A stretch of DNA of 64,000 nt, from positions 1,060,604-1,124,603 of the forward strand of contig JAAOMT010000295.1 in the NCBI GenBank assembly GCA_016748015.1, written 5' to 3'. The DNA comes from Geosiphon pyriformis. Its lineage: Eukaryota > Glomeromycota > Glomeromycetes > Archaeosporales > Geosiphonaceae. Below the pieces are notes generated by a model that made no database searches, was not told where the DNA came from, and saw only the letters and a list, made by a program, of their open reading frames with translations. Both the position numbers and the translations under genes were made by a program. How positions within the stretch are numbered: the stretch's first letter is position 1; each line of letters begins with the position of its first letter. Positions 1 to 64,000 of this stretch are shown one piece after another.

Positions 1-1
1 C

Positions 2-70
2 GGTATCGTTCTGTTGGCATTTTTCGCGGGATCAATTCGTTTGATGCTTAAAAACAAGTCAAAACATTAG
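2..70 (+). CDS. 3' end of a truncated gene, probable membrane protein C-terminus
   Basis: An open frame enters from the left edge and ends at a TAG at 68-70. The visible 22 residues begin with a hydrophobic run (GIVLLAFFAGSIRLML) and close with a basic tail (KNKSKH). This is the usual look of a final transmembrane helix followed by a short cytosolic end. The stretch is clearly richer in G+C than the DNA that follows, which supports coding. The family cannot be named from so little. The other two frames stop early or read as hydrophilic noise. Confidence 0.45.
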   Translation, partial: GIVLLAFFAGSIRLMLKNKSKH

Positions 71-1170
71 TTTGAGTTGATAAATGTAGTATAGTGATTA
101 ATGTTCCATGGTTTAAGTTAATGAGAAAATCATGAAAATTTTGAGATGGCTTCTACGGTTCAAACGATAAATTGGGAAATTTCTGTTAAAAAATTCTAAT
201 CTTCTTGATAACATGTAATTTTATTTATATTATACAAAAATTCATTATCGAATGCCTTTATTTAATAATATTCTATAGAAAAATTTTTCCATCTAAATAA
301 GTAAGTTTTTGAAAAGTAAAGCTATTTTATTTTGAACAAAACTAATGTATCAATTTTTTATCAGTTACTGGAGTTAAATCTTTGAATAAGCGAGTATTTG
401 GCTCTGAGACAGCAAAGTCTAAAGATCTGTGCTTGTTGAACACTGTGTTTTATGATTCGCTTTATATTCATTGAATTATTTATCGATACATGCTTTTTAA
501 GCTATGAATCTAATTAGATTGGATTTAAATATGAAAAATGAAGCTTTTTTCTAATTGTTATAATAAATAACTTGGGAACATAAGAGTTTTGATAAAGAAA
601 ATGGTTGTGAGTTTATATTTTTTTGCTAATTCATAATATTTTAATCTTTGATACAATTGTTAAAAATATATTTAATAATAATTTTATAGATAAATTTGAA
701 AACAAAAAATTAATTATATCAAGTTATCTAACATTATAAATTTAATTTTTTATATATCAATTTTGAAAATGATAAAACTATAATATTTTTAAATTTGAAT
801 ATGATCAATTGAAAATTGTATAATAAAAACAGATTTAATTTTAAATTAGTTCATTTCAAATAGTATTATCTAAAAGATTGTGGTAAATCACAATGATATG
901 TATAGTAAAAATAACTTGTATAAAATTTTCGAAATTTTTATATCAACTAGTAGCAGATTATGATTGACGGAATTATTTTGCACATTCTCACAAAAGGATT
1001 TTAATTAATGCTTAGTTTTTCGAAAGTTTCAAATTTTTATCATTGGTCGAATTTATATTAAATTTGATTTAAAGTTCCGAAAAATTTTGCATTACAAAAA
1101 TTTAAACTCTTTTTATATAAATGAAAGATTTTTTTTCATTAATTATTCATACACTCTCATTTAAATATTC

Positions 1171-1210
<40 letters not shown>

Positions 1211-2318
1211 TTTTTTTTAACTGAAATCTCAAATATTTTAATTAATTTTTTATAATTGTGAAACTCTTTGAATTTTTGTATTATTAAGTCAGATAAATAA
1301 GGTATTAGCACTGATATTACATAAAATTACTTATAATTTTATTCATTTAAAATGAAAATTTTTAGATTTATGAGTTTTTTATTATTAAATCTGTTTTGAA
1401 TAGTACTAAAAATAAAAAATTAATCGCTGTATAACACAAAACAAATATTTATTGTCAAATTATTTCCAAAATCATTAGCTGTAATTTATTCACAATTACT
1501 AAAACACTTAAATATAATTTTAATTTGCCAATAGATTTTAGAGACATCAAATAATATTGTTATAAATATAAGTTTAAATCATTTAGAAAATGTAGTATTT
1601 TTAATGCATTAGATAGTAATAAAAATGATTTATTATAAGAATTTAATATAAATTATAAATTTAATATTTAGTTGGTCTTTCTTGTGTTGCAACTACTGCT
1701 TGAATTTGTTTAGACATACTATTAATCAACTTTACAATTGTTTGATTTATAAATTGACTTTTATGCTTTTTTATAATATTTATAAAGTTCCTTAATTCAT
1801 TTTTTATACAAAAATTATGTTTGATTATAACTTAAAAATTTTCAATCTTTTTGAAATCTGGATTTTGAAGAGCCAAGAAAGAATATGCAATTTTTTTTCA
1901 ATATGAATCGTCAATTATTATTTTTTCCTCGTTTTGTTTTTGCAAAAAAATAGAATATAAAAAAATTACTGTATTTAAATAAATGATATACTTGTTCATA
2001 AACTTTTTATAGAACAAAAAAGTAAATGAAATTTTATTAAAATTATTTTTAAAAAAAGGCTTGCATTATTCAACTTTTTTTAAAGTTTTAATATTTAAAA
2101 AGGGAAATATATAGTACTATAATTTGTTTTTCAATTTTTTCAAATATTTTAAGTATTGTCAATTATTTTATTATTTGATTATTAATTAAATTTGATATAT
2201 TCAAATAAAAAATTTAATTTAACAAACAAAAATTTAATTTCAAGTATAATTGTTATTATCTTTGAAAAATAATTAATAAATGTATTGAAATACAATAAAT
2301 TGAAAATAACAATTGTAT
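71..2318. other. AT-rich intergenic DNA, no gene seen
   Basis: This is A/T-dominated spacer with stops in all frames at short intervals. The only clear structure is an (AAT)n microsatellite at about 1,170-1,209. I see no RNA gene or conserved coding stretch. Confidence 0.6.
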
Positions 2319-2409
2319 ACCGTAAAGTCCCGAAAGTAAGAAACTCTTATTTGATTAATTTTGTACCGAATTTTGAAGATGATTGCTTGTTCTCGAGACT
2401 TTACAGTAT
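2319..2409. repeat. Imperfect inverted repeat (hairpin), possibly a small TIR element
   Basis: The left arm at 2,319-2,334 reads taccgtaaagtcccga. The right arm at about 2,393-2,409 is its near-perfect complement (tcgagactttacagta), with two mismatches in the core and weaker pairing beyond. About 57 nt lie between the arms. A third related half-site (cactgtaaagtaacc) follows at about 2,416. It could be a degraded miniature transposon or a symmetrical regulatory site, since a broken gene starts about 165 nt downstream. Confidence 0.5.
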
Positions 2410-2573
2410 GGGTCACACTGTAAAGTAACCTTAGGGGTTAAAAACTCTCAGCACCAGCTATTATTGGTTTAATTTAATAATAGCGGGAAATTTTTTTATC
2501 TAAATCGTAAATTTATGCTGATGAATAAAAAATCTGACGTTATTGACACAAACCAAAAAATACTCAAAACATC

Positions 2574-2891
2574 ATGGCTAGCGTTGAAGATATCAAACGT
2601 CAATTAGAAATGGCTACGACCGAGTATAGAAGATAGCATTTTGCATGTATTAAGGTTTTTTTATTGTCCTAATTACGTTAAAAAAAACTGAAATTCATTA
2701 TAAAGAACAATAAGAGGCGCTCGTCGATATAATTCGGGGAAAGGGTACTCGTGTTGCATGTACGCAGCGAAGTGATGGAGACAAGCCCTCGACGAAATTT
2801 ATAGTCACAAGGGGTAGAGTCAGATGAAAATGAGACAGTGTTTGAAAATTTGATGAGACCGATAATTTATGAAAAAATTAAAAAAGGTTGA
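2574..2891 (+). pseudogene. Broken two-exon gene of unknown family
   Basis: An ATG at 2,574 opens a frame beginning MASVEDIKRQLEMATT. A single-base frame change near 2,620 switches to a frame reading SIEDSILH. A plausible intron follows (donor at the GTATTA near 2,645, branch-like cctaat, acceptor near 2,716). Exon 2 in the matching phase reads ALVDIIRGKGTRVACTQRSD and continues to FIVTR. At the ggggta near 2,811 a second one-base shift leads to VESDENETVFENLMRPIIYE and a TGA at 2,889-2,891. The G+C content is well above the flanks. I do not recognise the family. The two frameshifts make it a likely pseudogene unless they are assembly or sequencing errors. Confidence 0.5.
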
Positions 2892-4570
2892 GCATTGTTT
2901 TGTTAAAAAAAAAGAATTCAGTCTTAAAAATTTCAATTGTCAAAGCAAAACCAATCTACTAAATTAATAAAACATAATTATTAATATTATAATTAAATTC
3001 TGATCAAAGATAATAAATTCTAATTGCCAATAATTTTATTATATTTTACATGTTAGCAAATAATTTGTTTAAAACACATAAATTATAATAATAAAAAAAT
3101 GTAGAAAATAATAAAATTTTTAAATCATTTTTTATTTACCAGTTATAATTATTTTATAAAAAAAAAATAACACAAAAATCAATAATTGATTAAATTATAA
3201 TATATATTATTTTTGCAATTTCAAACAATTAATCATTGAATCAAAAAAATATAAATATTAAATTTAATAATAACTAAAATTCATCTTTCTCAAGCTGATG
3301 TTTATCTTAGCCAGAATAAAATGTGTTTCGTCAAACTAAATGTTTAAATTAACTTATAAATACTGTAAAAAATCAAACTTTCAAAAATATAAGTTATTTT
3401 ATTAATTTAATTATTAATTTTATTATTTAATACATGTATAAAACTATTATTAAAAACTGAAAAGTCAATTATTTAGAAAATATAATATTGAAATAAAATA
3501 TTATTTTAAAAGTTTTCAACTGAAAAGTAAAGTGTTAATTTATTGTTTAATAACCTTGATTGATTCAAATTCCACATGTTTTTCACGTGATTTTTTAATA
3601 TAATCATCTTTCAATTAATTGGCTTTTGAATTATTAATGATTTTTCATTTCTCGTTTCAAAAAAAAAAAGAGACCTCAGCTGACTTAAATTCAGCTGTTT
3701 AAGAGAAATTTTCTTTAACCTGAAACTAACCGGTTTTAACGGAATTTCCAATAAAATTTTATGCAACTAATCTTCTAAATGCAACGAAATCTCATGATCT
3801 TGGCGCTTCTGTGCGCTTTTTATCTTCCTTCTTCCGAAATCTTAAAAAATTTGTGATAGAAAAAAAGCAAATAGAGAAATTCATCCCTTCCTAAATTCAA
3901 ATATTATATTTAAATTTTGCTGCGATAAATCCAGACTTTTTTTGGTATATCTAAAGAGATTTCTTAAATGACTAATATTCTTAGGCAGTCTCAACTCCAT
4001 GTCCAATCTAATTATGAGAATGGAGACCACATATCTAAAAAGGATTTAGTTTTTGAACGTAACCTAACGGCAATTATGGATTTTCAAAATAAATTTATGG
4101 AAAAATGTCATAGAGTTTAAACGTGCGATATACGACAAATAAAACTAGTAATTTTATGAAAATATATATGTTATTGTTTTATTGCCAATTTTGAACTAGC
4201 GCAAGTGTAAGTTCAACTTGCTTTTTCTTGTAAAAAATGTAACACCGCAGCAGCACTTGAGGTTAGAAGCCAACCAGAATGTTATTTTTAGAAAATATGA
4301 TCTATTACATTCAAATGATCATCCAAATTTGATATTAAATGAGCGCTTAGTTAAAGTAAATACTTTTATTCTTTGAAAATTTCCTTTTTAAAGTCTAAAA
4401 TCCGATATATTTAAATGGAATTAATAACTATATAAACAAATATAGAAATGATGACCTATACGGCAAAAGAAATTTTCTATTTTGGATAATTTTACTAGGA
4501 AAAATTCCATTATAATATTTTATGAAATCAAATCAGAGACACATTAGATTCTCACATGAGGTGAGATAAC
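2892..4570. other. Intergenic, AT-rich
   Basis: No gene is supported. Most of it is A/T runs. From about 3,650 to 4,300 base composition is a little more balanced and may be the 5' region of the following HMG-box gene, but no motif can be defended. Confidence 0.5.
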
Positions 4571-4593
4571 TTACTCACTCACTCACTCACTAA
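4571..4593. repeat. (ACTC)n tract upstream of HMG-box gene
   Basis: About five ACTC units. The tract is the reverse complement of the much longer (GTGA)n tract at 6,055-6,127 on the other side of the gene. The adjoining bases (ataactt... on the left; complement attaact... on the right) also resemble each other. Confidence 0.85.
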
Positions 4594-4700
4594 ACTCTCG
4601 TAATGATATCCCGATTTAGAAAGGAGGTGTTTCATTTTAAATTTTAAATTTAACTTGCTCATTTTTGGCAGTAAGCATTTTGCCAAAACTCTCCTCTGAA

Positions 4701-5351
4701 ATGAATAATGTCAATTTTCAAAGTGAGGATCAATCTCCTTCATGCTCAAACTTTTACGAACCTGATGATAGACCCTTATTTCCACCAGTTTTAGTAGCTT
4801 CTGAATTAGTTACCACAAAAACACCTCCTAATGGATTTTTAACTTACCGTAAGGCTCTTGTTCGAAATCTGAAAGCTAAAGGGAAAAAAATTCATCAAGC
4901 TCGTATCTCACAATTGGCATCTTTTCTCTGGAGCAAAGAGCCAAAACATGTCCAGTCAGCTTATAATGATTTGTCAGAAGAAGTGAGAAAAATTTGGCTG
5001 GAAAGATCAATGCATTCAATTCATCCTTATGATCCAGAAAAAAAAAGAATGAAACATAGAGCTTCAAAGAAAAAAAAATCATCATCAGGAATATATAAAG
5101 AAACACCTTCGGTTCAATGTCTTGATAATGACATTGAACAAGATGCTGCAGCTGATGCTGCGGCTGCTAGCATATCTGAAAACGTATATCGTGAGATAAA
5201 TGATTTCTCTAGCACTATGTCAGATGCCGTACAAACAGATGGAGGCACCGAAGAAGAAAGAATAGATGAGGTGGTGGTATTAAATCTATTTTCACAATAC
5301 CCTCATCAAGACTTTCTTGCAGAGTTAGGACTCTCAATTTATTATTTCTAA
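4701..5351 (+). CDS. HMG-box protein 1 (MATA_HMG-like)
   Basis: Single-exon gene encoding 216 aa. The start is the first in-frame ATG at 4,701; codons upstream belong to the open frame but lack an ATG. Residues about 41-102 form an HMG box of the fungal MATA/Ste11 type: a PPNGFLTYRKAL opening, then ARISQLASFLWSKEP, then a third helix with YNDLSEEVRKIW. Such boxes bend DNA in the minor groove, and arbuscular mycorrhizal fungi carry dozens of copies. A basic stretch follows (KKRMKHRASKKKK, about 114-126), probably a nuclear localisation signal and DNA contact. After it comes an Asp/Ala-rich segment (DAAADAAAAS) and an acidic tail. The role is probably transcription factor; whether it is mating-related cannot be told. 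The two HMG genes in this window are very different outside the box. Confidence 0.85.
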   Translation: MNNVNFQSEDQSPSCSNFYEPDDRPLFPPVLVASELVTTKTPPNGFLTYRKALVRNLKAKGKKIHQARISQLASFLWSKEPKHVQSAYNDLSEEVRKIWLERSMHSIHPYDPEKKRMKHRASKKKKSSSGIYKETPSVQCLDNDIEQDAAADAAAASISENVYREINDFSSTMSDAVQTDGGTEEERIDEVVVLNLFSQYPHQDFLAELGLSIYYF

Positions 5352-6475
5352 ATTAAAATTTACACCATCATTAAAAATCCAGATCTCAAAGTTTTTTTCC
5401 TTTTTCTTGAAAAAAGTGTCTGATAATTAGTAGATTTCAAATATTTATAATTATAATAAATTACATAAAAATAATAATTTAATATTCCTAAGTAACTAAA
5501 ATTCACATAGTTTATTATAGGAATATCAATTTTATTTTATTTTATTTTATTTTATTTCATTTCATTTATGATTAAATATTTTAAGAATTTTTTATTTTAT
5601 AAATATTAAATATTGATAATAAAACATAAACCATTTGTAATCAAAAATGAATTTTATATATTTTATGGAAAAAAATTTTTGATGGTTTTTTTACTAAGAA
5701 TTAAAATTTATTAAAAATATAAATATTATTGTAATATTATTTTATTGAATACAATTTAATAATCAAATAAAGATTTATAATTATATATGAAATTGATTTT
5801 TTATAAGTTTTATTTAAAATTAAAACTTTTTACTCCAAAATATTTAAAATATGATTTAAAATTATTAATATATTCAATAATATCATTGTAAATCTTTTAT
5901 TTTTATATGCTTCATTTTAATATTTATATTTATTATATGAAATAACATTTACAATTAATAGATTATTAAAATTTTAAAATTTTAATCTTGTTTAAATAAA
6001 TTTCTAATTTTAATAAAAACTATATGAATTTATTAATATTTGGATCCTATCATCGTGTGAGTGAGTGAGTGAGTGAGTGAGTGAGTGAGTGAGTGAGTGA
6101 GTGAGTGAGTGAGTGAATGAGTGAGTTAATTATTAGTACTATTTTAAAAATAAAACATCAGGTTGTGTTTCATAGCTTCTCATCATAAAGCCTCTATGTC
6201 ATTATTATTTGATCATCAGAAATAGGTTAGCGGTATAAAGGAAAAAAGGAATTCCCATCATAGGAATACGTAATCAGCTAGTTCAGTTTTGTTCTTTCCC
6301 AATCAAACTCTTATCATTGTAAAAAGCTTAATATATCTTTGCTTCTTAAATAAAACAATTACGGTCAGAATTTGCTCATATCTTGAGGCATATATATTCC
6401 CCACATAGACTGATAATAAAAAGAAAACTCTTGAATATAATCTTTTTTTCATAGCCATATACTCGGCTCAAAAAT
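5352..6475. other. Intergenic spacer with (TTTTA)n and (GTGA)n tracts
   Basis: AT-rich spacer between the HMG-box gene and the next gene. A short TTTTA repeat lies at about 5,530-5,560 and the long GTGA tract at 6,055-6,127. From about 6,160 the sequence is more balanced and probably contains the promoter and leader of the gene starting at 6,476. A pyrimidine run ending in an AG at about 6,453 could be the acceptor of an upstream 5' intron. Confidence 0.5.
6055..6127. repeat. (GTGA)n microsatellite
   Basis: About 17 uninterrupted GTGA units with one variant near the right end. It is complementary to the ACTC tract at 4,571-4,593, so the HMG-box gene sits between inverted tetranucleotide tracts. 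Confidence 0.95.
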
Positions 6476-7127
6476 ATGCTTCGAAGCATTTTAACCACTT
6501 TGTTGTCGCAGCCAACACCCTATAATGAAATGACAGACAGAGAGGATTTTAATCGAAACCCTGAAAGTTCTGATTGTGTTATAGTTGATAATCCAGAAAA
6601 TATTAAGTATATTCGTGAAGATGTACCCCAAGTTCATGGTTTGATGCCGTTGAAAAAACCTGCCTCACCTATCTCCCAAGAATTCCGGGTTATTACGAAA
6701 GATGGTAAGGCTGGTATAATTACTTTTATGATTTATCATTTACTGTCTATTGCTTATTTATAATTTAACTTGAATTCGATGCTTGATCGAAGATCATATC
6801 ATAGAATTGAGTGATGAACCCAGAATATCGACCAATGCCCTTCATCCCATGTCGCTGCCAATTACCAGAGAAGAATTGTTAAAAAAACATGAGGTTTTAT
6901 TTATTTATTTATTAATTTATTAATTTGAAGATTATTTTATCCCTTTCAAAGATTTCGAGGCCATCAATTCTAATCCTCAAAAATACCAATTTTTATCCTT
7001 AAACTAGGAGGCCAAAAAACGACATGAGTTTGAAAGAATTAATGTGGGACAAACAAGTCGTCGTTCAGAAAAAGCAGCTAACGTTGAAAAACCGTTCCAA
7101 AATTTGAGAAAGAATAAGGCAGGATAA
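6476..7127 (+). CDS. Small hypothetical protein, three exons
   Basis: Exons at 6,476-6,704, 6,793-6,893 and 7,008-7,127 give 149 aa. The introns are 88 nt (donor GTAAGG, branch-like ttaac, acceptor GAAG) and 114 nt (donor GTTTTA, weak; branch ctaat; acceptor CTAG). Phases fit, and the joined frame stays open to a TAA. The protein is hydrophilic, with an N-terminal MLRSILTTLLSQ stretch that could be a mitochondrial presequence. Conserved-looking pieces include VIVDNPENIKYIRED and LPITREELLKKHEEAKKRHE, the latter a short coiled coil. I recognise no family. The weak second donor lies beside a TTTA repeat, which may have disturbed it. If intron 2 is retained, the protein ends shortly after residue 110. 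Confidence 0.6.
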
Positions 7128-7370
7128 TGAAAAGTAGCAAGATTAAATTCTTGAAACTGACAAAGGATACGGACAATACATATAAATAAAGTTTGGTATA
7201 TTCTTTCTTTTTTTTTTAAGCATAATATCAGCCGAATTATTATACATAGTTCTTGTTCCCGTGGATTTGATATAAAATAACTAGATTATCTTTTCCTCTT
7301 TTGTAAAAAATATAGTGATTTTAGGTTTTAATTCTTATTACAAGTTATATGTTTTTATATTTGTTACTAT

Positions 7371-7498
7371 GTTTAATAAATTTACTATCATTATAAAATT
7401 TTCCTATTGAACTTTTTTTCACCTTAATTCCAGATTTTGGATTAATGTAAGTGATAATAATTGAATAAAATTTTTTAACTTTATTTGGTTATAAAGTT
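7371..7498 (+). repeat. Left terminal inverted repeat
   Basis: This arm pairs with 9,421-9,551. Its outer edge begins gtttaataaatttactatc and its inner edge is ggttataaagtt. The match is continuous through the centre with a few gaps in the outer third. Confidence 0.8.
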
Positions 7499-7994
7499 TA
7501 TAAATATAAATAAATTACACATGCAAAAAGTCATTTTACAAAAATATTCATAACATGTTTACTTATTAATAAAAAAGCAAAACATGTGGCTAATTTTTTA
7601 GTTATTATTTTTATACAATTTAGTACATGTATAATAAAAATTGTGACAATTATAATTAAAGAATTTATATATTCTATTTGAATACAATCACAAGGATTAA
7701 TTAAAAAATAATAAAAATAATATTATTATTATTAATAAATTAAAAGTAAAATTTATCAGAAAATGAATAAGAAACTTGGAACATAATATTTTTATTTGTT
7801 ATTAGTATAATATTAATGTATTATTTTATAAAAGTAATAAATACCCAAACTTATATAACTATATAATAAAAATCTTATAAATTGATTTTTGATCAAGTTT
7901 TGAAACCTTATTTGTTATTATGACAGTATTATACAATTTAAACATTTTAATTAGAGAAAAAATTATTTAAAAATATATTTGCAATAACAAAATA

Positions 7995-8032
<38 letters not shown>

Positions 8033-8039
8033 TTTAGTA

Positions 8040-8760
8040 TAATTAGATCTAATAAAATAATACTTAGTTAAAAATTTAAATTAATTTAAAAATTAGTATA
8101 GGAAATTATGCGCCCATAACTATGACAATAATATTGATACAGATACTAAGAATTAATTAAAAAACAAATACTTATCAAAGATTTTGTTTGATAAAAAACT
8201 TGCAGAAATAGTGCCCAACAATACAAACACCAAGACGAGAATAAATAAGTAATTTCTTTGTAATAAAAAAATTATTTAAAAAAACATACTAAAGATTCTG
8301 TTTAATAGTTAACTTTTAACAAATTGGAAGTGTGAACGACAAAATTGAAACTAGGAATATCGGACAAAGTAATTAATTTTTATAATTAAGAAAGCTTATC
8401 TAAATCCTGTATTGTAGTGACCTTTAGCAAATTGGAAACATGCAAATGCAACATCAAAACTGAAAAATGGGAAAGATAAATAATTTCGTCATAATTAAAA
8501 AATCTTTTTAAAATTAAAAACTTATTTACAATTTTGATTTGTGGTAAAATCTATATTAATTAGATATTAGCAGTGTGTAATGCCAAAGCAAAGAAAGAAA
8601 ATGATAAAATCATTTTATAATCAGAAATTGCTTACCAAAAATTATAATTATTTAAGAACAGAAAACTTTTTAACGAAAATAAATTTGAGAAATGCAAAGA
8701 CAAATTATAAAGTTTATGTGAATTGACTGTTCAAAAAGTTTAACGAAATGCTGAATTAAT
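8040..8760. repeat. Degenerate tandem array, period about 118 bp
   Basis: At least three, probably five, diverged units follow one another from about 8,165. Landmarks recur at a spacing of 110-122 nt. One is aaagattttgtttgat / aaagattctgtttaat / aaatcctgtattgtag. A second is ttttaacaaattggaa / ctttagcaaattggaa. Each is followed by an A-rich block and then aataagtaattt / aagtaattaatttt / ataaataattt. The outer units are more decayed. The array lies inside the inverted-repeat element. It has no direct-repeat/spacer regularity of a CRISPR, and this is a eukaryote. Confidence 0.6.
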
Positions 8761-8839
8761 TTCAAAAAGAAACCCAAAAACATTTATTACTTTTTAACGT
8801 GAGCAATTATGTTCAAATTAAATTTCCAAAATAGATAGA

Positions 8840-9085
8840 ATGAAATTAATAAAAAAACCACTTTCGTACAAGATTTTAGAAGTTTGTAATAAAAATTCAT
8901 ATCATCTTTGTTGTGCTTATCAAATTTTAAAATTTTTCCTTTCAATTAAAAGTATTAGTGCTGAATTTTCTGAACTTAAAACTATATCAGATTGTAAAAT
9001 TTCACTTACTGAAGCAACAAGACTCCAAAGTTCTACAATCATCCAATGTATCATATGTCAGTATAAAGCAGATATAAAAAATTGA
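8840..9085 (+). CDS. Short frame of uncertain reality inside the element
   Basis: ATG to TGA, 81 codons. The product is Lys/Ile-rich and has four Cys near its two halves (CNKNSYHLCC, CIICQ). It does not resemble any transposase I know. In DNA this AT-rich an open frame of this length can occur by chance. Its only support is a slightly more balanced codon mix in the second half. Confidence 0.2.
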   Translation: MKLIKKPLSYKILEVCNKNSYHLCCAYQILKFFLSIKSISAEFSELKTISDCKISLTEATRLQSSTIIQCIICQYKADIKN

Positions 9086-9420
9086 GTGCAAGAATATAGT
9101 TCAAAGATGTCACCATTAATTCAAAATTTTTAATTATTAATGTACTGTTTATTCATGAGATTTTGAATCCTATTTTCTGTTTGTTTTCTCCTCTTAAAAT
9201 TAAAATTATAAAATTATTTTTGATTATTTAGGATGCATTTCTTGCTGAATCGTTTTTTTTTCCATAAATTTTAGAACTATTTAGCAATAAACTTAAAAAG
9301 ACAAAAAAATTTTCCTTTTAAACCGTTCAATTAAATGAAAAGAAATTAGTTTGCAATATAAAAAAGTGAATTTTTTAATCTTTGCTTCATTAAATATTGT
9401 GAAGAAATTAATAAAGGATT

Positions 9421-9551
9421 CAACTTTATAACCAAATAAAGTTAAAAAATTTTATTCAATTATTATCACTTACATTAATCCAAAATCTGGAATTGACATG
9501 CAAAAATTTCAATAAGAAATTTTAAAATGATAGTAAATTTATTAAAGAAAC
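9421..9551 (-). repeat. Right terminal inverted repeat
   Basis: Reverse complement of 7,371-7,498. It carries two or three small insertions in its outer part compared with the left arm. Confidence 0.8.
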
Positions 9552-12500
9552 TCATCTGACATCTAGTTTTTTAGTGCACAACGCCCGAAACTGGAAAGGT
9601 AAGTATTATTTTTTATTAATCCTAAAAACTTATCTGAAATAGAACTTTCTGTGAGGTATAAGCTCGCAATATTAACTTTAATTTGGAAACATGGAAGCAG
9701 TCAATATTAGTTTAATATCGAAAGTCCAAGAACGATAATTATTAATTTACTAGTTTATATAATTTACTAACTATTACCAGATGTCGGTTAATTAGTTCTT
9801 AGAATTGGGCCAAATCTCGATATATTTATATATTTTCAAAAATTTATCTTTTAGGTTTTAAAACCAACCATAAAAATAGATACTGTCTGAGATGTTCACA
9901 TCATTCCGCGCTAAATTAAGAGTACAAAACGTGACCCAACAGATAATATTGTGACTCATAAAAAATTCTAACCAGGTAAAACCCCATAATATTTCATGAC
10001 TATCAAAAACCTATTGATCATTAATTATTTTCTTAAAGCTATAAAGCTTTTTTAATATTAATCATTTAAGCGCGATGTTAAAATGGTTTATTTTATGAAT
10101 ATTCCTGTTCTCGATGTAAAAGATAGTGCTGATAACATTATTCACAAAAATTTTGAGACTTATTCTAAATGTAGTTTAAAATGATCAAAAACACAAAACT
10201 TCTCAAATTGTAAAAGTTAGATATAAATATATTTAATTATTTAAAAAGTAGCATAAAGAGACTGAAAAATAGAAAAAAACTTTTTGAACATATTAATTTT
10301 ACTTTTATTATCAATATTTGTTTTTTTTTTGGTTTATTACAAAATTATAAAAAATATGACAAAATAAAAATTTTATTGTTAATAGTTGGTATTTAAGAAA
10401 AAACTTAATTTAAGCATTAATTAGCAAGTTAATTTGTTTATCTAAAACTTACATATAAAATTTTTGGCATCATTATTTTGTTTTACTAACTATATTTTTA
10501 AGATTAAAAAATTTTAGTACCAAAAATCATATTTAATTGTTTTTTAAACAATCATAGAGTCTTGATCAAAAATTGTTTTATTTAAATAAAACCTATCTGT
10601 TTGATTGAAACTTTAGAAAATGGGTTGAAGCAAATAAATTATCATTATCTCTTAAAATTGGGGAGATTTTTTATATTTCAGGCAAAAAAGGTTTCATCTT
10701 TAAGATTTATGAGTTAAATTCAAACAAATTAATCAAAGAAACATTATTCAACTCTTTGTTTCATTTAATTATTTAAAAATATCTTAATTTAATAACAAAG
10801 TTTGATTATTGAGAGTCAGTCCGAAAAAATAATTATAAAAATTAAACTACTTCATAATTTGGTTTTTAAACGTTCGCGAAATATTTGACTTTAAAGTAAC
10901 TTGATACTTTGACAATGTATGGATTGTGTTTTTAATAAGTCTTGACAGTTTTTTAAAGTTATGAATCACTATTCAAGTCTTAATCATATAGCCAATAATT
11001 TATTTGCAAATAAAATCAGTTAAAAGCCAGGAAAAAATACATTTTGAACAACAATTCTGATGCTGGTTAAAAGACAAATGTTTCATTAAATAAATTTTTT
11101 TTATTTAATAATCAAAGTTTCTTGTATTAATTTTTTGATTTCAAAATAGTTGAATGATTTTAAAATCATTTTATTTTTTAAAAAAATGAATTAAGAATAT
11201 TTTTGATCTGAAGTTCAATTTTTAAACCAAATTATTTAATGTACAAAAAAAAAATATAACTTGGAAAGAATTTTTGATTATAATACTTTTCAAGTATAGT
11301 CAAAAAATTAATTTTTTGATTTAATATTTTATTCCGTTTTATTTATATAATTTCAAAATGTATTTCTAGTTTTATTTTGACTAAAATTATAAGATTTTCA
11401 GTAGATATTTTTTCTTTTATTCTAGCCTGAAAAAGTTGTCCGTTTAAAAATAACTTTTTTAGGTTCAAAATCAAAACATTATGTAGATCATTTCTAACAA
11501 GGAAAATTTCCGGATCAACACTTACCAATCTCGATACCGTAAATGAAACTATAAAAAGTAGCATGAATGAGTAACTATTTTTAGCGAGATCACCTTATGA
11601 CATGTTGCCACATGAGATATGGCTTTTATAGGAGATAACTGTGAATAATTTTAGGTAGTACTACATTATAACATCTGAAAAGAAAGGATGAGAATAATAA
11701 TAGGTCAAGTGATGGCTGCTGCAAATAATATTCAAAAAAAGGATGGGATGAATGTGAAGAAGCCTTCAAAACTTGAAACTTTTTAGACCGAAATCGTATT
11801 GTTTTTTTAAGATAAAAACATTAAAAATTTTTAAGAAATGGTTCACACAGTCAGAATATGAACATTCAAATATTGAATTTTTCTTTCGTTATAACGAACC
11901 TTATTCATTTAAAAACTCTTGAAAAATTTATTTGTATTTTGTGAAAGATTAAATTTTCGTAAAAAAGAAGTCGATTAATGAAAAATTTAGAAAAAATAAT
12001 TTATTTCATTTTTTAATACGTTCCCCTTATCATGAAAATGGTATGTTTGAAGACGAGGAAAAAAATTTAAAGTTTATTCTGACTTGAAATGTTTAAAGGT
12101 TATTGTCATTTAAGACCAATGGACAAAATCTTTTATTGAAAAAAAATGAAAAAAATTTCGTAAATATAAAAAATTTTGAACAAGTCTTTCCGATAATTGT
12201 TTACTATGATTGATGTCCTTAAATAGACATTTCAACTGTAACTTTTCCAAATTTAACCATTTTTCGGCTTTTTTTTTTTTAAAAAGTAAAAAACTCAAAT
12301 ATCTCATTAAGGGTCACAAAAGATTTCAATAATTTGGATGCTTTATTCATGAGCCATAAATCATCTCTTTTTATTTATGTACGGGTATTTTTCTTGGACT
12401 CTTTTTGGCAAAATTTTCATATAGATTAAAACTGTCAGCTGAGGTCATAAAATATTTCTATGATAAAATTGCCAATTTTTTTGATCCTGTTTAGAACCTG

Positions 12501-12604
12501 ATCATGGAGTTTGACCTAAATCTCATATATTAAATACCACAAAAAATTATTTAAAATTAAAAGAACGTTATCTATCTTATTATCAAGTATTGAAGTGGGT
12601 CTAC

Positions 12605-12640
<36 letters not shown>

Positions 12641-14790
12641 AATGACTATGATGTTAAATAAAATTAAAAAAAGGATTGTCCGAATTTAGAATTTTTTAAG
12701 GGGCAATAAGATATACGTGTAACAGACCACGCTATTATTGTTTGCCAACTTATCATCTTACAAGCATGCATAAAATAGTATCATGGACGACAGGTGCCTG
12801 CATTTCGTCAGATCGTACAAATGTCTGATCTTTGACAAAATATCGGGCAATGAAAAAGATGAAAAAAAGGTCCAATATTAATTCGTGACATCACAGTTGT
12901 TTTGATTCAACATTGGTTACCTATGACACATGTTAATTCCCAAAATTTCCCATTCTTTTTTAATTTCTTTACGAGAAGTAGATTTCCTAAAAATTTATTA
13001 AAAAACTACGAAAATAATTTGTCATAATCAGAGGATCTATGTTATCGTTTGAAAAAAAATTTTGTTAGAAAATTTTCAAAATCTCATCTTAAAAAAATAC
13101 CGGGTATATTTCCTTGATTGAATTCAAGTAAAACATGCACAAACATGCACTGACCAGCATTGTGTACGTGCTCCCAGCAGGTTCCCCTCTTTTTAACCTT
13201 TGTTTTTTCTTTTTATTTAGTTCATGCATGCAATGTTTGTGCAATTTTAATTTTACTATGGTACTTGAGCCGTGATCTTTTCGCATTATCATTCACATCA
13301 AATAATTTAAGAGCAAAACTGCATTATTATTATTATTATTATTATTTTATTGAAAAATGGTTTAAAGATTATTTGATAATAATTGGTCTGGGTAGGTAAT
13401 ATCATAAAACTTTTTTAAAAAAAAATTCTTTGAAGAAATTTTGCTTGTCTTTTTTAAAAATTTACAACTTGAATTTTTTTTGTAATCAAAAGGATTGGAA
13501 AGTTAAAATTATTTTTTGATAGTGCAGTGAAAATTTGAATAGTTCATTCTTGCAGATCATACCATGAGCTCAATAAAGATTTTTTCCATTGATTACCAAT
13601 TTGTCATTAAATATGACCTATTTAGTATATTTAAATAGTTTTCCCTTGTGTGCTTAAATTTGAATTTGCCGTTGTCAGATGATAATAGTTGGTTTATTTA
13701 TGAATGAAATAACTTACAAATGGTGAACGTGAAAAAAGTTCTAGGGACAAATGAAAACAAAGTTTTGAGTAAAAAATAGGTTTTTTTTTCATTTCAAAAA
13801 TTTCATTGGTTCTAGTTTTTTATCTTATTTATTAAGATATTTTACAGGTATATATCAGGATTTAAAATTGAATTTCCTTTAAACCTAATCTTTGTGAATG
13901 TAACACCATTGTCACCGAATAATTTTCTAAAAAAAAAAAACTCAATTATTTAAATCTTTGGAATCTTTCTTAAAATTAAATTCAAATCTATTGGTTAAAT
14001 CATATTAACAAATATCCTTTAAGCAAAATTAGGGTTTCTCTTTTCTTTTTTTAACTAATATTTTGATTCAAAACTAAAGCGAATTAATGAATAAATCAAT
14101 GAAATTTAATGTTAATTTTTAAAATTATTAAAAAGTTCGTGTGTCTATTATATGAAATGATATGATATAATATAATATGATATGATATGATATGATATGA
14201 TACCTTTCACGGTCAAATAAATGAAACTGGTCGGCTACTACTTACAAACAAAAAATAAGCTTGTCTTAAATTTATCATATCAGAATAATACCTTTTCGAC
14301 CTTCTTTTACAAAAAATGCTTTGAAAGGAAGGCTCAAATAACTTCAAGTCTCTAAACTTTTAAAGGAGCAATAATTCTTATTTACTGAAACCGTAAATTT
14401 TTTTGGTTTAAACAAGAAACTAAAAATGAGGAGTATCCCTATTCTTAATCACAACATTCACATATACAAAGAAGCAAAGATATTTAAAATTATTGTTTGC
14501 CAAAAAAATTGGTCTTTTCCTTCAAGATTTGTGGCTTACTTTTAAAATGACATGTTATGCAACCCGAGTTTAAGGTAACGATCAACATTTCTTTATTGAT
14601 AATAGCTCTGTGATAGGCGGTTAATCCAAAAAAGGGTGAGTGAAAAGAGGAGATTTGGGAAAACGGGGAATAATTAGTAATAAAGCATTTAAGGAATTGA
14701 TATCAACCATACTCCAAATAATAGGCATTCAGCAAATTTTAATAAGCCTACAGATTGACCCAATATTATCTTTTCATGATTCCAAAAAGT
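9552..14790. other. Gene-poor spacer with microsatellites
   Basis: No gene can be supported. The stretch contains (ATC)n at 12,604-12,640, (ATT)n at 13,322-13,348 and an ATATG-type pentanucleotide tract at 14,158-14,201. Short balanced-composition patches (about 9,880-9,980, 12,690-12,930, 13,090-13,280) carry no frame with a recognisable product. Confidence 0.5.
14158..14201. repeat. ATATG pentanucleotide microsatellite
   Basis: Repeated tatga/tataa units, with five near-perfect tandem copies at the right end. Confidence 0.85.
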
Positions 14791-14864
14791 TATTTCTGGC
14801 ATGTTCAACAGAATGTTTAATTTTACCGTTAAACCTGTTTTTCCTTTTACCACCCTCACCATCA

Positions 14865-14884
14865 CTACCACCACCACCACCACC

Positions 14885-14942
<58 letters not shown>
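14865..14942. repeat. Compound (CCA)n(CTA)n microsatellite
   Basis: About eight CCA units pass directly into about 18 CTA units. It generates long poly-Pro/Leu and poly-Ser/Gly/Val frames that are artefacts. Confidence 0.95.
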
Positions 14943-15382
14943 TAAAAACCAGTTATTGTCCTCTGTTTCAAAAATAAACTCGATAATTTTTCCATTAAAC
15001 TTTTCAATTTATCAATTTCCGAAACTTGAATTCCCCAACGTTATCTGAAAACGATGGCCACATTACCTGATTGACTCACTTTCCCCAAAAAAATTCACAT
15101 TCTAAAATAAGGCTGTCCACCAACTTTGGCATCTTGTGCTTCCATAAATGGAAGCTTTCGAAGATTCTCTTGATACGGCGCTAGCAACTGAATACAACAT
15201 AGACTTGACAGCCGGTCTTTTGTCTGCTGTACTGCAGAATTTTTTATTAAAAGATTGTGATGCAAACATTTCGACGATTTAAAGTATGAGAACAAGTAGC
15301 AGGATCGCAGGCTTGCACTAGATTCGATTTCGAAAAGCGAGGACTGAATTGGAGATCGATCAAAGATAAATAAGAAAAATAT

Positions 15383-15450
15383 CCCATCCATCCATCCATC
15401 CATCCATCCATCCATTCATCCATTCATCCATTCATCCATTCATCCATTTA
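15383..15450. repeat. (ATCC)n / (ATCCATTC)n microsatellite
   Basis: Eight or more ATCC units followed by five ATTC-ATCC octamers. Read on the minus strand it spells Met-Asp-Gly-Trp repeats, which is not a gene. Confidence 0.95.
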
Positions 15451-15620
15451 TTGGAAAACTTTTCTTTAACAGCAAAACTTGAATTTATCAATAAGCTTAT
15501 TTCATTTTTAATGACTAAAGCCTTTTCATTCAAACCCATAATAAAACAAAATATTTGAAGGTAAAAAATGTTTAATCAAGAGAAAGAGCAGGTATAAAAA
15601 ATTTTGAATCTGGATTTATA

Positions 15621-15670
15621 CTGGACTGAACTGGGACTAGGCTAGGACTAGGCCAGACTAGTCCGGACTT
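15621..15670. repeat. Short imperfect GGACTAGGC repeats
   Basis: Four or five variants of a 9-11-mer built on ggactaggc / ggactgaac / agactagtccgg lie side by side and contain the palindrome actagt. The block stands out as a G+C-rich patch. Confidence 0.6.
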
Positions 15671-16799
15671 GAGTTTTCCATCTTCCAAAAAAGAATATCA
15701 ATTGTTGTTATTTGCATCATCTTAATCATCATCCTAAAATAAACTATTAATTGAGAGACCAAAAACACAAACGCTATTATCAAATAACAAAACTAGCCCA
15801 CTCCCAATCAAATGAGAAATCTGAATGATGAACATGAAAAAATCGCATTTTTCTTTTAAACGTAAAAATCAAAGAAAATTAAACCATTTTATTTAGAAAT
15901 TATTCATCTCTTAGGAAAAAATGGACTTTCTGGAAATTCGTTGTCGATTTAGAAATCAAAATTGCTTTAATTCGTGTGAAATATTGTATGATGAGTGTGT
16001 GTTATGACTTTGTTGATCTTTTTGGTGGTAGTTTTTCCCACAATGCAGCCCTATTTACGGGTGATTTGAAATGAACTTGCAAATGAAATCAGATAATGCG
16101 ACTCCCAGGCTAATTGAATATGGAGAGCAAGTTCCAAAGGCCCATAATAAACCATTGAGATTTAAGGGATGAGTAAAAAAAGGGGTCAAATCACAAATGG
16201 AACCTGATTGTTCTGGAATGATACTATTAAAAATTTCATGCTGAATATATTTAAAATTTCGTTAATTTTCATGGGAAAAAAAGACGAATCGCAAGAAATT
16301 TTTGAAATAAGATCAAAGTTTGTGTTAAGATAGCTTAATTTTGAAAAAAGCTACAAGATTTGTCTCTGGGAAAAATCCAAAATTTCAAAATTCGGGAGAA
16401 CAACATTGATTTTACTGTGATGTATAGCTTTGGTTGTTTGGTTGTACATGAACACACAAACAGCACACAGGTTCGGATTTTCTAATGATTGGTCCATCCT
16501 AAATTGGTATGATAATGTGGCCAAAAAGTCAGAGAAAACCAAGAATTGGCAAAAGTTTTGACAGGGTGGCCCAACAAGCAACATAGCCAGGGTGATTGTT
16601 TGGTCCTTGCCACATTCCATCTTACCCGTTTCAATACTAAACCTCCTTCAAAATTGTTCGTTTTAATGATACCAGGTATGATGAAAGTGATTCCAAGAGA
16701 AAAATGTTCATTTTCCTTTGAAGAAAATTGAATTTTTTTTTTTTTGATATTCTGCGGACTTGATATGAAATTGAATAATACATAAAACTTCTAGATTTA

Positions 16800-17207
16800 G
16801 AATAGTTTGTTTACGAAAAGGGAATTGGCCTGAGTCGTATAAACTTGCACGAGGTAAAAAAACGCATAAGGCCGTGATTGGATATTATATATTGCACGAA
16901 ATGCAAGCCGAGGCGATCTCCATAGCTAAAATGGATCGAAATACTGGAGAACTTTTTTGAGTTGACCGTAATAGCCAAAAGACATGCGGTAATTCCTCAC
17001 GCCATGCTTTGTCAGTAATTTTTTGATTTCTTCGCTTTCAAAAATAATTGTATTTTAACATATTTTCCAAGGACCAACGGTTCGTTCCTTGTGGAGCTGC
17101 GCGAAAAATATATCATCAATGACGACGAAGTAATACACTGTTTATATATGGGAATTTTTGAGTCTTACCAGGAAAATCAAGGCAATTGTAATTGTGTTGG
17201 AATATGA
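16800..17207 (+). pseudogene. Coding-like stretches, possible gene relic
   Basis: Three neighbouring plus-strand pieces have coding character but do not join cleanly. About 16,806-16,854 reads FVYEKGIGLSRINLHE. About 16,858-16,957 reads THKAVIGYYILHE and then AISIAKMDRNTGELF. The third, 17,073-17,207, reads TNGSFLVELREKYIINDDEV and ends at TGA. AG acceptors precede pieces one and three, and a GTAAAA donor follows piece one, so a real multi-exon gene is possible. No family is recognised. Confidence 0.25.
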
Positions 17208-18144
17208 TATTCCTCACCTGTTTAGCCACCACGCTCATCAGTGATCAATATCGTGACGATTATCCCATTTCATTTTCAACCCCCCGGATTTATACGATTC
17301 TTTTTTTTTTTTAATCAGACATTCTTTTTTCTGTCAGCAGAGTACCATCTCTCTTTTTCTCATTTCATTCTCTGTCAATTTTTCCTAACCAGAAAATAAT
17401 TTTCTTTCACCTTCTAAAATACATAAATTCAATTAAATCTTTCCTAATTGGCAAATCAAACAACGGTTTCAACTTTTGAAAGGTGAGCTAATTTTCAAGA
17501 AAATTATTAACTGCCCAGAAAACAGAGTTTCATTCACCGAATTCACATAAATGAGGCAGTAGATTTCTTGTTGGATAAATCTTTAATTCGGCAATAATTA
17601 TTATCCACGATTATTCATAATCTTTTTGTTTTCCTATTTTTTTTTTATTATTATTCACCTCCTGATCATTTTTTTTTTTTTTTTTGAGCTTTTCACCTTT
17701 GAGACTTCCTATTTACAAACCCAATTTACATTCTTTATTTATATTATAAAAAATGTTGATTACTTGCTGCATCATTCACGCTTAAACTCTGAAATGCACA
17801 GTATCTGCAGTGTAAAACAATCATCAATATATATCGGAACAAATTACACAATCTTCGACATTCAACAATAGCCTTTTAACCCTTTGAAACATACGCCACT
17901 TCAGTTTCAAATTAACAGATAAACACACACTCACTCACATTCACAAGTTGAATTAAAATATATATAAAAAAGATTTCATTTTTTCATTCGTCAATAACTT
18001 ACTCTTTTCTCTCTTCTGATAAAAAGTTGACAGGATCAAGAAAATCAAAAAAATTCAGTCTGCATTGTTAGCTTCTTTTTTTTTTCCAAAGAAAAGCTGA
18101 ATACACTTTCAAGAAATTGAAAGAGCTTCCCTCGAATCAAGAAA

Positions 18145-19113
18145 ATGGAATACCCAAAAACAAAACTCATGCAACGTTATCGACTATGTGAAGCGCCAGC
18201 TTCTCTTTTACAACTCATTACAACTTCTAACAAAGAAGCCGATGAAATACTTGAAAATTCTACGATAATGACACCACCTTTAACCCCAACTACCACGACC
18301 ACTTCTGTATTTTCACTTAATTCCAATGAAGAAGGCACTAAACAAGAAAATCGTGTTGGTCCTTTACGGCATAACATTGGAGGCCGTCGTCGTAAAAATC
18401 CTTACCCAATACGTTCCCCTGACACAAATTCTGAAGGCATTACCTTGAATGTGGACATATACTCAGCATACATACATAACCCGATCTCATTAAGAGCTCC
18501 TGCACTTTCAGCCAACTCTCACAAGACGTTCTCTTCAGCATCCTTGAATTGGACATCTGATTCCGGTGAATCAATAACAAGTTCAAGAAATGCTGATATT
18601 TATGGAAATTCTTGTCATAATAACACTTCTCATGTACAAACTCGAAATCGACGTCAACGACAACACACCACACAAAGAACAAGGCGAAGTAAAGCATTGG
18701 GAAGAGTAATCGGTGCAAGTAATAATGGAGGTGATTCAAACACAGTTCGAAACCCTCCTCCATTACCCCAACAAGAATGGCGTGTATTGACAGAAAAACT
18801 TGAAAGTTTAGGCTTGGATAATTCCGTGTTGGAAGGAGAAGTACCCAAAGTCACATGGAAAGGACCGTTGATGCAAATATCAAATTTACCTCATTACGAT
18901 TATTTGCATTCAACGGAAACTGTATTAGCGTCAACATTACGCTTGACCCCAGCACAATATCTCACCTCTAAGAGTTCAATTATTTGTGCTGCGCGACGTT
19001 ACGAAAAACGAATGATGCCATTCAGAAAAAGTGACGCACAACGCTTGCTCCGTATCGATGTCAATAAGTCGAGTAAGCTATGGGAATTTTTCAGGGGAAT
19101 CGGTTGGATCTGA
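18145..19113 (+). CDS. SWIRM-domain protein of the Fun19/Laf family
   Basis: Single-exon gene of 322 aa from the ATG at 18,145, the first in the frame. The N-terminal two thirds are disordered: a TPPLTPTTTTT stretch near residues 45-55, a basic GGRRRK patch near 80 and an Arg/Gln-rich segment (RNRRQRQHTTQRTRRSK) near 165-185. Residues about 241-322 form a SWIRM domain: LTPAQYL (267-273), FRKSDAQ (293-299) and DVNKSSKLW (305-313), ending at GIGWI. This arrangement, with a lone C-terminal SWIRM after a long disordered region, is that of yeast Fun19/YOR338W and fission yeast Laf1/Laf2. SWIRM domains bind nucleosomal DNA, and the Laf proteins associate with a histone deacetylase complex. The product is therefore inferred to be a nuclear chromatin factor. 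A pyrimidine-rich leader lies upstream. Confidence 0.92.
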   Translation: MEYPKTKLMQRYRLCEAPASLLQLITTSNKEADEILENSTIMTPPLTPTTTTTSVFSLNSNEEGTKQENRVGPLRHNIGGRRRKNPYPIRSPDTNSEGITLNVDIYSAYIHNPISLRAPALSANSHKTFSSASLNWTSDSGESITSSRNADIYGNSCHNNTSHVQTRNRRQRQHTTQRTRRSKALGRVIGASNNGGDSNTVRNPPPLPQQEWRVLTEKLESLGLDNSVLEGEVPKVTWKGPLMQISNLPHYDYLHSTETVLASTLRLTPAQYLTSKSSIICAARRYEKRMMPFRKSDAQRLLRIDVNKSSKLWEFFRGIGWI

Positions 19114-19593
19114 ATGGTTCAATCAAAAAACGGAAAAGGAAATTCAATAATACTAGCTTGTTTAGGCGGATAAATCAACACTGCAGATACCGACAACATC
19201 ATAATCTAAGTTTAGCAGATTTCACAAAAAAGGAAATTTTATTCGGGGTTGAGTTTTGCCCAGAAAATTAGTATCATATCAGATATTAGCTAATTTTATG
19301 ATAATTAGTGATAGTTGGTGAAAAATATTATTTGTACAGATTCTTTATTAAATTGCCGGTTGCAAGCATCTTCAGTATTTCACCAGCAATTTTTTACTTT
19401 GCTTCAATATGTAAAATTAAATTGCAAAATTGTAAACTTTCTCTTCTTTGAATCTGGAATAGCACGCCAATGCCAGCAAAAAAAAATGCAATTTCGTTTG
19501 TTTACCGGAATTAGCCAAAGGTTTGGCGTTTGACCATCTGATCGAGTATTCCACTGTCATCATTTATTATATTAAACCTTCCATTTAGAATGT

Positions 19594-19890
19594 TTGTGTA
19601 AGCCAAGCTGCAATGCTGTGATTAACCGTTGTAAATATGTTCCTTTCTCTTCTATTGAATCTCAACAATTTAAAAAAGGTTTTCTGAAAGTTCCCAAGTT
19701 TCTTTTGACTCGGAAAAAAATATATGAAAATTTTCAAGATAAAAAGAGTGGATTCAAACAAACTCGTTTAATCGAATTCGTTTACCATAAATCGTATAGA
19801 AAATTCCTCGAAAACCAGGAATTAAAGTGTGAGAACCTCGTCAATAGGAATCACTTTATCATTCACTTAATTGCATGCTTTCTAGGATAG
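19594..19890 (+). CDS. Cys-containing open frame lacking an ATG, doubtful
   Basis: The frame opens before a pyrimidine-rich ...catttag acceptor-like site and reads ECLCKPSCNAVINRCKYVPF, then a basic region ending FLG before TAG. With no ATG it could only be an internal or last exon, but I find no convincing partner exon upstream. It may simply be the 3' region of the SWIRM gene. The four spaced Cys residues are the only feature. Confidence 0.2.
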   Translation: MCKPSCNAVINRCKYVPFSSIESQQFKKGFLKVPKFLLTRKKIYENFQDKKSGFKQTRLIEFVYHKSYRKFLENQELKCENLVNRNHFIIHLIACFLG

Positions 19891-22800
19891 AGTTTTTAAT
19901 GAGTTGTGCAAAAAAAAAAAAAAAAAAATTGATTGAGAGGATTCTATGAGTGGTAAAATTCATAAATAAAATTTCCCAGCATTCCACATATATTCATTCA
20001 TTGGCACATATTCAATTTAAAAAAAATTTACACATGAAAGAAGAGCTCAATTATAAAAAAAAGCACCTGGCAAAACTGTAAAATCATGAGACCAGGAAAA
20101 GACATCCTTTTTCTTTTACATTTTAATCGCTAAAACAATTTCAGTGAATATTTTTTCATTGTTTAATTTTTTTGAGAGATTGAATTTCTATATCTCATTT
20201 TTATTTGAAGAATTTTTATAAAGTACTAAAAATGATATATTTACTAACGAGTAGGCAAGAAATGTCCGCACGTCACATTCAGAAAGTAGAAAGTAGAAAG
20301 TGAATATTAAATATATGCAGAGAACCTGATGTTTGAGACTTCGATTAGAGGAATATCATTTTATGCTGTGGCCTATTAATTTCAGACTTCACGTATACAA
20401 ATAAATTTTGGTAATTGTTTCAAAAATCAAGTTTTCCAAGTTCTAAGTAGGTAAGTATGTAAATGATGAAATGTACACAGAATAACAAAAGTTTCTCATT
20501 GAAATTTGACTATAATAGCTCACAAAATACTTTTCTGAGAAACAAGAGTTTTGAAATGTTTCTAACTATGAATCTCAAGTAACTAGAAATTGAGACAAAA
20601 AGAGTCTATCAGAAAAATTGACCCAATTCAAAGATTTATTTGTTTTTGAATTTGATATTTATTGTTTTCTTTAAAAACTCATTAGATTCTAGAGAAAAAA
20701 ATTGTAACCAAATGCAGCTACACAGTCTACCATTGAAAGCAAAGTTCTTTTATTTTTCATTAGAAAATATTGAGTCATCTGCTCACAAGTTATTTGTTAC
20801 TGAATCAGCATTATAAAGCGTCCAGAACTGATTATATAAAATTGGTCTCCCCCCCCCCCAAAACATTTCATAAAAGACGATCATTTTAAAAATAGGGAAA
20901 ACGTTTAATTTTAATCTACTTGTACGAAGGGACACAAAAATTTTTCAATTTATTAAATGTCATACGGGAATTTTTTGTGAATAATTAAACGCACGATTGT
21001 TGTTTTCATCTAAGTTCTAAATAGATGGGGAAAAGAGAGTAATATATCAAACTTTATATTATAATGTGAGAATAAATATATTGGATTGGTAATAATTCGT
21101 TCTGTAGATTGACTGAGAAACTTAAAAACCATATTTTTCAGCTTACAAGAAAATTTTAATATCATTATGTAATTTATAAGAACCTAACTTCTTTTTATTC
21201 ATTTCAATTTTGCCTCTAAATAAATTTGACACTGAAAAACTCTATCCAACGTTGTAAGCGAGTTTAAGCAATATCAACAATAAAGTTAAGACTATTTCCC
21301 TTTTTCGAAGACTTAAATGAATTAGAAATCTAAACATCCAAATGTAATTCAATCAACAAAAATAAAAGCTCGCGCTCTTCTATCATTATCATTGAAATAA
21401 CCTAATTAGAAAGCTTTTAGAGAAATCAAAGTCAAAATAAAGCTAGATCTTGGTCATCTTACATCTCGATTGAAAATGTAAATATTGTGTTGGTCACTGC
21501 AAGATTAGAAAAGGCTTGGTCAGGTGATTAGTAATTGTATCGAAAAACGAGTAAAAAAGGGATTGGTGTGTGAGAGTAAAATTGTGAGAAGTGTGATTTA
21601 AAAATTAAAAAAAAAAACTTGGTTGCGGGAGGAGGGGGTTTTGAAGTTTTTTTTTATTTAGAAATTTTTATAGTGTGGTGCGATATACATGAAAGGTAGT
21701 TTTAAGAAAATTTTTCAATAGGACAAATAAAAAGTTCTCATGAATATGAAATTAGATTTTTTAAACAATCAAATTTCTCCTAATTTCCTTCTCATAATTT
21801 TTGATATTGTTTACATAAATGAAAAAACGAGTTGATCACGCTTTTTTTTGATATACACCGATCCTTGAGACCAAAAACTTTCTTTTAAAACCTTAAAGTA
21901 CCATGTTTTTGTAACTATTTTTTTATACGATGATTTGAGCTAAAGAATTTTTGGAAAAAATCGAAGTGTGAATGCAGTATTAAATTTTTTTTTCATACCC
22001 CTTAAATTTACAAAGCCTTAACTTTTGGTCAATGAAAAAGGAAAAATGAGAAAATTTTTAAGTATTGTTCCAAATTTCCGTTTATAGAAAAAAAATTAAT
22101 TTTTAATTTTTACGGAGGATAATTTCAATCACTTTAAGGACAATCCCTCATTTTGAAACAAGTGATGAATAAAATTTTACTCTCACATCTACATAAATAT
22201 GTGCAAATTATTTATCTAAGGTAAAAAAAAAAATCTTTTTCAAAACTTTTTTAGATAAACATCAAGTTTTTTTTTTGTAGAAATTCTTAAATTAATTTAT
22301 TACAAGTGAATTTCCAAATTTTTATTTCAACTTAATTTATCCAAAATATTTTTTAGTCGGGATAGGATAGTTAATTGTCATTTTTATAATATCCATCAAA
22401 GTGAAAACATTTCAAAATAGCTAACTTCAAAAATGTAAAGATTAAAATAGTTTAGACAAGATAGTTTATTTTTTTCTAGACTAATTTAACTTTTGAATTA
22501 AAATTTTTTTTTGAAACTTACAGCTATAACAGGTTACTTTTTTGTCATTTAAATAAAATTTTGTTTTTCTTTTTGAAGCCAAATCAAAAACATGAACTTG
22601 ATTCAAGAGAAAAAATTATCATTTGGTAGTTTTAGTGAGGTGTTTTGCAAAATTATTAAAAAATGTATTAATACAAAACATAATAAATTAATTAAACTTA
22701 GTAGCTTTAAAATTGAAAATTTTCCAAAAGAAATCATCCTTGGCACATGATTGAAAACATATATATATATACAAAAATAATATATGAATTTTTTCAAACA

Positions 22801-25800
22801 ATATAACTGGTGCATTTTTGAAAGATAAAGAAAACTTGAAACAGAGAGCCAAATCAAAAGTCTATATTGAGTTCGGAAAAAACTGGTTTTAGATTAGACT
22901 GTAGAATTAAATTAAATTCATATATTTAATTTTTTTTTTAAAAAGATCTCTGGTTTTTTGTCTTTCTTTAAGCCAATATTATAATCATCTAGCATTCAAA
23001 AGCGTACAAGATAAATGAATTTTATTTTGTAAGAAATACACAAAAAAGTTGAGTGAGTTTTTAAAAATTTGCATTTTTAATTTCAAATTGAATGATAAAA
23101 TTTTCCAATCCACGCTTCTATATTAATATTAAACATTGAATGCTATTTATCTTTACAATTTTAGATTAAAATAATAAAAATAAATAATAATGATATCTTT
23201 TACTCTTCAGAAATTCACCATTCCAAAACTGAATATTTGAAAATATTTTTTACAGATTACACGACCACAAGGTATCTAATTTTTAATTGATTTCTAATGA
23301 ATAACTTTAGGATCTTTTAAGAAGTATGTTTACTATGACAAGAACCTTTCTATCTGTTTTAGAATATATTTTTCAATTCAATCTTGACATAAGTTTTTGA
23401 AAGAACTTGCTATAAAAGTAGCTCTTTCTTCACCGTAAATTTTTTATGTTTCCTTCAAGCGAGGCTTTAAAAGTATTTTGTGATTTCAAAGTACTATAAA
23501 AAATATGTAGACTCCTGAAAATTTTATAAATGCTGACATAAATTTTATATATTCTTATTTAACAAAGTTTTAGGAAATTTTTGAATGAATAAATATTTTG
23601 ACTTTTAAACTATAAAAAATTTCAACTCTAGAAAATAGAAATAGAAAACTTAATCCAAATTATTGGGTTTTTTATAGAAAAAAGAACAAATATTTTAGTT
23701 TAAATTTTTAAACTTAGATAATTGAGATTCAAGAACTATTAAATTTAGGAAAAAGAAAATCTGCTAGTTTTTTCTTTAAAAGATATCATCAAAGAACTGA
23801 GTCTCTGGTTTATTATTTAAATTTTTTATCATAGATTTTCCAGTTAAGTTTACAATATAATCACCAAAGGTTTTTTATAATTTAGATAGGTTATTTAATT
23901 TTGTGAAAAACTCACTAAAGAATCAAGCTCAAAATGAAAAAGAATATTTTTAAGGTTTTTTATGTGCATGTACATGTACATGTACATATACACGTATCAT
24001 TCATGAATTATTGCTTATATTAAATGAGAGATACAAAGAAAAATAGACAAATAAGTGAGTATTGCCCCTTTTTTTTAATCATTTCCAAAAAGGGTGAAAA
24101 ATTTCATTCATTTCAAAAAATTAATGACATGGAAATATTACTCCATTGTTTACTAGGTCTTGTATCACGAGCTCAAGATAATTTCTAAATCCTGACCATA
24201 ATAGCTTGAATCCAACCTGTAATTGATACAAAGATTCGTGAGAATTGCCAATTTACTTCCTCAAATATTGTTAAAAAAGCGTTCATTTAAAAGCACATGC
24301 TTCTCTCAGAGCTTTCCCTATCTCCGGAGCAGTTCAAAAAACATGGTCAAGCTCAAGGAGTGCATTCGTATGTTGGTAATCGGTTATCAGATACACAGAG
24401 GTTATTGTTTCCTTTTGTAGACATGTAGACGAATATCCTCATCACAACAATAGTTTATGAGTTATGCATTGTCAATGGATTATAGGATTTAGATTCAATA
24501 AATTGGGGAAACGAAAAATATTTCCAACATCAGCTTTAGATTGATGGTATCATACGAAATAAAATAGACAAGTATCGTTTTCATTTCAAAATAAATGAAA
24601 TAATTCATTATACTGGGCTTACTATGAAATTTTTCCTCATAATAGTTATTTATTAAGAAAAACTGTGACTTAATTCACTTATTTTAAATTATTAAAATTG
24701 TGAAATTTTTTCAAATGCCAATAGATTGATTAAAGATTTACATGAAAAAATATATTAGGAAACTTGTTTAATATTTAAAGCTTCACCTATCCCATATGGT
24801 CATTGAAGTTTGTTGATTTATCGTTACATATAGTCATTCATGTAAAAAACATAGGAAACTTTGATTATTTGGAAAACAATTAGGAAATCTTTATTTGCAA
24901 AAGATAAGGAAATAAGTTTTAACTTGGAATTAGCAATGATAATATTTTGGGATTTTCATAATTTTGTTTAAAATCAAAGAATGAAAATTCTTTGAATGTT
25001 CTAAGACTCGTAAGAAATGAGAATTGAGTGAAGCAAGCTTCAAATTAAGCTGAGTTATAGAAAAAAGAATTTAGTAATGAAAAAATTTTCTCCCAGTTTA
25101 AAAGTAGATTAAATTTTACTAATATCATTTTAGAACTTGTTAACAGATGAAATCGCTTTTTTAATTGATATTAAAATTTACTAAATATTCAAATAGCTGG
25201 TAAAATATAGATAATGAATAAAAATTTATCCTGAATTTCGAAATTAAAAGTTTTTTTTTCAATTTCTTTTTTTATAAAAAAGTTTCTTAAAGCTTAAGCG
25301 GACAAGGGGAAATAGTATTTTATATCCCTTGGAATAAAAACATTCAAAAGTAAATCTAAATTTGATATTTTTTTATTTTACTCTCTTCATCAAACTGAAA
25401 TATAGTAGAATTATTGAAAAATTAATTTTGATTTATTGGCCCAATTAAACAGTTCTATTATAGAAACGATATTGATTTGACTAATTATTCGGGAATTTTG
25501 AATAAAAACCACTAAAAATCCCACGGTCAAGTTTAACCACTTTTTTTAAAAACAAAGACTAATCTCAAATTTTTAATGGAAAGTTTATCTATTGATTAGA
25601 ATTAAGAAAAAAAAAGCACTTTTTTAAATGTTAAAAATATTTGGTTTGTATCAATAAAATCTTACTTCAAAAATTATTTCTGAAAAATTAACAGATTTTT
25701 GTGATATCCAAGAAAAAAATATTATATAATTAAATTTTTATAATGTCAAATAGAATAAAAAACAATTATCAAATCTTTAAAAGTTCTAAAGTTATTTATA

Positions 25801-28800
25801 TGCATAATAATAATGTTTTAATTATACATAAATAATTTAAAAATTAATGATGTTAATTGAATTTTTATTATTAAATGTTAACCTGAGTTTATGTGTAATG
25901 AAAAAAGTTTAGCCAAGAAGTTTTTATGCATTTTTGACTTATATAATTAATTCAGAAAATAGTAATATAATGATTTAACTATTTTTTTTTTTGAGATATA
26001 AATTTATAACAAATTTAGATATTATTCATCAATTTTTGGAATACTTTTGAAAAGTTAGTGAAGTTTTATTCGAAAGCAACACGAGTTGTCAGTTATTTAT
26101 TTTCATAAGAATAAATTTAAAGCAATATTACTTTGATTGTATATATAAATTTATTGTTTTTATTGTATTAAAAAGGATTTACTTTAGCAAATAATAAAAG
26201 AAATTCAATATCAGAAGAATAAAATTTTAAAATTGGGAAATAAAAATGGTATTGAATTATGACCTCCTGAATTTTAAGAAAGAAATTCTAATATAAATAA
26301 AGCCATATTTGATATATATTTGTGATGATAATCAATAGATGGTTTAATTTTACCCAAACTGATCAAGATTTCAGTAAATAGATTACTGAGTGTAATCAAA
26401 AGCACTAATTTTTATTTTAAATAAAGTGAGTTTATTAGATCTTATATTTCAAGTGAAAATAGAAGTAGAAATTGATCCTATGTTTTAAACCATTTTGTGC
26501 TTTGATTTAATTAACAGGCATTTTATTATTCTACAAAATAAAAAGACATGGATATAATAATAGTTTTTTAAAACTACTTTCTTACCATTGAAAAACTACC
26601 CTTTCCCATTTTTTAAAGTTGTAAATAATTTCAAATACCGCTCCCATTATTTAAAAATTTACAAGTAATTGTGAAGCTCAAATTTTTTTTGCCCCTTACA
26701 AAATTTGCTTGAGAATGGCTACAACCTTCAAAGTATTTTCAAACTTTTTCACCACACACAAAAAACGAACTTGGCAGATCGCAAATTGTATACTAATTAT
26801 AAATTAATCTTGATCAAATAAGTAAGAATTTTTTTTATACGGTACAGCAAAAACCATGAGGTTTCACGTTATAAGAATTTTTATTTTATTAATAGAAATT
26901 AAAAAAGAAATATTCTCCATTTATTAATTAATTCATTTTAAAAAATTTATTATATAGAAAAGTGAAGTATATATTGAATAAAATACAAAAAAAAATTTTT
27001 GAAAAAATGTTTAAAGAATAATATAAAAAGAGACTAATAATATAAAGAGTGAAAAATATATTTATTACAAATTTTATCTTAATTGTGAGAAGTGGTCGAA
27101 TATAAAATGACCATTTTTATAATATTTTTAACTTCTATATTTATCATATTTTTACCGACATATAAAATTAAAATATGTAAATTGTAAACAGAATTTTAAT
27201 AAACCTTTTTGAAATACACAGTCTTTTCAATCTACTAAAGTATTTTTTCTTTTGAGACAGATACCGTTAATCTAAAACTCGGAAATTTTCTGCAGGTCTT
27301 TAGGAGTTGCTTTATACAATTCCAAATTGGGAAAAATTTGAAAAAGCGGTTTAGTTTTTCAATAAAAAATTTTCACTCGTATGTATTTTTACCAAATGAC
27401 AAGAATGCACAATTTGATGTTTTCAATGTTTTACGGATGAATTGAATTAGTCAAATAAATTGCATACATATAAAAAGACTTTTTTCTTTTTTGATTCATC
27501 TGCAACTTTAAATAGTTTTAACTTGTTTCCCTAAATTTTATATTTTTTCATAATCAGTCTTGAATACGTTTATGATATCATATTGTGCACTGATCTGTTG
27601 TTAATTTTTTATGATTTATTTTTTTCCATTCTTCTGCGAAAGATTCATTGGACATCATAAGATTAATATAAGATAAGCAGAAAAAAATTTAAATTAATAT
27701 TTTAATTTTATTATTAAGTAAAAATTGTTTGGCTGAAATCGTTTTTCAATAATTAAAAATTGACTTATATTAAATTAAAAACTTAACCATATATAATTAT
27801 ATTATTATTATTATTATTATTATTATTCCAAAAATGAAATTTTTTTTTATCTGAATTTTATTAGTTGATTCTTTAACTTAAAAATGATTATTTAAAAAAT
27901 TAAATTTATCAATCAATAATCATTAAAATTTTTCTAGATATGAATTCTGAATTGGTTAATTAAATTTTTGATTGATTTCTGAATATTTTTGTTTTGATTT
28001 ATAAAAAGTATACTAATCAAAATTTATTGTTAACTTTTAGATTTTAAGATTTAGAATTGAAAATTGCACTTTCCTTTTTAGTTAAAAAAGCTAATTTTAC
28101 AATAAAAAATAGAATTTTTATGATGTTACAAAAGCATACTTTTTTGAAAAGAATCAATAAATTATACATATTAGTAACGTAAAAGTTATTTGATATCGAT
28201 TGTTTGCTAAGCATTTCGTCATATAAATAATTTATACATTTTAGACTGTTGAAATGAAAATCTGAATTTCAGTTGATTTGAAATTTTCTATATGTAATGA
28301 AAATTGTTTCATTCTTAAATATGTAAAGGTTGATATTAATATAATTAATTTCCTAAATTGCTAGAATATTTTTCAAATGAAAATAAAGAGGTTGAGATTG
28401 TTTCCTTTTATTTAGACCTTAATATATTAGATAAGTTAAAAAAAATATTTGTAAAAGATCAAATTCTTTCTTTGAGCGAACAACCATTTCTTGAAAAGTC
28501 CCACGTCAAATATGATACACATTTCAAAATTGACCTTTTGATTTCAAATTAGGTGCATCTCGATTTTTTAAATCTGAAAAAAAGTTCTTTTGGATGAGAT
28601 ATTAAAATCTATTAAATGAAATCTGATTTTAGACAAAATTAAATTTACACAATGTAATAAGACAAATTACAAAATTCTAATTCCATAAAAATAATTTTCC
28701 AACTTGTAATTGACAATTCTTGCCAAGATTTTATTTTCTAATAAACCTTTTGAGACTCTTTTGATTAGTCCTATTCTTAAGCGCTCAATGCTCAAAAAAG

Positions 28801-31800
28801 TGAGCAGATAATGTGTTTGTTTTTAATCATTGTTGGAAATGAGAAACATCAATTCTTCTTGAACTAAAATATAAAGTTTGGATGATTCACTAATTCCCAG
28901 ATTTTATTTCTCATAAATGCTTAAGTAAGCTGATTTTGCAAGCCAGTAATAACAATTTTTCCTCACATATTTCGTCATGTTGGAAAAAAGAATAAAAAAG
29001 GGTTTGAACCTGTGATAAACTATGACAATCAATTTTCTCAACTACGACACTATATTAATATTTAAATAAATTGAATTTATCTTTAAATAGAAGTTAAAAG
29101 ATATATATTATGCTTTACCTGAACAATATGCTAATATAAAGTCAAAGAGAAACTTTTATTTTTTTTCACCGAGGCAATTACGTACTATTGCTGAGTTTCT
29201 TTTAGCGACAAATTGAACTCCCACGAAGTGCGGGAACTTTTATATCTCGATCTCCAATTTTTTAGATGACATAAAAAATAGCGGAATCTGAGGTTTTAAA
29301 GTTTATAGGCTTAATGTATTAGTCCGGTAATCTTCACTGTTTTCATTAACACTTATCATTAATTCCAAGTGAATAAAATTCGATATCTAAGTTAATCATC
29401 AGCAAAGCTTTAATAATATAGAAATTTTAATTTGTAATAATGCTAATACTTATTCCATTTAAATTTATGAGAATAATTGTAGTCAACGATTGACTACTTG
29501 AAAAATTTAACCCTAAATTCAAATATTTTCATAACTGCCTTTTAACTTTAATTTATAAGTATTTCAAATTTCAAATTTTGGCAAGTTTTCTCAATCAATA
29601 TATTTATATGAGCAATAAGATTGGCTTCAGAAATTTAACTTTATATTTTATCCCCACTGAGATTCCTTTTGGAATAGAAAATTATTTGAAAAAATTAGTT
29701 TAACTTTTTTTGAAACGATTTTCGAGTTGTATATTATTATTAATTAATAATAATTGGTCATTTTTTTTATTAGACGGTAAAAGCCATATAGAATTAATTG
29801 TATTTAGATAAACTAAACTTAATAGAAGGTTTGTCTAACTTTGTTTATTAAAAGTTTTTCCGCTCTTTTCCTTAAAAGTTTGTAAGTAAATTAAAAAAGA
29901 AATATAAACAAAAGATAAAAAAAATTTTTCCCGACTTCTTTGGTATCCAAACCTAGTAAAAATTCAACAATATTTTAAAATTGGACTTTAACCTAAATAC
30001 AACTAGTCACTGGCTACTGGTCTACTAATATTATGTTTATGAGTTTATTCTCATCCTTTTCTTTGCTTTTTCGAGAATAATATTATTTTGATAAGAAACT
30101 TTGAAAGACGAAAATAATTTTTGTTTAAAACTTTTAAGATTCACATTCTATGGGTTAATTTTACCGATAATTTTTCCTTTAAGGTGAAGAAAATTCAAAA
30201 AATTTTCAAACTTACTTCTTATACAAATATAGAGTAAAAATATGAAAAAAATAATACAAATAAATACAATTTAACTTGTCACCATATATAAACCCTGATT
30301 ATGAAATTTACAGATGTAAAAATAGATTCTATTCTTTTAATAAGTCAACAGAAATGTTTTTTTTTGTAAATAAATAATATAACTATTTGTTTTAATTTCT
30401 TTAAAAATAAACAGGTTAATTGTTTTGCTTTTGAATTTTGTTTTAATTAATTAAACAATATTTTGTTATTATGTAATTTTTAAGTAGTTTTATGTTTTTG
30501 TCGTTAAAGCTTTTTATTTAATTAATTGTCAAAATTTGTCAATTTTTATTTTTTATTGTTATTTAATATATTCAAGTTTTTTATAAGTTTTTAAATAATA
30601 ACGGGTGGCTAATCAAATGTAAAAAACGCGTGAGCCACGTTTATTATAGAACATGTATATGTGTATATAGATAGTGGTTAGATTACATTCAATTTTTTTA
30701 ATATTACCCAATTTTTTTTTTTAAATAATTTATAACTTATTGATCTCAATTTTTTTTTAATTAAAAGCAAAAAATTATGGTTGGTAAAGTTTATTGATGA
30801 CATGATAAACAATTAAATCAGAAATAAAAAGCATCAAATATATATTAATAATATTAATTAATAGAAAATGCTTAACCAAAATTTTTAATTTATTTAAATT
30901 CAAAAAAGTAAAAATGTTTTAATTATAAAATTTTGTCCTAAAAATTCAATTAATCAAATAAACAATTGCATTACACTAATTTATTAAAAGAATTTACAAA
31001 GTACAAATTAAATCAATCATCTTCTCGATTGGAAAAATAATTTTAAAATTGGGACGAATGTATTTTAAGTTTAAAACATTTCAAATAAAATATTCCTGAT
31101 AGCAGAGCAAACATATTTTCAATTAGCGACCTCTTGCTAAACTTTTCGAACAAATTTACTTAAAAACCAAAAAATATTCAGACTTGAAATTTTTTGTTTC
31201 TCTAACTCTTCTTGGGAAACTCAAAGTAATAAAAATTTTGATAAAGATTTTATAATTTTAAGCATTTATATCTATTTCCAGTTTCTTTGCTTCCATAAAC
31301 ACAAGAATCGTATTTAATATGCGACTACAATTTGACAAAAGCTAGAATTTATCAATAAATAATGAGATCATAATTTTTATTTAAAAAAAATTTACATTCA
31401 AAATAAGTATTAAAGGATTTATTAGGATTAAGTTGAGAGGGAAATTAAAATGCTATATAAATTGCAGAATGCTTTTAACCTTGATACTTTGATTTAGAGA
31501 GATAAAATCCTTGTAAATAAAGTGATCAAATTAGAAAGCTAAAAACTTGATATGTTCTACAAAGCACTTTTTCTTATTTTTGAAAATTCTTAAAATAAAA
31601 AATGCAACATGGAATATTTTTTAAGGGATAAAATCAAGATTTTTATAAATTTTCTTCTTAAATTCAAGGTGCCTCAATTTCATGAGTTAAACTTTTTCTC
31701 CTTTTTATTTGTTCAGAAATTTTATGATAATTTACATTGAATACAATATCTTGGTCTTTCTCTTAAACGTCAACATTGTTGTATTTTGCCAAAGAAGAAC

Positions 31801-34366
31801 CAATAGAGCATTTGACTTCAAAAAAAATAATCTAACTAGATATTTCTTTATCATTAAAAAAATATAATTCTCTTCAAAAGATCTGAGAAACAGCCGGATA
31901 TTTGAAAGCTATAGCATATAGTCTAAAAGAGTTTGAAATTTCAGTGTATCACAATCATTAATTTTGTAAATAATTGAAATTCTAATGGCTACTCCCTTTA
32001 GAAAGATTCAAATAAAAATTATTTTAAAATTATGATTAAATAAAACTTGAGAATTTTTGAATATTCAAAATAAAAGTTCATTTTATATTTTTGAGTTTTT
32101 TATCATAGCCAAGTTTAACTGGTTTTTTTCTTGATTTTAAATAGGACTTTTTTAAATCGGTAATAGAATAAAAAAAGTACATGATAATCCTAATAATTGT
32201 GGTTTCACAAAATTAAATAAGCGCTTTATTTTTCCATTTTGTATTGTCTTATTACTAAAGACATTTTAGAAGCTGCGGTCAATAAAGCTGAAATATTAAT
32301 GCATTCTAACTTGATTGTATGAGGCTGGAAGTTTTGTATTCTAAATAAAGGGAATATTATTCATTATGATTTACTTTTATTTGAATTTACCCTGCAGCCA
32401 TTAATTAAATAAGGAAAACTCGGATCATATCTATCATTTCAAAAGAAATATTATTAAATATTTTCAATACTATGGTCAATCCTGAAGCTTTCAGGATCTC
32501 TATTTTAAATATTTCCTTTATTTATTGGTCATTTTCAGGTGAAAGGATTTCATATTATCCACTTAATTATAAATTTGCACAAAAGGTAAAGGTGACCCCT
32601 TAAAAATGATTTATTTCAAGCTTTCACGGGTTTAAAAAAAGTGAGAACCTGATGATACCATATTTATAGGGTTCATTTAATTTAGAATATAAAAATGACA
32701 TAAGAGTAATTATATATATGTTTCCTTTCATCTCTAAAAATGAAAAATTCTAGCATTGGAATGACCAGTTCCATTATCAACTTTCAATTCAGGTTTTAAA
32801 TTTGAAAAGAATATTCTAGCTAAAATATGATTGATGCAAGCCCTTCTAGCCCAAATTCATTCACAAAATACTTAAACGGTTGAATACATTATAAAAAGAT
32901 ATACATGTATTATGCCTAAGCAATATTTGCCAAAAGAGCTGGCAACGTTTTAATTCAGGATTGGTTCAAGAATACAGCATACCATTTAACATTATTAAAC
33001 TTGTTTAAACATAGTCTATTAAAAAATATTCAAGATCCTAATGAAAAAACTCTAATGCTGTATTTTTTGTGCTTTAAAGTTGTCCTTGGGGGTTGTTTAA
33101 AATTATACTTTGACGAGGTTTATTAAAGCAAGCAAATGTAAAAGTTTTGTTTCAAAAAATATCTTTAGAATAGGAGATTCTTATAATTATGTAATGCTAT
33201 GCTTCAATTTTTTTTTACAAAGAAACCAAAAAAGATCATTAATCTGATTATTTCGGAAGTTTTGAATCTAGAACCTTCTTTATGATCGACTTACTCCTAT
33301 GTTTATAGAAAGGATTCAAATATCTTTGATTTAGAAAGAATAGCTTAAGATTTGGGTCAATCTTTACAGACTGAATTTTAACTCTTTTGGAATGAGTTTA
33401 AAAAAGAATAAATTTGATGAAATGATAGATGACTCTTTTGTAATTTGAAGTAAGTTTTTAATTTCTAGGTCAATCATTTTGATGAGAAAAAAAAATTTAC
33501 TTGCAAGCTAATGTGAATCTCTCATTATTACGGAGAAAGCCTTACATTAATAACCTTTTTTTAATACGAAGTTTTACTTTGAGATTCCTAATTCTTATTT
33601 TTTTTATATGGGAGTCAATTTGCTTCCAAAAAATCCTAGTGTAAGAATTCAAAGGAAATTTTCATGAACCTATAATATACATCCCCATAAATAAGGGGCA
33701 GTAAAAAATTTAGATATAAACTAGCCCCTTTTTTTTTCTGAACTTGAAATTTATCATTCGTTTGAATTTAAAGTTAATATGATATAAAAATTTATTTTAC
33801 TGTTAATGATAAAAATAAAATTTTACGTGCAGGTGAAACTTGTATCAAAATTATTGCACAATAAAACAAAAATTATCAGACGTTGTTAAGTTAATATTTG
33901 TCTGTTTCCTTTTTCCTTTTTCTTTTTTTACGTCTCCTTTTTAGGAATAGAAAATTGAGACCAATTGTTGTTTAAAATTTAAAAACTTAATTTTTAATTT
34001 TCTTTATTTGAATATTCATTTAAAGAATTGTATTAAATAATGTACAAAAGAAATAAAAAGTATTTTAAAAGCTTAATTTAAATGAATAAAAAAATTTTGA
34101 CTTTGTAAAAATCCTATGGTTAGATGGAATAAAATAAAACTATATTTTAAGGGGAAAATACCCTCCTATGCTAAAATTGGTGAGAAATTTTAAAAATATG
34201 GCTTAAATTTTTCATTAATTAATTTCCTATCTTTGAAAATGAAAACTCGTGAAAAAAAATGCTAATTATTCCTGTGCAAATATTTTGACTATATTCTATT
34301 GAGATTAACATTTCATGCTTTCATAGATAATATTATTTGACTTGGAAACTAGTCTAGATATGCGAT
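19891..34366. other. About 14 kb gene desert
   Basis: No gene is supported over this span. Frames longer than 60 codons (for example at 22,603-22,857, 24,223-24,420 and 28,358-28,552) are low-complexity Ile/Lys/Phe-rich and lack family features. The stretch includes a poly-C run near 20,850, a short cATGTACATGTA repeat at about 23,965-23,990, (ATT)n at 27,797-27,828 and a small hairpin at 30,600-30,642. Patches of balanced composition near 24,120-24,560 and 21,460-21,660 may be decayed genes. Confidence 0.5.
30600..30642. repeat. Short hairpin in AT desert
   Basis: aacgggtggct and agccacgtt pair as a 9-bp stem with one bulged G around a 23-nt loop that includes an acgcgt site. It is an isolated G+C-rich spot in A/T-only DNA. 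Confidence 0.4.
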
Positions 34367-35074
34367 TTAAGGGTACATCCATGCGGCATGATCATTCCAT
34401 ATTTCAGAGGAACTAAAAGTTAAAGGTTCAATCATATTAGAAATGACTGGCTGGAATGTCAAATTCGTAACCATTTCAGTTGTATAATGTTCTTCTGGTG
34501 AAGGAAAATTGAAATTTAAAGAAGTTTGTAAAATATTCTCTGAGGCTCTGTTATCAGGTCTGTTCAACAAAGAAACTTCTTGAATGGGATCAAAATGAAT
34601 AAAGTCCTGTTTGCTATTTTTTTTCTTTTGTTCCTCTAACCTTCTAAATGTGAAAGTTTCATGAACTTTATTGGCAAAAAAACGAAATGAATTTTTATAA
34701 CTTTCTGATTCCTCTTCCCATGATTTAGCAATCAATTTTGAGGCAACAACCATTTTTTGACGATAACCAAATTTTTTTAACTCCCCAAGATACAATTTTC
34801 TATAGATAAGGAAAGCATTGCAAGTTTTTTTGCTTTCTTTTTTACGTGGCATGAACTCTTCAATATTCAGAGTTTCAGCTGAAGGAATTGAAATTCGAAG
34901 TGATGTTTCAATTGTTTCCTGAAATTTTTGAGAAATTTTCATCTCTTGCTTTTCCTTTCTATTTTTTCTTATACGAACGGGTGGTAACGATAGTGAAGTC
35001 TTTGATCCCCAATTTGATTTAGCGTTGTTGGATAATGTTTCTGACGAAAATTTTTGATTTGAGAAATTTTCCAT
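34367..35074 (-). CDS. HMG-box protein 2 (MATA_HMG-like)
   Basis: Single-exon gene of 235 aa starting at the ATG complementary to 35,072-35,074. A basic N-terminal region (VRIRKNRKEKQEMK, about 33-46) precedes an HMG box at about residues 82-140: KKTCNAFLIYRKLYLGELKK, then VASKLIAKSWEEESESY, then SFRFFANKVHETF. It is followed by RRLEEQKKKNSK. The usual Pro-Pro-Asn at the start of the box is replaced by Thr-Cys-Asn, and the second helix begins QKMVVASKL, so the box is a divergent member. The C-terminal ~80 residues are hydrophilic and lack known motifs. It is likely a nuclear DNA-binding protein. It lies 29 kb from HMG gene 1 in the opposite orientation, with little similarity outside the box, so a recent duplication is unlikely. 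Confidence 0.85.
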   Translation of the reverse strand: MENFSNQKFSSETLSNNAKSNWGSKTSLSLPPVRIRKNRKEKQEMKISQKFQETIETSLRISIPSAETLNIEEFMPRKKESKKTCNAFLIYRKLYLGELKKFGYRQKMVVASKLIAKSWEEESESYKNSFRFFANKVHETFTFRRLEEQKKKNSKQDFIHFDPIQEVSLLNRPDNRASENILQTSLNFNFPSPEEHYTTEMVTNLTFQPVISNMIEPLTFSSSEIWNDHAAWMYP

Positions 35075-38010
35075 TGTAATTCAGTATAATTTTTGTTGAA
35101 ATTTTAGCAATCCTATTTATAATGCTTGTGTGTGGTGTTTAAATTCCGAAATTTTAATTTTTAATTCAACAAAATAGTCAATGACTTTTGTTTACAATAC
35201 TTTACAATTCATTCTGAATTATAACCAAAATGATTTATCCCTATATAATTTGTGAAAATGAGAAGCGAATGAAAAATTTCTCAATTCTACTTTAAAATTT
35301 TCTAAATTTTAATCTCTCCAAAACTTTGAATTAATTAATTGATTGATTGATTTTATCAAGGTTTTTATGCCAAGATTTTTTCTTAATATGTAATTTATCA
35401 CTGGGTTGTAACAAATTTATGGAGAAGAAATTCCAGTTTTAGATATTCTATTTTAAGATAATATTGTATTGATTTCAAAGATTTAATGATGTAAATTTCA
35501 AACAAACCTCATTATAAATAGAACAACAACTAATCCTAATCCTAATAATATTATTATTATTATTGTTGTTGTTGTTGTTTTGTTTTTTAAAAAAAATTAA
35601 TTGATTTTAATTTTGGAAAAAACCTAGATATTTTTCAAAGTTCCTGAAACAATGTAAGAAAAATCATTTCCCTAATAAAATCTTTTCTTTCTAGATAATT
35701 TTACATTTTAAAATGAAAATTACTTTTTGAGAATTACCCTAAATCCGAATACAAATATGCAAGGGAAATAATTGAAAACTCCTATTTTTTGCAAGAAAGA
35801 AAGTTTTTTTTTACCAATTAAATTTCATCTCCCTTTCTTATACCCGTTTCAGGAACCTTTGTTGAAATTCATTCTCACAAAGATCTCATCCGAATTCTAT
35901 AAAAAGTAATCAAGGCTGTTTCTCAGCCACAATTAAATCACATACGATTTTAGGAAACATGTCATTCCCTGCAAATCTGAATAAAAGTTAGAATTTATCT
36001 TTTCATATGAAGTGATTGATTTCGAGATAGTTGTTCTTATAAGTACTTTAGTTTCTAGATTTAAATACTCAAGATTTTAGCATTTTTCTATATTATAAAA
36101 TTTGTTTCCAACTTTATAGTTTATTTTTATTTAGTGTGACAATAAATATTATGATAAAGACTAAATTCCAGTCAAGAATTTCTAATGATTTCGGGTAAGA
36201 AAGTTTAAATTTTTGTTTTCCTTTATGATTCCAAAAGTTCTTTTCGACTCTCAATAGAAAATTACAGTTGGTAAAAGCACATATAATTTGGTTTAATAGC
36301 AAAAAGCTCCTTTAAAGATTGAATTACAACTTTTGTGCCTCTGCTGTAAAATCTTGGAATCAAAGTTAAAATTATTTATATTTCAATAAATCATTTTTTA
36401 AATAAATTATAAGATCAGTTGTCAATAACCTTTTAGTTAATTTTATCCCTCCTAAAGAAATAACAAAAATTATAAACTGATTCAAAGATGATTTTTACAG
36501 CTTTGGGAAAAGCTCTTTATATACAAAATAAAGAGAGACATTAATTAGATCAATAATTAGGCCAAAAAACAGGTCAGTAACTTATAATTGTAAGAATAAT
36601 TTTTGATATTTATTATAAGCTTCGATAATCATTTGAACTAGTTAACTTCCAAAGACAAGGTTCTTGATTAAAAAAAAAGAATATAGATTTTGAAATTATA
36701 AAAATCATCTTGAGCCATTGAAATATTCATGGAGATTTAAAGTGAATTTATAGTTAAAATAGTAGAAATTTCATCAGACTTTCACACTTCTTTAGCTTTT
36801 CAAATACATAAATAGTATAGTCAACCCTAGATATTTATACAAATATAATTCATTTATAAACTTTGAAACATAAGTACATGTACTTAAAACTCACATTATT
36901 GAAAAGAAGACCTCATCAAGTTTATCAAATTATTGTCAATTTTTGCCTCCTTGAAAGAGGCTATGCCTAAGCTTGATAAATTTTTTGTCAAAGAAAATTT
37001 CTGTTCATCTGCTAAAATGCAATAATGTTTGTTTTAAATATCTTTTTCAAACATTAAAGAACTGTAAAATTTTTTTATTTATTCCGAAAATTTCAGTGAT
37101 TGACAAACTAATAAAGCGTCGAATTCCAATTTTTTTCTTTTAAATTATTAAAGCTGTAAAAGGTCTTCATATGAATCTCAAACCAACTATTAATTGAAAT
37201 GTATCTTTCTGAAGGTTTTTAAGAATTAATAACACGTGATAATGAATTTTTAACTCAATAATTTAAGATTGATTGTTAAATTATTATTTTTTAACAATTA
37301 AACATAAAGACTGTTAGGATAATATTTCGGTATCTTTTTCGAAGAAATAGCTTTGTTTTTTTGCCCATACAAATAAACCATTTCTTCTAGAATACATTGT
37401 GTATATTTCAATAGAAATATTTATTCCTTCATCATTTTGGAATTTTTTTTACTTTTGAATGGAATTTGAATATTTTCCGGATTGGATTAATCAAATAAAA
37501 TTTCTTTTATATTGGTTTATTTTTAAAGCTCCAGTATCTTCTTTATTTTCAAATATCCATCTTTGTAAAGAGTGTATGAATACAAACCCTTTTTTTGATT
37601 AAAAATTCGAGACATTTAGAATTTTAATATCCATTTTATATATAATGTAGTAAGAAAAAAGTCGAGATATTTAGAATATTAATATCCATTTTTTATATAA
37701 TGTAAGAAAAAATTGGCATTTATACTTAATTTGATTAGTCCTAAAGTCTTTTCTTTGAAATTGGTAAAAAAGAGCGTAACGCTGAAAAAAGGGAAAATTG
37801 TTATTATTTCAACTCAAACCAATATTAAAAACAATTTACTTTAAATAATTAAAACAATCATCCTTTTAGTATGTACAACTCCTAAATTTGAATTTTATGT
37901 TAAAGGGGAGTAAATGAATGGTCAAAACATTTTGAAACTTAACGGTTCAATAATCAACTTTTTATAATTTATAAAATGAAATTTTTATTTAAAATTTTAC
38001 ATTCAAATTA
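35075..38010. other. Intergenic, AT-rich
   Basis: No gene is seen. It contains a TTA/TTG compound microsatellite at about 35,548-35,580 and a ~55-bp tandem duplication at 37,606-37,713. Confidence 0.5.
37606..37713. repeat. Tandem duplication, unit about 55 bp
   Basis: Two adjacent copies share cgagacatttagaattttaa / cgagatatttagaatattaa, then tatccatttt, then ataatgta and taagaaaaa. They are about 85-90% alike by eye. Confidence 0.85.
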
Positions 38011-39503
38011 TTAGATAGAATTGTATTTTTGAATTCCGGTTTCTTCAAATCCTTCACATTCCCCCATTAAAGTACCAAAATAAGGTCCTTGATGTATAAA
38101 ACTATCTGGAAGATTAGAAGAACTTTCGGCAGCATTACACTTCTATTGGTTAAATAAATAAACATGAACAAATATTAGATATAGAAATATTTGAATATTT
38201 CATTTCATTTCAGAAAAACTTACTGGATTTTCACCGAGCCTTAAGAATGAAGGGATTAAGAAATTGAAAATTTTATTTATTTTTCCTTTACATAAATAAT
38301 ACTCCAACTCAATTTCATCATTCGCATCAATGCAATCACAATTATTGTCAGTTGGCTTTATCCATATCTCAGTCTGAGGATGTTCCATAATTGCTAAAGG
38401 ATTAAAAGATTTTCGGGCAGGAAATTGAGGAAAATAGTCATTTCCATAGGTCACTCGATTTGTATCGCCAACTTTAAGGTTGACAAATTGTGCGAATTTT
38501 CGATTTCCGACTCTTGGGGCGCCAAATGTTATTAGACGAAGTCCAATATCCTCATAATTACGCGAATGAAAGTCTATTTCTTTATGAATGCTCCATAATG
38601 CGCTTGCTAATGTTGCGTATGCTAATATAAAAAATTATTTAATTTACATGCTAGCTAACTTTCTGAAATCAAAATTTTCAAAAATTTAAATTTAATATAC
38701 AAACCACCACCAACAGCATGCCCAATAAAATAAATTTTAGAAATGAAAAGTTCTTTGCGCTGCTCATGCATATTACGTGAAATTTCTTGGTTAATCAATG
38801 GCCACATTTTCTTAACATCATCAAACCATTCTTTATCCACCAATACAAAAGGTTTTTGTTTTTGTCCCGGATACTTGAATGGAACAAGCTCTGGCTTTCT
38901 TGAAACCAATTCTGCCTTTGTCAATCTCTGAATTATTTTGTTAAAATGCAAGTAAGTTAGTGAGAATCATAAATATTCCTAGTTCGAAAGATTGTTTTAC
39001 CTTTCCTTTAAAATATATCACAATTTTTGAAGAAGAAAATCGAGAACCCGATCCCGATACATAAAGTCCTCCATTGGCTTCGGATGAAAAAAGTTAGGAT
39101 CAAACGACGAATAGATTGATTCAGGTAATATTATAGATCATTTTTTACCTACTATATCTCTTTTTCCAACTACTCTTCCAAAAATATTTTTATATGGCAT
39201 GCAGTAACCATAATTTGCTATAAATGCTAAGATTGGTAAATCTGCAAGTAAAAGGTTAGAAGATGAGATTTTTGTTTTTGATGAATCAAAAGGAAGAATC
39301 GACCTCTTTGAATCGGAATTTTTTTTTTTGCCAATGGAATAAATAATTCCTTTTGAAGAATTTTGATGAATAGCTGAATTCTGCTGGGTATTTACTGAAG
39401 GAACGTATTTTTCATTTGACATCAAAGCTTCAATATGTTTAGGGTCGATAAAAGTCAATACAAAAAATGGTAGAAACAATATTGTCCCAATCAAAAGTTT
39501 CAT
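38011..39503 (-). CDS. Secreted class 3 lipase homologue lacking the nucleophile Ser
   Basis: Five exons on the minus strand: 39,503-39,149, 39,077-39,001, 38,927-38,705, 38,621-38,224 and 38,142-38,011. The phases agree and give 394 aa. Introns are 71-83 nt. Residues 1-18 (MKLLIGTILFLPFFVLTF) form a signal peptide. A low-complexity linker leads to the alpha/beta-hydrolase fold of fungal triglyceride lipases (Rhizomucor type). The nucleophile elbow reads GHAVGG (213-218): Ala215 stands where GHSLGG-type enzymes have catalytic Ser. The remaining framework is intact: ITFGAPRVGN (249-258), the catalytic Asp in GNDYFP (Asp280) and His in HQGPYFG (His368). Codon GCT differs from a Ser TCT by one base. 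The protein should fold and be secreted but should not hydrolyse by the usual mechanism; binding or decoy roles are possible. Everything except activity is well supported. Confidence 0.92.
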
Positions 39504-40359
39504 TTTGTCTTCAGAAAGAAATATTTATTAATTGATTAGTACAATGTAATTTTTTGCGGGAATTTATCCTAATGGTGTGTATATTATCTCTTTTAAATAC
39601 ATGGATTTTGTTTGTTTATTTGCATATTAAAAATTCGGATCGTTAAAAAGAATATATAAATATTGATGAATATCAATAAAATAAAAAGATGACTTTTTCA
39701 AAAACTTTTTATTTGATATTCACTTGGAGTATTCATCTCTATTGATTTCATAAACTATGGAAAGTTTCACAAAAAAAATGTTTTATCTATAATACTTTTA
39801 CTTTAGAATAATGGGTGGAATATATAAAAATTAAATAAAATAAATACTTTTATTAATGTTTTTTTTTTGACTTTATAAAAATAAAATACTTTAATAAGTT
39901 GATTTTTTTTAACTTTATAAAAATAAAATACTTTAATAAGTTGATTTTTTTTAATAAAATTATTTATATTTTGTTTTGAAAAAAAAAAGTTTAATAATTA
40001 AAATAATAATAATAATAAACATTAATTTTAATCAATAGTTTTTAATTAAAAAAAATGGTTTTTTTTTATAATTTTTAAACAAAAGAAATTTTTTATAAAA
40101 TAAAAATTGTTTTTATTTCTTATCTCTGAAATTTTTTAACATAAGAACAATAATAAATAATAATTTTTTTTTTAAAATATATACATACAAAACAACTTTT
40201 TACTAAAGAAATTTTAATGAATTTTATCGAATAAATTATGCCTATAATAAAATTCATTTTTTTTAATGAAAAATCTTTTAAATCTTTATCGTAAATTAAT
40301 TACGAAGAATGGTTGAGCTTCTATTTATTATTATTATTATTTTTTATAATAATATTTTA

Positions 40360-40395
<36 letters not shown>

Positions 40396-41268
40396 TATAT
40401 TTTCTATTATATGAGCTCTATTTCTTTGTATCGTGTTATTATTTTTTACTTAATAATTATATTTCTAATATTTGTCTATAAAATATAAAATACATTTTAC
40501 ATAATTAAACAAAACTATATGTTTAATATTTTAATCAATTGCAAAATTTTAGTAAATTGCTACAAAAAATTTAATTCCTGTTTCGGCTTTTTTGTACTAT
40601 ACAATAATAATAATATTTTACAATAATATTTTAATTATTATTATTATTATTGCTGATGTTTTTGTTTTTAACATAATATTTATTCAGATAAAAAATTAAA
40701 CACACGCAATTTAAAACAATAAAAAAGTATAAATAATATTAACAATCAAATTATTAATCTAAATATTAATTTTTTATTTTTAAAGATTGCTTCATGTAAA
40801 GTCATTCGAATTTAAAAAATTATATTTTTTAAAATGTTGGTGTTTCTAAAAACTTTAATTAAATAAAATTTTTCTTTTATTCAATCAGGTTTTTATTCTG
40901 CAAGTTGTTTTTCAAAGAAAATTTTCAAAGCATAAATTGAGATATAAAAAAATATAAATGTTTATTATATATTGATTTTTTCATTTTTTCATTTTATTAT
41001 AAAGCTCTCAAAATTATTCAAATTATTGCATATTTTTGAAGCTTTTCCAAAGACAATTAATTTTAACCTATCAAATATACATCAAGTTTTAAAAAAGACA
41101 AAAAATCACCCTTTCACTTAATTTGATTTATGGTTTGACCGCGTTAAAAACCTTTAAACTCCCCCACTGAGGAAACTTTAGCAGCCATTAATTGTGATTA
41201 TCCTAAAAAATTATGAAAATCATACCAATCAATATACTAGTTTAAAATTTTATTTTTAATTTTGATTA
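39504..41268. other. Intergenic, extremely AT-rich
   Basis: The sequence after the lipase start is a likely promoter for about 100-150 nt, then almost pure A/T. It contains a 42-bp tandem duplication at 39,869-39,952 and (ATT)n tracts at 40,361-40,395 and about 40,632-40,651. No gene is seen. Confidence 0.55.
39869..39952. repeat. 42-bp tandem duplication
   Basis: Two copies, 39,869-39,910 and 39,911-39,952, differ only at the first base. The unit contains actttataaaaataaaata and ctttaataagttga. Near identity indicates a recent event. Confidence 0.95.
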
Positions 41269-41440
41269 TTATAAATTAAGTTCAAACTTTGAAAAATTTG
41301 CCGAATATCCATTGCTTCTAAATGAGCATTCCAAGCCGTAAAGCACCATGTTTAGCATTCGAATAGGTAAAATTTGGTGGGAAACAGTAGCCGATTTTGT
41401 TATTGCCAATCTTTCCTGATATGGGAGCCTGCTTAGTAGA
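41269..41440 (-). pseudogene. Coding-like continuation beyond the F-box stop codon
   Basis: Read in the F-box frame past the TGA, the sequence gives IGNNKIGYCFPPNFTYSNAK and continues to a TAG. A one-base shift near 41,335 leads to TAWNAHLEAMDIRQIFQSLN and a nearby stop. These look like the last part of the protein. A short alternative intron (donor GTGCTC, branch ctactaag, acceptor ATATCAG) could remove the TGA but would be only 46 nt and changes the frame. I infer a decayed C-terminus. Confidence 0.35.
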
Positions 41441-42768
41441 TCACTCAAGACCCTTGAGCACGTAATAATAAAATTCGGGGAATGGTTTTTCCATACGCCC
41501 TTCCAATTTCTGCAACTGGTTATCGCGCAAGTGGGTACAAGCAATAAAGTACAATTCCTCAATTTGAGATAATATTTCGATTCCAACTGACCAGGGAAAT
41601 TCACTGAAATCGCATTGTGTATAGCCGACACGCTTCAGTGAATTGGCACGAGGGCGTAGGGCATGGTGCATTTGAGCGAATGTTTCACCACATGCATTTT
41701 CAATAATGAAATCGCGAAGGAAACGACCTTGCACCTTTATACATTCAACGACCAATTTACCTAAATCTGAGGTATCGGCTTGGGACCCACCACCGTTGAA
41801 GACGACAGCAAGACGTACAAGGCTTTGTTGATATTTTGCAACTGATTCCAATATCTTGTCAGCCATGTAATCTTGATGTGTGATAACTCCATCGTACCAT
41901 TTTGCATTAAGAGCATCACAATCAATATTGAACCATTTAATATTGCTACTTCGTTCAACAAACATTTTGAAAAGCATAGCGCTAACAACTGTCGCTTCAT
42001 ACTTTCGAGCATTTTCTTTTGTTGTTTCAGCTTCAGTTTCGTTGTCTGCATGGGAATCAGTCTCGGTTTCACCTTCAGTTTCACCGGTCTTTTCCTTTTT
42101 TACCTCAGATCTTGGCAATTTTTCATACCAACTATTAACTGATTCAATGATGTTTTTTTCCTCTAAGACAGTGATATAATCAGTATAATCTATTGAAGGA
42201 CGTGGATGATATGGAATATCGGGATTGCGTCTGGCAAGGAAGTCCTTATCGTGATCTGAAAGGCATCCAATAAATGTATCAACCAATTTAACTCGATTCT
42301 CTGGTTGTTGGCACATAAGGAACGGATTTGTCCATAGTAGAGGCAATGCATGTTGACACCAAGTGCGATTGACAAATAGCAAGTTATGTAGAATTTCTTG
42401 CTCGTCTATGGTAGATACATCCAAATTGATTAGTTTTTATTATTACTTGTGCGACTAGGATTTTTCTTTTTTAAAAATAAAAGTATTTCTCTATAATAAT
42501 GCTACGAATAATAGTTGTAAGCTCACAATAAGATGAGCATGTTTTATGATGCTGGCCACAGGCAACAAATAGAAACATTTGGAAAAAGAAACTAATAACT
42601 TTGAACGCAACTTAAAACAAGAAAGCTTCAACCAATCAACTCAACGAACACAGGTTGGGTAATAATGATTCAGTTTTCAAGCTCGAGGTCTTAAACTTAC
42701 GTACCTAATTCACCAACGAAATGTCTCAAAATTTCCGGTAGAATATCAATCGGGAGTTGAGGAGGCAT
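41441..42768 (-). CDS. F-box protein, possibly truncated at its C-terminus
   Basis: Two exons: 42,768-42,705 and 42,405-41,441, joined across a 299-nt intron (donor GTACGT, acceptor CCATAG), give 342 aa. The long frame of exon 2 alone has no ATG. The upstream exon supplies MPPQLPIDILPEILRHFVGE, and the splice completes an F-box at about residues 5-46 (LPIDILPEIL...LFVNRTWC...LPLLW). F-box proteins dock on Skp1 in SCF ubiquitin ligases, and their C-termini select substrates. Here the C-terminal part has an acidic Glu/Thr-rich insert (about 120-145) and then helical, leucine-containing segments of the divergent kind found in the large F-box families of mycorrhizal fungi. Downstream of the TGA the same frame goes on with coding-like sequence, so the stop may be premature. 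Confidence 0.85.
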
Positions 42769-44746
42769 ATTGTTTCTATTTGGAAAAAACCTCGTAGTCG
42801 TTACTGCTGATGGAAGAAGTTGAAGCCGAGAAAGTGCCAGTCACTTATTCTTTATCGAGGCAAGTTCATCATTATTATTGGTTATCCAGTAGATCTATTA
42901 CCTAATTCAAAAAGCTCAACCTGATCGTTGGCTATCTTGATGTGTGCTAAGCCCATTCCACTACTTAAAAGAGAAAACTTTGGTTAATAGAAATAGGGAC
43001 TTTTAACAATATATTACATTGTTTGATTTTACATAAGAAGCAAAGGATAAAAAGTAAAATCATCAAAGTTTCATATTTATTATATATTTAAGATAAAACA
43101 GTAGAGACACAAATTGGTTATTTACTTTTTTTCTGGGTTAATATTAATTTTTGTTTTCATAGTTTCGATCGACACTAATAATATAATCTTTACACAGAAA
43201 ATAAAGGGTCGAGCCTTTAAATATGAAAGTTTTACGTTTTAAAATGAAGAAAAATATGATGATAAAACATTTATTGAATTAATAATCATACTAATTTCTA
43301 TTAAGCCATATTAAATAAATTTTTAAAAAGTTTTCTTTCAATTTCATCTTTTTAAAATCATAAATTTAGAAACACTTTATTTTTAATGATTTATAGATCG
43401 AATGAATTATTGTATTGTATATTTCAGTTTTAAAGTTGAAAAATTTATAAACATGTATTCTAATTTTTAATAATTAGAAACTAATATAGCATGATTTTTA
43501 ATTCTATAAGAAAATTTTCAATCCGACTATTTTTGAAAGAGTTTTTCTAATTAAGTTTATATGACTTATATTTATTCAAATTTTAATCATTAATCTAAAT
43601 TATAATTATATAAAGAGCTCATTTTTATTTTATAATGATAAATTTCTGGTAAAAAGAGATTTTCAAATCATAATAATTAAAATATTTATTAATCTACATG
43701 GTTTAATTAAATAAGCGAATTTTACTTCAAAAATAAAAGACTTTTTATGTTTTTATTGTTAGATTACAAACCATTTTCCGCAGATTTAAAATTTTGGCAA
43801 AAGGCAATTAATAAGTTTAGGTTAGTATTAAAAAAAAATTGGATTTATTGTGTTCAGAATTGTTTTGAATTATGTATTTAATGTTTTGGCTAATTAAAAC
43901 TTGATATAACCAGAAATAATAATCTGGCTGTTAATGCAAATAATAATTTTGTTTACCTTTAAATATGAATTAAATTTAAAGTTACCAGCTAAACTAACAC
44001 TTTTTAATGCTATTTAATGCTCTAATAATTTAATCAATTTTTTTTTTAAATACAATTAATAAGTGAATTGTTTTAAATAATGGTTTTTAAGTTTCATTTC
44101 ATAATAATTTTTTAATCAAAAAACAAATGTGCTTCTCATAGTTGTCGACCTTATCAAAAAATTTTAACCTCCTCCATTTATGAAAATAGCTTTCGTCTTC
44201 CAATATGTTGTTCAAAACAATTCAGAATTACTTTTTTTGTGACAAGTCACATGAAGCCCTTATATTTTGGCTAAAGGTTTCAAGGTAACGCAATCACAGT
44301 AATCACTAGGATTATTTTTGGTCTATAAAATTTTCTTTAATTTGCCTCGGGAACCATTTTTTTATTTAACAAAAATTCTAAGATTCTTGGGACATGCGAG
44401 ATGTAAAATGAAGATAAACTTTTTAAAAACTAATTCGCTTGAAGAATTTAAAAAGCTAATAAAATATGAAAACAAGATAAAAAAATGAAAGGATAACAAA
44501 GAGTTTCCAAACAGCAGTTTTATCTTCAACAAATTAAGCCCATTTATTTTTCAACTCAAAGTAAATTTTATTTTAAGCAACAGTTATATGTGAATGTTAA
44601 TCGCATTTTTTCGATCTCAAAAAATTATCCCCATGGATTAAAATCAAATTTTCTGTGCCTGCAAATTTTATTTTGACAATCTTTTTTTAATATACAGTTT
44701 GTACAAAATCTAATTTTGCTAACCCAATTAAATAAAATAATTTCAA
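42769..44746. other. Intergenic between F-box gene and calpain
   Basis: 42,769-42,960 has balanced composition and is probably promoter and leader of the F-box gene. The rest is AT-rich and carries no gene. A 19-bp word at 43,084-43,102 recurs at 50,605-50,623. Confidence 0.5.
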
Positions 44747-47310
44747 CTATCCCTCAAATCCGTCGAAATACGTGATTCTCACTCGAACCTCACCAACCTC
44801 AGCATTAACGAGATGCTCCATAAATTGTTTTGCTTTTCCATTAGCTGACTCTCCTTTTGTTTCAACCTTTACAATTTTTGTAAACGGTTTTGTGACTTCA
44901 AACATTTTTCCCTGTTTATCATCAGCTGCAAATCGCCCAATATCAAGCTGAACCTCACCAATCACTATACCCTTCTCATACAATTTCATAGCGATATTTG
45001 ACTTTTTCGGATCCCGAACATAGAATACATACTCCTGTCCAGCAATTGTATCAAGCGAATGCTTGATTACCGAATCAGAATTTTGATTTCGCTTCCCAGT
45101 TTTCAGATCAGAGAATATCGTCTTTACACATCCTCCATGAACTTCACGCTTTAAACTAATTTCTATGATTTTCACTCGTAACATTCCCATAAAGTATGAA
45201 TTTTCGGGATAAAGAATTGAATTATACCATTTTTTTACCGGTTTATCCTCAGATAAAAGAGTGGTGTTTAGTTTATGTGATGAAAACATACGTAAAAAGT
45301 ATTTTGATTCTTGTCCTGGCTCAAATGTCGAAGGAATTAACACATATCTGCCTGATTTAAGCCGTAATCTTGCTGTTACTTCACGCGCATTACTGTAAGT
45401 GATTTGCCCGGCAACTTCATAAGTTGGTTGATGTATACGATATTTGCGATTTTCTTCGACTTTGAGACATATGAAACCAATAGTCAGATTTAAACCACCT
45501 TCGAGTCGTTTTAGACGGGTGTCTTGTTGCATTAAGGCGGTTATTATTGTAGTTGGCTGGCAGAGTGTGAATGCATACTGTGGATTTTGGTAGAATGTCT
45601 CAAGAAAATTTATACAACCACCTGCTGTTGAATCTCTTTTTGACCATGCTCCCGTAAAAGATTGACTATACCATCGTGAGCCAAGCGTGAACCTTGTGGT
45701 GTTTAAATGACGTGCAATCGTGAGAGTTGAAAAGTTTGCTAAGAAATCTTCAGTCGACTAAAAAGAAAGATTGAATTGCGGTATATTCAGAGAATGAAAA
45801 CAAGTTCTTTAAACAATCACTTCTAGATAATCATGCCTCTTGAAATTGTACAAACCATCCAAAAATCACCGTCATCATCCACTTTCACATTGAACTTTTT
45901 CCGTTGACTATTATTGATGGTATTCCAATTGGGCGAATCGTCTGACCATGCGCCATTCCATTCGCCCTGACCCCATGGATTATGAAGCTTTAAGAGAAGT
46001 GTTGTTTCGTTTCTACTCGGATCCGAATGTTTTAAATTTCGAATTTTTGTAATCCCATAAGCGTGCTGTGAATTAAGATAATTTTTCAAAACCTCGAATT
46101 AAGATTGTGAGGAAAGAGAAAAGTATTCCCGAATTCCTTCAATAAAAATACACACCCCAACAATAAGTCCATTTGATAGCCTCTGTTCCAATATCTGTTC
46201 ACCCTCTTGTACATTTATTGAACAACTCATTAATCCACCTTCTTTATTTGCCTTTTTTAAATGATCCATCAAGCTTTCCTCGGTCATTCCATTAATTTTT
46301 CCCTGACTATCTCGATCCAACTCGATTGTTTCTGGTACAGTACCTGTTAAATCTACCATAGCATCTGAGGCAGAACCAGCTTCAAGAGCCTCATAACATC
46401 CACATAGTTTGGCATAGGCTTTTTCTACAAGAGCACACCATACTTCGTTTGGATTTCGGGCATGAGCATAAATTAGATGGTTATTAACGGTGGGTAGATA
46501 GTCGTCGACAACTACTTCAACCCATTTACCGAAACGATAAAACCTGAAACGAAATATTCCTTTATGTGGGAGTAAGGTTATTTTGTTGGTTTTTAGTTTG
46601 AAGATTAAAATACTTCAAAGAATATGAAGGAAACCAATAGAATACCTGGATGACGGTCAATGTCATTGAAAAATGAACCAGTATTCACAAATCCTGGGTC
46701 ATCAGCATGAACCCAGTCCTGTAATCGCCATCTTGGTATGACTTTGTGTAAAAGTGAAGGGTGTGCTGCGAGGACTGATAATGCCGTGACAAGCCAACAG
46801 TTTCCTACGACACTTAAGGTTGATGATAAAAGTTTAAGTTAATTAGATTAACGGCAATGAATTGCTAGGAAAATATAATATATGCGAATTCTTAAATCGA
46901 ATAAGGGAGCAAAACCCTCTTATACTGATATTTGCCCCGATTTCAGAATTTACAGTAAAATAATTTAATGGCCACCTACCCTTGCACGACTTCTGGAGTC
47001 GCCTGACCATTCTCATAGACAAATAAATGTGGCTTTTTGCAAATATCCTATTCATTTTTGAAACATCAATGTTAAGTATTACAGCTTAACCAGTTGAAGC
47101 CGAAAAGTCAAAATTTGCCCGTAGGATGTCTAAAATGATCACCTTGACCCGTTTCCATTCCACGGTTCCCTGAATGTTTAATCGATTTACTCGCCAAAGA
47201 GATTTTTCTTCTGGTGGGAAGGTATCATCATGGAAATTCTGACCAGTACTCCGACATTTCAAGGCGAGACGTTTGTAATGTTGGTTATTGAATTTTTCGT
47301 AACGTTCCAT
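44747..47310 (-). CDS. Calpain-family cysteine protease
   Basis: Six exons on the minus strand: 47,310-47,143, 47,047-46,980, 46,812-46,646, 46,559-46,156, 46,065-45,856 and 45,757-44,747. All phases agree and give 675 aa. The N-terminus has FHDDTFPPEEKSLW and VEWKRVKDICKKP, the classic calpain entry. The catalytic triad is complete: Cys84 in GNCWLVTALSVLA, His270 in GHAYGITKIR and Asn298 in LHNPWGQGEWNGAWSD. RFYRFGKWVEVVVDD at about residue 140 is the conserved strand between them. Domain III follows, with GGCINFLETFYQNPQY, and the last ~150 residues resemble a C2-type beta domain (VRVRITYFDGFEG). No penta-EF hand is present, as in fungal and atypical calpains. It should be an active cytosolic, calcium-regulated protease. 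Introns are 86-167 nt; one splits the codons for Gly and the catalytic His exactly. Confidence 0.94.
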
Positions 47311-47935
47311 TGTTATGGGTTATGAAATTATGAAAAGATTCCGGAGCTCGATTTCAGATATTTTTTAAAGTTGGTCAAGGAATTTCCAATATTCGCAAAA
47401 AATTATGCTTCTATCTTGTATATGGGGCACCCAAAGATGAGACGCACCTCGTTTATATTTCATTTCTAGCTTTCACGATTCTATTTAGCCGAACCATAAG
47501 GGTCATAGTTAATTGCTTGGTGATACATTAATTTTTGTCATACAAAGTATTGCCGAGCCTGTTTAGGCATTTAACATTTTTCTGTACATCGATTAGTTTC
47601 TGTATCGAGAAGCGGTTAATTTTCACAAGACATAATTTGATTGTGAACTTAGTGACATTAGTTGAATGCTTGCCCCTGTGTTATGATAAATTCATGATCC
47701 TCCCAACGATTATAATGACGTATTGAAAATCGCCTGATGTATCAGAAAGATAAATAAAGAATTTTATTTTTAGTATGCTTAAAATTGCGCATTCCCGAAT
47801 CCCTGGGTTGTCTAAAGGATTTCCTTTTTCTTTGTTTGTTTGTGCACGGAAAATTTTTTTTGGAAAGCGAATTGTCAAACCCAAAATCTAATTTATTTAG
47901 GCGTGAATATCTGACGTCATCGCCATTTTTTCACG
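47311..47935. other. Calpain 5' region and spacer
   Basis: Composition is balanced for a few hundred bases upstream of the calpain ATG, fitting a promoter. Several short frames exist on both strands, but none has family features. Confidence 0.45.
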
Positions 47936-48280
47936 TCACGTAGTATTGTCGCGCGTCGATTTGTACTTATAAGTTCCCGACAACCCCCGGTTCGTTTCCG
48001 CCATTCTTTGATAAACTTCTCGTGACTTATTCCCTGAATTTATTTCAACATTCAGCGCTCGATGGGATCCGTACTTTGATGCTACGCCGCCGCTTCGTTG
48101 GCTTCTACGAGTATCTTCAAGATCAAGATGACTGTTGCAGAAGGAGGCCATAAAACTGCGAAAGAGTTTGGAAGCTTTGGTGTCGAGCACTAAAGGAGAG
48201 AGTCTCGTTAAGTAAAAAGATATGCTTCCCTTTTGCGAGGATGGGAAGCTCCAGAGCCCCGAGGAGGGGTCAATACTCAC
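47936..48280 (-). CDS. GC-richer open frame, function unknown
   Basis: The minus-strand frame is open over 114 codons and ends at 47,936. The only internal ATG gives 71 aa from 48,151: MASFCNSHLDLEDTRRSQRS and a hydrophilic Arg/Ser/Lys tail. The frame begins at a GTGAGT, which is itself a good splice donor, so the sense of the region is doubtful. The plus strand also has a short frame here (MTVAEGGHKTAKEFGSFGVE). The G+C level is the highest in the window, which argues for a gene or relic of some kind. I recognise no family. Confidence 0.25.
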   Translation of the reverse strand: MSIDPSSGLWSFPSSQKGSISFYLTRLSPLVLDTKASKLFRSFMASFCNSHLDLEDTRRSQRSGGVASKYGSHRALNVEINSGNKSREVYQRMAETNRGLSGTYKYKSTRDNTT

Positions 48281-48429
48281 ACATCAGCGGGAACATCTGC
48301 GTGTTGTTTTAGGTACGAGCCAGATCTCTTGTGACATATCCCACGATATAGAAAAGTATGAATCTCAGAACACGTTTCCTTTAAAATCGCTTTGAATTAT
48401 TGCCAATATATATCTACCTTCTAACTTAA

Positions 48430-48985
48430 TAGATGAATCCGAAAGATCTCTGAAAAATTATAAATGTACCATGGTATAAAAAAGAAAGCGATTTCGACGA
48501 AGAAAGGAAATTCGATTTTACCTGGGTCACTAATTGCATTAGCAATTTGTAAGTTTTGGTTTCACCTCATTAACGTTTCTTTGTTATGAGCCTTTTAACG
48601 ATAATTTATTCAATAGGCTTCCACTCTACGTGGTCAAACCATATATATTTCAAATGACGCACCTTGAACGGTGGTATGACACAAATATATGGTCTTCACT
48701 CATAGACCAGTGTATGTGGAATCTCAAAAATGTCAAGCTTGTTAGGTAAATTTTGAACATCGCACACACTCTCTGTGCATGTCTTTATTATTTTTTCCAT
48801 TAATCTGTAACTTGGAACATTCAGAGGCGAATTGTTTTTTAATAGCAAGCAGTAACCGCAAATCCAAAGGTCGGGTTATTGAGGAGCGCAAGCCGGTCGG
48901 CCGTCGAGGTGATGGTGTTCTACGAATGGAAAAGAGTCGCCAAGAGTATGGTGCTTCCGAAGACGGTCACTTTATTAATTCTTGA
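48430..48985 (+). pseudogene. Broken multi-exon gene of a family I cannot name
   Basis: Three coding pieces join across credible introns. Piece one ends at 48,548: SDFDEERKFDFTWVTNCISN. Intron 48,549-48,616 (GTAAGT...AATAG). Piece two is 48,617-48,745: LPLYVVKPYIFQM, then LERWYDTNIWSSLIDQC. Intron 48,746-48,824 (GTAAAT...TTCAG). Piece three starts RGELFFNSKQ and meets a stop. A neighbouring frame then continues SNRKSKGRVIEERKPVGRRG and EYGASEDGHFINS to the TGA at 48,983-48,985. At the front, frames also break near 48,450. The layout resembles a multi-copy protein type of mycorrhizal fungi with a GRRGDG-like motif, but I cannot give it a function. The frame breaks mark a pseudogene. Confidence 0.5.
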
Positions 48986-50870
48986 ATAACTTTTTATTTT
49001 AGTTCATATTTAATAACTACGTTTAATTATACTAACCATTAATTTTGTGTATATATTTTTCAGACTTGTAATGCAAATAATTTGTGAGTATTTGCAGGAT
49101 GCAGATTTCATTCTCTGATTTTTTTTAAATAATTTCATAAATGTTAAATAAGATTAAAATTGGGTAATTACGCTGGCCATTTGAGTTATCCAAGTTTTGC
49201 AGTATGAACTGGAGCATTATCTTGTGGAAAAAAATAAATTTGTATTGAATCTATGGCAATAAATAGCTTTTCAATAGCTCAATATATCCGAATTGATTTA
49301 ATATTCTTTTTTAAAACTAAAGAATTCAATTCAATTTTACAAAAACATTTCTATATTATAATTTTTTTATGGTGTTTTACAATAAATACTAAATTTTTCT
49401 AAGAGTAATAATTTTTATATGTTTAAAATTTATTAATTCTTTTTATTTAATTTTAAATGTACAAAATAAATATAATTAATAATAAAAATTTGTTCCTATT
49501 TATAAATAATTAATAAATCGATATATGTAATTTTAAAGTTATTATTATTTTAAAAATGACAAAAATATAAAATATTTTCTGTTTAGTGTATATTATAAAT
49601 GCTATAATATCAAACATTATAAAAAAATGTGTTAGAAATTTGTATTATATATATAATAAATGTTGGAACGTTGTTCTAAATCAAAAAATTCAGATTACAA
49701 ATTATAAATACTTAATTAAACAAATAAAATAATCAATATGTTTTTACTTATAAAAACAAAAAATTAAATAACAAATAAATTAAATTAAAATTAAAATGTA
49801 AGAAAATAGTATATTTAAATATTTAATTAAAAGTGAAGTTTTTTGTATATTTTAAAAGTTTAACTAATGTATATTTAATAATTTTTTTTAATAAACAATA
49901 TATTTTTAATTTGAAAATAAAATCTTGTTTTTGCTTTAAAAAATATATAAAGTATTGTAATTTTTTGGTTTTGTAGTAAATTTAATATCAATAATTTTTA
50001 TATTTAATTTATATACAAATAATTCTATATATAAAAAAGTTTTTTATTTTATAAAAATAGACTATAATTATAATTAAAAAATGGTTTTTTATTACAAGTT
50101 CATAATAGCATAAAAAAATGGTTTAATAAAAAACCAAAATAATTATCAATAAAATATACCTATTGTTGTTAAATTGTTTAATATAAGAGAAAATATTAAT
50201 TGAATTTATTAATTATTTTTTTATTAGTAAAATAAGCTACAAGTTTGTGTAATGTTACTTCTTAGTTAATTTAAAAGAAAATAATATTTTAACCATTTTA
50301 AAATATAATACATTTTATAAATTATATCATTTAGTTAATTTTGTATATTTAAATTATAAATTCCTAAACTGACTTATATAATACTTATTAATACTCGCAA
50401 AATAATTTATACTCAAAGCTCATAAAAAAATTTTTGAGACTTATTGAAAATAATTATAGCAAAAATACTAAATTGGTTAAAAAACATAAAAAACTAAATG
50501 ATCAGAACTATTTTATAGTAAAAGCAAAATACTATATTGTAATATTAAAATTATTGCTTATTATACTTATAATTAAGCTTAATATGTTCATGTATTTTAT
50601 TTAAATATTTAAGATAAAACAGTTTATAAGCAAATTAATTACATGTTAATAAGAATAAACTTTTTAAAAAAGATTTTAATTAAATTAAGCAATTAAATAA
50701 AGACAAAAAACATTTTAAAATTACTTGTAACAATGCTAATTTTTGGTTTTACTTATATTTGGTAATTGGTGGTTATAATAAAAATATCAAGCTGAGCTTC
50801 ATAATTTCCATATTAAATTCAAATATGACAATAGTTTTGGTCTAATTAAAAAACTTTTCACAGTAATTTG
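48986..50870. other. Very AT-rich spacer
   Basis: From about 49,300 almost only A and T are present and stops fill all frames. No gene is seen. The word atatttaagataaaacagt at 50,605-50,623 is shared with 43,084-43,102. Confidence 0.55.
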
Positions 50871-50879
50871 TGTTAATTG

Positions 50880-51050
50880 TATGGTCAAAGTAGTAAATAG
50901 GTTTAGTATTTCCGGCCTGAATAAAGCCTGTTGTTATATTCGCATGGTTAAAGCCCAAGAATTTGCTAATGGCACTTTTCAGGAATTCAAGTTATTAAAA
51001 TTGATAAGTCAGAGATTTTTATGGTAATAAAAAAAGAAGGGCTTTATTAT
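50880..51050 (+). pseudogene. Short coding-like relic
   Basis: ATG at about 50,881 opens a frame reading MVKVVNRFSISGLNKACCYI and RMVKAQEFANGTFQEFKLLK, with a stop near 51,025. Composition rises abruptly above the preceding A/T desert. No family is recognised. Confidence 0.25.
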
Positions 51051-51302
51051 TTTAGGTATTAGTACCTCCATCTTTGAAATATGAGTAGCAAAAATATCTT
51101 TATCAAAATATTTGTCCATTTGTCAAGAATGAATTCAAAGATACCACTTGTCCTCAAGCCAGTACAAAATGGGATTGAATAATTTTGACACTCAACTATG
51201 TCTTATCCAAGAATTTGTTAGTCATATTAAAAATAAATATAAAATATAGTTTGTTAAATTTGAGGTGAAGTATTTAAAAGGACAATTAATAAAATATAAA
51301 TT

Positions 51303-51715
51303 ATGGCACAAGAAAAATTAAAAAATCCACTTGTGAAAAAGCTTGTTTTTCTTCACAAAAGAACTAACTCAAAAGCTGACTATCTGACCTGGGTGGAACA
51401 GTCTTTTCCTCAGTTAATTTTCGACCCAATGTTAAAGCTCACACAGTAGTTATCACCAAAAAATATGTTAACGATTTAAGAAGTATGACTGCTCAGAAAT
51501 GAAATAATATCCTAGATACAAAACTGCAGCGATGATAACTACCGAATGAAGCTCAGCCTACTGATAAAAAAATTTCAGGCACTACGGAAAATGAACGTAT
51601 TGTCGAAAAACTCCGTGATCCAGAAGGCTATGCAAAAGAGTGAGGTGAAAAGAATAAAGCTAACAAATTAGAACAAATTAAGAGACAATTAGAGAAAGAA
51701 AGCAATTCAAGTTGA
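51303..51715 (+). pseudogene. Decayed gene with several stops and a frame change
   Basis: The ATG at 51,303 begins MAQEKLKNPLVKKLVFLHKR and continues to DPMLKL. An alternative frame then reads THTVVITKKYVNDLRSMTAQ up to a TGA. After two more stops a further stretch reads LPNEAQPTDKKISGTTENER and ends in GEKNKANKLEQIKRQLEKES before TGA at 51,713-51,715, with one internal TGA. The pieces follow each other in order, so this is one dead gene or retrocopy, possibly with a C-terminal coiled coil. The family is unknown. Confidence 0.45.
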
Positions 51716-51730
51716 ATATCACCAATATGA

Positions 51731-51885
51731 TTGATTCCTACTGTGTTAGTAACTATGGCAGTAACGGCATTGAGAAAAGAATGTTCTTCAAGTGTAATGG
51801 TAAGTAGCCATTGCAAGTGGCGTCATATGTTTATTCACGTTGTCTGGTTTTGTTGCAGCACGCCCCAATTTAAACGTATAGTCGA
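51731..51885 (+). pseudogene. Possible two-exon remnant
   Basis: ATG near 51,728 reads MIDSYCVSNYGSNGIEKRMF followed by FKCN. A good donor (GTAAGT, near 51,799) and acceptor (TTGTTGCAG, near 51,860) bound a ~60-nt intron. The next exon stops after ARPNLNV. It is too short to name. Confidence 0.25.
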
Positions 51886-52101
51886 GCCTGGCAAAGGAAA
51901 CAGATTCTTAATATCATATAATTTACTTGGCTAACTTCCCTTTGATCGAAAATTTGGGATGAACTTTAAACACAAAATAAATTTTTGGTATATGTATTAA
52001 GAATAGTTTTCTTCACTCTTTGAGGCAATTCGATAATTTGCTCTTTCACAAAGCCTCAATTCTATAATGAATTAGTAAGCCACGTAAATGACATTCAAAG
52101 T

Positions 52102-52899
52102 TTAGTGTAACATTTTGTTGGCCCTCCATTTGATTTTAATACTCCTTGGCATTGAGGCAATAACCTCTTCGAGAACAGAGGTATCGAATTTCTCCCATTC
52201 CTCCTTTTGCACAATCTTAAGTTCGACCATAGACATCATGTTTTTGGATATTTGTCCTTCAAATACTACTAGTCCTTTGAATCCCCCCGCGTAACACCCA
52301 AACAATTATGGATTTTGAAAGTAGGCGCCAAGTAATATTTCTCCAATGTGCCGCCAAACTCTTGGCTGTCGTGATTGCTTCCCAATTTCCCCACTCGTCT
52401 CATCAGAGGAGATAACTTTTGCCCAATCGTAAACGATTTTATTTTTATTTTCCTTGCACCACCTAACACGAATATAAGCATGTGTTTCTAAGATATACCG
52501 TGTTTTGCTGCAATACGTGAATGAAGTCCAGAATTGTACAGCACATTGACAGACTACATTTAAAGAGCTATATTTTTAACAATTTCGTGAACCAGTAAAT
52601 ATTTTTCGTGATTGCTAAAAATTTGTAGTCTTCCAGAACGTGGTAATTTTTCACTTTTTCCTGTTCTTTGGTACTTGACAATAAAGGGGCGTCTTATTGT
52701 GGAGTCACGTCCAAGCAATTTTATGGTTTCTATGTATGCCAAAATCTTCCTTTTGTCAATTTCGTTAGCTGTGTCCAAGTGGATGTCATTTTTTTATATA
52801 ACGATATTATAAGTGGTAAAAAAATAAACAAGCACCAAGTCTATTTATAAAAAAACCGAGAAAACTCCTGATATCTTTGATTTCTTGGGGGTACTGTAC
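52102..52899 (-). mobile_element. Tc1/mariner transposon relic with transposase fragments
   Basis: Minus-strand frames give, in order, pieces of a Tc1-type transposase. The paired helix-turn-helix region lies at about 52,778-52,560 (ANEIDKRKILAYIETIKLLG, then YQRTGKSEKLPRSGR and NHEKYLLVHEIVKN). A catalytic-core piece follows at about 52,440-52,300 (DWAKVISSDET in one frame, GCYAGGFKGLVVFEGQ in another). The C-terminal end is EEWEKFDTSVLEEVIASMP near 52,205-52,140. The segment with the second catalytic Asp and the final Asp/Glu is missing, and frames shift repeatedly, so it is inactive. The left boundary of the element (right side on this strand) is probably the cagtacccccaagaaa motif complementary to about 52,880-52,897. 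The opposite terminus is not found. Confidence 0.75.
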
Positions 52900-53430
52900 A
52901 ATGTACAATTAACTAGTTCTGTTTAACAAAAATTATGTAGTTACAAGCCTAAAACATTTGAATTAATAAAGTTTTAAGTTTTTAATCATTAATATCTAAA
53001 ACTATTTCTTGTTAACGAAATATGAGTCGGATATATATTTAATTACGCTGAATCTTTTCAATTTTTTTTAAAAAATGATTTTGCTAAGGTGTGAAACGCT
53101 ATTTAATTTGAGAAATAAAGCTTTTTTGAATTGTAAATGGTCCAACCTTGATGAAATTAATCAGAGACACATTATTCTATAATATTCTGCTTGCAAGCAA
53201 TCTTGTTGAAGATTTGCTCGAGTTTTTTGATACCAGATTTTAAGCCATTAGCTTTCATTCCATAAAGCTCATCTTTATCTTTGGTCAAAAATTAACAACG
53301 TGTCGGATAAAAAGGATAAATTTCTTTTATCACATTGCTCAGAAATCTGTTTCATTCGAGCTCTTGTTTATTTATAATTCAAGTCAAAGATTGAGAGAAG
53401 GTATCATATTTTACAAAAAAAAACATAATA
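52900..53430. other. Spacer downstream of the lactone oxidase
   Basis: AT-rich 3' flank between the transposon relic and the stop codon of the lactone oxidase. No gene is visible. Confidence 0.5.
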
Positions 53431-55404
53431 CTAGTGACTAATTCCCTCATTTACAGAAGAGTTAGTCGCAGTTGGAGTCCCATAAAATATCTCTTCCAAC
53501 GTTTTATTATCAAAAAACCTTTTTTCCGGATCATATTTCGCGCGAACTTTTTCAAATATCTGTACACGTTCGGCCAACTGTTCACGTAAGTAAGGTTTTA
53601 TACCGGGAACGTATTCATATAATTTACCCCAGTGAGGTCTATTTCGTGAAAATTTGGGCATGGATCAAAAAATTTTTGAATGATGAATTAAATAAAGATA
53701 CTTGACAAGTAATTCAATGTTTGAAACTATAATCTGTTGAACTCTTTACCTTGCACGGTACTTTTCCATCCATCTTTTAGATAACTCTGAAGAAAATTCG
53801 TCATAACCAATGGTGTCTTTTACAGAAAGAACTTCCATATGTGCATATAGTGCATTGGGATCTTTATCGTATCCCGGAGATAAAAGGGAGCTTGATGATT
53901 TGACGATTCGCATTTCGGCCGTGAGGTTGCATGGGAATTTACCCTCTCTTGCTAACTCATAAATCTGTAAAAGGCCGAATGACATATTAAGATTTTGAAT
54001 TGCTCATATGAATTTCATGACAAAAACCTAATGAAAATGATATTAGCTATTTACCCTCGTGACAATGTGACGAAATTCCAAAGCAATATTCTTAAAATCT
54101 TGATCTACTTTAATCGAAAACTCCAAATCTTTGATTTGAATATTTTCAATTCCAGCCTGATAATGAATCGCATCAGGTGCTTGGAGAACAACATCCGACG
54201 GTCTACTTATTGGCGCCGCTTTCCATAGCAAATGAGAGATATGTGGGGTTGCTTCAGGGTGTTTTACAATAAAATCATATAAATGATCACCAAATTTAGT
54301 TCCTAAATTTTCAACAATTTGTTGTTTTTCCAGTTTTAATTCTGATTTGGTCACTGGCTCCTCAGTCCTGACCCATTGTTTGATCCATAATTTGTCGGTG
54401 GAGTCGTCGAGTTCATTTTCGTTGAATGGCCAGTAAAATATTTCAACGCTATCTGAGGTTTCCACGAGTTTTTTGAGTTTTGGGCCGGTGAGCCAGGTAT
54501 TGAGTTGTGGCTGGGAATCAATCATTCGAAGACTAAAGATTGGTTCGACACGAAATGTGAGGTTATAAATGATTCCAAGGAGTCCTTGGGAAAAGATTTT
54601 TAACTCAATAAATTTATTAAAGTTCAGAAATATGTCTCAATATCCTTAATAAATACCTAAGCTGACTCGCGCAGCACTCATCTCAATAGGATCCTTTTCG
54701 TCGCTAAATTCGTGCAATTCACCATCCGCGGTAAGTATTTTTAGCGCAATAACGTTATCTGAAATACCGCTCGAATCAACTTTAGCACCATGCGAGCCAG
54801 TCGATACAACACCTGAAGCTCTAACAGAATCCAATACAGTCATTGAATTGAAAGCTAATGGTGGATTATGCGACCTAAGGGCATCGTCCATCTGCTTTAT
54901 TGTTGCTCCTGATAACATAAAAATTAATAAAACCCAGATTAATAAATAGTTTAAGGTCAAATAATCACATTTATTAAAACTCATGAATCTTAAACTTTCA
55001 ATTATTGAAGAAGAAAACTCACCAGCTTCAGCAGTAATAACCCATCCAAACTTCTCGCTCTTTTCGATATTCACCTTATCAAGTTTTTGCACAATTACCA
55101 AATAATCATTGGTGACTGATAAAGAATTGAAAGTATGTCCTTGGGCCACACATCGAATTTTTTTTCCATTCTTCTTAGCCTTCTTCACAATATCTTTCAA
55201 ATCTTGTAAGGAACGCGGTCGAAAAATAAGTTCCGGTTCAACAGCAATAGTCCCGGCCCAATTCTCCCATCTTTTTTCATGACTTGGGGTTAGATGACTT
55301 TTAGTTGCTGCAAAAATTTCTTCTGTATGTTTCCCGAATGTATCTTTATGTTTTTCGAACGATTTTTCAATTTTATCTTCGAGTTTTTTGATCAGGGCTG
55401 CCAT
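53431..55404 (-). CDS. FAD-linked sugar-1,4-lactone oxidase (ALO/GULO family)
   Basis: Five minus-strand exons: 55,404-55,023, 54,908-54,657, 54,584-54,055, 53,964-53,750 and 53,638-53,431. Phases agree and give 528 aa. Introns are 72-114 nt. The FAD-binding PCMH-type domain starts with FRPRSLQDLKDIVKKAKKNG. His90 in AQGHTFNSLS aligns with the residue that covalently holds FAD in yeast Alo1. GVVSTGSHGAK and the preceding AGATIKQMDDAL complete the nucleotide-binding part, and RPHWGK (460-465) is the family's C-terminal active-site signature. Such enzymes oxidise D-arabinono- or L-gulono-1,4-lactone to erythroascorbate or ascorbate and produce H2O2. A ~40-residue lysine-rich N-terminal extension has no clear presequence or membrane helix. 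An alditol-oxidase-like substrate cannot be excluded. Confidence 0.92.
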
Positions 55405-55514
55405 TTTTTAGAATTATGAGCAATTAAAGAAATCTAGAGCTGAGCGAAATAGAAACCGTGAGCTCAACGATAGATCTTATAAATTAAACGATGGGAATAT
55501 ATTAGAAAGCAATT

Positions 55515-55655
55515 CACCTTTTTTTTTGTTCGAAGCCCGATTTGAGGATTTCCTCCTTGTTCCACGAATACAGCCAAATTGATGTGTGGGAAAATCATCT
55601 TTTTTGTGTAGAGATTGAAGAGGGTACGGCAGATTTGAGAAGAGAGAAGCTTCAT
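55515..55655 (-). pseudogene. Fragment resembling the N-terminus of seryl-tRNA synthetase
   Basis: From an ATG complementary to about 55,653-55,655 the frame reads MKLLSSQICRTLFNLYTKKM and then FPHINLAVFVEQGGNPQIG, followed by RTKKK. INLxxFxxxxGGNPxI is the beginning of eukaryotic and fungal SerRS (helical arm start). A GTGAAT donor-like site follows at once, but no second exon is present before the lactone oxidase ATG 110 nt on. I infer a captured first-exon fragment. A non-coding leader of the oxidase is the alternative. Confidence 0.35.
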
Positions 55656-55699
55656 TTCGTGGATGATTGATACATATTTAGCAAATTTACAGTTTTTGT

Positions 55700-58682
55700 T
55701 CGAAACAATGCGTAAATGCTATTTTTGTTTAACCCTTGATGTCAAACAAAATCTTATTTATTCCTGCCCGTCGGCCGATATGAAGTTTATTTAGAGGATA
55801 AATGTTTTTGTTGAAAGCATATCCTGTGCGTTTAGAAAAAATAAAAAGTTAATGATCCTAACGTACAAAGCCGTCTTGCTAAAGAATTTATTGTAAAGTA
55901 TATACGTCAATTTTTAGACTGGTCAGCATATAGTCCAAATCTACGATTTATAAGGAATAATCCAGAGAAATGTAGAAAAAAGAATCCCTAAAAATTGTAG
56001 AGATTTGACAGTTTATGGTGAAAAAGTGAAATAAAACAGATGTGTTAAACAATTCAATTAAATCAAATCAATAAAACATGGATGTACAGTAGTTATAAAT
56101 ATATAAAACTTGAACTATCAAATAGTACGAATTATATTAAATGCTATAACCATTGTAGAGTAATTATTAATTATATAAATGCAAATTTTTTTTGCAACAG
56201 ACTGACATTTAAAAATTAACATGAATTAATTTTTTCAAAAATATTATATTTTTATTTTTATTTTTATTTTTAATTACTGCTTTTTAAAACTTTTACAAAA
56301 ACCAAATTTATGTTATTAATCAACTTATTTTTTTCATATTTTTTACACTACTATTTTTGTTTAATTTATACTATTTCTTGTTTTTATATTTAAAAGCTTG
56401 CTAAATTAATTAAATACATTATAATATTTAGTATTTTATAATGTTAAATATTTATTTATTTATTAACAAATCATAAATTTTTTTTTATAAATTTCCAAAA
56501 TCATATATATTTAAAAAATAATTTTTTTTTGTTTTTATACTAATTAGAGTTTTTAAACAAACAAATAAATAATCAACTTAAACATATTTTTAATTTGAAA
56601 TTTTAGCAAAATAAACTTAGCTTTAATATTTATGACAAGATTTACTTGAGTTAACAAAAAAAAAAGTAACAAAATTTATTAAAAAATTAATTTTGACAAC
56701 AACATATTAATCAAGTTCTAAAGCTTAAACTTAAATAAACCAATAGAAAAAATAATATTAAAACACATTAAAGAAACAATAACTTTAACATAAAACACAA
56801 ATTTAGTAAATTAATTAATAAGAGCTTTAAATAAAACAAAAACTTAAAAAATTGCTTAGAAATAACAAAAGCTATATGATATAATTTTTAATATTTATAA
56901 CAATACTAATATTCAGAAGTTTTTTATTTGATAAAATTTTTGTTTAAATTACAAGTTTTAATAACTGCTTTATTAAGAACTTTTTTGAACTTAAAAGTAA
57001 TAATAATAATTAATATGAAAAAACTAAAAAATAAAACAGGTTTGACTACCAATTTGAGAAACTAAAATTCACAATTTTAAAGATTGTACAGCTAAAAAAA
57101 ATATTAAATCATAAAAAGCAATAGCTTTTTTTTAATTAACAAAAAAATAAATTGTATTATTATTCTTTATTATTAAAACAAATTTAAAAGTAAAAGCAAT
57201 TTTAAAAAACTTAAAATAAACAATAGGATATCGTTACAAGTCAAAAAACTTCAATTTAATACTTAAAATTTTACCAAAAACATTTAAAACATTTTTGATT
57301 TTGTCAATAAAAATGTTTTAAAAAATATTATATAAAATTACAATAGTAAAAGCAAAAACAAATACAAATACAAAAACAAAAACAAATACCACAAAAAATT
57401 TTGCAATCTTAAAAAGAAATAACGAAAAAAGAATTAAAAAGTTTTATTTAAACAATTATATTTAAAAAAAAAACTTCAAATACAAACTTTATATAAAAAA
57501 CTTAATATTGTTTTTTTGTAATAATCTTTAAATTAAAAAAATTATACACAAAATTGAAAAACAAATTTATAAATTATTTTAATTTTAACAATTTTATTAA
57601 GTACTAAAACAGAAATTATTTACTTTAATAATTTTTAACAATTTGTAATTGTATTTTTAGCTATTATTAAAAACAATATTTTTAAAAAACAAGAAAAATT
57701 GTGTTTTAATATTTATTAAATTAGTTTAATTTTTAAAATTAATTAATTAAATTTATATGTAAAATATAAATTGTTTTGTTTTTAAAAATGGTAAAAAATT
57801 AACTAAAATTTAATATATATTAAACAATTTAATCATGTATTAATTAAAACCAGTTTTAGTAAATATATTGCTGTTTTATTTTTTATAAGAATAAAAACAG
57901 ACTTTAAAGTAAAAATAGTACTTTAAAAAAAACACTAAAAAGAATAATTTCTTTTGATATTATAAAAAAAAATTGATTATTTTAAACAAAAAAGTAATAA
58001 TTTTTTTTTATTCGGTTTAACGAGTGTGGCCCAAGTAATAATTTAAACAAAGAAAAAAAGATTACAAAAAAGAAAATTAATTTTATTATTAATTATAATT
58101 AATTTAATACTTGTTTTTTAATTAAAATAAATCTTGATTTAATATTTTTTAATTTTAAATTAAAAATATTTAATTAGTTAATAACACAAAGTTTAAAAAA
58201 ATTTTTACAAATTTTAAAGAATTAATAAAAAGATCAAAACCAAGAATTATAAAAAAAATAATTATATATATTCAAATAAATTAATAAAAAAATATAGAAT
58301 TAAATATTATATTAAATATAATTACAATGTATTTTAAAGTTCTAAAAAAAAACATGTTTTTACTAAGATACATAAAATAATATTTTTGTTAAAATTATAT
58401 TTAAACATATATTATTAAATAAAAAATATAGTTTTTACTAATAATTAATTTGTAATTAAAATATGTAAATCAAAACTAAAGTTAAAAATTTCAAAATATT
58501 AAAAATTTTATTGATTAAAAAAAAAACATTATTAAATTTTTAATATAAAAATTTTAAAGTAATATGAATTAAAATCAAATTATTTAAAAAAATTAAGTAT
58601 AAATTATAAAAATTATTTTTTTTATTAAATTATTTTGTTATTCAAATCAATTATTTTTGGACTTTATTAAATAATTATAACA

Positions 58683-58715
<33 letters not shown>

Positions 58716-59511
58716 CAATAAACAAATAAAAAAAAATATTGTATTTTTAAATCAAACTTTTTTTATTTTAATTTATTTGATCACAATTATGAAAATAAAA
58801 CATAAATAATAATTATTGTAACAAAAAAAATTTTTTTATTTTAATATTTTATAATTTATTAAAACACCAATTTTATTTATTAAAAAAATTAATATAATTA
58901 TTATTTTTTATTTCTAATTTTTAATTTTTCAGATCAATTGAAAATTTTCAAATTTATACCAAAAATGGATATATATATATATATATATACCTGATAGTAT
59001 TAAAATAAAATTACAAAGAGTTAAAATTAATTTTGCATAAAATAGGAATTCAATGATATATTATTTCGTAATAAAATATTATTATAATTTTTAAATTTTA
59101 ATCATTTTTGTTTCTTTATTATGAATATCTTTGATTTTTAATGGTAAAAAAAATTGTAAAATACAATTAATGAAACATTAAAAATTAGTTAAATAAAGAG
59201 ATTTATTTTTTATCATGTGAAATAGTTAATGTAAACTTGAATAATTCTGTTTTGAATCATATTAATTAATATATATATTTTTCGTACTTTTCGTGATTAT
59301 TAAATTTATAATTACTCATTTATTGAAAATAATTATATTTTAATAAAATTCTTGATATTTTTTTTTCAAAGTGACAATTATATTTTACCAAAAAATTATT
59401 TTTGTGAACTCGTTTTACTTATTTTTAAAATTCAAATTAATGAAAAGATCTTAAACTATGAAAATATGAAATTTAATTAATTTGATATAATAAAATTCAA
59501 TTTTTTCTTAA

Positions 59512-59544
<33 letters not shown>

Positions 59545-59760
59545 TAAATGTCAGTATAGTTTAGAAGTGAAGATATCAAATTTAAAATGACTAATAAAGA
59601 AAGAAAATATCTTATTGAATTAGTTAAAGTTTGTTAAAAAGAAAATTAATAGTTGTAAAAAAAAAAAAAAAAAAAAAAAAGTTTAGGATATAATTCAAAG
59701 AAACCCATTTTTCTTTCATTTTTCTTATTCTAAATATTCATATCTTTACTTTTTCAGTAC
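55700..59760. other. Extreme AT-rich desert
   Basis: After about 55,950 the sequence is almost purely A/T with T-runs and A-runs on both strands, and it has no frame worth naming. It includes (ATT)n at 58,684-58,713, (AT)n at 58,967-58,989, (AAT)n at 59,512-59,544 and a 24-nt poly-A at 59,657-59,680. I see no conserved gene. Confidence 0.6.
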
Positions 59761-60306
59761 TATGTACATATGATTGAATTTAATGAAACCGCTATAGTTC
59801 ACCTCTAAATATCCGATGAGGAAAAAGAATCTGTCAAATAATTAAATAATTAATTAGTTAATTGATTAATTTAATTACGGTTAATGGTTAGCATTCTTAA
59901 TAAATCGAACAATGGTAAATCTAACAAACACTTGAAACTTCTCCGATAATTACCGTTTCGAACAATAGGGATTAACATAATTTCAGAAATGGAATCTGCA
60001 AGAAAACGATACAATGTTTGAGAAACATGCACAGTGTGGCATCAAAATTCCCCCAAAAAAAATTTTTTTTTTGTTACTGTATCATTGTAAGAAGAAATAA
60101 CGGGAGCAATCGACAATAAAGATTTTATATTCTTTCTTTGTTCTAGGATCGATATCTAAAAGGAATATATAAAGAACTACCAAGAAAGTTTAAATTATGC
60201 GAAAATCTATTTTAAAATTTATACCATTAACAAAAAGAAGTATTAAAAATGGGTTTCCTAGTTAAAAAAGTTTTTATAAAGTTAAAAAATTGGGGTATCT
60301 TTAAGT

Positions 60307-60340
<34 letters not shown>

Positions 60341-61305
60341 ACAAGTATTTCTTAGCCTCTTTAAAATGTTGTGTAAAAATTTAATGCAAAGACTTATTTT
60401 AAAGTTTCAGCTTTTAATGAAATAAATTGAGATTTTTTTAAGATAGAATTTAATGTTTAGACACTTTTTTATTTCGGCAAATGCCATGATGTTATATTTT
60501 TACTCGAATGATTGGGAATCCCTAGGCATTCCTCGTCTTTGAGGATTGTCATTACAGATAATTGCATGTGATTGTACCATTGGACTAACCTATAATACCA
60601 TTAATTATTTTAAAAAAGAATATAGTAAACATTAAAAGAATTTTTTTAATCTTTTTTCACATTTTCAATAATCTTTATCATGTGATTAATAATTACACGC
60701 ACGTATAAAGTATTTAATTATCATTGACGAGTAATGGGTGCTATTAAAAAAAAATATTATTATGTATTAATATATATACTGAATAATTTAATTAAAAATT
60801 TTTTCAGATCGCAAATTTTTATAATTACTTTTTTTTTAAAATAAATAAATAAATATATATATATATATTTATATATACTAAAGATTCTATGAAACGTAAT
60901 GCGGTTTTGAAAAATTGTTTAAAAGATGAATAAGAATTCATTTTTTTAGAGATTCGTTTTATTAATAAAATAAGTTTTAAAAATTAAATCCCTTTGATCA
61001 ATTTAATTGAGTCACAACAATTGTAAATATTAATATTTTTAAATATTATTCCCCTTCAATATATCTATCACAAGTATCGCACCATGAGAACAATCATGAA
61101 AGAAAAGGTAATTATCTTAGGAAAACTATAAATAAATAACATTATCAACTATTGTGAACTTTTCTCCGCTATTTAATTTATTGTTTCCAGTTTAAAATAA
61201 TCAAAAGTGGTGAATCGTTCCTTCATCAATTTAAATATATAAAGATACTACTGAAAGAGCGCACAGTAGATTTCAATGAATATATAATGGCAAAAGGAAT
61301 TTTAG

Positions 61306-61343
<38 letters not shown>

Positions 61344-62332
61344 TTTATTCCTAAATATCTAGGTTAGCCGATATTAATTGATAAACTTTATATCATTTTA
61401 TAATTAAATTCCGATCATATAATATCATATTATCAATCAATCAATCAAAAACATTTCCTTTGCTGAATTTATTGAATGAATAGGGTTAATTGTCAGATGT
61501 TATACTCTCGTCTCACACAACTCATATAAATACTACGTTTTCTATAGATTCTTTCTTTAGAAAAAATTAAACCCCAATTCTGTTTATTATAGTGACAAAC
61601 CCAATTGAAGTTGTAAGGTCTTGACAAAAATTGAACAATTAATTTATTTGAATATATATATATATTCAAAAAGAACAAAGAGAATAATATTCTCAATTTG
61701 GAATTTTACTTTCTATGTGATTAATAATGATAATATATCGAAAAGTATTATAGATTGTTGTTTATGGATTTCGAAAAGTTCTTTTAAAAAGTTCAAGAAT
61801 AAAAAGAAAATTTCAAATTCATTTTTATAACAACTTTTACGAATAATACATATTCATTTATATTCATTAGCTATACATTTACACATAATTACATAATAGA
61901 GATTATAGAAAACTTTAAAATCTGATATAAAAATTCTGGTCCAATAAATTTATTAAGAAATGGTGTAATATATGTATGAGGAATACTCATTTTTCTTTTT
62001 TAATTTTAACCATTTTAATTAAACCATTTCCAAGAACCCTGCATTAAATCCATTCCATTCTATACCTTTACAAAGACTAAAAAAGAAGTGACTCTTTGAA
62101 AAATTATCTAATTAAAAAATTAATTTTCATTTGACACGTAAAATTTTTGAAAAAATATATAAAGTACAAAAAAACTCTTTGTTTCGAAAAGTTTTTTTCT
62201 TTTTTTTTTTTTTTTCTTTTAAATGATCATCGATCAAAATTTCCTATGGTCATGAAAAGAATCAAAATTTTGGGAATCTACTTACAAAAGATTTTTGATC
62301 TGAAAATACGAATCATTACCATTCAGGAATAA

Positions 62333-62334
62333 TG

Positions 62335-62369
<35 letters not shown>

Positions 62370-62410
62370 TTGTGTGTGTATGTTTGTGTGTATGTTTGTG
62401 TGTGTGTGTG
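62333..62410. repeat. Compound (AT)n(GT)n microsatellite
   Basis: About 12 AT units pass into interrupted GT units with regular TTTG/TATG variants. Confidence 0.95.
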
Positions 62411-63718
62411 GCTAGCCCCTTAAAACCAATCAAGAAACTAGTATTTAACATGAATAAACCATGAAAATTATTAAAAAAAAAATTGATGACAATTTTATCT
62501 CCCTTTGTTTCCTAGAGAAAAATATTTAAGATAACTCCTGAATCTTAAACTCGGAAAAAAAAACACAAAAAAACAAAAAAAAAACAATAACCATCATTTT
62601 TCGCCATTAAAAAATATTAAAAAATTAATTTAGCAACATATTTGACTTTTCGATTTTTCAAAAATGAATAAAAGAATAAACATCAGGTGGTCACAAGATG
62701 GTTGATAAGGGAGGTAAAAATTCAAATATATCCATAAAAAGTATCGAAATTTCTCAAGAAAATAAAAAGATTAGAGAAAATATAAATATACAAAATACCA
62801 ATATTTCAACAAGATACGAAAGAAAAATATATACAAGTTTAAATAAAAAAATATTAATCAATATAATCATAAATATATACAGATAATAAAGTATGAAACC
62901 TGTTTATTTTTTTTTTTGAATTGGCAAGAATAACTTTCGTGAAAAAATTAATGATAAACGAGCTTTGAAGTTGTAGTTGTAGTTGTAGTTGTTGTTGTTA
63001 TTTCAAATCTTTTTAATTCTGAATTATAAAACTCTATTTTTAGCATCATTCTGACATTTCTAAAATGAAAGAACGTGGCATCAAGTCATTCGATAAAAGG
63101 TTTTTATCATTATTTGGATGATGATGAGATTTGGAATTTTTTTTGATGTGAAATGCCTCGTGTATAGATGATTTTCAGGAAAAAAGTTTTCTTTCTTTCT
63201 TTCTTTCAATGATCCCATCAAACATATCATCGTTTTTTTTTATTGGGTTACAACAAACCCTATGATTGGATGATGATCAAAAAAATAAGAATTTCAAATT
63301 GCTAAACATTTTTTAAAATATTGAACTAGCCAATTACTCCTTATCTATACTCCAAACTATTCCATAATTCCGTGGTTTTTACTATATTTGTTCAAGAGGT
63401 GACCTTTTAATTTGGAAATTGATCTGAAAGTTTACATATTCTACAAGCAAGTATCACCTGAACATCGTCATGAAAGACATTAATCCTTACAAAAACCCAC
63501 TTTAATTTCATCCCGAAAATTGTTAAAAATCATCATCAAAATTTGTGATTTTCCAAATTTCAAATTATTTCCCGGGATTTTTGTTGATAGATATTCTTTT
63601 TGAAAATAATAGCAATGATTGATTGAAAGAACGTTTTGGGGACTACATCAATTCTGATCCTTATTTATTTATTTATAAATATTTCCTGATTCAAGGAATC
63701 CTATATCAATATGTGATT

Positions 63719-63771
63719 GGGGAGTAGGAGGAAGAGAAGAGAAGAGAAGAGGAAGGGAGGAGAGGGGAGGT
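63719..63771. repeat. Polypurine (GA-rich) tract
   Basis: A run of G and A only, broken by one or two T residues, built on gaaga and ggagg motifs. Such tracts are common near fungal promoters and can form unusual DNA structures. Confidence 0.8.
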
Positions 63772-64000
63772 AGTCGATAATTGACACATACAATGAAGGC
63801 CTGATCTCAAACAAAGTTGAATAAAAACCTGAATTTTTTTAAAAGTTTTAATCAAAGAAATCTTTCAAAGAGAAAGAATTTGACGATATTTTCCCTTTTA
63901 TGTGAAACATTAAAAAATTTACCCATTTAATTTTAACCTTTATATTAAATGCAAAAAAAGTTTGATAACGTGAATAAAAATAAGTTCAAAAAATTTTGAA

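What the first reader, a model, noticed from the sequence alone, without database searches (positions are those of the whole stretch)
38704..38722. Secreted class 3 lipase with its catalytic serine changed to alanine
The nucleophile elbow is GHAVGG at residues 213-218, where active relatives have GHS(L/V)GG. The triad partners Asp280 and His368, the signal peptide, the PRVGN strand and all five exons are intact, so the gene is not visibly decaying. The codon is GCT, one base from Ser TCT. Either the change is very recent, or a secreted pseudoenzyme is being kept for binding, regulation or decoy use. Lipid-related secreted proteins matter in a fungus that lives on host lipids, which adds interest.
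Basis: partly seen in the sequence, partly recalled or inferred. Interest (0 to 1): 0.75.

Follow-up and report, generated by a model that had tools for sequence, protein, structure and literature searches.

The report
Big family of serine-less secreted lipases
The odd fat-splitting-enzyme look-alike that has lost its key cutting residue is not a fresh mutation but one member of a very large gene family in this genome in which most copies have lost it, so the family is probably kept for something other than ordinary fat splitting.

Summary
In detail: the five-exon, 394-aa gene at 38011-39503 (minus) hits Pfam Lipase_3 (E 1.4e-16) and reads GHAVGG at 213-218, with Asp280 and His368 present. The "recent change" reading is refuted. 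In the window's genome, exact elbow patterns give 246 GHG and 40 GHA sites against 50 GHS (controls 9, 4, 3); 30 of 30 GHA, 20 of 20 GHG and 25 of 34 GHS loci tested are lipase genes. The gene sits in supported all-Ala clades of 5, 8 and 12. Ser-less copies keep the catalytic Asp (53 of 54) and mostly the catalytic-type His (31 of 37 found); none of 23 readable ones has Ser/Thr at the oxyanion position. Codon models show about half the sites constrained, including Ala215 and Asp280 in the window's clade, plus a fast class that is absent from four classical Ser lipases. Best reading: a large family of secreted lipase-fold pseudoenzymes, probably ligand-binding; that function is inferred, and an Asp-His activity is not excluded.

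The parts
39149..39503 (-). Exon 1: start codon, hydrophobic signal-like N-terminus, variable Ser/Asn/Lys-rich stretch, residues 1-118
   Evidence: gene model; direct reading
39001..39077 (-). Exon 2: ends in KIVIYFKGK; Lys144 stands where classical copies of this genome have Thr (FRGT), the oxyanion-side position (role recalled)
38705..38927 (-). Exon 3: ends in the nucleophile elbow GHAVGG (residues 213-218)
38715..38717 (-). Ala215 codon GCT, where class 3 lipases have the nucleophile Ser
   Evidence: it aligns with the Ser of GHSLGG (u4392, 1dt3) and the Ala of GHALGG (u6908, 1gt6)
38224..38621 (-). Exon 4: AYATLASA helix, FGAPRVGN strand, Asp280 (GNDYFPQFP), conserved His299-E-W (EHPQTEIWI)
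38011..38142 (-). Exon 5: His368 (FIHQGPYFG), putative catalytic His, and stop codon

Best explanation
The gene is one member of a large paralogue family of secreted-type class 3 lipase-fold proteins, most of which have lost the nucleophile serine (to Gly, or to Ala in the window's lineage), and which are maintained as pseudoenzymes. Shown: Ser missing in most elbow sites, conserved Asp and mostly conserved His, no Ser/Thr at the oxyanion position where it could be read, intact frames in most copies examined, about half the sites under strong constraint, and a fast-evolving class of sites. Inferred: the protein does not hydrolyse esters by the usual mechanism; the retained fold with its Asp-His pair serves as a binding pocket for acyl lipids (capture, shielding or delivery outside the cell), and the fast sites reflect diversification of what is bound or of the surface that partners see.
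For: Elbow sites: GHG 246 (reversed-pattern control 9), GHA 40 (4), GHS 36+14 (2+1). A lipase exon lies downstream in 30 of 30 GHA, 20 of 20 GHG and 25 of 34 GHS loci examined, with a splice donor at the same place after the elbow in 72 of these 75. Window gene in starred all-Ala clades (repeated without four long-branch rows). Asp280 column Asp in 53 of 54 Ser-less and 20 of 20 Ser rows; R274 and E303 54 of 54, H299 and W305 53 of 54 Ser-less. Catalytic-type His in 31 of 37 Ser-less copies where the exon 5 motif was found (Ala 23 of 29, Gly 8 of 8) against 17 of 19 Ser copies. Oxyanion-side residue not Ser/Thr in 23 of 23 confidently read Ser-less copies (of 58 Ser-less rows), Thr in 4 of 4 classical Ser copies. 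Codon models: window clade of 12 M0 omega 0.28; Ala215 and Asp280 in the w0 (0.084) class with posterior 1.00; M2a over M1a 2dlnL 8.8 (12 rows), 5.4 (8 rows), 13.6, 19.3 and 19.5 in three other groups, 0.0 in four classical Ser lipases with M0 omega 0.10. The best PDB hit is 1gt6, whose chain reads GHALGG; that it is a Ser-to-Ala mutant solved with oleic acid is recalled.
Against: No expression, activity or binding data. Retention of both Asp and His is more than a plain binding protein needs and fits an unknown activity as well. dN/dS of the closest printed pairs is 0.46-1.25 in the expanded groups, which could partly be relaxed constraint. Six of 37 Ser-less copies have another residue at the catalytic-type His, two of them (L013, L024) in the window's 12-row clade, and 4 Ala rows and 1 Gly row with enough DNA held showed no such motif at all. 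Constraint on the elbow residue itself is clear in the window clade (1.00) and the Gly group g5 (0.91) but not in c5 (0.16, which mixes Ser and Ala) or c6 (0.57, Ala and Gly). About 40 family copies do have Ser. Lipid as the ligand is inferred from the fold only.
Confidence: 0.55

Rival explanations
1. The Ser-less copies are still enzymes that use the retained Asp-His pair with water or a substrate group (non-canonical hydrolysis, acyl transfer or another reaction), not pseudoenzymes.
For: Asp kept in 53 of 54 Ser-less rows and the catalytic-type His in 31 of 37 where found, close to the Ser copies (20 of 20; 17 of 19); Ala or Gly itself constrained in the window clade and in g5.
Against: The oxyanion-side Ser/Thr is gone in 23 of 23 readable Ser-less copies; no conserved Ser/Thr/Cys column specific to Ser-less copies in exons 3 and 4; the His is replaced in 6 of 37.
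Confidence: 0.18
2. The family consists of secreted protein-binding effectors or decoys that use the lipase fold as a scaffold; lipid binding is incidental.
For: A class of sites with omega over 1 in c5, c6 and g5 (2dlnL 13.6-19.5), weaker in the window clade (8.8 and 5.4), lying outside the elbow and the Asp motif. Plant EDS1, a lipase-fold immune protein (role recalled), is a weak sequence relative (E 0.009).
Against: The constraint includes the old active-site residues, which a scaffold would not obviously need; no host or partner data.
Confidence: 0.15
3. The copies are a decaying, mostly functionless birth-and-death family.
For: dN/dS near 1 between some close copies; 9 of 87 rows set apart as broken or fragmentary, and two further loci (L041 Ala, L069 Ser) fell under my 30-bit limit there and were dropped before the count.
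Against: M0 omega 0.28-0.64 with a w0 class of 0.05-0.12 in the expanded groups; near-invariant Asp, Arg, Glu, Trp and Cys columns; broken or fragmentary rows are not commoner among Ser-less (3 of 58) than among Ser rows (6 of 28) (part of the labels set by hand, and some Ser fragments may be due to short stretches held).
Confidence: 0.08
4. The change is recent or private to this gene, or a sequencing error.
For: GCT is one base from TCT.
Against: 40 GHA and 246 GHG elbows in the genome; all-Ala clades of 5, 8 and 12 with support; ancestor of the 12-row clade reconstructed as Ala (0.997).
Confidence: 0.02
5. The feature is already known or ordinary: annotation-based lipase counts of such fungi include these copies, and specialists may know that many are inactive.
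For: A 2025 comparative paper gives a mean of 189 lipases per Glomeromycotina genome, with nothing on the active site in the passages seen (PMC12574304).
Against: No listed title or abstract start concerns Ser-less class 3 lipases in fungi, and one search found no paper; but only the top of long lists was seen (for example 10 of 927) and only open-licence papers are searchable.
Confidence: 0.07

Closest known systems
Fungal class 3 lipases (Pfam PF01764 Lipase_3; solved 269-aa lipase 1dt3/1tib and its 1gt6 form)
   Same: Homologous over residues 184-325 (E about 1e-11): elbow, PRVGN strand, Asp, H...E-WI; the late His before YFG by motif (recalled).
   Different: Ala for the nucleophile Ser, Lys at the oxyanion-side position, longer variable N-terminus, CxC...C cysteines.
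1gt6, a chain of the same lipase whose elbow reads GHALGG
   Same: Has Ala at the nucleophile position and is the best PDB hit of the window protein.
   Different: An engineered mutant of one enzyme (recalled, with oleic acid bound), not a natural family.
EDS1/PAD4/SAG101 plant lipase-like proteins
   Same: Lipase_3-fold proteins with non-catalytic roles (recalled); weak sequence hits to EDS1 (best E 0.009).
   Different: Plant immune proteins with a second domain (recalled); the window protein has a single Pfam domain and a signal-like N-terminus.
Dipteran yolk proteins (recalled, not tested)
   Same: Abundant secreted lipase-fold proteins without the nucleophile.
   Different: Another lipase family and only a few genes.

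Membership tests
Lipase_3 (PF01764) homology family | Profile match above the curated cut-off | tested here: met
   61.1 bits against cut-off 22, residues 171-288
Catalytic class 3 lipase | Nucleophile Ser in GxSxG | tested here: not met
   GHAVGG, GCT codon at 38715-38717
Catalytic class 3 lipase | Catalytic Asp | tested here: met
   Asp280 aligns with the Asp of THTNDIVPRLP in the solved lipase; that this Asp is the catalytic one is recalled
Catalytic class 3 lipase | Catalytic His near the C-terminus | tested here: inconclusive
   His368 in FIHQGPYFG fits by motif and is mostly conserved in the family, but the PDB alignment ends before it
Catalytic class 3 lipase | Ser/Thr side chain at the oxyanion position (FRGS/T, recalled) | tested here: not met
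   FKGK in the window gene; Thr in 4 of 4 classical copies of this genome
Lipase-fold pseudoenzyme | Homologous domain, missing catalytic residue, kept by selection | tested here: met
   the codon models are approximate
Lipase-fold pseudoenzyme | No catalytic activity | not testable with these tools
   needs an assay
Secreted protein | Signal peptide and secretion | tested here: inconclusive
   Hydrophobic N-terminus MKLLIGTILFLPFFVLTFI read directly; no predictor or proteomics

The most novel reading that the evidence does not exclude
A single fungal genome keeps roughly 270 secreted lipase-fold proteins whose nucleophile was lost in a common ancestor (reconstructed, weakly, as Gly), with later Gly/Ala switching and a few nested copies that have Ser again. 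They preserve an Asp-His pair for a non-canonical activity or for extracellular lipid capture and delivery, and their surfaces diversify under positive selection. That would be, to my knowledge, the largest pseudo-lipase family.
Probability: 0.25. Interest if true: 0.85.

Novelty: new variant of a known kind. Interest (0 to 1): 0.68.

Why it matters
Lipase counts in fungal genomes are read as digestive or lipid-scavenging capacity. If most class 3 "lipases" of this genome cannot hydrolyse esters in the usual way, such counts mislead, and a large secreted-type, diversifying, lipid-pocket family is waiting for a function. If the organism is a lipid-dependent symbiont (not shown here), Ser-less lipase folds would be natural candidates for capturing or shielding host lipids, which binding assays can test directly. 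The near-complete retention of Asp without Ser, and mostly of His, is also a clean test case for what those residues do in a fold that has no nucleophile.

Tried and rejected
Recent or private mutation and sequencing error: rejected by the census and tree.

Shifted elbow or substitute nucleophile: Ser/Thr/Cys columns filled in at least 60% of Ser-less rows in exons 3 and 4 are T147, T250, T276, C313, C315 and C329, and each is also Ser/Thr/Cys in 56-100% of the Ser rows. Exons 1, 2 and 5 were not tested this way.

My own first reading of the catalytic His as His299 (EHPQTEIWI) was wrong: one search counts that His; the catalytic-type His is His368, counted. The regular expression (GPY, GLY or DIY after the His) was widened, so its counts depend on that motif.

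Organism: one 18S-primer-like site with one mismatch (primer recalled), no FAS_meander hit but no control rang either, one Hint hit. These do not settle that it is an arbuscular mycorrhizal fungus.

IQ-TREE did not print omega in my runs, so I wrote the codon models myself. Branch lengths were fixed from IQ-TREE up to one scale factor, so the likelihood-ratio values are approximate; gene conversion or misalignment could inflate the fast class; the posteriors use the fitted values typed in.

Ancestral states use an equal-rates model on a sample enriched for Ser copies (38 of 50 GHS sites held against 24 of 246 GHG sites). The intended outgroup did not come out as one clade, so the tree kept its given root. 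Treat the Gly ancestor and the "regained Ser" idea as weak.

The broad pattern with any codon was too noisy (695 hits, control 416). Column D shows one Ser row (L080) with Ala and one Ala row (L065) with Glu; in the realignment all 20 Ser rows have Asp.

Row handling: duplicates were removed by identical elbow and last eight upstream residues, which could merge true near-copies; 87 rows remained, 78 intact, 75 with enough of exon 3 for the tree.

Papers gave nothing on Ser-less lipases in such fungi (listings, none found in 16; passages only). No relatives of the genome are held, so conservation between species was not tested.

Full report
What is there. On the minus strand between 39503 and 38011 lies a five-exon gene with GT-AG junctions in compatible phases. 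Its 394-aa product hits Pfam Lipase_3 at E 1.4e-16 over residues 171-288, and its best solved relatives are fungal class 3 lipases (best E 1.5e-11). The elbow is GHAVGG at residues 213-218; Ala215 is encoded by GCT at 38715-38717. Asp280 and the FGAPRVGN strand are present, and His368 in FIHQGPYFG matches by motif (recalled) the late catalytic His of the family. The best PDB chain, 1gt6, itself reads GHALGG in the printed alignment; that it is a Ser-to-Ala mutant with oleic acid is recalled.

It is not one gene. A search of the window's own genome (124.7 Mb, 406 contigs) with exons 3-4 of the product gave 165 exon-by-exon matches (a capped list, and one gene can give two), and many near paralogues read GHAIGG. 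Exact degenerate DNA patterns for GH-x-[NTN codon]-GG gave 246 sites with Gly (reversed-pattern control 9), 40 with Ala (control 4), and 36 + 14 with Ser (controls 2 + 1). Of the pattern loci that I could read, 30 of 30 Ala, 20 of 20 Gly and 25 of 34 Ser loci have a lipase exon downstream (the profile was built from loci of the same set, so this check is partly circular). In 72 of those 75 a splice donor follows the elbow at the same place. The nine misses are all Ser sites, probably other hydrolases or chance. So I estimate about 270 Ser-less lipase elbows (286 minus 13 control hits) against about 40 with Ser. Elbows that deviate from the pattern, or have other residues such as Cys (L003, GHCVGG), are not counted.

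The loss is old in this lineage. In a tree of 75 intact rows with the elbow residue masked, the window gene's nearest rows are all Ala, and it sits in starred all-Ala clades of 5, 8, 10 and 12 rows. Without four long-branch rows, starred clades of 5, 8 and 12 recur. The Ser/non-Ser label needs at least 10 changes on the first tree (5 forced by starred branches) and 9 (7 forced) on the second, so Ser was lost, or lost and regained, several times. An equal-rates reconstruction puts Ala at the base of the 12-row clade (0.997) and Gly at the base of a 51-row clade (0.87), but the sample is enriched for Ser copies and the root is uncertain.

What is kept and what is lost. Among 54 Ser-less and 20 Ser rows, the Asp280 column is Asp in 53 and 20, Arg274 in 54 and 20, Glu303 in 54 and 20, Trp305 in 53 and 20, and His299 (not the catalytic one) in 53 and 20. 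Elbow glycines and His are conserved by the choice of pattern and prove nothing. The catalytic-type His was found in 23 of 29 Ala and 8 of 8 Gly copies whose exon 5 motif could be found, and in 17 of 19 Ser copies. No motif was found in 4 Ala, 14 Gly and 3 Ser rows; in 13 of the Gly and all 3 Ser rows too little DNA was held, but the 4 Ala rows and 1 Gly row had enough, so some may have lost it. The six replacements are Asn, Asn, Gln, Lys, Lys and Met; two of them (L013, L024) are in the window's 12-row clade. The residue after F(K/R)G, where four of four classical Ser copies (L004, L005, L007, L008) have Thr, is Lys, Asn, Pro, Met, Glu, Asp or Val in 23 of 23 confidently read Ser-less copies (14 Ala, 9 Gly, of 58 rows) and Asn or Glu in 4 of 4 confidently read non-classical Ser copies (score 4.5 or more). 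So even the Ser-bearing members of the expanded family that could be read differ from classical lipases.

Selection. For the closest printed pairs, dN/dS is 0.46-1.25 in the expanded groups against 0.20-0.26 in the classical group. One-ratio codon models give omega 0.28 (window clade of 12), 0.36 (8 rows), 0.56 (c6), 0.64 (c5, which holds two Ser rows) and 0.35 (g5), and 0.10 in the four classical lipases. The two-class model M1a puts 40-67% of sites of the expanded groups at w0 0.05-0.11. Adding a class above 1 improves the fit by 2dlnL 8.8 (12 rows), 5.4 (8 rows), 13.6 (c6), 19.3 (c5) and 19.5 (g5), and by 0.0 in the classical group; about 6.0 is the 5% and 9.2 the 1% limit for two degrees of freedom, so the 8-row window clade does not reach 5%. 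In the window clade, GHAVGG and Asp280 fall in the constrained class with posterior 0.99-1.00. The elbow residue is also constrained in g5 (0.91) but not clearly in c6 (0.57) or c5 (0.16), where it varies. Sites flagged fast lie outside the elbow and the Asp motif. These tests fix branch lengths up to a scale and do not screen for gene conversion.

Reading. The simplest account is a secreted-type lipase-fold family in which most members gave up the nucleophile and the oxyanion side chain but are held by selection around the old active site while other positions diversify. I think acyl-lipid binding is the most likely role; this is inferred from the fold and from 1gt6. An unusual Asp-His activity and a protein-binding effector role remain open.

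Literature. In the listings (open-licence PMC papers; only the top of long lists was shown) no title or abstract start concerns Ser-less class 3 lipases in such fungi; one search found no paper. Passages seen: a mean of 189 lipases per Glomeromycotina genome (PMC12574304); a statement that such fungi lack extracellular lipases among typical pathogenic effectors (PMC4746824); two putative triglyceride lipases expressed in planta in Gigaspora rosea (PMC4771724). None of the passages discusses the active site.

Noticed in passing
L072 (C301:211438), L103 (C96:232664); L022/L070 (C266:14039) resembles L072 but was too short for the tree: Copies with GHSIGG (TCA) or GHSLGG (AGT) lie nested among GHAIGG or GHG copies in the tree: independent losses around them or regained Ser. 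The oxyanion-side residue of L022 and L072 is Asn.
   Followed up: partly
L003, elbow near C301:186457: A lipase copy with Cys at the nucleophile position (GHCVGG), catalytic-type His kept.
   Followed up: no
e.g. C96, C100, C122, C252, C301, C330, C394 of the window's genome: Elbow sites are often clustered on the same contigs (C394 holds four GHA copies).
   Followed up: partly
window 4641-5351 (+) and 34367-35080 (-): Two HMG-box-like ORFs (HMG_box E 1.2e-6; a weak MATalpha_HMGbox hit under its cut-off) in one 64 kb window.
   Followed up: no
window 44747-46614 (-): Calpain-like gene: Peptidase_C2 and Calpain_III ORFs.
   Followed up: no
window 54043-55407 (-): FAD_binding_4 ORF (E 3.1e-18), with an adjoining ORF without a Pfam hit; sugar-lactone-oxidase-like by eye.
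   Followed up: no
window 18121-19113 (+): SWIRM-domain ORF (E 6.2e-11).
   Followed up: no
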